Positions 1-40,206 of a DNA stretch of 40,206 nt are shown here, in pieces; the stretch's first letter is position 1; the number at the start of each line of letters is the position of its first letter. A model generated the notes under the pieces. That model was not told the origin of the DNA, did no database searches, and worked only from the letters and a program-made list of their open reading frames with translations. Source of the DNA: Clostridiales bacterium GWF2_38_85. Its GTDB lineage: Bacteria; Bacillota; Clostridia; Oscillospirales; CAG-382. The DNA is taken from contig MGOY01000005.1 in NCBI GenBank assembly GCA_001797275.1, forward strand, positions 1-40,206. The letters are read 5' to 3'. A program made the translations under genes and the position numbers.

Positions 1-79
1 AGTTTTGTTATACATATTTTTCTGCAGATCACTCCCATTATTTACATGATAATTTTTCTGATTTAGGACTTGACTTTTA

Positions 80-586
80 TTAGCAGGTTTCAATTTGAAA
101 TTTCCAATGAATATTTTTATACTTGCCTAATTTGTCCATCGAAAGAGTAAATTTAGTATCTTCATTAACTAATATTTGGGGATATAATTTATTTTTTTCT
201 TGCGTATATTCTACCTTGTGTAATAAATTTTTCGTCATAGCTTGTATAGAAATAAAGCCTTTTTGTAACATTTCTGATATAGGAATGATAGTTTGTAATG
301 GATTCCCTTCTGTTTTATCAATAACAAAAGTATGTAATATTTTTGATAATTCTTCTGCGTGGATATCATGAAGCTTAAACGTATTTTTTCTCAACTGAAT
401 TCTTACTCCAGAATTCAAAGATGAATACATATTCCACATTGGAATGCTTTCAGTTTTATCATCTGTTTCTTGCTCTTGTAAATCATCCATCTTATTAAGT
501 GAATTAAAACGTATTGTGCGATTTTCAAAAATAAGTGCTAAAGTTTCTATATTAGTATAATGATATAGATATTCAAGTGACTCCAT
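80..586 (-). CDS. DUF2971-like protein, probably truncated
   Basis: 168 residues. The start LYHYTNIETLALIFENRTIR followed by FNSLNKMDD resembles the opening of DUF2971 proteins (LYHYTS...; N..NDP.E), and PMWNMYS near residue 50 resembles their PMW.Y segment. DUF2971 has no agreed function and often sits in accessory or defence DNA. A good site (GGAGG, about 9 nt upstream) supports the ATG at 586. Family members are usually about 250-300 residues. This one stops right after HWKFQIE, where homologues continue W.[YF]E.E[WR], so the C-terminal part looks lost. Another frame stays open from there to the window start, so a frameshift is possible but unproven. AT-rich like its surroundings. Confidence 0.55.
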   Translation of the reverse strand: MESLEYLYHYTNIETLALIFENRTIRFNSLNKMDDLQEQETDDKTESIPMWNMYSSLNSGVRIQLRKNTFKLHDIHAEELSKILHTFVIDKTEGNPLQTIIPISEMLQKGFISIQAMTKNLLHKVEYTQEKNKLYPQILVNEDTKFTLSMDKLGKYKNIHWKFQIETC

Positions 587-742
587 CTTTTACAACCTCC
601 AAAAAACAATATTATTTTCTACAATAAAATAAAATAATACTCTACTTGCAATAATACTATATTTTAATATGGAAATCAATAGAAATAAATTAATCTTATT
701 TAATTTGCACAAAATACCTCACTGAAAATATTGCTTAACAAA

Positions 743-757
743 TGATAATAATTATTG
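743..757. promoter_or_regulatory. Fur-family-like 7-1-7 box
   Basis: TGATAATAATTATTG matches the 7-1-7 inverted repeat TGATAATnATTATCA of Fur-type metalloregulators at all positions but the last two. Its 3' end overlaps the proposed -35 hexamer of the MATE gene. The match is seen; binding is inferred, and such AT-rich motifs can arise by chance here. Confidence 0.35.
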
Positions 758-783
758 ATTTTCGTCTTTTAATATGTTAACAT
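755..783 (+). promoter_or_regulatory. candidate promoter of the MATE gene
   Basis: TTGATT (755-760), a 17-nt spacer, then TAACAT (778-783), leaving a leader of about 25 nt before the ATG at 815. This is a moderate match to a housekeeping sigma-A promoter. Confidence 0.4.
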
Positions 784-814
784 AATTGTATTAATATTGG
801 ATAGGAATTACCTT

Positions 815-2158
815 ATGACTACGAATTTAACTAAAGGGCATATAACAAAAACGCTGCTGATTTATTCGGTTCCGATGATGATCAGCATCATATTTCAACA
901 GATGTACAGCATTGTCGACAGCATTGTTGTCGGGCAGTATGTCGGCGAGAACGCACTTGCGGCAGTTGTCGCGTCCTTCCCGATAACCATGATTCTCATC
1001 GCTGTCGCATCAGGCAGCAGTATCGGTAGCTCTGTTGTTATAGGTCAGCTTTTCGGTGCAAAAAGTCTGACAAAAATGAAAACAACAATTAATACCGCTC
1101 TAATCACAGCCTTTGCAATCAGCGGTATTCTCACAGTTCTGGGTATCGTTTTCGGCAACCCGTTATTGCAGATGATGAAAACCCCGGCAGAAATAATTGT
1201 TGATTCAAGAGCATATCTTTTTATCTATATTTACGGCTTCATTTTTCTGATGGTTTACAACGTTTGCAACGGTATTTTTACAGCCTTAGGGAACAGTCGA
1301 ATTCCTCTATACTTTCTAATCGGCTCATCGCTTACAAACGTAGGACTCGACTTATTTTTTGTTATTGGGTTAAATATGGGTGTTGCCGGTGCAGCTTGGG
1401 CAACCTTTATCAGCCAGGGTGTAGCAATGCTTCTTTCTATAACAGTATTGCTAAACAAGTTAACACATATTCATACCGACGAGAAGCCCGAGAAGTTTTC
1501 TAAAGATTCATTACAAAATTTAAGCAGAGTTGCGTTGCCAAGCATCCTACAACAGAGCTTCATCGCCATCGGCAATCTGTTTGTTCAGGGTGAAATCAAC
1601 GGCTACGGTGCGTCTGTCATTGCCGGCTACGGTTCGGCAGTCAGGCTGAACACATTTGCGATTATGAGCATTAATACTCTCGCAAGTGGCATTTCAGGCT
1701 TCACAGCACAAAATTATGGTGCAAAACAATTCGATCGTATTGAAAAAGGGTTTAAAACAGGAATAGCAATCGTTTCAGTTGTGGTTACTCCGTTCGTAAT
1801 TGTTTTTCTGCTGTTAAGCTCACAGATGATTGGTATTTTTATAAAGGAAGACAGCGAACAGGCGATCAGGACAGGTATTATGTTTCTCCGGATTGTTGCA
1901 CCGTTCTATTATATAGTTGCAGTTAAAATCATATCAGATTCGCTGTTACGTGGCTCAGGTAACATGAAACCGTTTGTAATCGCAACCTTCGCCGATTTGC
2001 TGATGAGAGTAATATTTGTATATATCCTGTCATATGCATTCAAAAATTCAGATATCCTCTGGGCAGCGTGGCCGATCGGCTGGTGTGTATCAATGGTACT
2101 CTCATTATTTTACGCTGTTTCACAGATAAAGCGGATGAAACGGTTGAAGGCAGAATAA
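815..2158 (+). CDS. MATE family multidrug/Na+ antiporter
   Basis: 447 residues with about 12 hydrophobic segments, typical MATE length. The N-terminus (TNLTKGHITKTLLIYSVPMM, then IFQQMYSIVDSIVVGQYVG) is the usual NorM/DinF-type MATE opening, and the second half repeats the pattern. MATE proteins export cationic drugs or metabolites using Na+ or H+ gradients. I chose the ATG at 815 because AGGA lies 8 nt upstream and the family start is M-T-x-N-L-T; an in-frame TTG at 797 is less likely. It is monocistronic, closed by the bidirectional hairpin at 2208-2237. By eye the codon choice (GTC, GGC, AAC, GCG) is more GC-rich than most of the window, which may indicate recent acquisition. Substrate unknown. 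Confidence 0.93.
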   Translation: MTTNLTKGHITKTLLIYSVPMMISIIFQQMYSIVDSIVVGQYVGENALAAVVASFPITMILIAVASGSSIGSSVVIGQLFGAKSLTKMKTTINTALITAFAISGILTVLGIVFGNPLLQMMKTPAEIIVDSRAYLFIYIYGFIFLMVYNVCNGIFTALGNSRIPLYFLIGSSLTNVGLDLFFVIGLNMGVAGAAWATFISQGVAMLLSITVLLNKLTHIHTDEKPEKFSKDSLQNLSRVALPSILQQSFIAIGNLFVQGEINGYGASVIAGYGSAVRLNTFAIMSINTLASGISGFTAQNYGAKQFDRIEKGFKTGIAIVSVVVTPFVIVFLLLSSQMIGIFIKEDSEQAIRTGIMFLRIVAPFYYIVAVKIISDSLLRGSGNMKPFVIATFADLLMRVIFVYILSYAFKNSDILWAAWPIGWCVSMVLSLFYAVSQIKRMKRLKAE

Positions 2159-2207
2159 TATACACGGTAAAAATAAATCCTTGCTTTACATTATAATACA
2201 AAATAAA

Positions 2208-2237
2208 AGAACTGTTGATATTTGCTTCAACAGTTCT
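2208..2237. terminator. bidirectional terminator between MATE and eda
   Basis: An 11-bp perfect stem (AGAACTGTTGA / TCAACAGTTCT) with an 8-nt loop, T-rich on both outer sides. It lies 5 nt past the eda stop and about 50 nt past the MATE stop, so it can end both convergent genes. Confidence 0.85.
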
Positions 2238-2242
2238 AATTC

Positions 2243-2878
2243 TTATTTGTTTCTGACCGATGATACAATTTCACAGGCTTTTTTTGTCAGCTCTGTTATC
2301 TTAGCGAATTCTTTGTTTTTTATAAATGAATCTTTGATCATAAAGCTTCCGCCGCAGCAGATAACTTTTTTAAAGTAAAGGTACTCGGCAAGGTTATCCT
2401 CACTGATACCGCCGGTCGGCATGAACTGCACATCACCGAAGGGAGCGGAGAGCGATTTCAGGGTTGTAAGTCCGCCAAATGCTTCAGAAGGGAAGAACTT
2501 GACCACCTTGATTCCCATATTCACTGCAGCAGTTAATTCGGTTGGAGTTACGCAGCCGGGAATGCAGAGGATGTTGTTAATTTGACACCATTCGACAACT
2601 TTCTCGTTAAACCCCGGGCTGACAATGAAGGCTGCTCCGGCTTTTACAGCTCTTTTCGCCTGCTCAATATTGAGGATTGTACCTGCACCAATTATCATAT
2701 TGCTTCTACTTTTACTGAGAGTTATGATGACGCTTTCAGCACATTCTGTACGGAATGTGATTTCAGCTGTTGGCAACCCTCCTTCAATTAATGCGTCTGC
2801 AAGAGGCAAGGCGTCTTCTTCATTTTCTATTTTAACAACCGGTATAACACCGAATTGTTTAAGTTGTGATAAAGTCAT
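2243..2878 (-). CDS. eda: KDPG/KHG aldolase (2-dehydro-3-deoxyphosphogluconate aldolase)
   Basis: 211 residues from the ATG at 2878, the usual length of this class I aldolase. It splits KDPG into pyruvate and glyceraldehyde 3-phosphate (or hydroxyoxoglutarate into pyruvate and glyoxylate) through a Schiff base. Visible landmarks in order: GVIPVVKIENEEDA, AEITFRTE (catalytic Glu region), GAGTI, GCVTPTE, VVKFFPSEAFGG (Schiff-base Lys) and the phosphate loop MPTGGIS. The reading frame runs 21 codons further upstream, but those residues are not family-like; GAGG lies about 12 nt before the chosen ATG. It stands alone, without a KDG kinase or uronate genes beside it, so its sugar-acid pathway is not shown here. 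Fairly GC-rich like its MATE neighbour. Confidence 0.93.
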   Translation of the reverse strand: MTLSQLKQFGVIPVVKIENEEDALPLADALIEGGLPTAEITFRTECAESVIITLSKSRSNMIIGAGTILNIEQAKRAVKAGAAFIVSPGFNEKVVEWCQINNILCIPGCVTPTELTAAVNMGIKVVKFFPSEAFGGLTTLKSLSAPFGDVQFMPTGGISEDNLAEYLYFKKVICCGGSFMIKDSFIKNKEFAKITELTKKACEIVSSVRNK

Positions 2879-2941
2879 TATTATAATCATCCTCATCGAA
2901 TTTAATAATATGATTTTACCGCAACAAGGTGTCTTTGTCAA

Positions 2942-3715
2942 TCATGTTATCTGTTTTTTTATTTTGTCAAGTGCGTTTTTTTCAAGCCTTGAAACCTGAG
3001 CCTGTGAAATCCCGATTTCATCAGCAACTTCGGTTTGGGTTCTGCCTTTAAAGAATCTCAGAGCAAGAATCTTACGTTCTCTTTCACCGAGTTTTTTTAC
3101 AGCTTCAGAAATTGCTATATCATTCAGCCAGTTATCGGTTGTATTTACTGTATCACGGATTTGATCAAGAACATAAATAGAATCACCGCTGTCCGAATAT
3201 ACAGGCTCATATAATGAAATCGGTTCAACAATAGCTTCGAGTGCATTAATAACATCTTCTTTCTTGCAATCAATGTGTTTTGCAATTTCATCTATTGTCG
3301 GTTCCCTTGAAAGTGATGTAGACAAATGCTCTTTTGCTTGGAGTGCTTTATAAGCAAGATCTCTTAGAGATCTTGAAACTCTGATTGTATTGTTATCACG
3401 CAGATAACGCCTGAGTTCACCTATTATCATCGGAACAGCATAGGTTGAAAATCTGACTTCCTTTGTTGTATCAAAGTTATCTACAGCTTTTATCAATCCT
3501 ATACATCCGACCTGAAACAGATCGTCAGGATTTTCACCACGATTTGAAAATGATTGCATAACGCTGAGCACAAGTCTTAAATTGCCGTTTATCATATCCT
3601 CTCTTGCTTTTTGATTGCCTGCTTTTGCTTTGTTCAGCAAGTCTATTTTTTGAGCTTCGGTCAAAGTTTTCAATTTAGAGGTATTAACACCGCATATTTC
3701 AACTTTATTATACAT
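2942..3715 (-). CDS. sigG: RNA polymerase sporulation sigma factor SigG
   Basis: 257 residues, close to the 260 of B. subtilis SigG, the late forespore sigma factor. The N-terminus MYNKVEICGVNTSKL is the SigG signature that binds its anti-sigma partner. Region 2 is clear (NLRLVLSVMQSF, DDLFQVGCIGLIKAVDNFD, RFSTYAVPMIIGELRRYLRD), followed by region 3 (SLRDLAYKALQ, SREPTIDEIA) and region 4 with a C-terminal HTH (GRTQTEVADEIGISQAQVSR). The ATG at 3715 has GGAGG 7 nt upstream; the 28 codons upstream in frame are not coding-like. In Bacillus sigG follows spoIIGA-sigE; here it does not, and those genes are not in view. In the family sigG is transcribed by SigF and then by itself; I could not find a convincing SigF site. 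Confidence 0.96.
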   Translation of the reverse strand: MYNKVEICGVNTSKLKTLTEAQKIDLLNKAKAGNQKAREDMINGNLRLVLSVMQSFSNRGENPDDLFQVGCIGLIKAVDNFDTTKEVRFSTYAVPMIIGELRRYLRDNNTIRVSRSLRDLAYKALQAKEHLSTSLSREPTIDEIAKHIDCKKEDVINALEAIVEPISLYEPVYSDSGDSIYVLDQIRDTVNTTDNWLNDIAISEAVKKLGERERKILALRFFKGRTQTEVADEIGISQAQVSRLEKNALDKIKKQIT

Positions 3716-3883
3716 ACTGACCTCCGTGTGAATAACTGTTAAGGCTATAATTTGGACTGATATAATTTTGCCCATAATACGGAGAGTCAATTCAAACAAA
3801 AAAACAAGTCAATGTAAAGTTCACAAAAGTTAATAATATATATAATACTTTAGCTTGATAGCAAAATAAAATATGCGACATAT

Positions 3884-3914
3884 AATGAATTTTGTAACCT
3901 TGACAAAATTCATT
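3884..3914. promoter_or_regulatory. 12-bp inverted repeat over a promoter
   Basis: Arms AATGAATTTTGT and ACAAAATTCATT are perfect complements with a 7-nt spacer. The right arm begins inside the -35 hexamer TTGACA (3900-3905). Operator-like by position. It could also form an RNA hairpin followed by TTTATT, but no upstream + strand gene needs a terminator. Confidence 0.45.
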
Positions 3915-3928
3915 TTTATTGTTATAAT
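3900..3928 (+). promoter_or_regulatory. consensus sigma-A promoter
   Basis: TTGACA (3900-3905), 17-nt spacer, TATAAT (3923-3928): a perfect vegetative promoter, giving a leader of about 40 nt before the TTG start at 3977. Confidence 0.85.
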
Positions 3929-3976
3929 AATTCGATATTAAAATGTTCCATATAGAAAAGAAATAAGGTGATTTAG

Positions 3977-4411
3977 TTGAAAATAAAATCGAAAAGCAAG
4001 CATAAATCAATAAATAAGACAGTAATTATTAAAGTTATAATAGCAGCCTTAATACCGATTCTGACATTTATATTTCTTGATTTGTTTGATTATACATTGA
4101 ATATATTTGCTTTGGTTTTATGTTTTACCGGTATACTTTTTACGATACCGTTTTATATTACTCTTGCAAAAATAAAAAAATCCCCACTCGAACCGATAGG
4201 GAAGTATGTATTATTTGATTTTATTGAAGTAACTTCTGTATCGATTCTGACAAGCCTTGTATGCGATTTGGTTAATGTTGTGCGATACGGAATGAAAGAT
4301 TTTTCAGGGATAACAACATTACTTCTCGGTTTGATTTTTATTATAATTAATGCTGTGTTTGCGGTAATTTATAAAATTACAATGCAAAAGAAAAGAAAAC
4401 AGAATAAATAA
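3977..4411 (+). CDS. small four-TM membrane protein, unknown
   Basis: 144 residues starting at TTG 3977 with AAGGTG 6 nt upstream. A Lys/Ser-rich N-terminus (KIKSKSKHKSINK) precedes about four hydrophobic helices (roughly residues 18-36, 41-62, 85-100 and 112-132), and the protein ends in a basic tail (KKRKQNK). No catalytic motif is visible and I do not recognise a family. It is monocistronic behind a consensus promoter crossed by an inverted repeat, so it may be specifically repressed. The positive ends suggest a cytosolic N-terminus. Confidence 0.75.
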   Translation: MKIKSKSKHKSINKTVIIKVIIAALIPILTFIFLDLFDYTLNIFALVLCFTGILFTIPFYITLAKIKKSPLEPIGKYVLFDFIEVTSVSILTSLVCDLVNVVRYGMKDFSGITTLLLGLIFIIINAVFAVIYKITMQKKRKQNK

Positions 4412-4415
4412 ACAA

Positions 4416-4443
4416 TACCGGGAACAGTCAAATGCTCCCGGTA
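4416..4443. terminator. hairpin after the small membrane protein gene
   Basis: An 8-bp perfect stem (TACCGGGA / TCCCGGTA) with a 12-nt loop directly downstream of the stop at 4411. The + side lacks a T-run; the - side is T-rich. The hairpin at 4478-4517 is probably the stronger terminator. Confidence 0.55.
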
Positions 4444-4477
4444 AAATAATATAAGATTGTAATAGGTGAATTTAATT

Positions 4478-4517
4478 AAAAAGTACAAATTGTCATATAG
4501 ACAAATTGTACTTTTTT
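4478..4517. terminator. bidirectional intrinsic terminator downstream of tRNA-Arg
   Basis: An 11-bp outer stem (AAAAAGTACAA / TTGTACTTTTT), one A-A mismatch, then a 5-bp inner stem around an ATATA loop, with T-runs on both strands. It lies 3 nt past the tRNA 3' end on the minus strand and also faces the + strand gene at 3977. Confidence 0.85.
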
Positions 4518-4519
4518 CT

Positions 4520-4596
4520 TGGCCCGCCCTAAGGGATTTGAACCCCCGACCAACAGAATCGGAATCTGCTACTCTATCCAGCTGAGCTAAGGGCGG
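4520..4596 (-). tRNA. tRNA-Arg(CCG)
   Basis: A full cloverleaf on the minus strand: acceptor CCGCCCT / AGGGCGG, D arm GCTC...GAGT, anticodon stem GCAGA / TCTGT with loop TTCCGAT, T arm with TTCAAAT, discriminator G. The anticodon CCG reads the Arg codon CGG. The 3' CCA is encoded (4520-4522). The 5' end lies 14 nt past the stop of the ABC permease gene, with no clear terminator between, so read-through from that operon is possible. Confidence 0.95.
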
Positions 4597-4601
4597 ATAT
4601 A

Positions 4602-4625
4602 ACAATTGATTCAAGAATCAATTGT
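4602..4625 (-). other. stem-loop spanning the permease stop codon, next to the tRNA
   Basis: A 10-bp perfect stem (ACAATTGATT / AATCAATTGT) with a 4-nt loop. It contains the stop codon of the permease gene and ends 5 nt before the tRNA 5' end. There is no T-run, so it is more likely a processing or mRNA-stability element than a terminator. Confidence 0.5.
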
Positions 4626-6233
4626 CAGTGTATTAAATTTATTAATACCGTAAGTGAATAATACTTTTCTCAAAATAATAAACAATACGACAAGCAATAA
4701 CGATGCACCCGATAAAATTATTGTTTGATCAATAATTTTAAAAAGAAGAAAGCCGGGTATAATTATGAGTAATGCTATTGATATATAACACAGCATGCTG
4801 ACAAGAGCAGATTTACTTTGTTTGATTACCATAGCTTCATTTGTCCAGTTTAGCTTTGGCATCGCTAAATTCACTATAAGACCGGTGATAGCAGCTACAT
4901 ACAAAGCCATACTTGGTATAAATATCATAAACAGCATATTAAGAACTGAGAAATCAAATACAAAAGTAAAAATAACAACATTAATAAAAATCAAAGGTAA
5001 TCCAATTATCATAGAAACATTGATTTTAGCGTTGAAAATATTTTTTTCATCAATCGGTGCGGATTTGTAGATCCATAATCTGCTGCCTTCAATTGAAATA
5101 GAATGCGCTGTTGTTGATGACATACAGGCAGTTATAGTGATTGCGGATATCAGAACCATTAAAAACATTTCGCTGATATCATTTTCTTCAATAATTTGAG
5201 TTAATATATTTATGAATCCGCTCTTTGAAATAATTGAGTATATTGAACCTACCGTCAGTAATATAAGCATAATGGCTGTATTCAAAACATATAAAGCTGA
5301 AGAAAAATACTGAGTTAATTCCTTCTTGGTAGCTGCTTTTATTTTTGTACTTGTTTTTTGCTCGGTCAACTTATAATTTGATTTTACAAAGCTCTGATTT
5401 GCAGCAGCAATAAATTTTGACAGGTATATCGCCATAATACGGATTACTATTATTACAGGAATTAATGATGTTGCAATGTATAATAATATATGAACAAGGC
5501 TGCCGGTGATGCTTTTATAGAAAAATAAAGAAGGGAAATATATACTTGAAAATGAGTTGAATAATGCTTCAGTATTTTGTGTTATATATTGCATTGAATT
5601 CTGTATATTCATAAAGAATTGCATATACACAACGAAAAATGCAATCGATGCTAAAATTATAAGTATATTTTTCATCCTGAATTTTCTGAGTGCAATTGTC
5701 ATAATCGCAGATAAAATGCTGCCAAGCAGAGTGGGTAAAAACGGGGCAATAAAGATTGCGACAATATACCCTATTAAAGCGACTGCATTAAAAGGTGCAT
5801 ATACAAAATATATTATGCAGTTCGGGATCAGAATCATCAATGAAAAGATCAGATTCATAAAGTACAGTCCCATAAATTTGCAACTTAAAATACTGAAATG
5901 AGAAATAGGCATCGCTAATTGCATTTCGAGGTCTTTTGCATTGAAAAGTACACCGCTTGCCGAAAAAATTGATGTTGCAAAAATAAATACTGATGTAACA
6001 AAGAACATGATTACCGGGATAAACGGTAATAATGCCTCGGCTGAAGCTTGCTCACGGACAGTATCAAACATCAAAAATGACATCGCGAATGAGAACCCAC
6101 CCATATATATCACAAGAAATATATAAAGCCCAATAAACAAATATTTCTTTTTAGTATTCTCACCGGTGAACTTTGCATTTGTTAATGCAGTTCTTATCGC
6201 ATTTTTTACTAAAATGATTGCTTTGTTTTTCAT
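4611..6233 (-). CDS. ABC-2 type exporter permease
   Basis: 540 residues from the ATG at 6233, with at least ten hydrophobic helices in two blocks: about residues 30-280 and, after the hydrophilic stretch QSFVKSNYKLTEQKTSTKIK, about 310-530. This layout fits large ABC-2-like exporter permeases. No precise subfamily or substrate is evident. Upstream TTG (6245) and GTG (6242) are in frame, but the ATG follows a GGTGATT site. The gene follows its ATPase with no spacer, so the two form a translationally coupled exporter pair. Confidence 0.85.
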   Translation of the reverse strand: MKNKAIILVKNAIRTALTNAKFTGENTKKKYLFIGLYIFLVIYMGGFSFAMSFLMFDTVREQASAEALLPFIPVIMFFVTSVFIFATSIFSASGVLFNAKDLEMQLAMPISHFSILSCKFMGLYFMNLIFSLMILIPNCIIYFVYAPFNAVALIGYIVAIFIAPFLPTLLGSILSAIMTIALRKFRMKNILIILASIAFFVVYMQFFMNIQNSMQYITQNTEALFNSFSSIYFPSLFFYKSITGSLVHILLYIATSLIPVIIVIRIMAIYLSKFIAAANQSFVKSNYKLTEQKTSTKIKAATKKELTQYFSSALYVLNTAIMLILLTVGSIYSIISKSGFINILTQIIEENDISEMFLMVLISAITITACMSSTTAHSISIEGSRLWIYKSAPIDEKNIFNAKINVSMIIGLPLIFINVVIFTFVFDFSVLNMLFMIFIPSMALYVAAITGLIVNLAMPKLNWTNEAMVIKQSKSALVSMLCYISIALLIIIPGFLLFKIIDQTIILSGASLLLVVLFIILRKVLFTYGINKFNTLTIDS

Positions 6234-6245
6234 ATCAATCACCAA

Positions 6246-6953
6246 TTATTCCTTAATCAGTTCAAGGAAAATATGTTCGAGCGAATTGTCTCCGATTACT
6301 TCAGATGTCGCACCTGTTCTGACTAGCTTTCCGTTTTTAATGATAGCAATTTTGTTGCATAGTTTTTCAGCTACCTCAAGAACATGAGTTGAGAAGAAAA
6401 CTGCTCCGCCCTTATTGCATAGCTCATGCATTATCTCTTTAAGGGTGTAGGAAGCCTTGGGGTCCAGACCTACAAACGGCTCGTCAAGAATCAGAAGCTT
6501 TGGATCATGTGATAAAGCTGAGATTATCGCAAGCTTCTGTTTCATACCGTGTGAATACGATGAAATTGGTGATCCGAGAACAGATGTCATCTCAAAGAGG
6601 TCAGAATATTTTTTTATGTTCTCCTGCCTCTCCTTGCTGCCGATTTCATATATATCACAGATAAAATTTATAAACTTAATCCCGGTCATAGAAGGGTATA
6701 AATCAGGCGAATCGGGAATGTAAGCAAATAATTTTTTTGCAGCAATTGAATCTTTAACAATAGAAATACCATCGATCAGAATTTCGCCTTCATCAAATGG
6801 GATAACGCCTGTAATAGATTTTATTGTTGTAGTTTTACCGGCACCATTATGCCCAATAAAACCGTATATATCACCTGCTTCTATATTGAGAGATAGATTG
6901 TCTACAGCGATTTTTTTTCCGTATTTTTTTGTTAGACTCTTTATTTCAATCAT
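6246..6953 (-). CDS. ABC exporter ATP-binding protein
   Basis: 235 residues, a single ABC domain. Walker A GHNGAGKTTT at about 34-43, Q-loop region AYIPDSPDLYP, signature YSHGMKQKL (S-H-G-M variant common in ABC-2 exporters), Walker B LLILDEPFVGLDP, and the switch His in FFSTH. It would power export by the permease encoded next. Start ATG 6953 with AAAGGA upstream. A promoter at 7006-7034 precedes it, so this is the first gene of the operon (ATPase, permease, perhaps tRNA-Arg). The short C-terminus lacks the extra domain of multidrug CcmA types. Confidence 0.93.
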   Translation of the reverse strand: MIEIKSLTKKYGKKIAVDNLSLNIEAGDIYGFIGHNGAGKTTTIKSITGVIPFDEGEILIDGISIVKDSIAAKKLFAYIPDSPDLYPSMTGIKFINFICDIYEIGSKERQENIKKYSDLFEMTSVLGSPISSYSHGMKQKLAIISALSHDPKLLILDEPFVGLDPKASYTLKEIMHELCNKGGAVFFSTHVLEVAEKLCNKIAIIKNGKLVRTGATSEVIGDNSLEHIFLELIKE

Positions 6954-7005
6954 AAGAATATTTCCTTTACAGTATGAAATTTAAGATTGTAATCAACAGT
7001 TAATA

Positions 7006-7034
7006 AGTATACAACACATTGCCTAATTTTTCAA
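7006..7034 (-). promoter_or_regulatory. promoter of the ABC exporter operon
   Basis: On the minus strand: TTGAAA (7034-7029), a 17-nt spacer, TATACT (7011-7006). It lies about 55 nt upstream of the ATPase start. Confidence 0.65.
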
Positions 7035-7132
7035 TAGTATTTTTATCTAATTTTAAGATTGCATCATTTAATTATATTTGGCATAATATAATTAAAGATG
7101 GAGTACAAAGTAATATTATGCGACGGAGGTAA

Positions 7133-7211
7133 AGTTTGAAAATAAATTTTCAAACTATGGTTTTGTGCCTTTTCGCCAAATATTAAGGCGAAAGTTTTGC
7201 AAGTGCAAAAC
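7133..7211 (+). promoter_or_regulatory. tandem hairpin leader of the kinase-like gene
   Basis: Three adjacent hairpins: AGTTTGAAAA / TTTTCAAACT (7133-7156, TAAA loop); TTTCGCC / GGCGAAA (7171-7193, 9-nt loop); GTTTTGC / GCAAAAC (7194-7211, AAGT loop). A weaker CCATTC / GAATGG pair (7224-7246) encloses the kinase ribosome site. A competing helix, 7160-7168 with 7203-7211 (9 pairs, two wobbles), excludes hairpin 3. TATAAT at 7087-7092 could be the -10. I recognise no known riboswitch class. Confidence 0.6.
7136..7186 (+). CDS. possible 16-residue leader peptide
   Basis: TTG at 7136 has GGAGG 6 nt upstream (7125-7129), the best ribosome site in this region. It opens a 16-codon frame (MKINFQTMVLCLFAKY) with TAA at 7184-7186. 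The frame runs through hairpins 1 and 2 of the leader, and its stop lies in the loop of hairpin 2, so a translating ribosome would change the fold. It is not in frame with the kinase-like gene. It may be a translated regulatory leader or simply an unused site. Confidence 0.45.
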   Translation: MKINFQTMVLCLFAKY

Positions 7212-7254
7212 ACGACACAATTCCCATTCTAATAAAGAAGGAATGGTTATATTT

Positions 7255-7884
7255 ATGAAAAGAAAACTTATTACAATAGCCAGACAATTCTGTTCAGGTG
7301 GCGATGATATTGCACAAAAGCTTGCGGAAGCATTGAATATCGATTTCTTTGATAAAGGAAAAATAAAAGAAAGAATCAAAGAACATGGGATTGACGAAGA
7401 ATCCTTTGAACGCCTTGACAAACGTACAGCAAGCAGCTTCCTTTATTCGCTTGCTGTCACAAGCATGCATGGGCATATTCCTGCAAGTATCAATGATGTT
7501 GTCATAGGAGATCACTTCTTTGAAACACAATCTGAATTGATAAATAAAATTGCTTCTGAAACCGATGCAATTTTTCTTGGAAGATGTGCGGATTATATTC
7601 TCGATTCAAAGTACGAGCTGGTAAAAATATTCATATATGCTGACTTTGAAGATCGTGTAGAAGCAGCAGAGAAAGAGTTCAATATAAAAGATACACATGC
7701 AAGGACTCTTGTAAAAAAGAGTGATAAAAAAAGAGCATCATATTATAATTTCTATACCGGGAAAGTCTGGGGCAACGCAGATAATTATGACATATCAATT
7801 AACGCAGGAACTCTTGGTATAGACAGTACAGTAAAGCTTTTAAAGACATTTATCGAAATTGCAATAAGTAAGCATAAGCAATGA
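7255..7884 (+). CDS. cytidylate kinase-like family protein
   Basis: 209 residues, the usual length of the clostridial cytidylate-kinase-like (P-loop NTPase) family. The start MKRKLITIARQFCSGGDDIA corresponds to I[ST]I[SG]RQ.GSGG..IA of that family, in which the degenerate P-loop replaces a canonical GxxGxGK[ST]. YDKELL-like DFFDKGKI, the FLGRCADYIL segment and RAxYYNFYTGKxWG near the C-terminus are also family traits. These proteins are not the housekeeping Cmk and their substrate is unproven. The ATG at 7255 has AAGAAGGA about 12 nt upstream. Its leader is unusually structured (7133-7246). Convergent with the next gene, with 4 nt between the stops. Confidence 0.8.
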   Translation: MKRKLITIARQFCSGGDDIAQKLAEALNIDFFDKGKIKERIKEHGIDEESFERLDKRTASSFLYSLAVTSMHGHIPASINDVVIGDHFFETQSELINKIASETDAIFLGRCADYILDSKYELVKIFIYADFEDRVEAAEKEFNIKDTHARTLVKKSDKKRASYYNFYTGKVWGNADNYDISINAGTLGIDSTVKLLKTFIEIAISKHKQ

Positions 7885-7888
7885 ATTG

Positions 7889-8638
7889 TTATTGTTTGTC
7901 TAACCATTCTAAGAATTCATCGGTTGTATATGTGAATTCCACTGTGGCAACAGTATCTTTTTCAACAATAAATTCACTTAATCCATATTCAGTGCCATTA
8001 TCAGCCCAGTCATAGGTATAACCAAGTCGTGTCCATGGATAACTACTCTCAAAATATGAATATATAATATTTGAGTTAAACCATTCTATGTAGCTTTCAT
8101 CATCTGATTCGGTAAATATCGTTGTATCTATATCAGTTTTTATATCATATGAATAAGCCGGTCTTTTTATACTGTCGACAGGTACCCATATGGCTGTAAA
8201 GTAGGTATATTCTTTGTAATAGGGTAATCCGAGGAGCTGTTCGAATCTCAGCTCCCAATCTTTTACACCGGAGCTATTATTATCATACCATGCGGCAATT
8301 TCTTTATCCGTAAAAGTCCAAACTTCACCGTAACTCAGTGTTATCTGCTGTCCTTCCGGATAACTGTCGGGGTATTTATGCCAGGTTATTAACAAAACCT
8401 CATTCTCATCATTCAGGGTTGCCATATCGCTACCGGTTGTTATTTCGACAACCGGTAAAATTTCATTCGGTTCAATAGTCATTGAATCTTTAACTGCTTG
8501 TGAATATAAGTATTCAAGTGATGTATCTGCTTGATAAATTGTATAATGCCCGACAATAAGAGTTCCAAAGACTCCGAAAGCAATAAATATAACAGCAAAA
8601 AACAAAGAGAAAATTTTTTTAGTAAAAAAATTTTTCAT
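7889..8638 (-). CDS. membrane-anchored extracellular protein, unknown
   Basis: 249 residues from the ATG at 8638 (GGAG 8 nt upstream). A basic N-terminus (MKNFFTKK) and one hydrophobic helix at about residues 9-32 make a signal anchor or uncleaved signal. The rest is soluble, acidic and rich in Tyr and Trp (for example WHKYPDSYPEGQQ, FESSYPWTRLGYTYDW). No catalytic motif or known domain is recognised. It lies downstream of the DtxR-type regulator on the same strand, 15 nt away, so the two may be cotranscribed, which would link it to metal status only by context. Confidence 0.7.
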   Translation of the reverse strand: MKNFFTKKIFSLFFAVIFIAFGVFGTLIVGHYTIYQADTSLEYLYSQAVKDSMTIEPNEILPVVEITTGSDMATLNDENEVLLITWHKYPDSYPEGQQITLSYGEVWTFTDKEIAAWYDNNSSGVKDWELRFEQLLGLPYYKEYTYFTAIWVPVDSIKRPAYSYDIKTDIDTTIFTESDDESYIEWFNSNIIYSYFESSYPWTRLGYTYDWADNGTEYGLSEFIVEKDTVATVEFTYTTDEFLEWLDKQ

Positions 8639-8653
8639 AAAAGACACTCCAAA

Positions 8654-9022
8654 TTATTTCATATTTTCAAAATGCATTTTAATTTTGTTGAATGATTCCG
8701 GGCTGATAACGTGTTCAATACGGCAGGCATCATTTACTGCAGTTTCTTCATCTACGCCAAGTTTTATTAAAAAACTTTTAATAAGGAGATGTCTCTCGTA
8801 GGTTTGCTCAGCAATATTTTTGCCTTTTTCAGTTAAAAAAATTAAACCATTATTACAAATGTCAATATAGCCGTTGACTTTTAAAAGATTAACAGCACGG
8901 CTAATACTTGGTTTTGAAAAACCAAGCTCATTAACTATATCAATCGAATGGACATCAGATTTTCGTTTGCTTAAAACAAGTATAGTTTCTAAATAATTTT
9001 CTGCTGATTCCTGGATTTTCAC
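8654..9022 (-). CDS. DtxR/MntR-type metal-dependent repressor
   Basis: 122 residues, the short form lacking an SH3 domain. An N-terminal winged HTH (ESAENYLETILVL, then VNELGFSKPSISRAVNLL) is followed by a metal-binding and dimerisation helix region. The motif CRIEHVIS matches the Cys-x-x-Glu-His metal ligand set of DtxR rather than the Glu-x-x-Glu-His of MntR, which favours Fe or a related metal over strict Mn sensing; the actual metal is not known. Start GTG 9022, 10 nt after AAGGAGG. Divergent from a ZIP transporter, its probable target. The promoter -10 lies in one arm of a long inverted repeat, suggesting autoregulation. Confidence 0.88.
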   Translation of the reverse strand: MKIQESAENYLETILVLSKRKSDVHSIDIVNELGFSKPSISRAVNLLKVNGYIDICNNGLIFLTEKGKNIAEQTYERHLLIKSFLIKLGVDEETAVNDACRIEHVISPESFNKIKMHFENMK

Positions 9023-9039
9023 AACAACAACACCTCCTT

Positions 9040-9094
9040 TTGATATTATACAACAGCTTATCTTATTAATCAAGTAAATTTTGTATAATATCAA
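9040..9094. promoter_or_regulatory. paired 14-bp inverted repeats at the regulator promoter
   Basis: TTGATATTATACAA (9040-9053) and its exact complement TTGTATAATATCAA (9081-9094) are 41 bp apart centre to centre, about four DNA turns. The first arm contains the -10 box of the DtxR-type gene. This is consistent with a two-site operator or looped repression. Confidence 0.55.
9045..9073 (-). promoter_or_regulatory. promoter of the DtxR-type regulator
   Basis: Minus strand TTGATT (9073-9068), 17-nt spacer, TATAAT (9050-9045), giving a short leader with AAGGAGG. Confidence 0.75.
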
Positions 9095-9112
9095 CAGAAT
9101 TGAAAAATACAT

Positions 9113-9141
9113 TTGACAAATCACCAAGCATTTTATATTAT
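9113..9141 (+). promoter_or_regulatory. promoter of the ZIP transporter
   Basis: TTGACA (9113-9118), 17-nt spacer, TATTAT (9136-9141). The leader to GTG 9250 is about 100 nt. Confidence 0.75.
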
Positions 9142-9154
9142 ATTAATATAAAAT
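9130..9154. promoter_or_regulatory. 25-bp palindrome over the ZIP promoter -10
   Basis: Perfect 10-bp arms ATTTTATATT (9130-9139) and AATATAAAAT (9145-9154) with a 5-bp centre. It covers the -10 box and transcription start region, a repressor-type position. The likely binder is the divergent DtxR-type protein. Confidence 0.5.
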
Positions 9155-9249
9155 TTATTAATGAAGTGTCTGAAAATTACATTACGGGTATACACCAATA
9201 ATAAATAATATTCAGCAATCATTTATATAGAATTATGGAGGTCAGAAAT

Positions 9250-10059
9250 GTGAACTTTACATTGGCATTTTTAATTACTTTAGGTGCTGGGTTATCAACC
9301 GGAATTGGCAGTGCAATAGGGTTGCTTGCAAAAAAGACAAACACAAAATTTCTATCAGTTGCGCTTGGATTTTCAGCCGGTGTTATGATATATGTTTCAA
9401 TGATAGAATTATTTCCTATAGCAAAAAATGCATTAACAGCATATTATGGGTTAAAATTGGGCTCATGGATAACAGTTGCTGCATTCTTTGCAGGAATGTT
9501 TTTTATTGGATTGATAGATAAAATTATACCGGATAAAGAGAATCCACACGAAATTCAAAAGGTCGAATCTTTGCAATGCGAAGTTTGTCTTCCGCAAAAT
9601 AACAAAAACAAATTAATGCGTACCGGTGTTTTAACTGCACTTGCAATAGGAATACATAACTTTCCCGAAGGACTTGCAACCTTCTTTTCAGCAAGTCAAG
9701 AGCTTAGGTTAGCACTTCCGGTTGCAATAGCAATTGCCATACATAATATACCCGAGGGAATAGCAGTATCAGTTCCTGTGTTTTATGCAACCGGTAACAG
9801 AAAAAAAGCTTTTGTATATTCATTCCTGTCCGGACTTTCCGAACCTTTAGGTGCAATAATAGGGTATTTTATTTTGATGCCGTTCTTAAATGAGCAAGTA
9901 TATGGCTTGGTTTTCGGTTTTGTCGCAGGAATTATGGTGTTCATTTCACTTGATGAATTACTTCCTTCAGCGAGAGAATATGGTGAGCATCATCTGTCAA
10001 TTTACGGACTGCTTGCTGGAATGGCAGTCATGGCGGTTAGCTTATTGCTGTTTATATAA
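9250..10059 (+). CDS. zupT: ZIP family metal transporter (ZupT-like)
   Basis: 269 residues with about eight membrane helices. The two signature metal-site helices are clear: HNFPEG in helix IV and HNIPEG in helix V, followed by a conserved Glu in SGLSEPLGA. A cytosolic loop after helix III contains CEVC and may bind metal. ZIP proteins import Zn2+, Fe2+ or Mn2+. I chose GTG 9250 because GGAGG lies 8 nt upstream; the in-frame ATG at 9235 overlaps that site. Divergent from the DtxR-type repressor, so metal-repressed uptake is the likely logic. Monocistronic, with a strong terminator at 10063. Confidence 0.92.
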   Translation: MNFTLAFLITLGAGLSTGIGSAIGLLAKKTNTKFLSVALGFSAGVMIYVSMIELFPIAKNALTAYYGLKLGSWITVAAFFAGMFFIGLIDKIIPDKENPHEIQKVESLQCEVCLPQNNKNKLMRTGVLTALAIGIHNFPEGLATFFSASQELRLALPVAIAIAIHNIPEGIAVSVPVFYATGNRKKAFVYSFLSGLSEPLGAIIGYFILMPFLNEQVYGLVFGFVAGIMVFISLDELLPSAREYGEHHLSIYGLLAGMAVMAVSLLLFI

Positions 10060-10062
10060 ATT

Positions 10063-10089
10063 AATCGGGTGGATTTTATCCGCCCGATT
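10063..10089. terminator. bidirectional terminator
   Basis: A 12-bp stem (AATCGGGTGGAT / ATCCGCCCGATT, one T-G pair) with a 3-nt loop, 3 nt past the ZIP stop, with T-rich sequence on both sides. It also closes the convergent GH172 gene. Confidence 0.88.
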
Positions 10090-10091
10090 TC

Positions 10092-11174
10092 TCATATTAT
10101 CTCAAGTTCATCTTTTGTAAGCATTTTTGGAAATGGTGAAATGGGAAGTGTCTGATACCAATAAGCAACAGATGAAATATCGTCTTGTAATGGTAGATAT
10201 CTTCCACCGCTTCTCCAGCCTAAAGCTTGTATTGTAATTTTTATATCTTCTTCGAAACGAATAGGATCTGTTATATGCCATCTGTAAAGCCCGAAGCGTT
10301 GGTTGGCAGAATAAAGTCCATCCGGTCGTATTACTGTTGGCATGCCTGAGTATGGATTTGTGAATTCGGTGTATTTACCGTTGACATCAAAATTATATGC
10401 ACCACCGAAATAATCTTCGGTTCCGGTTCCGCAAATAGTGGGATACATATCATCACCGTCAAGATAGAACTTGATCTCGCCTTCACCCCACCAACCGTTG
10501 TTGTTCACGCCCCATGTCATATAGGTGCCAACATACTGACCTTTGCCTTTTATATTATCTAAGATTGTGTAGACGCTCTTATATGGCAGTGGATTAGTTC
10601 TTCTGAACTGAGCGTGAAAATATCCGATATCCTCAGGTACTTCAGTTAGAACATAATCAACCTGATAAAAAAAGTAATATGGATTTATATCAAGATTTTC
10701 AACTGTGATACGGCATTTTTTATTGAATGGCATTTCCCAATAGCAGTTTAAACCCTTGTTGGGATTTACGCAAACGGTAAGTGAACTGACTTGATAATGT
10801 GTGCTGAATGGATTGCAGAAGAAATCACCCATCGGAACTTCAACCGACGGAAGCTTGCTGTCATCCCAATATATTCTAAGAATAACATACCTTGAATTTA
10901 CGGTTGTCCATATATGCTTGATTGCTCCGGACCCATCAATATCAGCAATTGTAACAGTTTGTCCTGCTTCAAGCATGAAATAAGGAGATACCTTCCATCC
11001 TTCGCCTAAATCTCTTGCACAGTTTTTACCCATGCCTTCGGTTGCCATTCCGGCTTTGCTTTTTTCGCCGGTGTAATTTTCAGCGCAAATTGATCGTGAT
11101 TTTGCATCTGATAAAAGGAATAAATTTGATAAACCGGTTCCAAGTCCATTGTATCTTTCCATAAAGTATTTCAT
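10092..11174 (-). CDS. GH172/DUF2961 glycoside hydrolase
   Basis: 360 residues, matching the DUF2961 family now classed as GH172 (exo-acting on fructose dianhydride- or arabinofuranose-type substrates in characterised members). Landmarks: GLGTGLSNLFLL and the AENYTGEKSKAG stretch at the start; IKHIWTT; WDDSKLPSVEVPMGDFFC; WWGEGEIKFYLDGD followed by PTICGTGTEDYFGGAY; YRWHITDPIRF near the C-terminus. There is no signal peptide, so it acts in the cytoplasm. GGAG is only 2 nt from ATG 11174 and 14 nt from the in-frame ATG 11162, so either start is possible. No sugar transporter or kinase adjoins it. Confidence 0.9.
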   Translation of the reverse strand: MKYFMERYNGLGTGLSNLFLLSDAKSRSICAENYTGEKSKAGMATEGMGKNCARDLGEGWKVSPYFMLEAGQTVTIADIDGSGAIKHIWTTVNSRYVILRIYWDDSKLPSVEVPMGDFFCNPFSTHYQVSSLTVCVNPNKGLNCYWEMPFNKKCRITVENLDINPYYFFYQVDYVLTEVPEDIGYFHAQFRRTNPLPYKSVYTILDNIKGKGQYVGTYMTWGVNNNGWWGEGEIKFYLDGDDMYPTICGTGTEDYFGGAYNFDVNGKYTEFTNPYSGMPTVIRPDGLYSANQRFGLYRWHITDPIRFEEDIKITIQALGWRSGGRYLPLQDDISSVAYWYQTLPISPFPKMLTKDELEII

Positions 11175-11370
11175 CTCTCCATTAATAAATTTGTATATTG
11201 TTTGTCAATGTATAATTGAAAAATTCATTTTATGCAAAACAAACTATCTGTTTAAGTTTTCACCGCAGTCTTTAATAATTTCAATTTATTAAAATTATTA
11301 TATATACATATACTAATAATGTCAACAAATATTTGTGTTAAATATTTTTTCAAAAATATAAATAAACATA

Positions 11371-11399
11371 TTGAATTATGGGATAATATATGTTATAAT
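11371..11399 (+). promoter_or_regulatory. promoter of the secreted protein gene
   Basis: TTGAAT (11371-11376), 17-nt spacer, TATAAT (11394-11399), about 70 nt before the ATG at 11469. The rest of the gap from 11175 is very AT-rich; I see no clear promoter for the divergent GH172 gene. Confidence 0.65.
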
Positions 11400-11468
11400 T
11401 AATAAAGATTTAATTTGATATGAAAAATGGTCAAATAATCAATGAATTATCATGAAAGGGTTATTTTT

Positions 11469-12146
11469 ATGAAAAAAGTTTTAGAATTACTTCTTACAGC
11501 ATTATTACTTTTATCATGCATGTCTTTGTTTGTCAGCGCTGCTGATTTAACAAATGTTGCACAAGGCAAGACATACACAGTTGATATTGGTGAATCAGGA
11601 ACAGCAAGTTATGGTTATCCCGACGGTTACGGTGATGGACCTGCAGCAGAGCGTCAGCTTCTTACAGATGGCAATATTGCTACTGATAATGGTGATGCTG
11701 GTACCGGTGCACAACAAACATCTTTAGGTGTTTATGTAATTGATCTCGGTTCAGTTGTCGATGGTATTAAAAAGCTCAACATGGATATGTATGGTTGCGA
11801 AGGTTGGGGTGTCGGTGTTCCTATTAGTGTTGAATATGCTATATCAACAAACGGAACAGATTATACAACAGTTGGAACAGTTTTAGTCGATGGCGCAGTT
11901 GCAAAAGGTGTTGGCGATTGGGTTGGGTATGACTTCATACTTGAATTAACTGAAGCTCAGTCAGCACAGTATGTTAAAATGACTGCAAGTGCAACAAATT
12001 ATATTTGGAGCACTGAAATGCAGGTATTTGCAGAGAGTGCAACTACAACTCCTGATACAGGCGACAATGTTGCAGTTCTTATAGTATTACTCGTAGTTGC
12101 AGCAGCCGGTTCAATTATTGTTACAAGCAGAAAATTTGCAAAATAA
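11469..12146 (+). CDS. secreted, discoidin-like surface protein with sortase-type tail
   Basis: 225 residues from ATG 11469 (AAAGGG 8 nt upstream). Signal peptide MKKVLELLLTALLLLSCM..., with likely cleavage after VSA (residue about 25). The body (NVAQGKTYTVDIGESG, LTDGNIATDNGDAG, VYVIDLGSVVDGIKKLN, SVEYAISTNGTDYTTVG, YVKMTASATN) has the pattern of an F5/8 type C (discoidin) or similar carbohydrate-binding beta domain. The C-terminus has TPDTGDN, then a hydrophobic helix (AVLIVLLVVAAAGSIIV) and basic residues, a variant [N/T]PxTG sortase sorting signal. It is therefore probably anchored to the wall or membrane. The divergent GH172 gene makes a glycan-related role plausible but unproven. Confidence 0.75.
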   Translation: MKKVLELLLTALLLLSCMSLFVSAADLTNVAQGKTYTVDIGESGTASYGYPDGYGDGPAAERQLLTDGNIATDNGDAGTGAQQTSLGVYVIDLGSVVDGIKKLNMDMYGCEGWGVGVPISVEYAISTNGTDYTTVGTVLVDGAVAKGVGDWVGYDFILELTEAQSAQYVKMTASATNYIWSTEMQVFAESATTTPDTGDNVAVLIVLLVVAAAGSIIVTSRKFAK

Positions 12147-12167
12147 TCAGATTATAAACTGATAAAT

Positions 12168-12202
12168 AAAAAGCATTGGATTATGTAATCCAGTGCTTTT
12201 TT
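12168..12202 (+). terminator. intrinsic terminator
   Basis: AAAAAGCATTGGATT paired with AATCCAGTGCTTTTT (one T-G pair) around a short ATGT loop, followed by further T residues. It lies about 20 nt past the stop at 12146. Confidence 0.9.
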
Positions 12203-12273
12203 ATTGACTATATTTTTATTTTGTGATATTATTAATTAAACAACATTTTATTATTCTGTAATTACTATGAAGG

Positions 12274-13191
12274 GTGGTTAAGCTTGATATAATTCTGAAT
12301 GATTTATATCTTCTGCTGCTTATTATGGAACAGATGACATTTAACATTGAACTCGATGGTAATAAGGATTTTGTTATTCAAAGAACCATAGTGGTCCCAT
12401 GCGATATTTTTATCGGTACTCAAATGCAATTAATATATATATATAATGGGTATGCCGATTTTTTATTATGCGGAAACAAGTTTAGATTAAATAAAAATAA
12501 TTATATTGTTTTAGACAGAACCTTGCCATTTAGGATTGATGAAGCATATCAATGTGATGCTGTTGTTATCAGATTCAACGCTGAGTTTCTAAATTGTGAA
12601 TACAAATCGATAAATACTTTCAGAGATTTACTAAATAATTATCCACAGGATACAGAACGGATTTATCATATAAGTTCAGAATATTGCCGCTTTTTCAACG
12701 ATAATGATGGCAGAGTTGAAACCCTAATAGATAACCTTTTATCCGAATACATTATCGGAAACACAGGTTCAAAAGCAGCAGTAAAGGCTTTATTAACACT
12801 GATTATTCTTGACATTTTACGACAGCTTCAAAATAGTCGGATAATACTGAGTTCAGATATTTCATATGTTATTGAGATGATTGCAACAGATTATAATAAT
12901 GATATTTTTTTAAATAAACTGGCACATGATCTTAATATGAAAAAAGAACAATTAAGCAAGAAATTTTTATCAGAATGTAATTTGAATTACATTGATTATC
13001 TTCAAATGTTGCGAATTGACAAAGCATGCACATTACTTGCTGATACAAAGATGAGTATAAGCGATATTTCAAGAGGAATAGGTTATGAAAATGTCGGATA
13101 TTTTATCGGACTTTTCATAAGAATAAAAGGATTAAGACCTGCAGAATACAGATTTATATATAGTGATAGCAAAGGGAAGGGCACACCATGA
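12274..13191 (+). CDS. AraC family transcriptional regulator
   Basis: Up to 305 residues. The C-terminal 100 form a two-HTH AraC domain: IFLNKLAHDLNMKKEQLSKKF (first HTH), then MSISDISRGIGYENVGYF and the closing GLRPAEYR. The N-terminal part (PCDIFIGTQMQLIYIYNGYA, RLNKNNYIVLDRTLPF) looks like a cupin sensor domain. The ligand is unknown; sugars are typical. The start is uncertain: GTG 12274 sits too close to GAAGGG, and ATG 12325 has no visible site. The stop overlaps the next gene's ATG (ATGA), so the two are translationally coupled. Confidence 0.88.
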   Translation: MVKLDIILNDLYLLLLIMEQMTFNIELDGNKDFVIQRTIVVPCDIFIGTQMQLIYIYNGYADFLLCGNKFRLNKNNYIVLDRTLPFRIDEAYQCDAVVIRFNAEFLNCEYKSINTFRDLLNNYPQDTERIYHISSEYCRFFNDNDGRVETLIDNLLSEYIIGNTGSKAAVKALLTLIILDILRQLQNSRIILSSDISYVIEMIATDYNNDIFLNKLAHDLNMKKEQLSKKFLSECNLNYIDYLQMLRIDKACTLLADTKMSISDISRGIGYENVGYFIGLFIRIKGLRPAEYRFIYSDSKGKGTP

Positions 13192-13598
13192 TATTAAATT
13201 GGTTAAGAAAATTTTTATATGGCAGATATAATAAACTTGATGCATTGAATCTTACTATGTTGGTAAGCTCATTTCTAGTCAGCTTAATAAATAGCTGGTT
13301 TATCGTCAATTCGGTTATATCTTTTATACTGTGGTTGGTTTCAACTGTACTGTGTGCATTCACTATATTACGTATTCTATCTCGTGATGTTTATAAAAGA
13401 TCAAATGAGAATCAGATTTTCATCAATAAAACTGCTCCGGTATCAAGAACAGTCAAGCTAATTAAGGTTAGTTATAAAGAACGTAAAACGAATCGTATTG
13501 TTGTATGTCCGAACTGTAAAACGATGCTTAGGTTACCAAAAGGGAAGAAAAATATTCTAGTAACCTGTGTAAAATGTAAAAGTCGATTTGATGCATAA
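13188..13598 (+). CDS. two-TM protein with C-terminal zinc ribbon
   Basis: 136 residues. Two hydrophobic helices (about 22-40 and 42-60) form a hairpin, followed by a basic cytosolic tail ending in CPNCK...CVKCK, a four-Cys zinc ribbon (CxxC-x22-CxxC) like those in YfgJ/MJ0042-type and zinc-ribbon membrane proteins. Function unknown. Its ATG overlaps the stop of the AraC gene, so the two products are made together and may act together. Confidence 0.8.
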   Translation: MILNWLRKFLYGRYNKLDALNLTMLVSSFLVSLINSWFIVNSVISFILWLVSTVLCAFTILRILSRDVYKRSNENQIFINKTAPVSRTVKLIKVSYKERKTNRIVVCPNCKTMLRLPKGKKNILVTCVKCKSRFDA

Positions 13599-13604
13599 AA
13601 ATGA

Positions 13605-13632
13605 AGAGTCCCGACCATTAGGTCGGGACTCT
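13605..13632. terminator. bidirectional terminator
   Basis: A perfect 12-bp stem (AGAGTCCCGACC / GGTCGGGACTCT) with an ATTA loop between the convergent genes ending at 13598 and 13645. The T-content is moderate on each side. Confidence 0.85.
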
Positions 13633-13644
13633 ATTATATTGTAT

Positions 13645-14757
13645 TTAGTGAACTATAACTTTTTCTGTATCTTTATCAAAAATATGCATTCTCGAAGTAT
13701 CGATAGCTATCTGGATAGTATCACCGCTCTTAGCTTTTGAACGAGATGAAACACGAGATGTAAGTCTTACATCTTCAACAGAGAGGTAAAGATAAATTTC
13801 AGCACCCATAAGCTCGGTAACTTCAACATAAGTTGTTAGTGTAGAATCGGGGAACTGGTTAAGGAATAACGGTTCGTCATGAATTAACTCAGGACGGAGA
13901 CCAGCTATAACTTCTTTTCCGATGTATGCCTGAAGTTCTTCATTTGCAGCTTTTTCTGCTGGAAGTTTCAAAGAGTTAGCACCGAATTTGAAGAATATAT
14001 CTGAACCCTTCTTCTCAAGCTTACCGTTTATGAAGTTCATAGGAGGTGTTCCAATGAAGCCTGCAACGAAGAGGTTGCAAGGATTATCATAAAGTGTTTG
14101 AGGTGTATCAACCTGTTGAATGAGACCATCTTTCATAACAACAATACGGGTAGCCATTGTCATTGCTTCTACCTGATCATGTGTAACATAGATGAATGTT
14201 GTACCAAGTTTCTTATGAAGAATAGTAAGCTCGGTTCTCATTGTTGCACGAAGTTTAGCATCGAGGTTTGATAACGGCTCGTCAAGTAAGAATACTTTCG
14301 GTTCACGAACAATAGCACGACCTAACGCAACACGCTGCTTTTGACCGCCGGACAAAGCCTTTGGTCTTCTGTCAAGAAGATGAGATATATCAAGAACACG
14401 AGCTGCTTCTTCAACACGTCTCTTGATTTGTTCCTTTGGAGTTTTTCTGAGTTTAAGACCGAAAGCCATATTCTCAAAAACTGTCATATGAGGATAAAGA
14501 GCGTAGCTTTGGAAAACCATCGCAATGTCTCTGTCCTTTGGAGCGACATCATTTATAAGTTTATCACCTATGTAAAGTTCGCCTTCTGTAATTTCTTCAA
14601 GGCCGGCTAACATTCTAAGAGAAGTTGTTTTTCCACAGCCCGAAGGACCAACCAAAATGATGAATTCTTTATCTTTTATATCAAGACAAAAATCCGATAC
14701 AGCAGTTACGCCACCCGGGAACCTTTTGAAGATGTGCTTAAATAATACACTTGCCAT
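13645..14757 (-). CDS. ugpC: sugar ABC transporter ATPase, MsmK/UgpC type
   Basis: 370 residues, the typical length of MalK/MsmK/UgpC carbohydrate importer ATPases. Walker A GPSGCGKTTSL, Q-loop MVFQSYALYPHMTV, signature LSGGQKQRVALGRAIVR, Walker B VFLLDEPLSNLDAKLR, switch FIYVTHDQVEAMTMA. A C-terminal regulatory domain (MOP/OB-like, GTPPMNFINGKL, AGLRPE) follows. No permease or binding protein adjoins it, so it is probably a shared MsmK-type ATPase serving several sugar importers, as known in streptococci and other Firmicutes. AGGAGG lies 7 nt before the ATG. The leader has an 8-bp hairpin (14777-14797) just upstream of the ribosome site. Confidence 0.93.
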   Translation of the reverse strand: MASVLFKHIFKRFPGGVTAVSDFCLDIKDKEFIILVGPSGCGKTTSLRMLAGLEEITEGELYIGDKLINDVAPKDRDIAMVFQSYALYPHMTVFENMAFGLKLRKTPKEQIKRRVEEAARVLDISHLLDRRPKALSGGQKQRVALGRAIVREPKVFLLDEPLSNLDAKLRATMRTELTILHKKLGTTFIYVTHDQVEAMTMATRIVVMKDGLIQQVDTPQTLYDNPCNLFVAGFIGTPPMNFINGKLEKKGSDIFFKFGANSLKLPAEKAANEELQAYIGKEVIAGLRPELIHDEPLFLNQFPDSTLTTYVEVTELMGAEIYLYLSVEDVRLTSRVSSRSKAKSGDTIQIAIDTSRMHIFDKDTEKVIVH

Positions 14758-14934
14758 TTAAAAACCTCCTGAATATAAGGCGGCGAACAGCCACCTTTTT
14801 CTTGTCATTGTACAAACACTATAATAACAGATTTAATGATTAATTAAAAGAGGTTATTTACCCAAAATTTCGTCGCTCACTTTAGATATTTTGCATAAAA
14901 CTATTGTTCGATATGTAAATATATGCCTATAGTG

Positions 14935-15660
14935 TTAACACCTTATTACGCTTTTTAGTAATATTTTTAGCTCATTTTCATACAATTTTCTCCATTCACC
15001 CACCTGTAACTGGGAATCCATCTCAACTCCACCGAATTTACAACGTTTTAAATAGGTTATTTTGTTATTACACGCTCCGAACATTCGTTTTATTTGATGA
15101 TACTTACCTTCGGTTAATGTTATGTAGCCGGAAAGCTTGTCTTCTCCGATTTCAAGTTTTGACGGTTTTGTGGTATAGCCATCTCCGAGTGAGACACCAT
15201 CGTTAAATATTTTCACCATACTGTCAGTAAGTTTCTCTGCACATTCGAAAAAGTATAATTTTTCGACATGTTTTTTAGGTGAAAGCAGCTGATGAGCTGC
15301 ATCACCGTCATTCGTAAGAATGATTAGACCGACTGTATCTTTATCCAATCTACCGACGCAAAATAAATTCAGCTTTTTAAATTCGTCGCTTAACAGTTCA
15401 ATAACATATGGAGAGTGAGGGTCATCAGTTGATGAAACATAACCCTCCGGTTTATTCATCATGATATATGTATACTGTTCATAAATAACCGGAACTCCGT
15501 CAAGAGTCAGGTTTTGATTTTTATTAACCTTAATATCTGCAGATTTCACTATAATACCATCAAGCGATATTCTGCCTTGTGCAGCAGCTTTTTTAACCTG
15601 TTTGCGTGACATTTTACCGCTTGACGATATGATTTTATCAATTCTTTCAATGTATTCCAT
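14935..15660 (-). CDS. rsuA: 16S rRNA pseudouridine synthase RsuA/RluB family
   Basis: 241 residues. An N-terminal S4 RNA-binding domain (ERIDKIISSSGKMSRKQVKKA, ISLDGIIV) precedes the catalytic domain. The catalytic Asp is in GRLDKDTVGLIILTNDG, and further motifs are MMNKPEGYVSS and EGKYHQIKRMF. It isomerises a uridine in rRNA, most likely U516 of 16S (RsuA), although RluB/RluE/RluF specificity cannot be excluded. GGAG lies 7 nt upstream. Its ATG overlaps the TAA of a 53-codon ORF (TAATG), so it is coupled to that gene. Confidence 0.92.
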   Translation of the reverse strand: MEYIERIDKIISSSGKMSRKQVKKAAAQGRISLDGIIVKSADIKVNKNQNLTLDGVPVIYEQYTYIMMNKPEGYVSSTDDPHSPYVIELLSDEFKKLNLFCVGRLDKDTVGLIILTNDGDAAHQLLSPKKHVEKLYFFECAEKLTDSMVKIFNDGVSLGDGYTTKPSKLEIGEDKLSGYITLTEGKYHQIKRMFGACNNKITYLKRCKFGGVEMDSQLQVGEWRKLYENELKILLKSVIRC

Positions 15661-15821
15661 TATAACTCCAAAATATCTTTAAACATAAAATAAATAAGAA
15701 CGAACTCAGGGAAAATTAGAATAATAATTAATACTAAAAAAAATATTAACACTATTGTTGTAAAAAATGCAACAAAAAATTTTTTTATTGAACTCAATTC
15801 AACATTTGAGTATTTTTGCAT
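15660..15821 (-). CDS. 53-residue single-TM protein
   Basis: ATG at 15821 has a good site (AGGTGGAG, 5 nt upstream) and opens 53 codons to a TAA that overlaps the rsuA start codon. The product has a polar N-terminus (MQKYSNVELSSIKK), one long hydrophobic helix (about residues 15-37, VAFFTTIVLIFFLVLIIIL), and a short tail ending KDILEL. No family is recognised. The ribosome site and the stop-start overlap with rsuA argue that it is a real gene. Confidence 0.65.
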   Translation of the reverse strand: MQKYSNVELSSIKKFFVAFFTTIVLIFFLVLIIILIFPEFVLIYFMFKDILEL

Positions 15822-15886
15822 ATCTCCACCTATAATTAATATTGAATAATATCAATATTAATTATTGACAGAAATGATGAAATTTA

Positions 15887-16360
15887 TTATTTTTGCGGAT
15901 TTTCAAATCCATGAATAAATCCTTCGCCGTCAAGAGAACAAACATCACCTCCAATAACTTTATTTTTATAAATTAGCAGATTTGCAAGTACACGACCATC
16001 ATATCCATAATTCTCGACTTCATATGTATATCTTGTGATTTTTTTACCTTGATACTTTTTCAGATTCAAACCTTGAGATTTTTGAATATTGTTATAAGTT
16101 TCGTAGATACTGTTAAATTCGTCAGGGATAACAACCTCAACAACCTCGGAAGGCTCAGTTTTAATTGTATAACCGAAGCTTTCAAGAAATTCAACTCTGT
16201 TTTCATTTGTTTTAATATCGTCATAATTAATAGCTACAGCAGCAACTTCTCCGGTATTATAATCGGGTATAGCAGCAACAAGTGCAATCAGAACTACAAC
16301 CGATAACAAAACAACACCAAAAAATTTTATTGTTGATGCTTTCAATGTATAAACAAACAT
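15887..16360 (-). CDS. DUF4830 domain membrane protein
   Basis: 157 residues from the ATG at 16360 (AAGGA 10 nt upstream; the ATG at 16369 is too close to it). One N-terminal helix (about 11-31) anchors a soluble domain with DUF4830 features: ENRVEFLESFGYTI, EVVEVVIPDEFNSIYETYN, QKSQGLNLKKYQGKK, RYTYEV and VIGGDVCSLDGEGFIHGF. Function unknown, but the domain is common in Clostridia, exposed outside the membrane. Same strand as the 53-aa ORF and rsuA (65 nt gap), so possibly one unit. Confidence 0.85.
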   Translation of the reverse strand: MFVYTLKASTIKFFGVVLLSVVVLIALVAAIPDYNTGEVAAVAINYDDIKTNENRVEFLESFGYTIKTEPSEVVEVVIPDEFNSIYETYNNIQKSQGLNLKKYQGKKITRYTYEVENYGYDGRVLANLLIYKNKVIGGDVCSLDGEGFIHGFENPQK

Positions 16361-16435
16361 TTTCCACATATCCTTTCATACTTTTGTATTATATTGATAT
16401 GCGTAAATGTATGTTATTATGAAATAAAACTAAAT

Positions 16436-18328
16436 TTAATCGTATATATCTAAAAGTTGAGCATAAATTTCATCAAGATTATTTCTGATATCAACTTCCT
16501 CATTATACAATTCCTCAAGCTTTTTATAGTCTGAGGAATATTGTTCAATTTCACGCTTTATATCGTTAATACGGGTCTCTAAATTTTCAACTTTCTTCTC
16601 AAGAGTTTCACGCAGTTTGACTTGCTTTTTAAGATTGGATCTCTGTTGCTTTTCAGATAAATATTCATTTTTTGATTCTTTATCGGTTGCGATTTCCGAC
16701 ACAGATTCTATCTGCACATTGAGTCTGTAAAAAAGGTATTCATCATATGTGCCTTTGAAAAAGCAGAAACCGTCTGAAATTGAATCCCTGTCTATTTCAA
16801 GAATTCTGTTGGCAAGGCTTTTTATAAAATATCTGTCATGCGACACTGACAATATTGCTCCGTCAAATTCTGTAAGTGCTGATTCAAGAACTTCTTTTGA
16901 TGAAATATCAAAATGATTTGTCGGTTCGTCAAGTATCAAGAGAGATGCTCCTTCGAGTATGAGTTTCGCTATCGATAATCTCGCGCGTTCACCACCGCTG
17001 AGCAGAGATACCTGCTTATATATATCTTCGTCTATAAAATTGAATTTTGCAAGATGCTTTCGTATATCAGTTTGACTGAAGCTGTTATGATCTGTCCAGA
17101 TTTCTTCTATAACAGTGTTTTCATCATCAAGATTCTGAGTCTCCTGGTCATAAAAACCTATTTTTTGACTGTATCCAAAATAGTATTCGCCGCTATCAGA
17201 ATTAGTTCTTCCAGTGAGTATTTTTAATAAGGTTGATTTCCCGCAACCATTCTTTCCAATGATGAAAAGTCTGTCATTTGTATTCATTATAAATGATATA
17301 TTTGAAAATAACTGTTTATCGGGAAAGCTTTTAGACAACCTTGATACTGTTAAGACATCCTTGGAATGAATCTCCGGTTTTGAAAATTTGAAAGAAACCG
17401 TTTTTGGTGCAGCTTGCGGTTTATCAAGCTTATCCATGCGTTCAATAACTTTCATTCTGCTTTCGGCAGCAATTATATTACGCTCACGGTTCCATTTACG
17501 TTGATTTGTTATGAAATCTTCGAGCCGTTTAATTTCACGCTGCTGCAGCATGTAATGTTTTTTATAATCATCGAGAAGCTTGAGCTTTTTTTCTCTAAAG
17601 GTACTGTAATTTCCTAAGTATGATATTGCTTTTGTATTTTCAATTTCAACAGTTGTATCTGTTACTTTGTCAAGAAAATAACGATCATGTGAAATGATAA
17701 GGAAAGTCTTTTTTGATGCAGTGATAATACCCTCAAGCCATTCTATAGCATGAATATCAAGATGATTTGTCGGTTCATCAAGCATAATAATATCAGGCTC
17801 TTTCAATAACAACATAGCAAGCATTAGTCTAGTTTTTTGTCCGCCGCTTAACAATGCAGCAGACATGCAATACTGTTCCTCTGTAAAAGAAAGCTTCTGA
17901 AGATATGCTTTGACTTTAGACTTATATTCGAATCCGCCATTTTTAGCAAAAGAATCAGCAAGAGCAGAGTACTGTGGAATAACGCTACTATCACCGTTCT
18001 CCATAGTGACAGTCAGCTCCTCAAGTTTTCGCTCCATATCAACAAGCTCTTTGAAAGAAAACATGGCGGCTTCCAAAATAGTACACCCCTCTATTGCTGA
18101 ATCCAGCATTTGAGAAAGGTATCCAATTGTAGAATTCGGTTTTATGTATATATTCCCTAAGGTTGGTTGAAGCTCGTTGTTTATAATTCTGAAAAGAGTT
18201 GTTTTACCGGCACCGTTAACACCAATAATACCGACCTTACTTCCGGCTTCAACCGAAAAAGAAATATCGTTTATTATATTTTTTGTTCCATAAGATAATG
18301 AAATTCCGTTGCAGCTTAAAATAGTCAT
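16436..18328 (-). CDS. ABC-F family ATPase (ribosome-acting)
   Basis: 630 residues, tandem ABC domains without membrane segments. First domain: GVNGAGKTTL, LSGGQKTRLM and MLDEPTNHLD. Second: GKNGCGKSTLL, LSGGERARLS and LILDEPTNHFD. Between them a charged linker (KKHYMLQQREIKRLEDFITN, RKWNRERN) is the P-site tRNA interaction region of ABC-F proteins. A C-terminal coiled coil (about residues 560-625, KQVKLRETLEKKVENLETR...) resembles YdiF/Uup. ABC-F proteins act on the ribosome, either relieving stalling or protecting against antibiotics; which applies here cannot be told. The promoter at 18471 and about 135 nt of strongly folded leader suggest regulated expression. Confidence 0.93.
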   Translation of the reverse strand: MTILSCNGISLSYGTKNIINDISFSVEAGSKVGIIGVNGAGKTTLFRIINNELQPTLGNIYIKPNSTIGYLSQMLDSAIEGCTILEAAMFSFKELVDMERKLEELTVTMENGDSSVIPQYSALADSFAKNGGFEYKSKVKAYLQKLSFTEEQYCMSAALLSGGQKTRLMLAMLLLKEPDIIMLDEPTNHLDIHAIEWLEGIITASKKTFLIISHDRYFLDKVTDTTVEIENTKAISYLGNYSTFREKKLKLLDDYKKHYMLQQREIKRLEDFITNQRKWNRERNIIAAESRMKVIERMDKLDKPQAAPKTVSFKFSKPEIHSKDVLTVSRLSKSFPDKQLFSNISFIMNTNDRLFIIGKNGCGKSTLLKILTGRTNSDSGEYYFGYSQKIGFYDQETQNLDDENTVIEEIWTDHNSFSQTDIRKHLAKFNFIDEDIYKQVSLLSGGERARLSIAKLILEGASLLILDEPTNHFDISSKEVLESALTEFDGAILSVSHDRYFIKSLANRILEIDRDSISDGFCFFKGTYDEYLFYRLNVQIESVSEIATDKESKNEYLSEKQQRSNLKKQVKLRETLEKKVENLETRINDIKREIEQYSSDYKKLEELYNEEVDIRNNLDEIYAQLLDIYD

Positions 18329-18353
18329 ATTGAATCCTGTTATTATTAAAACG

Positions 18354-18438
18354 GCAATTAAATAATACTTATTTATATGATGTCAAAAAGTCTATAGGTC
18401 AAAGGCTTTTTGGCATCATGAGATGAATATTTAATTGC
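18354..18438 (-). promoter_or_regulatory. folded leader of the ABC-F gene
   Basis: The minus-strand leader forms an 11-bp outer helix (18428-18438 with 18354-18364) closing around a strong inner hairpin of about 14 pairs (18406-18419 with 18377-18390, 15-nt loop). The closing helix ends in GC followed by GTTTTAAT. A 6-codon ATG frame (MMPKSL) lies in the inner arm but lacks a ribosome site. Attenuators of this kind precede several antibiotic-resistance ABC-F genes. Confidence 0.55.
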
Positions 18439-18470
18439 TACATTAATAATCAAATATTTTAATCCTAATT

Positions 18471-18499
18471 ATAATAACATAAATTTTTGTACTTGTCAA
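18471..18499 (-). promoter_or_regulatory. promoter of the ABC-F gene
   Basis: Minus strand TTGACA (18499-18494), 17-nt spacer, TATTAT (18476-18471). Start expected near 18464, giving a leader of about 135 nt. Confidence 0.8.
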
Positions 18500-18509
18500 A
18501 ATAACTATG

Positions 18510-18537
18510 AAAAAACTCCGTATTTACGGAGTTTTTT
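18510..18537. terminator. intrinsic terminator of the DUF378 gene
   Basis: AAAAAACTCCGTA paired with TACGGAGTTTTTT around a TT loop: 13 bp with T-runs on both strands. On the minus strand it lies 17 nt past the DUF378 stop. Confidence 0.92.
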
Positions 18538-18554
18538 AAGTCAATAATTAAACG

Positions 18555-18761
18555 TTATTCGTATTCGTGTACTTCGACTCTTTTGAAGAGCAAACTTATG
18601 CACCATAATCCTGCAAGAGCAACGACAACATATATTATTCGACTAACAACTTCAGCTTGACCACCGAAAATCCATGCAATAATATCAAACTGGAAAAGTC
18701 CGATTAACCCCCAGTTCAAAGCACCAATTATTACAAGTGACAAACAAATTCTATCTAACAT
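18555..18761 (-). CDS. DUF378 (YuzA-like) small membrane protein
   Basis: 68 residues with two hydrophobic helices. The motif LVIIGALNWGLIGLFQFD, then IIYVVVALAGLWCI, is the DUF378 signature (B. subtilis YuzA). Function unknown. GAAAGGAAGG lies just upstream of the ATG, with a strong terminator downstream. Single-gene unit. Confidence 0.92.
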   Translation of the reverse strand: MLDRICLSLVIIGALNWGLIGLFQFDIIAWIFGGQAEVVSRIIYVVVALAGLWCISLLFKRVEVHEYE

Positions 18762-18829
18762 TATAATTACCTTCCTTTCTCAAGAAAATCAATGTTTTGT
18801 GCGGTTCTTTTCATGTTGCAGATTTTTAT

Positions 18830-18875
18830 TTGCAAAGTTTCAATTTTAGTTTTTTGAAAAACACAAAACTTGCAA
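18830..18875. other. imperfect palindrome between DUF378 and trmB
   Basis: TTGCA-A-AGTTT pairs with AAACTTGCAA (10 bp, one bulged A) and encloses a 6-bp hairpin GTTTTT / AAAAAC (18849-18862). It lies 70 nt upstream of the DUF378 start in an otherwise geneless 284-bp gap. A leader fold or a protein site are both possible. Confidence 0.35.
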
Positions 18876-19045
18876 TCCTAAAGATTCACTTTCAGATTGT
18901 ATCCTTTCTTTCAGTTTATCCATATTATTTGTTATAAAACCGGCTTTTATACATTGACAAAATTAAAAAAAACATATATCATATGTTTACAAAATTATTA
19001 TAAAAAATAAATTTCAAATATATTTTTACACAGGAAAAGAGAATT

Positions 19046-19687
19046 ATGCGTCCAAGAAGAAAAAAACATATCAATGAACGTCTTACTGCAGTCGAAGCAC
19101 TTACAATAACAAAAAATGATTATGTAGGAATCGAGATTGATAAAATATTTAAGTTAAAATTACCTTTAGATATTGAAATCGGTTGCGGTAAAGGAAGTTT
19201 TGCAATTCAACATGCAATGGTCTTTCCAGAACGTAATTATATCGCTATCGAGAAAATACAGGATGTAATTATAACAGCTTTGGAGAAATCATCCATGTAT
19301 AATTATGACAATCTTCGTTTCATGATTGCCGATGCAGCGGCACTTCCGGAAATACTTCCGGTGCATTCTGTTGATATATTATATATTAATTTCTGCGATC
19401 CGTGGCCTAAAAAAAGAAATGCCAAGCGTCGCTTGACATTTCACAGTTTTCTTGAAAGATATAAAATTTTTCTCAAACCCGATGGTAAAATAATATTTAA
19501 AACAGATAATCGACCGCTTTTTGATTTTTCGATCATCGAATTTAAAACAGCAGGGTACAGACTTGAAGATATAACATATGACTTACATAACTCAGAATAC
19601 AATGCAGACAATGTTATGACAGAATATGAAAAAATATTTTCTGATAAAGGCTTTACTATCAACAGGCTTATTGCATATTTATTATAG
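19046..19687 (+). CDS. trmB: tRNA (guanine-N7-)-methyltransferase
   Basis: 213 residues, the usual TrmB length. It methylates G46 of tRNA variable loops with SAM. Motifs in order: RPRRKKHINERL at the N-terminus, SAM-binding IEIGCGKGSF, AIEKIQDVIITALEK, FMIADAA, INFCDPWPKKRNAKRRL (the TrmB hallmark DPWPK.RH.KRR, with Asn-Ala in place of the usual His) and IFKTDNRPLFDFS. AGGAAAAGAG precedes the ATG. TTGACA at 18954 with TATCAT 17 nt later may be its promoter. Confidence 0.95.
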   Translation: MRPRRKKHINERLTAVEALTITKNDYVGIEIDKIFKLKLPLDIEIGCGKGSFAIQHAMVFPERNYIAIEKIQDVIITALEKSSMYNYDNLRFMIADAAALPEILPVHSVDILYINFCDPWPKKRNAKRRLTFHSFLERYKIFLKPDGKIIFKTDNRPLFDFSIIEFKTAGYRLEDITYDLHNSEYNADNVMTEYEKIFSDKGFTINRLIAYLL

Positions 19688-19712
19688 ATATGAAATATTA
19701 TGAAATTAGATG

Positions 19713-19741
19713 TTGACATATGAAAAATAATGTTATATAAT
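19713..19741 (+). promoter_or_regulatory. consensus promoter of the HTH-methyltransferase gene
   Basis: TTGACA (19713-19718), 17 nt, TATAAT (19736-19741). The leader is only about 23 nt and contains TAATGA-AAGGAGC-TCATTA, a 6-bp palindrome with the ribosome site in its centre (19753-19771). Confidence 0.85.
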
Positions 19742-19770
19742 GAACTCGTACTTAATGAAAGGAGCTCATT

Positions 19771-20988
19771 ATGAGTAATTTTGAAAAATTATATACTGTT
19801 GATGATATTGCAAAAATGACGCTGCTGACAACAAGGACTATACGAACATATTTAAAAGATGGATTACTTGTTGGACGAAAAGTTGGAGGTCAATGGCGAT
19901 TCACTAAAGAAGATATCAATAAATTATTTGAAAACAGTGCTGTATCAAAACAAATAAATGATTCTTATAGACAGGATATACTTGATTTTATTGATGGTGT
20001 AAACACAGATATAACAGGCGATATGCAAACATGTTCAGTCGTTGATTATTATTGTTCAGAACATGCAAAAGCACATGAATTATTTGAAAAAATCAAAACA
20101 ACAGCCTTGACGATTAATTCTAACAACCGGTTTTATTACGAATATATAGAAAGTCAACAAAAAGCCAGATATACCTTTTTTGGTACTCCTTCCTTTATAA
20201 TATCTGCGATGGAAGTTATAGAATTAGAATGGAATATCATATATAGGGGACATCAGTTATTTAATAAAAAAGCATTTAACTACACAAAATTTAGACCTTC
20301 ATATCCAGAAGAAGTAACAGAGTTGATATTATCTTTATCAAATAGTAATAATATTAATATTGCTGATATTGGCTCCGGCACTGGGAAACTATCATCACTT
20401 TTAATAAAAAATAATACTTATGTTTTTGCAATTGAACCTAATAGTGATATGAGATCAATAGCAGAAAAAGAATTAGGTAAATATAATAATTATATCTCTT
20501 TGAATGGTTCAGCTGAGGCAACAACACTCGATTCCGATACTATTGATATAATAACAGTAGCAGAAGCATACCATTGGTTTGATAATGAGCAGACAAAACT
20601 AGAATTCAAACGGATATTGAAGAAAGATGGATTTGTAATTTTGATGTGGAATAATTTTGGCGGCAATCCATATGATGATGAGATAAGTCAAATCAATAAA
20701 CGATGGTGTCCTTTATACAAAGAAAAAACAAACCGTACACCTCGTGAAAAAAGGGCAGTCGGTTTGTTTGGTAATGACAATTATAAAAAAGAAGAATATG
20801 ACAATACGATAAATCAAACTATAGAAGCTTTTATTGGTGGGACCCTTTCTGCATCATATGCATTGAAAGAAGATGATGCAGATTTTAATAAATATATTGA
20901 AGATATAAAAAATATAATGAACAAGCATATTAATAATGGTTTAATCGAAACAAAAATAACGACAGTTTGCTATTATGGTAAATTATAA
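19771..20988 (+). CDS. HTH regulator fused to SAM-dependent methyltransferase
   Basis: 405 residues. Residues about 6-52 are an excisionase/MerR-type HTH (YTVDDIAKMTLLTTRTIRTY, VGGQWRFTKEDINKLF). Residues about 60-145 resemble the C-terminal part of stand-alone clostridial regulators of that type. From about 160 on is a class I methyltransferase: FNKKAFNYTKFRPSYPEEV, SAM motif ADIGSGTGKLSSLL, acidic FAIEPNSDM, GSAEATTL and VAEAYHWFD. The substrate is unknown; the FNxxAxxYxxxRPxYP start is common in small-molecule methyltransferases. A strong promoter and palindromic ribosome site suggest autoregulation. Convergent with murE, stops adjoining. Confidence 0.85.
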   Translation: MSNFEKLYTVDDIAKMTLLTTRTIRTYLKDGLLVGRKVGGQWRFTKEDINKLFENSAVSKQINDSYRQDILDFIDGVNTDITGDMQTCSVVDYYCSEHAKAHELFEKIKTTALTINSNNRFYYEYIESQQKARYTFFGTPSFIISAMEVIELEWNIIYRGHQLFNKKAFNYTKFRPSYPEEVTELILSLSNSNNINIADIGSGTGKLSSLLIKNNTYVFAIEPNSDMRSIAEKELGKYNNYISLNGSAEATTLDSDTIDIITVAEAYHWFDNEQTKLEFKRILKKDGFVILMWNNFGGNPYDDEISQINKRWCPLYKEKTNRTPREKRAVGLFGNDNYKKEEYDNTINQTIEAFIGGTLSASYALKEDDADFNKYIEDIKNIMNKHINNGLIETKITTVCYYGKL

Positions 20989-22464
20989 TTATTGTTTATT
21001 TGACGATTTTCTCTCAAAATATTCTGCAACAATTAGTCTCTCGTCAAACGGGTATTTTTCGCCCTGAATTTCTTCGTAATCCTGATGCCCTTTGCCGACA
21101 ATCAGAACAATATCACCCTTTGTTGCTTTTTCCAAAGCTTCAAAGATCGCACTTTTTCGATCGACGATGATTTCATATTCACCGCCGGTCGGTTCAATAC
21201 CCTTAATTATATCTTCAATAATATCAATCACACTTTCCAATCTCGGATTATCCGAGGTTATAATTGATAAATCAGAGTTCTGACCCGATATCTCACCCAT
21301 CGCAAATCTTCTAAGCTTAGAGCGGTTACCACCGCAGCCGAATACAGTATAAATTTTATTGTGTGAATATAAGTTAATTGTATTGTAAAGGCTTTGCATA
21401 CTCAGTTCATTATGAGCATAGTCGATAATCACGGTAAAGTCTTCAGTGTCGGGTAGAATCTCCATCCTGCCTTTTACAACAGTGGTACGAAGTCCGCTCC
21501 TTATATCTTCATAAGAAGAGTTAAGTTGCCTTGTACATGCAATAGCGACCAATGCATTATAAACAGAGAATTGTCCGGGGATTGAAACTTCGATTTTATG
21601 CATTTCGAGACCGTTTTTACAATAAAAATATGTAAAGAAGTGATTTTTCTCTGTTATATATTGCGGAGTACTTCCGGTATAATCTGCTCCGTCAGACATA
21701 CCAAAAGTTGTGTATGGACAGTTGCTTCCTTCGAGCATAATCTCCCAGTATTCACTGTCTCGATTAAAAACTGCAAATTCTGATTGACGGAAGAGTTGTT
21801 TTTTGCAGTTTACATAATGTTCGAAGTCGGGATGCTCATTACCACCAATATGGTCTCGTGAGAGATTTGTAAATATGCCTATATCGAATATGATTCCGTT
21901 TGTGCGATGCATCATAAAGCCTTGAGATGTAGCTTCAATTACTACGGTATCACAGCCTATTTCAAGCATTTTAGCAAAATATTTATGAATCTCGTAGGAT
22001 TCGGGTGTTGAATTATCGGTTTCGATATGTGTGTTGCCATAGAATATACCAATAGTACCGATTACTCCAACTTTCTTGCCTGACTTTTCGAGTATACTTT
22101 TAATCATAAAGGATGCGCTTGTCTTACCCTTGGTTCCGGTTAATGCAACTGTTATAAGCTTCTTAGATGGAAAACCAAAAAATGCTGCTGACAGATATGC
22201 CAACGAAACTCTTGTGTTTTCAACAAAAATTGTAACAGCATCATCTGGCAGAGCAACATCTTTTTCAACAACAAATGAACGAACTCCCATTTTGTATACT
22301 TCGTTGACATAGTCATGACCGTCAAGAGTATAGCCTTTGAGACATACAAATAGGCTTTCTTTTTTAGGGGTTCTTGAGTCATACATAATATCTTGAATTT
22401 CGATATCGGGATTACCTTTAACCGAAATGGTTTTTATCTCATTCAATAACTCTATAAGCTTCAT
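20989..22464 (-). CDS. murE: UDP-MurNAc-tripeptide ligase (meso-DAP adding)
   Basis: 491 residues from ATG 22464 (GAGAGGAAG upstream). It adds the third stem residue to UDP-MurNAc-L-Ala-D-Glu using ATP in the cytoplasm. N-terminal uridine-binding domain DIMYDSRTPKKESLFVC; ATP P-loop ALTGTKGKTS (about residues 107-116); DNSTPES; EATSQGF; FTNLSRDH; VKGRMEIL; DYAHNELS. The C-terminal DNPR motif marks meso-diaminopimelate rather than lysine specificity, which agrees with dapF next door. Its start overlaps the end of dapF by 26 bp. It is outside the usual mra/mur cluster and may be a second copy. Confidence 0.92.
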   Translation of the reverse strand: MKLIELLNEIKTISVKGNPDIEIQDIMYDSRTPKKESLFVCLKGYTLDGHDYVNEVYKMGVRSFVVEKDVALPDDAVTIFVENTRVSLAYLSAAFFGFPSKKLITVALTGTKGKTSASFMIKSILEKSGKKVGVIGTIGIFYGNTHIETDNSTPESYEIHKYFAKMLEIGCDTVVIEATSQGFMMHRTNGIIFDIGIFTNLSRDHIGGNEHPDFEHYVNCKKQLFRQSEFAVFNRDSEYWEIMLEGSNCPYTTFGMSDGADYTGSTPQYITEKNHFFTYFYCKNGLEMHKIEVSIPGQFSVYNALVAIACTRQLNSSYEDIRSGLRTTVVKGRMEILPDTEDFTVIIDYAHNELSMQSLYNTINLYSHNKIYTVFGCGGNRSKLRRFAMGEISGQNSDLSIITSDNPRLESVIDIIEDIIKGIEPTGGEYEIIVDRKSAIFEALEKATKGDIVLIVGKGHQDYEEIQGEKYPFDERLIVAEYFERKSSNKQ

Positions 22465-23335
22465 ATATATTCTTCCTCTCATAATTAAAAAGATTTTCTT
22501 CGGTTACATCACCGCTGCAAACAAATTCTGAGTTCCCGCTCATATAAATATCAGACAGGTCCTCATTAAGATATATATGTATGTTGCCGCCGATTTGATT
22601 TACAGTAACGTCATTTGAACATCTCCCGGTGATAAAACCGCTTGTAACACTGACACAGCATCCTGTTCCGCAGGCGAGTGTTTCACCGCAATTACGCTCC
22701 CAAGCACGCATGAAAAGATTTTTTTTGTCGATAACTGTTGCAAAGTGAACATTTGCTTTCTTGGGGAACATTGCATGATTTTCTATTACAGAACCGTATT
22801 TTTGTAAATCGATTGTTTTTGTATCATCAATAAAGGTTGCACAGTGTGGATTTCCCATAGAAATCGCAGTAATCCTGAATTCGCGGTCATGGACATTAAC
22901 AGGATAATCAATACATTTTTTCATGTTGTCGGGTAAAATGACCGGGATTTTTTCTGCATCAAAAACCGGAGCATCAAGTTTCGCTGTTATCATCTTGATC
23001 TTGTTATTTTCAACATCAAGATACAGCTTTTTGATTCCTCCGAGTGTTTCTATAGTCAGTTCTTTTTTGTTTGTATATCCCATCGAATACGCATATTTAG
23101 CGGTGCTTCTGATTGCGTTTCCGCACATTTCAGCCTCGCTGCCATCGGGATTGAATATTCGCATACGGAAATCAGCAACTTCTGATTGGCATATTAATAC
23201 AAGACCATCTGAGCCGATTCCGCAATGTCTGTCAGACAAGAATCTCGCCCACCGGTCAGGATAATCAATATTCTGAGTAATTGTTTGTATGTAAATATAA
23301 TCATTTGACAGAGCTTGCATTTTTGTGAATTGCAT
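22439..23335 (-). CDS. dapF: diaminopimelate epimerase
   Basis: 298 residues from ATG 23335, with AAAGGA about 10 nt upstream. It converts LL- to meso-diaminopimelate for lysine and peptidoglycan. The two catalytic cysteines are visible: FNPDGSEAEMCGNAIR (first; the usual CGNG is CGNA here) and GETLACGTGCC (second). The opening MQFTKMQALSNDYIYI corresponds to the family's M.F.KM.G.GNDF.., with Ala-Leu-Ser in place of Gly-x-Gly. Transcribed with murE, giving meso-DAP synthesis and its incorporation in one overlapping operon. Confidence 0.94.
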   Translation of the reverse strand: MQFTKMQALSNDYIYIQTITQNIDYPDRWARFLSDRHCGIGSDGLVLICQSEVADFRMRIFNPDGSEAEMCGNAIRSTAKYAYSMGYTNKKELTIETLGGIKKLYLDVENNKIKMITAKLDAPVFDAEKIPVILPDNMKKCIDYPVNVHDREFRITAISMGNPHCATFIDDTKTIDLQKYGSVIENHAMFPKKANVHFATVIDKKNLFMRAWERNCGETLACGTGCCVSVTSGFITGRCSNDVTVNQIGGNIHIYLNEDLSDIYMSGNSEFVCSGDVTEENLFNYERKNIYEAYRVIE

Positions 23336-23379
23336 TATATGATTAAATCCTTTCAAAAGAATTATAATCTTTCAATAGC

Positions 23380-23408
23380 ATTATATATGAGTAACTCGAT
23401 TTTTGCAA
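23380..23408 (-). promoter_or_regulatory. promoter of dapF-murE
   Basis: Minus strand TTGCAA (23408-23403), 17-nt spacer, TATAAT (23385-23380), about 45 nt before the dapF start. Confidence 0.7.
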
Positions 23409-23447
23409 TATAAAAATTTTAAAATATAGCTAAAGGAAACTTTAAGA

Positions 23448-24032
23448 ATGAATAACAACTTTTTTGCTATGATGTTCAGAATGAAATACATTAACCGCTG
23501 GGGTTTAATGCGTTCGAATATAATAGAGAATTTATCGATGCATTCTATGGAAACAGCTCTTATTGCTCATGCTCTCGCTGAAATAGGTAATAATTATTTT
23601 GACAAAAATTATAACAGTGAAAAAATTGCAATAAAAGCACTATTTCATGATGCTCCCGAAATACTGACCGGTGACCTTGCAACGCCGGTAAAGAATCATA
23701 GCCAGGCCATGAGAGATGCATATAAGATTGTTGAGAACGCAGCTCTTGATAGATTTATTGAACTTGTTCCAGAAAAAATGAGAGATTCGTATGCTGAGTT
23801 GTTTGAGCTTACTCACGACGAGAAGTTGTTGATAAAAGCTGCAGATAAACTTTGTGCATACATAAAATGTATCGAAGAAACGCAGAGCGGTAATAAAGAA
23901 TTTTCATCTGCAATGGAAAGTTTGCGAAAAGCACTTGACACAATGCAGCTTGATGAGTTAAAATATTTTATCGATAATTTTCTTGATGGCTTTTACCTGC
24001 CACTTGATACATTAAGGTCTATTGACCAATAG
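23448..24032 (+). CDS. HD-domain 5'-deoxynucleotidase, YfbR-like
   Basis: 194 residues, like E. coli YfbR (199). HD-domain metal ligands: His in SMHSMETA, the HD pair in ALFHDAPEILTGDLATPVK, and a distal Asp in KAADKLCAYIKC. The N-terminal MKYINRWGLMR matches the YfbR segment carrying the substrate-reading Arg-Trp. YfbR dephosphorylates dNMPs, a nucleotide salvage or pool-cleansing role. AAGGAAA lies upstream of the ATG. The following gene starts 17 nt downstream, likely in one operon. Confidence 0.88.
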   Translation: MNNNFFAMMFRMKYINRWGLMRSNIIENLSMHSMETALIAHALAEIGNNYFDKNYNSEKIAIKALFHDAPEILTGDLATPVKNHSQAMRDAYKIVENAALDRFIELVPEKMRDSYAELFELTHDEKLLIKAADKLCAYIKCIEETQSGNKEFSSAMESLRKALDTMQLDELKYFIDNFLDGFYLPLDTLRSIDQ

Positions 24033-24048
24033 GAAGGGACAAATAATT

Positions 24049-24852
24049 ATGAAAATAGGACTTATTTCCGATTCTCTGCGTCTTGATTTCAAATCATCAG
24101 TAGAAAAGGCTGCATCTCTCGGGGTTACCGGCATACAAAAGTACTTAGTAAACGGTGAATTTGATCCATACAATATGACAAAAGCGAAGATTGTTGAAGT
24201 TAAGAATATTATGAATTCAACCGGTCTGGTTTTCTCAGCAATATGCGGTGATTTCGGTATTGATTTCGATAATGTCGAGCAAAAAGAATTTATAATTACA
24301 AAATCTAAAAAAATACTCGATATTGCAAAGGAACTTGATTGTAATATCGTAACCACACACATCGGTCATATTGAAGATGATGAAAGTAAACGTATGGAGC
24401 TTCTTCGTGCAACAGCTTCAGAGCTTGCGGTATATGCTGACAGCATCGGTTCATATTTTGCTGCTGAAACAGGCACGGAGAAGGCACCTGTACTTAAGAA
24501 GTTCCTTGATTCGCTCGGAGCAAAAGGTCTTCGTATTAATTATGACCCGGCAAACCTGGTTATGGTTGCTGGCGATGACCCTGTAAAGGGTGTTCACATA
24601 TTGAAGGATTACATTGTTCATACACATGCTAAAGATGGTATAAAGACAGGAGATAAAACATTTCTTGAGGTGCCGCTCGGAACCGGCGGTGTGGATTTTG
24701 ATGAGTATCTTAAAGCACTCAATACAATAGGTTATACAGGATATCTTACAATAGAACGCGAAGTCGGTGAAACACCTGCAGCTGATATTAAACTTGCATT
24801 TGACTTTCTTATTGAAAAGCTTACGAAATTGAATATTTCGTACGAAAAATAA
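24049..24852 (+). CDS. sugar phosphate isomerase/epimerase (xylose isomerase-like TIM barrel)
   Basis: 267 residues from ATG 24049 (GGAAGGG about 11 nt upstream). It belongs to the AP-endonuclease-2 TIM-barrel family: MKIGLISDSLRLDFKSSVEKA; ICGDFGIDF; NIVTTHIGHI (metal His); AAETGTEK (metal Glu); INYDPANLVM (Asp); HTHAKDG (His); YLTIEREVGETP (final Glu). These metal ligands are all present, so it is probably active. Members isomerise or epimerise sugars or cleave inosose; the substrate here is not evident. The neighbour is a nucleotidase, giving no pathway hint. Confidence 0.9.
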   Translation: MKIGLISDSLRLDFKSSVEKAASLGVTGIQKYLVNGEFDPYNMTKAKIVEVKNIMNSTGLVFSAICGDFGIDFDNVEQKEFIITKSKKILDIAKELDCNIVTTHIGHIEDDESKRMELLRATASELAVYADSIGSYFAAETGTEKAPVLKKFLDSLGAKGLRINYDPANLVMVAGDDPVKGVHILKDYIVHTHAKDGIKTGDKTFLEVPLGTGGVDFDEYLKALNTIGYTGYLTIEREVGETPAADIKLAFDFLIEKLTKLNISYEK

Positions 24853-24863
24853 TTATAATTAAT

Positions 24864-24884
24864 TCGGGAGCATTTTGCTCCCGA
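24864..24884 (+). terminator. hairpin terminator
   Basis: A perfect 9-bp GC-rich stem (TCGGGAGCA / TGCTCCCGA) with a TTT loop, 12 nt past the stop at 24852. The downstream T-run is weak (TAACCTTAT). Confidence 0.75.
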
Positions 24885-24967
24885 TAACCTTATCTATATT
24901 TTGATGTAATGTTTAATAATGACGGAAAGTAATTAGGTTGAACAAAATTAAATTGAAGGGAGGGCGT

Positions 24968-25033
24968 ATGTGTTGCAACAATTTTTTCATGCTTCTATGT
25001 ATGCGAAATTGCATGCAGCATCATGCTGCTTGA
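24968..25033 (+). CDS. 21-residue Cys-rich leader peptide of pncB
   Basis: ATG 24968 has the strongest ribosome site of the region, GGGAGGG, a few nt upstream. Its 21 codons (MCCNNFFMLLCMRNCMQHHA, then A) end at TGA 25031-25033, one base before the pncB ATG (TGA-A-ATG). It contains four Cys, four further Met-type residues and a His pair. pncB has no ribosome site of its own, so its translation probably depends on this ORF. A hairpin GCAGCA-TCA-TGCTGC (25015-25029) covers the last codons. Confidence 0.6.
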   Translation: MCCNNFFMLLCMRNCMQHHAA

Positions 25034-25034
25034 A

Positions 25035-26456
25035 ATGAATAAAGCGTTAATTTGTGATTATAACAATTTAATAATGGCAAATGCTTATTATAAAAGCGGA
25101 AAATATAGTGAAAAAGCATATTTTGATGCTTTTTTCAGACGAGTTCCGGATGGTGGAGGTTATATAATTTTTTCTGGTCTCGAGAGTATTATTGATTTTG
25201 TCAAGAAAATGAAATTTGATGAAACTGCTATAAAACAGCTCAAACAAATCGGCGATTTTGATTTTGAATTTCTGAATTATCTTCGAAAATTTAAATTTTC
25301 AGGGGATATATATGCTGTTCCCGAAGGTACACCTGTGTTTCCGAACGAGCCGGTTATTACAGTATATGCACCGATAATTGAAGCATTGTTGCTTGAAACC
25401 TATATTCTTATCTCAATAAACCACCAGTCATCTATATCAACAAAAGCAAGCAGAATTACAAGAGCAGCTGATGGAAGGCATATAATTGACTTCTCTGCAA
25501 GAAAATCTCATGGTATCCATGCAGCATACAACGGTGCAAGGGCAGCGTATATCGGAGGGTTTAACACAACAAACAATACTCTTGCCATTGTGGATTCCGG
25601 AATACCGCATACAGGTCATATGTCTCATTCCTGGGTCCAGATGTTCGATAATGAATACGAGGCGTTTAAGAAATACTGTGAATTATGCCCCGAAACTCCC
25701 GAACTTCTTGTTGACACATACAATGTACTGACAAGCGGTATTCCAAATGCCATAAAAGTAATAACAGAGTATCTTATTCCTCAAGGCAAAAATAATTATT
25801 CAATCAGACTTGATTCAGGTGATATAACATACCTATCAAAAAAGGCACGAAAGTTGCTCGACGATGCGGGATTATACGAATGTAAAATAACAGCATCAAA
25901 CCAGCTTGATGAATATATCATAAGAGACATACTCTTGCAGGGCGCGAAGATTGATAACTTTATTGTCGGTGAGCATTTGACAAAAATAAACAAGGACAGC
26001 TCTATGGGAGCAGTTTATAAGCTTGTTGCGGTTGAGAAAAACAATGAGATTGTTCCAAAAATAAAGAGAAGCGAAAATGCTTCAAAAATACCTAATCCTC
26101 ATTACAAAAAATTTTATCGTCTGTTCGATAACGAAAGCAGTAAAGCTATAGCGGATCTGCTTTGTGTATATGACGAAGCAATAAATCCGAATAATCCTTT
26201 GGTTATATTTGATTCAGATTTTACCTGGAAGCAGAAAACATTGGTTGATTTTACAACCGTAGATATGCAAAAGACAATATTTAAAGAAGGGAAGTGCATC
26301 TATAAAACACCTGATGCATCTGAAATCCGTGAATATTGCAAGGAACAAACAGAATTGTTGTGGGATGAGGTCAAAAGATTTGAAAATCCTCATAATTATT
26401 ATATAGATTTATCGAGAAGATTATGGAACATTAAAAATGCATTGTTAAAAATGTAA
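25035..26456 (+). CDS. pncB: nicotinate phosphoribosyltransferase
   Basis: 473 residues from ATG 25035. It makes nicotinate mononucleotide from nicotinate and PRPP (ATP-stimulated) in NAD salvage. Landmarks: DYNNLIMANAYYKSG (family TD.Y.LTMA..Y), FDAFFRRVPDGGGYIIF, PEGTPVFPNEP, DFSARKSHG (the R/K-rich active site with the His that is phosphorylated), GGFNTTNN, GIPHTGHMSHSW, VDTYN, SIRLDSGD and ITASNQLDEY. An in-frame ATG at 25023 adds four residues but has no site either; translation is probably coupled to the leader ORF. Confidence 0.94.
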   Translation: MNKALICDYNNLIMANAYYKSGKYSEKAYFDAFFRRVPDGGGYIIFSGLESIIDFVKKMKFDETAIKQLKQIGDFDFEFLNYLRKFKFSGDIYAVPEGTPVFPNEPVITVYAPIIEALLLETYILISINHQSSISTKASRITRAADGRHIIDFSARKSHGIHAAYNGARAAYIGGFNTTNNTLAIVDSGIPHTGHMSHSWVQMFDNEYEAFKKYCELCPETPELLVDTYNVLTSGIPNAIKVITEYLIPQGKNNYSIRLDSGDITYLSKKARKLLDDAGLYECKITASNQLDEYIIRDILLQGAKIDNFIVGEHLTKINKDSSMGAVYKLVAVEKNNEIVPKIKRSENASKIPNPHYKKFYRLFDNESSKAIADLLCVYDEAINPNNPLVIFDSDFTWKQKTLVDFTTVDMQKTIFKEGKCIYKTPDASEIREYCKEQTELLWDEVKRFENPHNYYIDLSRRLWNIKNALLKM

Positions 26457-26607
26457 AAATATCAAGTTACATTTTAATAAATTGTAAAATATTCAAAATT
26501 CAAAAAATAGTGTAACAAAATGTCGTTATTTCAGGTATTATAGGTATAAATACTTATTGAAAATAATGTAAATCAACTGAATATACACTAATGACAGGAT
26601 TTTGATT

Positions 26608-26751
26608 ATGAAAATTAATGAAGCTACACGTTTGAAAATTACAATTATATTAATTTGTGTAATAACAATTATGTTAACTTTGCTTTATAGAGCTGTATTC
26701 GGAGCAGATTACATTAAAACAGTTATTGAACACATATTGAGATTGAGATGA
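26608..26751 (+). CDS. 47-residue single-TM protein
   Basis: ATG 26608 is preceded by ACAGGATTTTG (AGGA about 8 nt upstream) and opens 47 codons to TGA 26749-26751. The product has a polar start (MKINEATRLK), one helix (about 11-27, ITIILICVITIMLTLLY) and a short outer tail (RAVFGADYIKTVIEHILRLR). I know no family. The stop codon lies in the left arm of the long hairpin at 26747-26784. The gap after pncB (26457-26607) is AT-rich with no other clear feature. Confidence 0.55.
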   Translation: MKINEATRLKITIILICVITIMLTLLYRAVFGADYIKTVIEHILRLR

Positions 26752-26784
26752 TAGAAGCCCACCTTCCGGTGGGCTTCTATCATC
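26747..26784. terminator. 17-bp perfect hairpin between convergent genes
   Basis: GATGATAGAAGCCCACC / GGTGGGCTTCTATCATC with a TTCC loop. It is very stable and sits between converging genes, but there is no T-run on either side, so it may act as a 3' stability hairpin or factor-assisted terminator. Confidence 0.65.
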
Positions 26785-26806
26785 TAATAAAATATAATTA
26801 CATAAA

Positions 26807-28222
26807 TTATCGAGACAATATTATAAGGTCTTCTCCTGATAGGGTCATATTTTTCGTAGTAGCTATTTGATTTCCGGATGTTGAATTACGGGTATAATCA
26901 AGAACAAACAATTTATCATTCAGCAGGTTGACATAAAATCCCCATGAATAACCTTCATACACCTGTAAATCATTATTACCGTTGAAGTCAACTGAATGAA
27001 TCCAGTATTTGTATGCATATAAATCATAATCAAAATTCAGATCATATTCGGTATAATAAATATGGTCCTTATATGAGTTTATCGATCCGATTGTATTACC
27101 TCCGGCAGCTCTGATTTCTTTAATATCACTACCGTCGATATTCATTGTTTTTATATTGCCACTTGAATTACCATAAATAATTTTGCCATTACCAATGATG
27201 AACTTATCAATTGTTTCAGTTGAAACAACAGCAGTATTTGTACCGTCAGGATTTGCTTTATATAAAGTTTGCGAATTGATAATATAATATAATGTATCAT
27301 TAAAAATAATAAAATAAGATATATTGCCGGAAACTATCACAGTTTCATTTGAACCGTCAAGTTCGCATCGATAAATGTAGGATTCCGTCGAATTCACCGA
27401 AGATTTTCTGATATAATATAACCATTGGTTATAAATATTCATCCCGTAGCAATAACCTGTATTTAATGACTGAAGCTCGGAACCGTCTGTTCTCATCCTA
27501 AATAGATTATATGTTCCATCAATTAATTGGCCTTGATTTCCGGAAAAATACAACCAACTGTCCTTTACAACAAGCGACCACCCGAATCCGTCAAATATAG
27601 GAGTGCAGGTTACACCATTACCGGATGTTTTGTAAATATGAGTGTATTGGTTTTCATCAAATGTTGAATAATATTGATTCTGTCCGTCATCAAAGTAATA
27701 TTGACCGCTCATAATATTACCGAGGTCATCAGTGTTGACACCCTTTGAAACTATTGACGATTTTATAATAATATTTCCATCTGATACATTACTGTTATCG
27801 TCAGTATTTTGCAATATATTTACAGTGAGAAAATAATCTCCGCCAATTAATATTACAGTTAAGGCTAATGAAACAACTGATATAGCTCCATTCTTTTTGG
27901 TAAACATAGTAATTAAAGCAGAGAAAATTAATATTATAATTAAAGCAATAATCCATGTGATAGTTTTAACATTAAAAAAATAGAATAATCCGGCTGTGAT
28001 CAAAGCAATAATCAGCATTCCTATTAGACCGATAATAAACATGTTATTCTTTTTTTGTGGTAAAATATAGTTTTGTTGGTTTGGTACTTGCTGTTGATAA
28101 ATTTGTTGTGGAGGTAGTTGATCTTTTTGATTGATTTTACTAAAATCAGGATTTAAATTTCCGCAAAATAGGCAGTATTTTATATCATCCTCGATTCTCT
28201 TTCCGCACGATGGGCAAAACAT
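26807..28222 (-). CDS. zinc-ribbon, membrane, DUF5050-type propeller protein
   Basis: 471 residues. N-terminal zinc ribbon CPSCGKRI...CLFCG, then a Gln-rich linker (QIYQQQVPNQQNYILPQ), three or four hydrophobic helices (about 60-150), then an extracellular region of repeated blocks such as NLFRMRTDGSELQSL, YIYRCELDGSNET, TLYKANPDGTNTA, IKTMNIDGSDIKE and WIHSVDFNGNNDL. Such x[YF]x(3)xDG[ST] repeats are the DUF5050/prolow-density-receptor-like beta-propeller type. Function unknown; surface sensing or binding is plausible. GAAAGGAG precedes the ATG, and a promoter lies at 28295-28323. Confidence 0.88.
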   Translation of the reverse strand: MFCPSCGKRIEDDIKYCLFCGNLNPDFSKINQKDQLPPQQIYQQQVPNQQNYILPQKKNNMFIIGLIGMLIIALITAGLFYFFNVKTITWIIALIIILIFSALITMFTKKNGAISVVSLALTVILIGGDYFLTVNILQNTDDNSNVSDGNIIIKSSIVSKGVNTDDLGNIMSGQYYFDDGQNQYYSTFDENQYTHIYKTSGNGVTCTPIFDGFGWSLVVKDSWLYFSGNQGQLIDGTYNLFRMRTDGSELQSLNTGYCYGMNIYNQWLYYIRKSSVNSTESYIYRCELDGSNETVIVSGNISYFIIFNDTLYYIINSQTLYKANPDGTNTAVVSTETIDKFIIGNGKIIYGNSSGNIKTMNIDGSDIKEIRAAGGNTIGSINSYKDHIYYTEYDLNFDYDLYAYKYWIHSVDFNGNNDLQVYEGYSWGFYVNLLNDKLFVLDYTRNSTSGNQIATTKNMTLSGEDLIILSR

Positions 28223-28294
28223 AATAATGCTCCTTTCGAAAAATATTAATAAAATAAGTAATATAATATTATAATATATTTATATTACATTAAT

Positions 28295-28323
28295 ATTCTA
28301 TCATCAGTAATCATAATTGTCAA
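28295..28323 (-). promoter_or_regulatory. promoter of the DUF5050 gene
   Basis: Minus strand TTGACA (28323-28318), 17-nt spacer, TAGAAT (28300-28295). Confidence 0.7.
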
Positions 28324-28337
28324 TCAAAATTTATACA

Positions 28338-28373
28338 AAACCTCCGGATGCAAGAATTTGCATCCGGAGGTTT
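28338..28373. terminator. intrinsic terminator of hpt
   Basis: A perfect 16-bp stem (AAACCTCCGGATGCAA / TTGCATCCGGAGGTTT) with a GAAT loop, 18 nt past the hpt stop; the minus strand continues TTTTGTATAAATTTT. Confidence 0.92.
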
Positions 28374-28390
28374 AATCTTTTTATTATATT

Positions 28391-28936
28391 TTATATTGTG
28401 TAAACCTCAGTCTTAAGTACACCTATATATGGTAAGTTTCTGTAATCCTCGTTGTAATCTAGACCATAACCGACAACAAATTCATCAGGTATAGAAAACC
28501 CGCGGTATTTTAAATTTACATTTGCTTTTCTTCTGGAAGGTTTATCGAGCAGTGTACAAATTTCGATACTTTTTGGATTGCGTGTATTAAGAACTTCAGT
28601 AAGATAGCTGAGTGTGACGCCGCTGTCAAGGATATCTTCTATTATAAGAACATCAATATTTTCAATTGGTGATCGTAAATCCATTAAAATTCTAACTTGA
28701 CCGGAACTCTTTGTTGATGCACCGTATGATGATACACACATAAAGTCAATTTTTACATTCATATTAATAGCACGCATTAAATCAGACATAAATACCATTG
28801 AACCTTTTAGCACACCGACAAGAAGAAGATCTTTTCCTTTGTAATCCTCGTTAATTCTTTTTCCCAGTTCATTGACTTTATTTTTTATATCTTCCTCCGA
28901 AATAAGTATTGCATCTATATTATTATTCATTTCCAT
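28391..28936 (-). CDS. hpt: hypoxanthine phosphoribosyltransferase
   Basis: 181 residues from ATG 28936 (AGGAGG 7 nt upstream), typical for bacterial HPRT. It converts hypoxanthine or guanine plus PRPP to IMP or GMP. Motifs: LLLVGVLKGSMVFMSDLMR, the flexible-loop SSYGASTKSSGQV, the PRPP-binding VLIIEDILDSGVTL (usual E-D-I-[IV]-D-[ST]-G), and KANVNLKYRGFSIPDEFVVGY plus DYNEDYRNLPYIGV at the base-binding end. Stands alone with its own promoter and terminator rather than next to tilS-ftsH as in Bacillus. Confidence 0.96.
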   Translation of the reverse strand: MEMNNNIDAILISEEDIKNKVNELGKRINEDYKGKDLLLVGVLKGSMVFMSDLMRAINMNVKIDFMCVSSYGASTKSSGQVRILMDLRSPIENIDVLIIEDILDSGVTLSYLTEVLNTRNPKSIEICTLLDKPSRRKANVNLKYRGFSIPDEFVVGYGLDYNEDYRNLPYIGVLKTEVYTI

Positions 28937-28970
28937 AAATTTGCCTCCTAAACCATACAAATATAGGTGT

Positions 28971-28999
28971 AGTATAACATAAAGAGAAAAAGTTATCAA
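28971..28999 (-). promoter_or_regulatory. promoter of hpt
   Basis: Minus strand TTGATA (28999-28994), 17-nt spacer, TATACT (28976-28971), about 35 nt before the hpt start. Confidence 0.7.
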
Positions 29000-29110
29000 T
29001 ATAATTTCTTAAGTTATTTCTTATAGCTTTGTATGAATTATCGATTAAATCACAAAAATAAATTATTTATATGTTTAAAATGCTAAAATATAAAAATTTA
29101 ATAAATTTCC

Positions 29111-29138
29111 TTGCAAATTGACCGTTTTAGTGTATAAT
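29111..29138 (+). promoter_or_regulatory. promoter of the decarboxylase operon
   Basis: TTGCAA (29111-29116), 16-nt spacer, TATAAT (29133-29138). The leader to ATG 29223 is about 78 nt. A second TATAAT (29144-29149) lies 20 nt after TTGACC (29118-29123) and is a weaker alternative. Confidence 0.6.
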
Positions 29139-29222
29139 ATATTTATAATGGGTTGTAATGGGGATTTTTATTGCTTTAAAAATTACTATTCGAATTACTC
29201 ATACGAATTGGAGGTTAAATAT

Positions 29223-30587
29223 ATGATCAATGAAAAAAACAGTGCAATCAATAAATTGAACGCTCTGTTTGATCAAGGTACTTTTGCCGAACTCAACGAA
29301 TTAATAGTCAGACCTGGCAGCGATGAGCTTGAAGGTGTAGTTTGTGGCTATGGTGCAGTTGAAGGCAGATTGGTTTATGCTTTTGCTAATGATTTTTCTC
29401 GTTTAAAGGGTGCTGTAGACAGTACACATATCAGAAAAATTTTGAATCTGTATGAATTAGCGGAAAAAAACGGCTCTCCTATCGTTGCGGTCCTGAATAG
29501 CGCAGGTGCTTCTGTCCTTGAAGGTATTAGTCTACTTGATTCATATGGGAAATTATTTACAGCAGCATCAAGATTATCGGGTTTAGTCCCTCAGATTTCT
29601 ATTATTGAGGGTGTATGTAGCGGATCTCTTGCGATATTTGCATCATGTGCTGATTTTATTATAACTGCTGGAAAAAATTCAACTCTTTCTTATGCTCCTT
29701 TATCAGTATTAAAAGAAAATGGTTCTGTTGATAAAGAAAACGATTTTGCAGCGGGTAAGGGTTCAGCAACAATAAAATGTGCTGATATTGAAAGTGCTTT
29801 TATATCAGCGAAGAAATTGTTAAATATTATACCGTCAAATTATGAAGAACAGATTGAACTTGCCTGCGAAGATATAAACCGTACAGCATTAATCAATGAG
29901 ACAAGCTCTGTCAATGAAATCGTCGCACAAATATCAGACGCAGAAAATACAGTTGAGCTATATTCAGAATATGGCAAGGACGTATATACGGTACTTGCTA
30001 CAATAAATGGAAGACCAACTGGGATTATCGCACCAAATGCAGCATTAACAGCAAGCGGTCTTGATAAAGCTTCGAGACTGGTCAAGTTCTGTGATGCATT
30101 CTCGATTCAAATTTTATTGATTGTCAACAGTGAAGGTTTTGATACAGCAAGTGAAGTAAATGGTGCCGATATTGCTCGTGTAGCTGGAATCTTTGCTTCT
30201 GAAATTGCACTTGCGTCAGTTCCGGTTGTAACTCTCGTCAGCGGAAAGGCTTACGGTGCGGTATTCACATTATTTGCATCAAAATCTGCAGCAGCTGATC
30301 TTGTATATGCATTACCATATGCAACTATCAGTGTAATGCCAACTGAAAGTGCAGTTGAATTTCTCATGAATGATAAGTTGGCAGCTTCTAAAGAACCGGT
30401 AAAGACAAGAGAAGAACTTGTTAATCAGTGGAATAAAAATAACGCAAATCCTATTGCTGCAGCAAAGCTCGGATTGATTGATAATGTTATTAATCCTGAA
30501 GAGACAACAAAAATAGTTGCTTCTGCTTTTGAGATGATGAGTAATAAAAGGGTTGTTCTTATACCAAAAAAACGCAGTGGTAAATAA
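29223..30587 (+). CDS. divergent acyl-CoA-type carboxyltransferase subunit (MmdA/PccB-like)
   Basis: 454 residues from ATG 29223 (GGAGG 8 nt upstream), shorter than the usual 510 of MmdA/PccB/12S subunits. Two crotonase-fold halves remain: INKLNALFDQGTFAEL at the start, NSAGASVLEG (family DSGGAR.QEG), EGVCSGSLAIFASCADFII (family G.CAGGA.YSPA..DF), and in the second half VSGKAYGAVFTLFASK (family RKAYGGAY.VM.SK), SVMPTESAVE. Several glycines of the oxyanion loops are replaced and the DTPGFLPG-type segment is absent, so activity may be altered or lost. It heads an operon with OadG, biotin carrier, beta pump and a second carboxyltransferase. Confidence 0.8.
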   Translation: MINEKNSAINKLNALFDQGTFAELNELIVRPGSDELEGVVCGYGAVEGRLVYAFANDFSRLKGAVDSTHIRKILNLYELAEKNGSPIVAVLNSAGASVLEGISLLDSYGKLFTAASRLSGLVPQISIIEGVCSGSLAIFASCADFIITAGKNSTLSYAPLSVLKENGSVDKENDFAAGKGSATIKCADIESAFISAKKLLNIIPSNYEEQIELACEDINRTALINETSSVNEIVAQISDAENTVELYSEYGKDVYTVLATINGRPTGIIAPNAALTASGLDKASRLVKFCDAFSIQILLIVNSEGFDTASEVNGADIARVAGIFASEIALASVPVVTLVSGKAYGAVFTLFASKSAAADLVYALPYATISVMPTESAVEFLMNDKLAASKEPVKTREELVNQWNKNNANPIAAAKLGLIDNVINPEETTKIVASAFEMMSNKRVVLIPKKRSGK

Positions 30588-30599
30588 GGAGGTTCTAAT

Positions 30600-30992
30600 A
30601 TGACAAGTGTAGCAGAAAACAGTCTTGTAGAAATGATAAATAATTCACCACTCGGACCAAAGCTTTTAAATGGTTTCATGATAGCAATATCGGGTATTCT
30701 TGTTGTGTTCACGATTCTTATCATTATAATGGCAATAACTTCTCTTTTGAAATTTTTGTTTTATAAAAATAATAAACCGGCAGCAGCAAAGGTTGAATTA
30801 CTAAAACAAGATGCAGCAGCAAACGAATCTAAGGTTGAAGAGGCAGTTAATGCTGACGAGAACGTATTAATAGCAGTTATAACAGCTGCGATTCAAGCTT
30901 CAAGAGACGATGGAGCAAAACATATTACTGAACATGGGTTCAGAGTTGTGTCTTTCAAACGTGCTAATAAAGCATGGAAAAAATCAAATTAG
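30600..30992 (+). CDS. oadG: OadG family decarboxylase gamma/delta subunit
   Basis: 130 residues. One N-terminal membrane helix (about 26-51, MIAISGILVVFTILIIIMAI), then a flexible Ala/Lys-rich stretch (PAAAKVELLKQDAAANE), then a small C-terminal domain (ENVLIAVITAAIQASRDDG... HGFRVVSFKRANKAWKKSN) typical of OadG/MmdD-like proteins in Clostridia. It links the soluble carboxyltransferase and biotin carrier to the membrane pump. AAGGAGG precedes the ATG; 12 nt after the first gene. Confidence 0.88.
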   Translation: MTSVAENSLVEMINNSPLGPKLLNGFMIAISGILVVFTILIIIMAITSLLKFLFYKNNKPAAAKVELLKQDAAANESKVEEAVNADENVLIAVITAAIQASRDDGAKHITEHGFRVVSFKRANKAWKKSN

Positions 30993-31009
30993 TATAAGGA
31001 GTTAATAAA

Positions 31010-31402
31010 ATGAAAAAATATATTATCACAGTAAATGGTATAGCATATGAAGTAGAAGTTGAAGAAGTCGGCAATGAAGCCGCTGTAGCTACTCCAACAG
31101 CACCTGCAGTTACCGCTGCACCCAAGGCACCGGCAGCTCCTGCAGCCTCTGCAGCCCCTAAGGTTGTTTCCAAAACAGTCGCTCCTACATATGGAACAAA
31201 AATTAACGCTCCACTTCCGGGCACTATCCTTAAGATTCCTGTTACAAGTGGTCAGACAGTTAAAGCAGGAGACATTCTCTGTATACTTGAAGCAATGAAG
31301 ATGGAAAATGAAATATTAGCTCCTGTTGGTGGCAAAGTCAGCATTCAGGCAAGTCAGGGTGCTACTGTAAATAGTGGAGATTTATTGTTTGTTATCGAAT
31401 AA
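31010..31402 (+). CDS. biotin carrier protein (MmdC/1.3S type)
   Basis: 130 residues. A short N-terminal segment (MKKYIITVNGIAYEVEVEEV), a Pro/Ala-rich hinge (about 27-60), then a biotinyl domain: INAPLPGTILKIPV, DILCILEAMKMENEI, VSIQASQGATVNSGDLL. The biotinylated residue is Lys97 in EAMKMEN. It carries CO2 from the carboxyltransferase(s) to the beta subunit. Separate from the carboxyltransferase, as in methylmalonyl-CoA decarboxylase and transcarboxylase, and unlike fused OadA. Confidence 0.95.
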   Translation: MKKYIITVNGIAYEVEVEEVGNEAAVATPTAPAVTAAPKAPAAPAASAAPKVVSKTVAPTYGTKINAPLPGTILKIPVTSGQTVKAGDILCILEAMKMENEILAPVGGKVSIQASQGATVNSGDLLFVIE

Positions 31403-31441
31403 GAGGTGTTTGTCAATTTTAAAATGTAAGGGCGTGTTTAT

Positions 31442-32629
31442 ATGAATATGTTTTTTGATATAGTTAAAGGTATTTTCAGCGAAAGCGGATTTGCTGAATT
31501 ATTTAAAGATACCACTTTACTTTGGCAAACACTCGTTATGTATTTAATAGTCGGCATACTGTTTTATCTTGCTGTTGTAAAGAAATTCGAACCGCTTTTG
31601 TTGTTACCCATAGCTTTTGGTGTTCTTTTAGCGAACCTCCCTATTTCCGGATTATTCAACATGAATTTATTCCTTGGCAATGATTTTAGTGTAGTCAAGG
31701 TTTTTCAAGAGGGCGGTCTTGTTGACTTATTATATCTTGGAGTTAAGTTGGGAATTTATCCTTCATTGATATTCCTCGGTGTTGGAGCTATGACAGATTT
31801 CGCACCGCTTATTGCTAACCCGAAAAGTTTACTTCTTGGTGCATCTGCGCAGCTTGGTGTTTTCACAGCGTTCTTATTAGCTCTTGTTTTAGGATTTTCT
31901 GTAGCTGAAGCTGCTGCAATAGGTATTATTGGCGGTGCTGACGGTCCTACAGCAATCCTTGTAACAAAGGAACTTGCTCCTCATTTGCTTGGTGCAATAG
32001 CAATTGCCGCATATCTTTATATGGCACTGATACCGGTTATTCAACCGCCAATAATGAAGTTATTAACAACAAAAAAAGAACGTAAGATTGTCATGGAACA
32101 GCTTCGTCCGGTTTCTAAAATAGAGCTTGTTGTATTTCCAATCTTAGTTGCTTTAGTTATTATACTTATCATTCCTGATACAGCTCCGCTTATCGGGATG
32201 TTGATGCTTGGTAACCTTCTTAGAGTATCAGGTGTTGTTGAGAGACTTTCAAAGACAGCACAAAATGAATTAATTAATATCGTTACAATATTCCTTGGTA
32301 TATCTGTCGGTTCGACAGCAAGTGCTGCAAACTTTATGAAGCTTGATACACTTTTAATAATCGGTCTTGGAGTACTGGCATTTGGGTTTTCAACAGTCGG
32401 CGGTGTTCTTTTTGGAAAAGTTATGTGTGCTGTTACAAAGGGGAAAATTAATCCTCTTATCGGTTCAGCAGGTGTTTCAGCCGTGCCGATGGCAGCTCGT
32501 GTATCTCAGAAGGTTGGACAGGAATACAATCCAGCGAACTTCCTATTGATGCATGCAATGGGCCCGAATGTTGCAGGAGTTATCGGTTCAGCAGTTGCAG
32601 CCGGAGTTTTCCTGTATTTATTCAAGTAA
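31442..32629 (+). CDS. oadB: Na+-translocating decarboxylase beta subunit
   Basis: 395 residues with about nine to eleven membrane helices. It decarboxylates carboxybiotin and pumps Na+ outward. The key motif [20 protein letters not shown] has the essential Asp, followed by [17 protein letters not shown]; the second half has [34 protein letters not shown] (Na+ site) and the C-terminal [19 protein letters not shown]. Highly conserved, so the pump is expected to be active. The partner substrate depends on the two carboxyltransferases around it. The ribosome site is weak (AAGGGCG). Confidence 0.95.
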
Positions 32630-32650
32630 AATGAAAGGCGGTTTATATAG

Positions 32651-34048
32651 ATGAGAAAAGTTGGTATTACAGAAACAGTTCTTCGTGACTCTCACCAGTC
32701 ATTGGCTGCGACAAGAATGACAACCGAAGAAATGCTTCCGATTCTTGAAGTTATGGATAAAATTGGTTATCATTCATTGGAGGCATGGGGCGGTGCTACT
32801 TTTGATTCATGTCTTAGATTCCTCAACGAGGATCCATGGGACAGACTCAGAAAAATAAGAGATAAAGTTAAAAACACAAAGTTGCAGATGCTTTTCAGAG
32901 GTCAAAATATCCTCGGCTACCGTCATTATGCAGATGATGTTGTTGAATATTTCGTTCAAAAATCAATTGCAAACGGTATAGATATTATCAGAATATTCGA
33001 TGCCTTGAATGATCCGAGAAACCTTGAGACAGCTATTAACGCAACAAAGAAAGAAAAAGGTCATGTTCAGGCAGCCTTCAGTTATACAACAAGTCCTGTT
33101 CACACCAATGAATTTTTTGCTGATTTCTCAAAGACTCTCGAGGACATGGGTGCAGATTCAATCTGTATCAAAGATATGGCTGGTCTTTTAAAGCCATATG
33201 ATGCTTATGATCTTGTAAAGGCAATAAAAGAAAAAGTAAAACTTCCTGTTCAGCTTCATACGCATTACACTTCAGGTCTTGCCTCCATGACATTGCTAAA
33301 AGCAATTGAAGCAGGTATTGATGTTGTAGATACAGCCATTTCACCGATGGCTATGGGTACTTCACAGCCACCCACGGAATCAATGGTTGCAGCTCTTGCA
33401 GGAACAGAATATGACACAGGACTTGATCTCAAAATGCTTGATAAAGTGTCTGTTTACTTCAATAAAATTCGTAATGAGCTTGTTGCAAAAGGTGTACTTG
33501 ACCTAGATATATTCAAGGTCGATGTTAACGCGCTTCTTTATCAAGTGCCGGGTGGAATGCTTTCAAATCTTATTTCGCAACTTAAGCAGAGTGGTAACTC
33601 CGATAAGCTTCTTGAAGTTCTTGAGGAAGTTCCCCGTGTCAGAAAAGATGCAGGATACCCTCCACTTGTTACTCCTTCATCACAAATCGTTGGCACTCAG
33701 GCTGTTCTTAATGTAACATTGGGTGAGCGCTACAAGATGGTTACAAAAGAATTCAAAGGAATTGTCAGAGGCGAATACGGTAAGACACCGGTTCCGATTT
33801 CTGAAGAGTTTATCCAGAAAATCATTCCCGGTGAAACACCTATTAAAGGCAGACCTGCTGACGCTATTATGCCTGAACTTGATACACTTAGAGCCAAAAT
33901 CTCCGAGTATATTATACAGGACGAGGATGTTCTTTCTTATGCATTATTTGATCAGGTTGCAATTAAATTCTTCGAAAAGAGAAGAGCAGCTATGTATAAG
34001 CTCGATGCAGACAATGCAGATTTTAAAAATAAGATTCATTCCGTGTAA
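32651..34048 (+). CDS. oadA: oxaloacetate decarboxylase alpha / pyruvate carboxylase-type carboxyltransferase
   Basis: 465 residues: a DRE-TIM-like barrel and PYC/OADA domain, with no fused biotin domain. Motifs: ETVLRDSHQSLAATRM, AWGGATFDSCLRFL, MLFRGQNILGYRHYADDVV, IIRIFDALND, CIKDMAGLL (the reactive Lys), LHTHYTSGLA (metal His pair), AISPMAMGTSQPPTE, VPGGMLSNL. It carries carboxyl groups between oxaloacetate/pyruvate and biotin, like the 5S subunit of transcarboxylase or PycB. The carrier is encoded separately (31010). Last gene of the operon, followed by a terminator. Confidence 0.94.
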   Translation: MRKVGITETVLRDSHQSLAATRMTTEEMLPILEVMDKIGYHSLEAWGGATFDSCLRFLNEDPWDRLRKIRDKVKNTKLQMLFRGQNILGYRHYADDVVEYFVQKSIANGIDIIRIFDALNDPRNLETAINATKKEKGHVQAAFSYTTSPVHTNEFFADFSKTLEDMGADSICIKDMAGLLKPYDAYDLVKAIKEKVKLPVQLHTHYTSGLASMTLLKAIEAGIDVVDTAISPMAMGTSQPPTESMVAALAGTEYDTGLDLKMLDKVSVYFNKIRNELVAKGVLDLDIFKVDVNALLYQVPGGMLSNLISQLKQSGNSDKLLEVLEEVPRVRKDAGYPPLVTPSSQIVGTQAVLNVTLGERYKMVTKEFKGIVRGEYGKTPVPISEEFIQKIIPGETPIKGRPADAIMPELDTLRAKISEYIIQDEDVLSYALFDQVAIKFFEKRRAAMYKLDADNADFKNKIHSV

Positions 34049-34062
34049 TTTATAAATAAATT

Positions 34063-34092
34063 TTCACCCTGAACACAATTGTTCAGGGTGAA
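34063..34092. terminator. bidirectional terminator
   Basis: A 13-bp perfect stem (TTCACCCTGAACA / TGTTCAGGGTGAA) with a CAAT loop, between the convergent oadA and dpaB genes; T-rich ends on both strands. Confidence 0.88.
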
Positions 34093-34095
34093 TTT

Positions 34096-34656
34096 CTATA
34101 ATAAAAACGGTTGCATTTGTAAACCTTGTAAAGCAAAATATAAGGCATCAGGCAAGAGATTAAAATCACAGATTACTGATGTTGCTTTTTTCATAGCGTC
34201 ATCCTGTTTTATCGGTACAAAAAAAACATGCTTTTTTTCATATAATGCCGCTATGTTTTTAAAATTTGCAGAAAGTGCATCATTTGTTGCAAGAGCAAGT
34301 AAAACAGGTTTTCTGTTACGCAGATGAGCTTTTACAGCCATTGTTATAGTGCTGTCAGTTATTCCGTTAGCAAGTTTAGCAAGAGTATTTCCGGTACAGG
34401 GGGAAACAATTACACAGTCAACAGCTTTTTTTGAGCTTAGCTCTTCAGCATCAACAATTGTTCTAATTGCTTTTTTTCCACATATATTTTCTGTATTCTT
34501 TATTAAATCATCATGTAATCCAAACCGTGTGTCAAGACTTGCCGCATTTTCTGACAATACCGGGAGTATGTCATATCCTAATTCCTTTAGATTCTTTAAT
34601 TGTTCTATTGCATTAGCATGATTACAAAACGAACCGCATATTGCATACGCAAGCAT
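34096..34656 (-). CDS. dpaB: dipicolinate synthase subunit B
   Basis: 186 residues, a flavoprotein fold (SpoVFB). Motifs: AICGSFCNHANAIEQLKNL (FMN-binding start), DILPVLSENAA, IVSPCTGNTLAKLANGITDS (conserved in DpaB), KPVLLALATNDALS. With DpaA it makes dipicolinic acid from dihydrodipicolinate in the mother cell, to be loaded into the spore core. It starts 4 nt after the dpaA stop, with AAAGGAGGG inside the dpaA end. In Bacillus, spoVFAB precedes asd-dapG-dapA; here it is with sipL and spoVM instead. Confidence 0.95.
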   Translation of the reverse strand: MLAYAICGSFCNHANAIEQLKNLKELGYDILPVLSENAASLDTRFGLHDDLIKNTENICGKKAIRTIVDAEELSSKKAVDCVIVSPCTGNTLAKLANGITDSTITMAVKAHLRNRKPVLLALATNDALSANFKNIAALYEKKHVFFVPIKQDDAMKKATSVICDFNLLPDALYFALQGLQMQPFLL

Positions 34657-34660
34657 TTAT

Positions 34661-35521
34661 TTAACTATCCCTCCTTTGAGTTAACAATCCGAATATACTT
34701 TTCTTTATTATTTTTCCGGCGGTTATTGGTGCAACCTTGCCAGGCAGCGATAACGCCCAGTTTACTGTTAAACCAAGTCTTTTCGCAGAATCAAAATCAA
34801 TACCTCCGGGTTTCGATGCAAGATCAATTATCGCAGTATTTTTACCAACCTTCTCGAGCACTTCATAAGTGAATAGTTTTTCCGGTACAGTATTAAAAAT
34901 TATATCATACTTTCCAATGCCATTCGTTAGTGATGAAAAATTTGCTGTTTTATATCCATAAACATTGCAATATGCGAAATCACTTCTTTTCCTTGCCATT
35001 ACCGTAACATTTGCACCAAGTCCGAGAAGATCATGCGCAAGAGCTTTTGCAACTCGACCAAATCCGACTACAAGACAATCAGAGTTATGCAAAGTTATTG
35101 GCAATAAATCCATAGCGATGCCGATAGCACCTTCTGCTGTAGGAATCGCATTAAGAATTTGAAGCTCTTCATCTTCAAAATAATCAACTATTTCATTTGA
35201 ACATATGTCAGAGAGACCCTTTGTTAAACCTCCAATTAATATTTGTTTATCAAGTAGTGATATAATATCAGCTAAATATATAATTTTATCATACATAGGC
35301 GAAAAAATTGTAATTTTATCTATTGAATAGGGTAATGGGAGTAAAATTGCAAATGATCCTCTGATTGCGCCGTCAAGATCAGTACAACGCGTAGATGCAC
35401 CAATATTGGTAGAATTATTTCCAAAAATAGCAACTTCGAAACCCTCTTCCGAAAGCAGTGATGCAACAACAGCCTGCCGTGTATCTCCACCAATAACTGC
35501 TATTTTACTGTGATATTCCAT
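34661..35521 (-). CDS. dpaA: dipicolinate synthase subunit A
   Basis: 286 residues (SpoVFA). A Rossmann nucleotide-binding module (DCLVVGFGRVAKALAHDLLG, about residues 145-170) with N-terminal KIAVIGGDTRQAVVASLL and C-terminal NTVPEKLFTYE, AIIDLASKPGGIDFD, NWALSLPGKVAPITAGKII are all DpaA hallmarks. It works with DpaB to oxidise dihydrodipicolinate to DPA. GGAGG lies 7 nt before the ATG. Upstream, CATAAAAT on the minus strand resembles a mother-cell -10, but the matching -35 is not convincing. Confidence 0.96.
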   Translation of the reverse strand: MEYHSKIAVIGGDTRQAVVASLLSEEGFEVAIFGNNSTNIGASTRCTDLDGAIRGSFAILLPLPYSIDKITIFSPMYDKIIYLADIISLLDKQILIGGLTKGLSDICSNEIVDYFEDEELQILNAIPTAEGAIGIAMDLLPITLHNSDCLVVGFGRVAKALAHDLLGLGANVTVMARKRSDFAYCNVYGYKTANFSSLTNGIGKYDIIFNTVPEKLFTYEVLEKVGKNTAIIDLASKPGGIDFDSAKRLGLTVNWALSLPGKVAPITAGKIIKKSIFGLLTQRRDS

Positions 35522-35595
35522 GTAATCATTCCTCCATAATTATAAATATCGATAATACATTTTATGATAAAAAATGATAGTTGACACATATAACA

Positions 35596-35643
35596 ACAGA
35601 GCTGCTATAACTTTTCAATTATGACAGCTCTGTAGGTTAATAA
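35596..35643 (-). terminator. hairpin terminator of the sipL-like gene
   Basis: ACAGAGCTG / CAGCTCTGT outer stem with further TATAA / TTATG pairs inside, 12 nt past the stop at 35655. The minus strand continues TGTTATATGT, a modest T-run. Confidence 0.7.
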
Positions 35644-35654
35644 ACAATATTAAA

Positions 35655-37172
35655 TTAAACTCTTCGCGGTATTACAATTAAATTATTATCAGTAATTTTA
35701 TCTCCATCAAATCGATTAGGATTTTTTGTTTTCAAATATTCGGGTGCAATTCCGTATTTTTTTGCTATAGTCCATAAATCATCATTTAATTCCGAATAAT
35801 ATATCAAGAGAACAGGTGCATTCGATTCAACTGGTATATCTGTAAACTCGCAGCTTTCAACTGCATATCTGCTTTCATTTATACTTTTTAAATATTCAGC
35901 AGAAGAGATGATTTTTAATGCAATATTAGAATTACCGACAGCAGTAGCAAAGATTTCAATAGGTTTTATTTGAATATCTGTGATATCTATGGCAGGTAAT
36001 CGTTCAGAAAAGTCTACCATAATATCGAACAAATCAATACCATTATTGGTTTCTCCAAGTATTGACACAACAGCTGTACCATTAAATATTGTTTCTTTAT
36101 CCGCAATCTCGCTTTTTGTAATATTCAAAGTTGCAGATGTTTCATATATTTTTGAAAATTCGGTTTCAGAAGTTTCTAAAAGTTTCTCTATGGTAAACAT
36201 TTTTTTCTCTGTATCAATTAACTTATTAAATTGCAAATCTGCTTGCTTTTGTATATTTGATGAGTTTGGTGAAAAAACATCGCTTGCTATTGTAATGATC
36301 TCTGGATTATAGCAATGTACAGATGCCTTAACGCAAAGTTTGATATTTATTGTTTTATTTTCACCATATGCATCGATCCCAACATCGGTTGTAACAGATG
36401 CAGGTATTATATCAATACTGCAGATACTGTCGCTGCTAATTTCACTGTCTTCAATAATAAATGTAAGGGGAATATTTCTTGTGACACAGAAAATTTCAGA
36501 AGATTTTTCATCACTTATACAAAGCATTTTGATATTAGCAGATGCTTTTATATTTATATATCCGTCACCAGTAGAATATTCACTTGGCGATATATAAATA
36601 TTTTTTGATATAATTTCGTTGATAGGCTTGAAACTATCACCGATATCATATTTATCAGTGAAGCAAAATTCACGTTCGATAATCGGTATTTTTGTGAAAC
36701 ATTTGATTGTATCTGTTTTAAAGAAGCAACCTTCGGATTTTTCATCAATAATACTATATTGCTTTAAATTATTTATAGTATATGAGATATCAAATTTACT
36801 CTTAAGAATAAATTTTCTCGGATTCAACATTTTACATGATAATCCAGCACAAGTAATCAACGGCGACACAATGCTGTTTTTTGTTGCATCAGTGATTTCT
36901 GACTGAATTGAGAAGCTGTCTTCATATTCTGTATATTTTAAACTATCCATATAATCAGATACATAAAGAAAGCAATAAATTATTTTACCTAGTATCTCTA
37001 TCTTGCCATCGTTCACTATAACTGACTCTGGTATTGCTTTTGCATCAACCTTAACCGGACGATTTATATTTGGAAGAAATTCCGGAAGAGATGCATCATA
37101 TTCAAATTCCTTTTGAGTATTTCTTACATAGGTAACATTCGGCAACAATATATTTTTTCTTGAACATTTCAT
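35655..37172 (-). CDS. sipL: SipL-like SPOCS (DUF3794) / LysM protein
   Basis: 505 residues from ATG 37172, with AAAGGTGAT upstream. Three SPOCS-type (DUF3794) repeats can be traced: about 30-130 (ALPESVIV-like AIPESVIVNDGKIEILGKI), 150-290 (CFFKTDTIKCFTKIPI; SANIKMLCISDEK) and 300-440 (GTAVVSILGE... FDIMVDFSERLPAIDI). A C-terminal LysM (DDLWTIAKKYGIAPEYLKTK, then NLIVIPRRV) ends it. This order and length match C. difficile SipL, which binds SpoIVA through LysM for coat attachment. Placed between spoVM and dpaA on the same strand, consistent with a mother-cell sporulation role. Confidence 0.88.
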   Translation of the reverse strand: MKCSRKNILLPNVTYVRNTQKEFEYDASLPEFLPNINRPVKVDAKAIPESVIVNDGKIEILGKIIYCFLYVSDYMDSLKYTEYEDSFSIQSEITDATKNSIVSPLITCAGLSCKMLNPRKFILKSKFDISYTINNLKQYSIIDEKSEGCFFKTDTIKCFTKIPIIEREFCFTDKYDIGDSFKPINEIISKNIYISPSEYSTGDGYINIKASANIKMLCISDEKSSEIFCVTRNIPLTFIIEDSEISSDSICSIDIIPASVTTDVGIDAYGENKTINIKLCVKASVHCYNPEIITIASDVFSPNSSNIQKQADLQFNKLIDTEKKMFTIEKLLETSETEFSKIYETSATLNITKSEIADKETIFNGTAVVSILGETNNGIDLFDIMVDFSERLPAIDITDIQIKPIEIFATAVGNSNIALKIISSAEYLKSINESRYAVESCEFTDIPVESNAPVLLIYYSELNDDLWTIAKKYGIAPEYLKTKNPNRFDGDKITDNNLIVIPRRV

Positions 37173-37305
37173 ATGAAAATCACCTTTCAAAACAAGTTTT
37201 CAATTAAATATATTACAGTATTAAAAAAAATATACCCTTGATTTTAAATCAATGATATATTCTTCTCAATATGTAATAAAAAAATTAACTTTTTGTCAAT
37301 CAGCT

Positions 37306-37383
37306 TTACTTTTTATGCTTACCAAACAAAACCGCGATGATTGATCTGAGAAATTTAGGTGGTTTAATAACCATAATCTTCAT
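37306..37383 (-). CDS. spoVM: SpoVM, spore-envelope curvature-sensing peptide
   Basis: 25 codons from ATG 37383 to TAA 37306-37308. The start MKIMVIKPPKFLRSI aligns to B. subtilis SpoVM (MKFYTIKLPKFLGGI): M1, K2, I6, K7, P9, K10, F11 and L12 agree, including Pro9, which is important for binding curved membrane. A hydrophobic, basic C-terminal half (IIAVLFGKHKK) gives the amphipathic helix. SpoVM marks the forespore surface and anchors SpoIVA. AAAGG lies 11 nt upstream; an in-frame ATG at 37392 is nearer it. It lies beside a SipL-like gene, whose family member also contacts SpoIVA, which strongly supports the call. Confidence 0.82.
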   Translation of the reverse strand: MKIMVIKPPKFLRSIIAVLFGKHKK

Positions 37384-37403
37384 ATGTATCATGACCTTTC
37401 TAT

Positions 37404-37556
37404 CTAATATTTACATATCATAAATCCTGCTGTTATTATTATTGCAGCTTCAATAACAACCAAAACACATAACGGAAGAAAAGATGCAATAAATATACCG
37501 CTTCCGAAAGCAAGCATCCAGCAACCGATTGTTCTACCTCTGATTCCACATCTCAA
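37404..37556 (-). CDS. 50-residue membrane protein upstream of spoVM
   Basis: TTG 37556 has GGAGG 8 nt upstream and opens 50 codons to TAG 37404-37406. The product starts basic and Cys-bearing (RCGIRGRTIGCWMLAFGSG) and then has one long or two short helices (FIASFLPLCVLVVIEAAIII), ending MICKY. It ends 11-20 nt before spoVM, directly downstream of a mother-cell-type promoter, so it is probably cotranscribed with spoVM. I do not recognise a family; a spore-envelope role is inferred from context. Confidence 0.65.
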   Translation of the reverse strand: MRCGIRGRTIGCWMLAFGSGIFIASFLPLCVLVVIEAAIIITAGFMICKY

Positions 37557-37591
37557 AATACTCGCCTCCTCGTATACAGTCACTCATAGTA

Positions 37592-37618
37592 TAGAATATG
37601 AAAAAAATTATAAAATGT
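37592..37618 (-). promoter_or_regulatory. SigK/SigE-type (mother-cell) promoter
   Basis: On the minus strand, AC (37618-37617), 16 nt, then CATATTCTA (37600-37592), fitting the SigK pattern AC-N16-CATAnnnTA exactly; the -10 is also SigE-like. It is 36 nt upstream of the 50-aa ORF. No sigma-A hexamers are evident there. Confidence 0.6.
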
Positions 37619-37639
37619 CACTTAATACGAATAAATTTC

Positions 37640-37668
37640 TTGACAAATTAATATAGCAGTAGTATAAT
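37640..37668 (+). promoter_or_regulatory. consensus promoter of folT-folC
   Basis: TTGACA (37640-37645), 17-nt spacer, TATAAT (37663-37668): a perfect sigma-A promoter just before the riboswitch. Confidence 0.92.
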
Positions 37669-37675
37669 AATTCGT

Positions 37676-37790
37676 AGCAGAGTAAGGATAAACGCGTTAA
37701 GTGTGGTCTGAACGGGGAGTTGTCAGACTGACGAAAATCAATTAACAATATCGTTGATTGTTTGCGGTGTATATCCTGCATCCCGCTGCT
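37676..37790 (+). ncRNA. tetrahydrofolate (THF) riboswitch
   Basis: Conserved THF-I aptamer segments are present in order: GCGTTAAGTG (37694-37703), GGTGTA (37766-37771) and CCTGCATCC (37775-37783). Pairings: P1 AGCAG / CTGCT (37676-37680 with 37786-37790), P2 AGGATA / TATCCT (37685-37690 with 37772-37777), arm GTCTG / CAGAC (37706-37710 with 37724-37728), another arm AATCAA / TTGATT (37736-37741 with 37754-37759), and a loop-3 pseudoknot CGGG with CCCG (37713-37716, 37782-37785). The class senses reduced folates and lowers folate transport or synthesis; the gene downstream is folT. Confidence 0.93.
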
Positions 37791-37798
37791 GCATAATT

Positions 37799-37900
37799 AT
37801 ATTGTTAATTTATGTAAGCGTCTCTTTATAACTATGTAGCATTGGTATCTTATTTTGTCTGAACAGACAAATAATGCAGAATGATTTTAGTTATAAGGGG
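37799..37900 (+). promoter_or_regulatory. riboswitch expression platform with ribosome-site sequestering helix
   Basis: 37822-37834 pairs with 37888-37900 over 13 positions (two G-U), covering the AAGGGGG ribosome site of folT. 37799-37810 is perfectly complementary (12 bp) to 37740-37751 inside the aptamer. A small hairpin TTTGTCT-GAAC-AGACAAA (37855-37872) sits within. No T-run terminator is seen, so control is probably translational. Confidence 0.6.
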
Positions 37901-37908
37901 GTATTTTT

Positions 37909-38811
37909 TTGCGCACGAAATATAGTGAAATATTAAAGAAAATTACTATCTCGGCACTCTTTCTCGCATTTGCTCTTGTTATTAAAACACTGTTTTCATT
38001 CTATATTCCAATTTTCGGAGCAAACGGAATGAGAGTAAGCTTTGATAGAATTTTTACTGTTTTCCCTGCAATATTATTTGGTCCGATTTACGGAGCAATT
38101 GTCGGAGGTCTCTCGGATTTTCTTGGATGGGTTTTTAAACCGCAAGGTGCTTATATCCCGTGGCTTACATTGACGGCAATGCTTGGAGGTTTTCTGCAAG
38201 GCTTGATATGGAAACTAATAAGGAAAAAGAAAAACGAACCTTTGAAAATTGTAGTAGTTCTAATTTTTGCAATTGTAGGTATTTTGGGTATTATCAATCA
38301 TCTGGCATTAAATAGTGATAAATTAATTCAAGGTTTCTATGCAATCCAATCAACAACGGTAACTAAGGATGTTGCAACACAGATGTTGGGAAAAGGTGAG
38401 CTTTCACCAATCTCATCTCTTGTGGTAAGTCTTGCTCAATATACATCTGCTGAAGCATATCAAGCAAAACTGGCATTGTATTGTAATATGCTCACCATTG
38501 GATTAGAAGCTTTATCATTGATCTGTTTAGTAATTCTGGTGCTTGATAAATTGATAAAAGACACGGGAAAAATTAAAAAATCAGGGTATTTTCTCAAATT
38601 TATTGTTACAATGATAATAACAGGCATTACTATCACAACATTAAATACACAGATATTGAAAATTTATTTGCCTGCTTTGGCTGATAGAGCATTTGTACTT
38701 TTCTGGATTCCGAGACTGATTGAAGAAATAATTAGCTGTTCTATACAAGCATATATCGTATCGCTATTATTTACAGTATACATCAACAGAATAGCTCCAA
38801 AAGAAATTTAA
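37909..38811 (+). CDS. folT: folate ECF transporter substrate-binding component
   Basis: 300 residues from TTG 37909 (AAGGGGG 7 nt upstream). About six to seven membrane helices. The folate-family S-component pattern is clear at the N-terminal half: ALVIKTLFSFYIPIFGANGMRVSFDRIFTVFPAILFGP (shown here only as landmarks IPIFGANGMRVSF and FPAILFGPIYGA), GLSDFLGWVFKPQGAYIPW. It captures folate and works with the shared EcfAA'T module encoded elsewhere. Longer than the usual 170-190 residues owing to an insert (about 105-190) between helices. Riboswitch and folC on either side confirm the substrate. Confidence 0.92.
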   Translation: MRTKYSEILKKITISALFLAFALVIKTLFSFYIPIFGANGMRVSFDRIFTVFPAILFGPIYGAIVGGLSDFLGWVFKPQGAYIPWLTLTAMLGGFLQGLIWKLIRKKKNEPLKIVVVLIFAIVGILGIINHLALNSDKLIQGFYAIQSTTVTKDVATQMLGKGELSPISSLVVSLAQYTSAEAYQAKLALYCNMLTIGLEALSLICLVILVLDKLIKDTGKIKKSGYFLKFIVTMIITGITITTLNTQILKIYLPALADRAFVLFWIPRLIEEIISCSIQAYIVSLLFTVYINRIAPKEI

Positions 38812-38827
38812 ATCAAGGGATGATATA

Positions 38828-40099
38828 ATGAATTATGAGCAAGCATTAAAATATATACATGGTATATCGTGGCGTGGGAGTCGACTGGGACTTAGCAGAA
38901 CAATCGAACTACTTGAATACATGAATAATCCTCAGAACAAATTGAAGTTTATTCATATAGCAGGAACCAATGGTAAAGGTTCTGTATCGGCAATGCTTGC
39001 ATCAGTCTTAAAAGAAGCTGGTTATAAAACCGGACTGTATACCTCCCCGTATATAGTCCGGTTTAACGAACGTATGCAGATTGACGGAGTAAATATTAGC
39101 GATGATGAACTTGCGGAAATTACTGAATATGTATCCCAATATGCAGATAAAATGCTTGATCCACCAACAGAATTTGAATTAATTACAGCAGTAGCATTTG
39201 AATATTTCAAAAGAAATGATTGCGATATTGTTGTTCTTGAAACAGGAATGGGCGGTGAGCTTGATTCAACAAATGTAATATCAACTCCTGAAATTGCTGT
39301 TATAACAACAATTGGTTATGACCATACCAGAGAACTCGGAAGTACTATGGAATTGATTGCAAAAGCAAAAGCTGGAATTATCAAGAAGAACAGTAACGTT
39401 GTTTTTTACGGAGAGAATAATGACGCATTAAAAGTGATACAGAAAAAATGCAATGCTAGAAATGCTACACTAAAAGTTCCTGATTTTAATAAAATAAAAT
39501 TAATCAGTCATACCATTGAAAAATTACTCTTTGATTTCGAACAATATAAAAATGTAGAGATTTCGCTTGTAGGCGAATATCAGCTGAAAAATGCAGCTCT
39601 TGTTATAAAAATAGTCAACGAACTTCAAAACAAGGGTTGGAAAATTGACGAATCAGCTGTGTACAGGGGTATGTTTTTTGCGAAGTGGCCTGCAAGATTT
39701 GAAGTATTATTAAAGAGCCCATTATTTATTTTTGATGGTGGTCATAATCCTCAAGGCATCGAATCAACAATCCAAAGCTTTCAGTTGCATTTTCCTAATA
39801 AGAAAGCCATTTTTCTGATAGGTATTATGGCAGATAAAAATATAGAAAACATGCTTGAATTAATAGTTCCATATGCAAAAGAAATTATAACCGTTACTCC
39901 TGATAATCCGAGATCATTACCTGCAGATAAATTAAAAGAACGTATTATGAAGTATGATATTACAGTAAATGATGCGTTATCAGTTGCTGATGGTGTAAAA
40001 AACGTAATAGTGAATTCAAAAAATGATGATGTTATATTAGCTATCGGTTCACTGTATATGTATAGAGAAGTGAGCGAAGCAATAAAAAATGAAAAATGA
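38828..40099 (+). CDS. folC: folylpolyglutamate/dihydrofolate synthase
   Basis: 423 residues. ATP P-loop HIAGTNGKGSV (about residues 43-53), GLYTSPYIVRFNERMQIDG (FolC signature), TEFELITAVAFEYF, VVLETGMGGELDSTN, TTIGYDHT and, in the C-terminal domain, FAKWPARFEVL and FDGGHNPQG. It adds glutamates to folates, trapping them in the cell, and may also make dihydrofolate from dihydropteroate. AAGGGATGAT precedes the ATG; 16 nt after folT, so transported folate is retained by the same operon, under THF feedback. Confidence 0.96.
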   Translation: MNYEQALKYIHGISWRGSRLGLSRTIELLEYMNNPQNKLKFIHIAGTNGKGSVSAMLASVLKEAGYKTGLYTSPYIVRFNERMQIDGVNISDDELAEITEYVSQYADKMLDPPTEFELITAVAFEYFKRNDCDIVVLETGMGGELDSTNVISTPEIAVITTIGYDHTRELGSTMELIAKAKAGIIKKNSNVVFYGENNDALKVIQKKCNARNATLKVPDFNKIKLISHTIEKLLFDFEQYKNVEISLVGEYQLKNAALVIKIVNELQNKGWKIDESAVYRGMFFAKWPARFEVLLKSPLFIFDGGHNPQGIESTIQSFQLHFPNKKAIFLIGIMADKNIENMLELIVPYAKEIITVTPDNPRSLPADKLKERIMKYDITVNDALSVADGVKNVIVNSKNDDVILAIGSLYMYREVSEAIKNEK

Positions 40100-40151
40100 A
40101 ATTATTCGGGAATGTTTTCGACAAAAAACGAAAAAACTTAGAAAAATCCTC

Positions 40152-40180
40152 TTGACAATAAAGGGGTGATGTGTTATTAT
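40152..40180 (+). promoter_or_regulatory. strong promoter at the window edge
   Basis: TTGACA (40152-40157), 17-nt spacer, TATTAT (40175-40180). The transcript would begin near AAAGCTGTCCGC at 40185 and leaves the window; its product cannot be told. Confidence 0.75.
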
Positions 40181-40206
40181 AATAAAGCTGTCCGCAAGAA
40201 GGGCGG

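Follow-up and report, generated by a model that had tools for sequence, protein, structure and literature searches.

How is pncB translated when the only good Shine-Dalgarno sequence found ahead of it, as judged by duplex energy with the 16S tail, lies about 60-70 bases 5′ of its start and in front of another reading frame? The gene sits in a 40,206-nucleotide stretch of DNA from Clostridiales bacterium GWF2_38_85 (contig MGOY01000005.1), the whole of which is referred to here as the window, and it is preceded by a YfbR-like HD gene and then a xylose-isomerase-like TIM-barrel gene, both assigned with Pfam. Its product, nicotinate phosphoribosyltransferase, is a salvage enzyme for vitamin B3; it matches the Pfam families NAPRTase_N and NAPRTase_C and, with a score above the family cut-off, NCBIfam NF006695. 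The leader and gene comprise the following features:

24864..24884, with a terminator score only when read on the - strand: terminator-like hairpin (inverted repeat) between the TIM-barrel gene and the pncB leader
24957..24964, + strand: strong Shine-Dalgarno sequence AGGGAGGG, core GGAGG at 24959-24963, duplex energy -12.1 kcal/mol
24966..25026, + strand: long predicted hairpin over nearly the whole upstream ORF, -22.5 kcal/mol, reaching 24964/25029 in some folds
24968..25033, + strand: small upstream ORF (uORF) MCCNNFFMLLCMRNCMQHHAA, 21 codons, four of them Cys, stop codon TGA at 25031-25033
25015..25029, + strand: 6-bp inverted repeat (25015-25020 / 25024-25029), predicted to form only if the upstream arm is occupied
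25023..25025, + strand: first ATG of the pncB frame (MLLEMNKALICDY), within the uORF and the hairpin, the start favoured by homology
25035..25037, + strand: second ATG of the pncB frame, one base past the uORF stop and outside the hairpin
25023..26456, + strand: pncB, identified with Pfam and NCBIfam profiles

The original prediction held that pncB translation appears to depend on this Cys-rich frame, which could link NAD salvage to the passage of ribosomes through Cys or Met codons or to a ligand. Its layout is sound: every coordinate was verified for a 21-codon, four-Cys ORF that owns the sole good site and whose stop is separated by one base from the ATG at 25035. It did not include the ATG at 25023, which shares the pncB frame and lies eight bases before the uORF stop. 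Relatives were drawn from the relatives', family and order genomes and a GTDB contig collection. With the window and two duplicates set aside, the 121 loci gathered give 118 relatives, none of which exceeds about 60% identity to the window pncB in protein sequence. Ten residues precede the conserved xD[FY] motif when counted from ATG 25023 and six when counted from ATG 25035; among the relatives this distance is most commonly 9 (39/118), nearly as often 10 (37/118), and 6 in a single case. N-terminal length thus appears to favour 25023 over 25035.

Neither ATG has a usable site of its own, with duplex energies of -0.1 (ATG 25023) and +1.2 (ATG 25035) against -12.1 at the uORF. In all 118 relatives the best pncB start scores -3.5 kcal/mol or better, although the five weakest (-3.5 to -4.0 kcal/mol) are weak sites; an exact Shine-Dalgarno match spans at least four bases in 115 of them and only three bases in the other three. 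Strong short ATG uORFs ending near pncB occur in four relatives, with 0 or 1 Cys each, and in all four pncB retains a site of -8.1 or better. Under looser rules, which admit TTG or GTG starts and 4-base sites, many more frames are listed before the relatives' pncB. Frames of 27 codons with two Cys (L050) and 45 codons with three Cys (L112) end 1-2 bases before pncB; both are longer than the window uORF, are not Cys-rich and have pncB's own site beside them. The window pncB is therefore an outlier for its absent site, and abutting frames per se are not rare.

Within the window, 37 of the 38 main ORFs have an exact Shine-Dalgarno match of at least four bases at a start somewhere within their first 60 codons; 12274-13191 is the one without. 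The pncB match is implausible, belonging to an ATG 17 codons in, where the sequence is already conserved; this leaves 36/38. No pncB match was found in the assembly of the genus mate; its contig ends inside the yfbR-like gene, and the absence may thus be an assembly gap. Near that contig end (L191:1-60), on the other side of the yfbR-like gene, we noted by eye a murE-like reading.

We then set this arrangement against base rates in the same genome, sampling twenty 20-kb stretches together with the window, which gave 311 ORFs that are 150 codons or longer and have sufficient sequence ahead of them. A gene was scored as lacking a site if nothing fell below -4.5 at any start in its first 50 codons. 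This applies to 36 of the 311, and site absence alone accordingly proves little. In seven of the 311, a short, strongly sited ATG uORF in another frame ends close to a start, and pncB is the sole gene in both lists. Three of the other 35 site-less genes have a strongly sited ATG frame upstream, of 3 codons (L171:102), of 24 codons, running 29 bases into the gene (L171:17887), and of 94 codons (L176:16029). Multiplying the rates, we estimate that about 0.1 pncB-like case is expected per 38 genes if the two properties are independent; the combination of a missing site and a strong abutting uORF is uncommon yet reachable by chance. As a separate observation, L171:17841-18507 (contig C14 of this genome) is by eye a likely lipoprotein gene in which a strong Shine-Dalgarno sequence and ATG stand out of frame with the lipoprotein signal sequence, perhaps through a small indel near an A run, whether real or an assembly error.

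The leader is predicted to fold around the uORF. None of 200 shuffles of 24966-25026 is as stable (z -3.3, for a range picked after seeing the fold), and z falls to between -1.5 and -1.7 with flanks and to -0.48 for 131 bases. Windows of 61 bases reach this stability in 50 of 11,470 cases overall and in 21 of 4,212 at similar G+C. The outermost pair has a probability of 0.77-0.94 in three folding contexts. In the folded leader the Shine-Dalgarno sequence is 23-62% unpaired, the uORF ATG 4-12%, ATG 25023 1-4% and ATG 25035 45-87%. The 6-bp hairpin said to cover the uORF end is present as a repeat, but its pairing probability is about zero in three folds because 25015-25020 pairs with 24971-24976 instead. 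With a ribosome placed at the uORF start, near codon 5 or near Cys11, this hairpin is predicted at 0.66, 0.03 and 0.84, respectively, and a ribosome near Cys15 covers its left arm. ATG 25035 is open at 0.77, 0.44, 0.71 and 0.44 for the start, codon 5, Cys11 and Cys15. Across these four simulated positions we saw no on-off switch and no clear order.

It is plausible, and in our judgement likely, that pncB relies on the upstream site; our leading, though tentative, reading is that ribosomes reach pncB through coupling with the small ORF. The uORF has a strong site, its stop adjoins the downstream start, and that start is weakly sited. The own Shine-Dalgarno sequence of pncB would have been lost in this lineage, or never present. 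Ribosomes would load at 24957-24964, translate the 21-codon frame and, in doing so, open the predicted hairpin that masks ATG 25023. After termination at 25031-25033, a fraction would re-initiate in the pncB frame, either at the ATG 8 bases upstream or at the one 1 base downstream. The peptide sequence would be irrelevant, and the process ordinary translational coupling. ATG 25023 lies inside the uORF and is almost never unpaired in the predicted fold, so its use would require a ribosome traversing the uORF. Against coupling, the uORF ATG is 88-96% paired and the Shine-Dalgarno sequence only partly exposed, which should slow loading. A Shine-Dalgarno sequence near the stop, which would aid re-initiation, is absent. 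The arrangement is missing from all 118 relatives, and no homologue whose N-terminus is more than about 60% identical was found.

A single 30S subunit could instead start pncB directly, with the hairpin bridging the Shine-Dalgarno sequence and ATG 25035 as a split ribosome site and the uORF ATG, buried in the stem, hardly used; we regard this as possible but the less probable of the two. Core and ATG 25035 are separated by 71 bases in the sequence; with the hairpin formed, about 5-10 remain by hand count from the folds. In each of 1000 sampled structures a single helix brings the effective spacing to 3-12 bases; in shuffles (40 samples each) this property averages 13%, and 40/2000 reach the observed value, or 48/2000 when any number of helices is allowed. 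Adding the demand that site and ATG also be open gives 0.67, matched by 3/2000 shuffles. The predicted structures thus provide a workable spacing in a post hoc test, one designed after the fold was known; 2/3000 shuffles passed a stricter first version, which the observed sequence did not, owing to pairing of flanking bases. Distant Shine-Dalgarno sequences, 24-100 bases upstream, precede 7 of the 36 site-less and 16 of the 275 sited sampled genes, and a hairpin bridge occurs in one gene of each group (pncB among the site-less), which indicates that split sites are not a habit of this genome. Weighing further against the bridge are the drop in the z-score of the fold once flanks are included, the partial pairing of the Shine-Dalgarno sequence itself, and the start at 25035, which gives an N-terminus as short as that of only one of the 118 relatives. 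The split ribosome sites that we know of are in phage genes. Stop-start arrangements are far commoner in bacteria than split sites. For this reason, and with the homology-favoured start inside the uORF, we rank coupling first and the split site second. Our literature search on split ribosome sites matched only a review of phage T4, whose account of genes 38 and 25 supplies the precedent: structure between the Shine-Dalgarno sequence and the ATG gives a working distance, shortening the spacing from 22 to 5 and from 27 to 11 (PMC3014915). The pncB gap is much larger than these 22- and 27-base gaps, and its 61-base hairpin, which contains an ORF, is predicted only, whereas that account describes mutant evidence for the T4 sites and their conservation in closely related T-even phages (PMC3014915).

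The strong site and uORF may also be chance or relics, with pncB starting without a Shine-Dalgarno sequence through weak initiation or on a transcript that begins close to the ATG. This is unlikely in our judgement, even though site-less genes and strong short uORFs both recur in the genome sample (36 and 7 of 311) and such uORFs precede pncB in four relatives that keep a site of -8.1 or better: every one of the 118 relatives has a stronger pncB start than either ATG of the window gene, the 36 site-less genes probably include doubtful ORFs and mis-set starts, and a pattern scan that misses many promoters found no promoter-like match on the + strand within 24700-25200. A one-base indel, real or an assembly error, for instance in the T6 run at 24983-24988, might have split a frame running from ATG 24968 into pncB; we consider this the least probable of the readings. 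The uORF and pncB frames are one base apart, no stop interrupts the pncB frame as far upstream as 24957, and L171:17887 in the same genome offers a strong start out of frame with a signal that by eye resembles that of a lipoprotein. The fused protein would, however, carry about 28 residues before the motif, against 6-14 in 116 of the 118 relatives and 19 and 36 in the others, and the stretch is Cys-rich in both frames, unlike the relatives' N-termini that we inspected. Coupling and bridging might finally coexist as one site with two starts, the closed hairpin sending ribosomes directly to pncB and the open hairpin sending them through the uORF with coupling. We hold this to be rather improbable, a little above the indel.

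The regulatory part of the original prediction fared less well than its map. The uORF contains four Cys; 20,000 dinucleotide shuffles of codons 2-21 give 2.9 on average, and 33% of them reach four (p 0.33). Cys is present in all three frames of the stretch, and the pncB frame across it (CVATIFSCFYVCEIACSIMLL) is likewise full of Cys. CATGC and GCATGC repeats at 24988-25026 form much of the long hairpin; TGC and GCA motifs build its arms, and Cys codons would follow from them. Both the fold and the Cys codons may stem from these palindromes, and the uORF cysteines seem to be an accidental product of base composition. Among the 118 relatives, none of them above about 60% identity, there is no frame ending at pncB that combines an ATG start, a strong site and more than one Cys. 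By the refuting condition set with the original prediction, a frame that is not conserved, the regulatory reading is weakened within that range of identity. We found no Shine-Dalgarno sequence near pncB that a stalled ribosome could expose. Attenuation through Cys or Met codons is therefore rejected as unsupported, with the Cys count at expectation, no switchable element found and the frame not conserved in these relatives, and ligand sensing is not borne out by a leader without an Rfam family at threshold. What survives of the proposed reliance on the upstream region is the plausible dependence itself, for a gene without another site whose relatives all own one.

Two known arrangements invite comparison. 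The Cys-rich attenuator ORFs of mycobacteria, reportedly described by Canestrari et al. in 2020, resemble the pncB leader in placing a short Cys-containing frame ahead of a metabolic gene; they are said to combine runs of consecutive Cys codons with a downstream switch, unlike the pncB uORF, which has Cys at expectation, one CysCys pair and no switch that we could find. We know of no link between pncB and cysteine. In the Salmonella mgtQ-mgtB leader, as far as the account consulted goes, a short ORF likewise overlaps a stem-loop ahead of its target gene, and its translation opens the structure (PMC8092293). There, however, mgtQ frees a hidden mgtB ribosome site, whereas the pncB leader is without a second site, and the eight codons of mgtQ include functional Asp/Glu, whereas we found no codon signature in the pncB uORF (PMC8092293). 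A literature search on pncB with uORFs or leader peptides returned no pncB leader ORF among the matches listed.

Other origins for the leader were also considered. Covariance models detect no Rfam family in it at the gathering threshold, and the four matches at a loose threshold (E 0.11-3.4) each fall far under their gathering scores. Elsewhere in the window, a tetrahydrofolate (THF) riboswitch lies at 37676-37790 (+ strand, 80.6 bits), shortly 5′ of an ORF at 37909. A pattern scan predicts no terminator-like match on the + strand within 24700-25200. The leader occurs once in its genome, where other matches have E 0.03 or worse, and the searches turned up no close homologue of it; a repeated or mobile element is rejected. 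No relative was found on viral contigs. A tandem duplication of the start region is likewise rejected, its alignment score being reached by 257/1000 shuffles. The uORF peptide matches no Pfam family, and its best match outside the window in 63 family genomes has E 0.087. Searching the genome for a Met-Cys-Cys pattern (AGG, 3-8 bases, ATG, two Cys codons) gave 18 matches against 5 in a reversed control, two of the 18 overlapping at the uORF. Besides the uORF, two matches are strongly sited (-9.5 and -12.3), with 5 and 9 codons, and a genome family of Cys-starting short ORFs was dismissed, the 18 containing no second strongly sited frame longer than 9 codons. The same search picked up, on contig C32, a 47-codon frame with nine Cys and a moderate site of -6.5 (L139).

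The meaning of the locus depends on which reading holds. If one site serves two starts, folding, and hence temperature or transcription speed, would set vitamin B3 salvage, and a chromosomal metabolic gene would carry a split site much exceeding the T4 examples in length. If a ribosome crosses the 61-base hairpin with a competing ORF inside it, gene-finding tools and models of translation that check only about 5-15 bases ahead of a start would misread such genes. If coupling is plain, this would be one more small lineage-specific leader. Either way, Cys-rich short frames can arise from hairpin-building TGC/GCA motifs.
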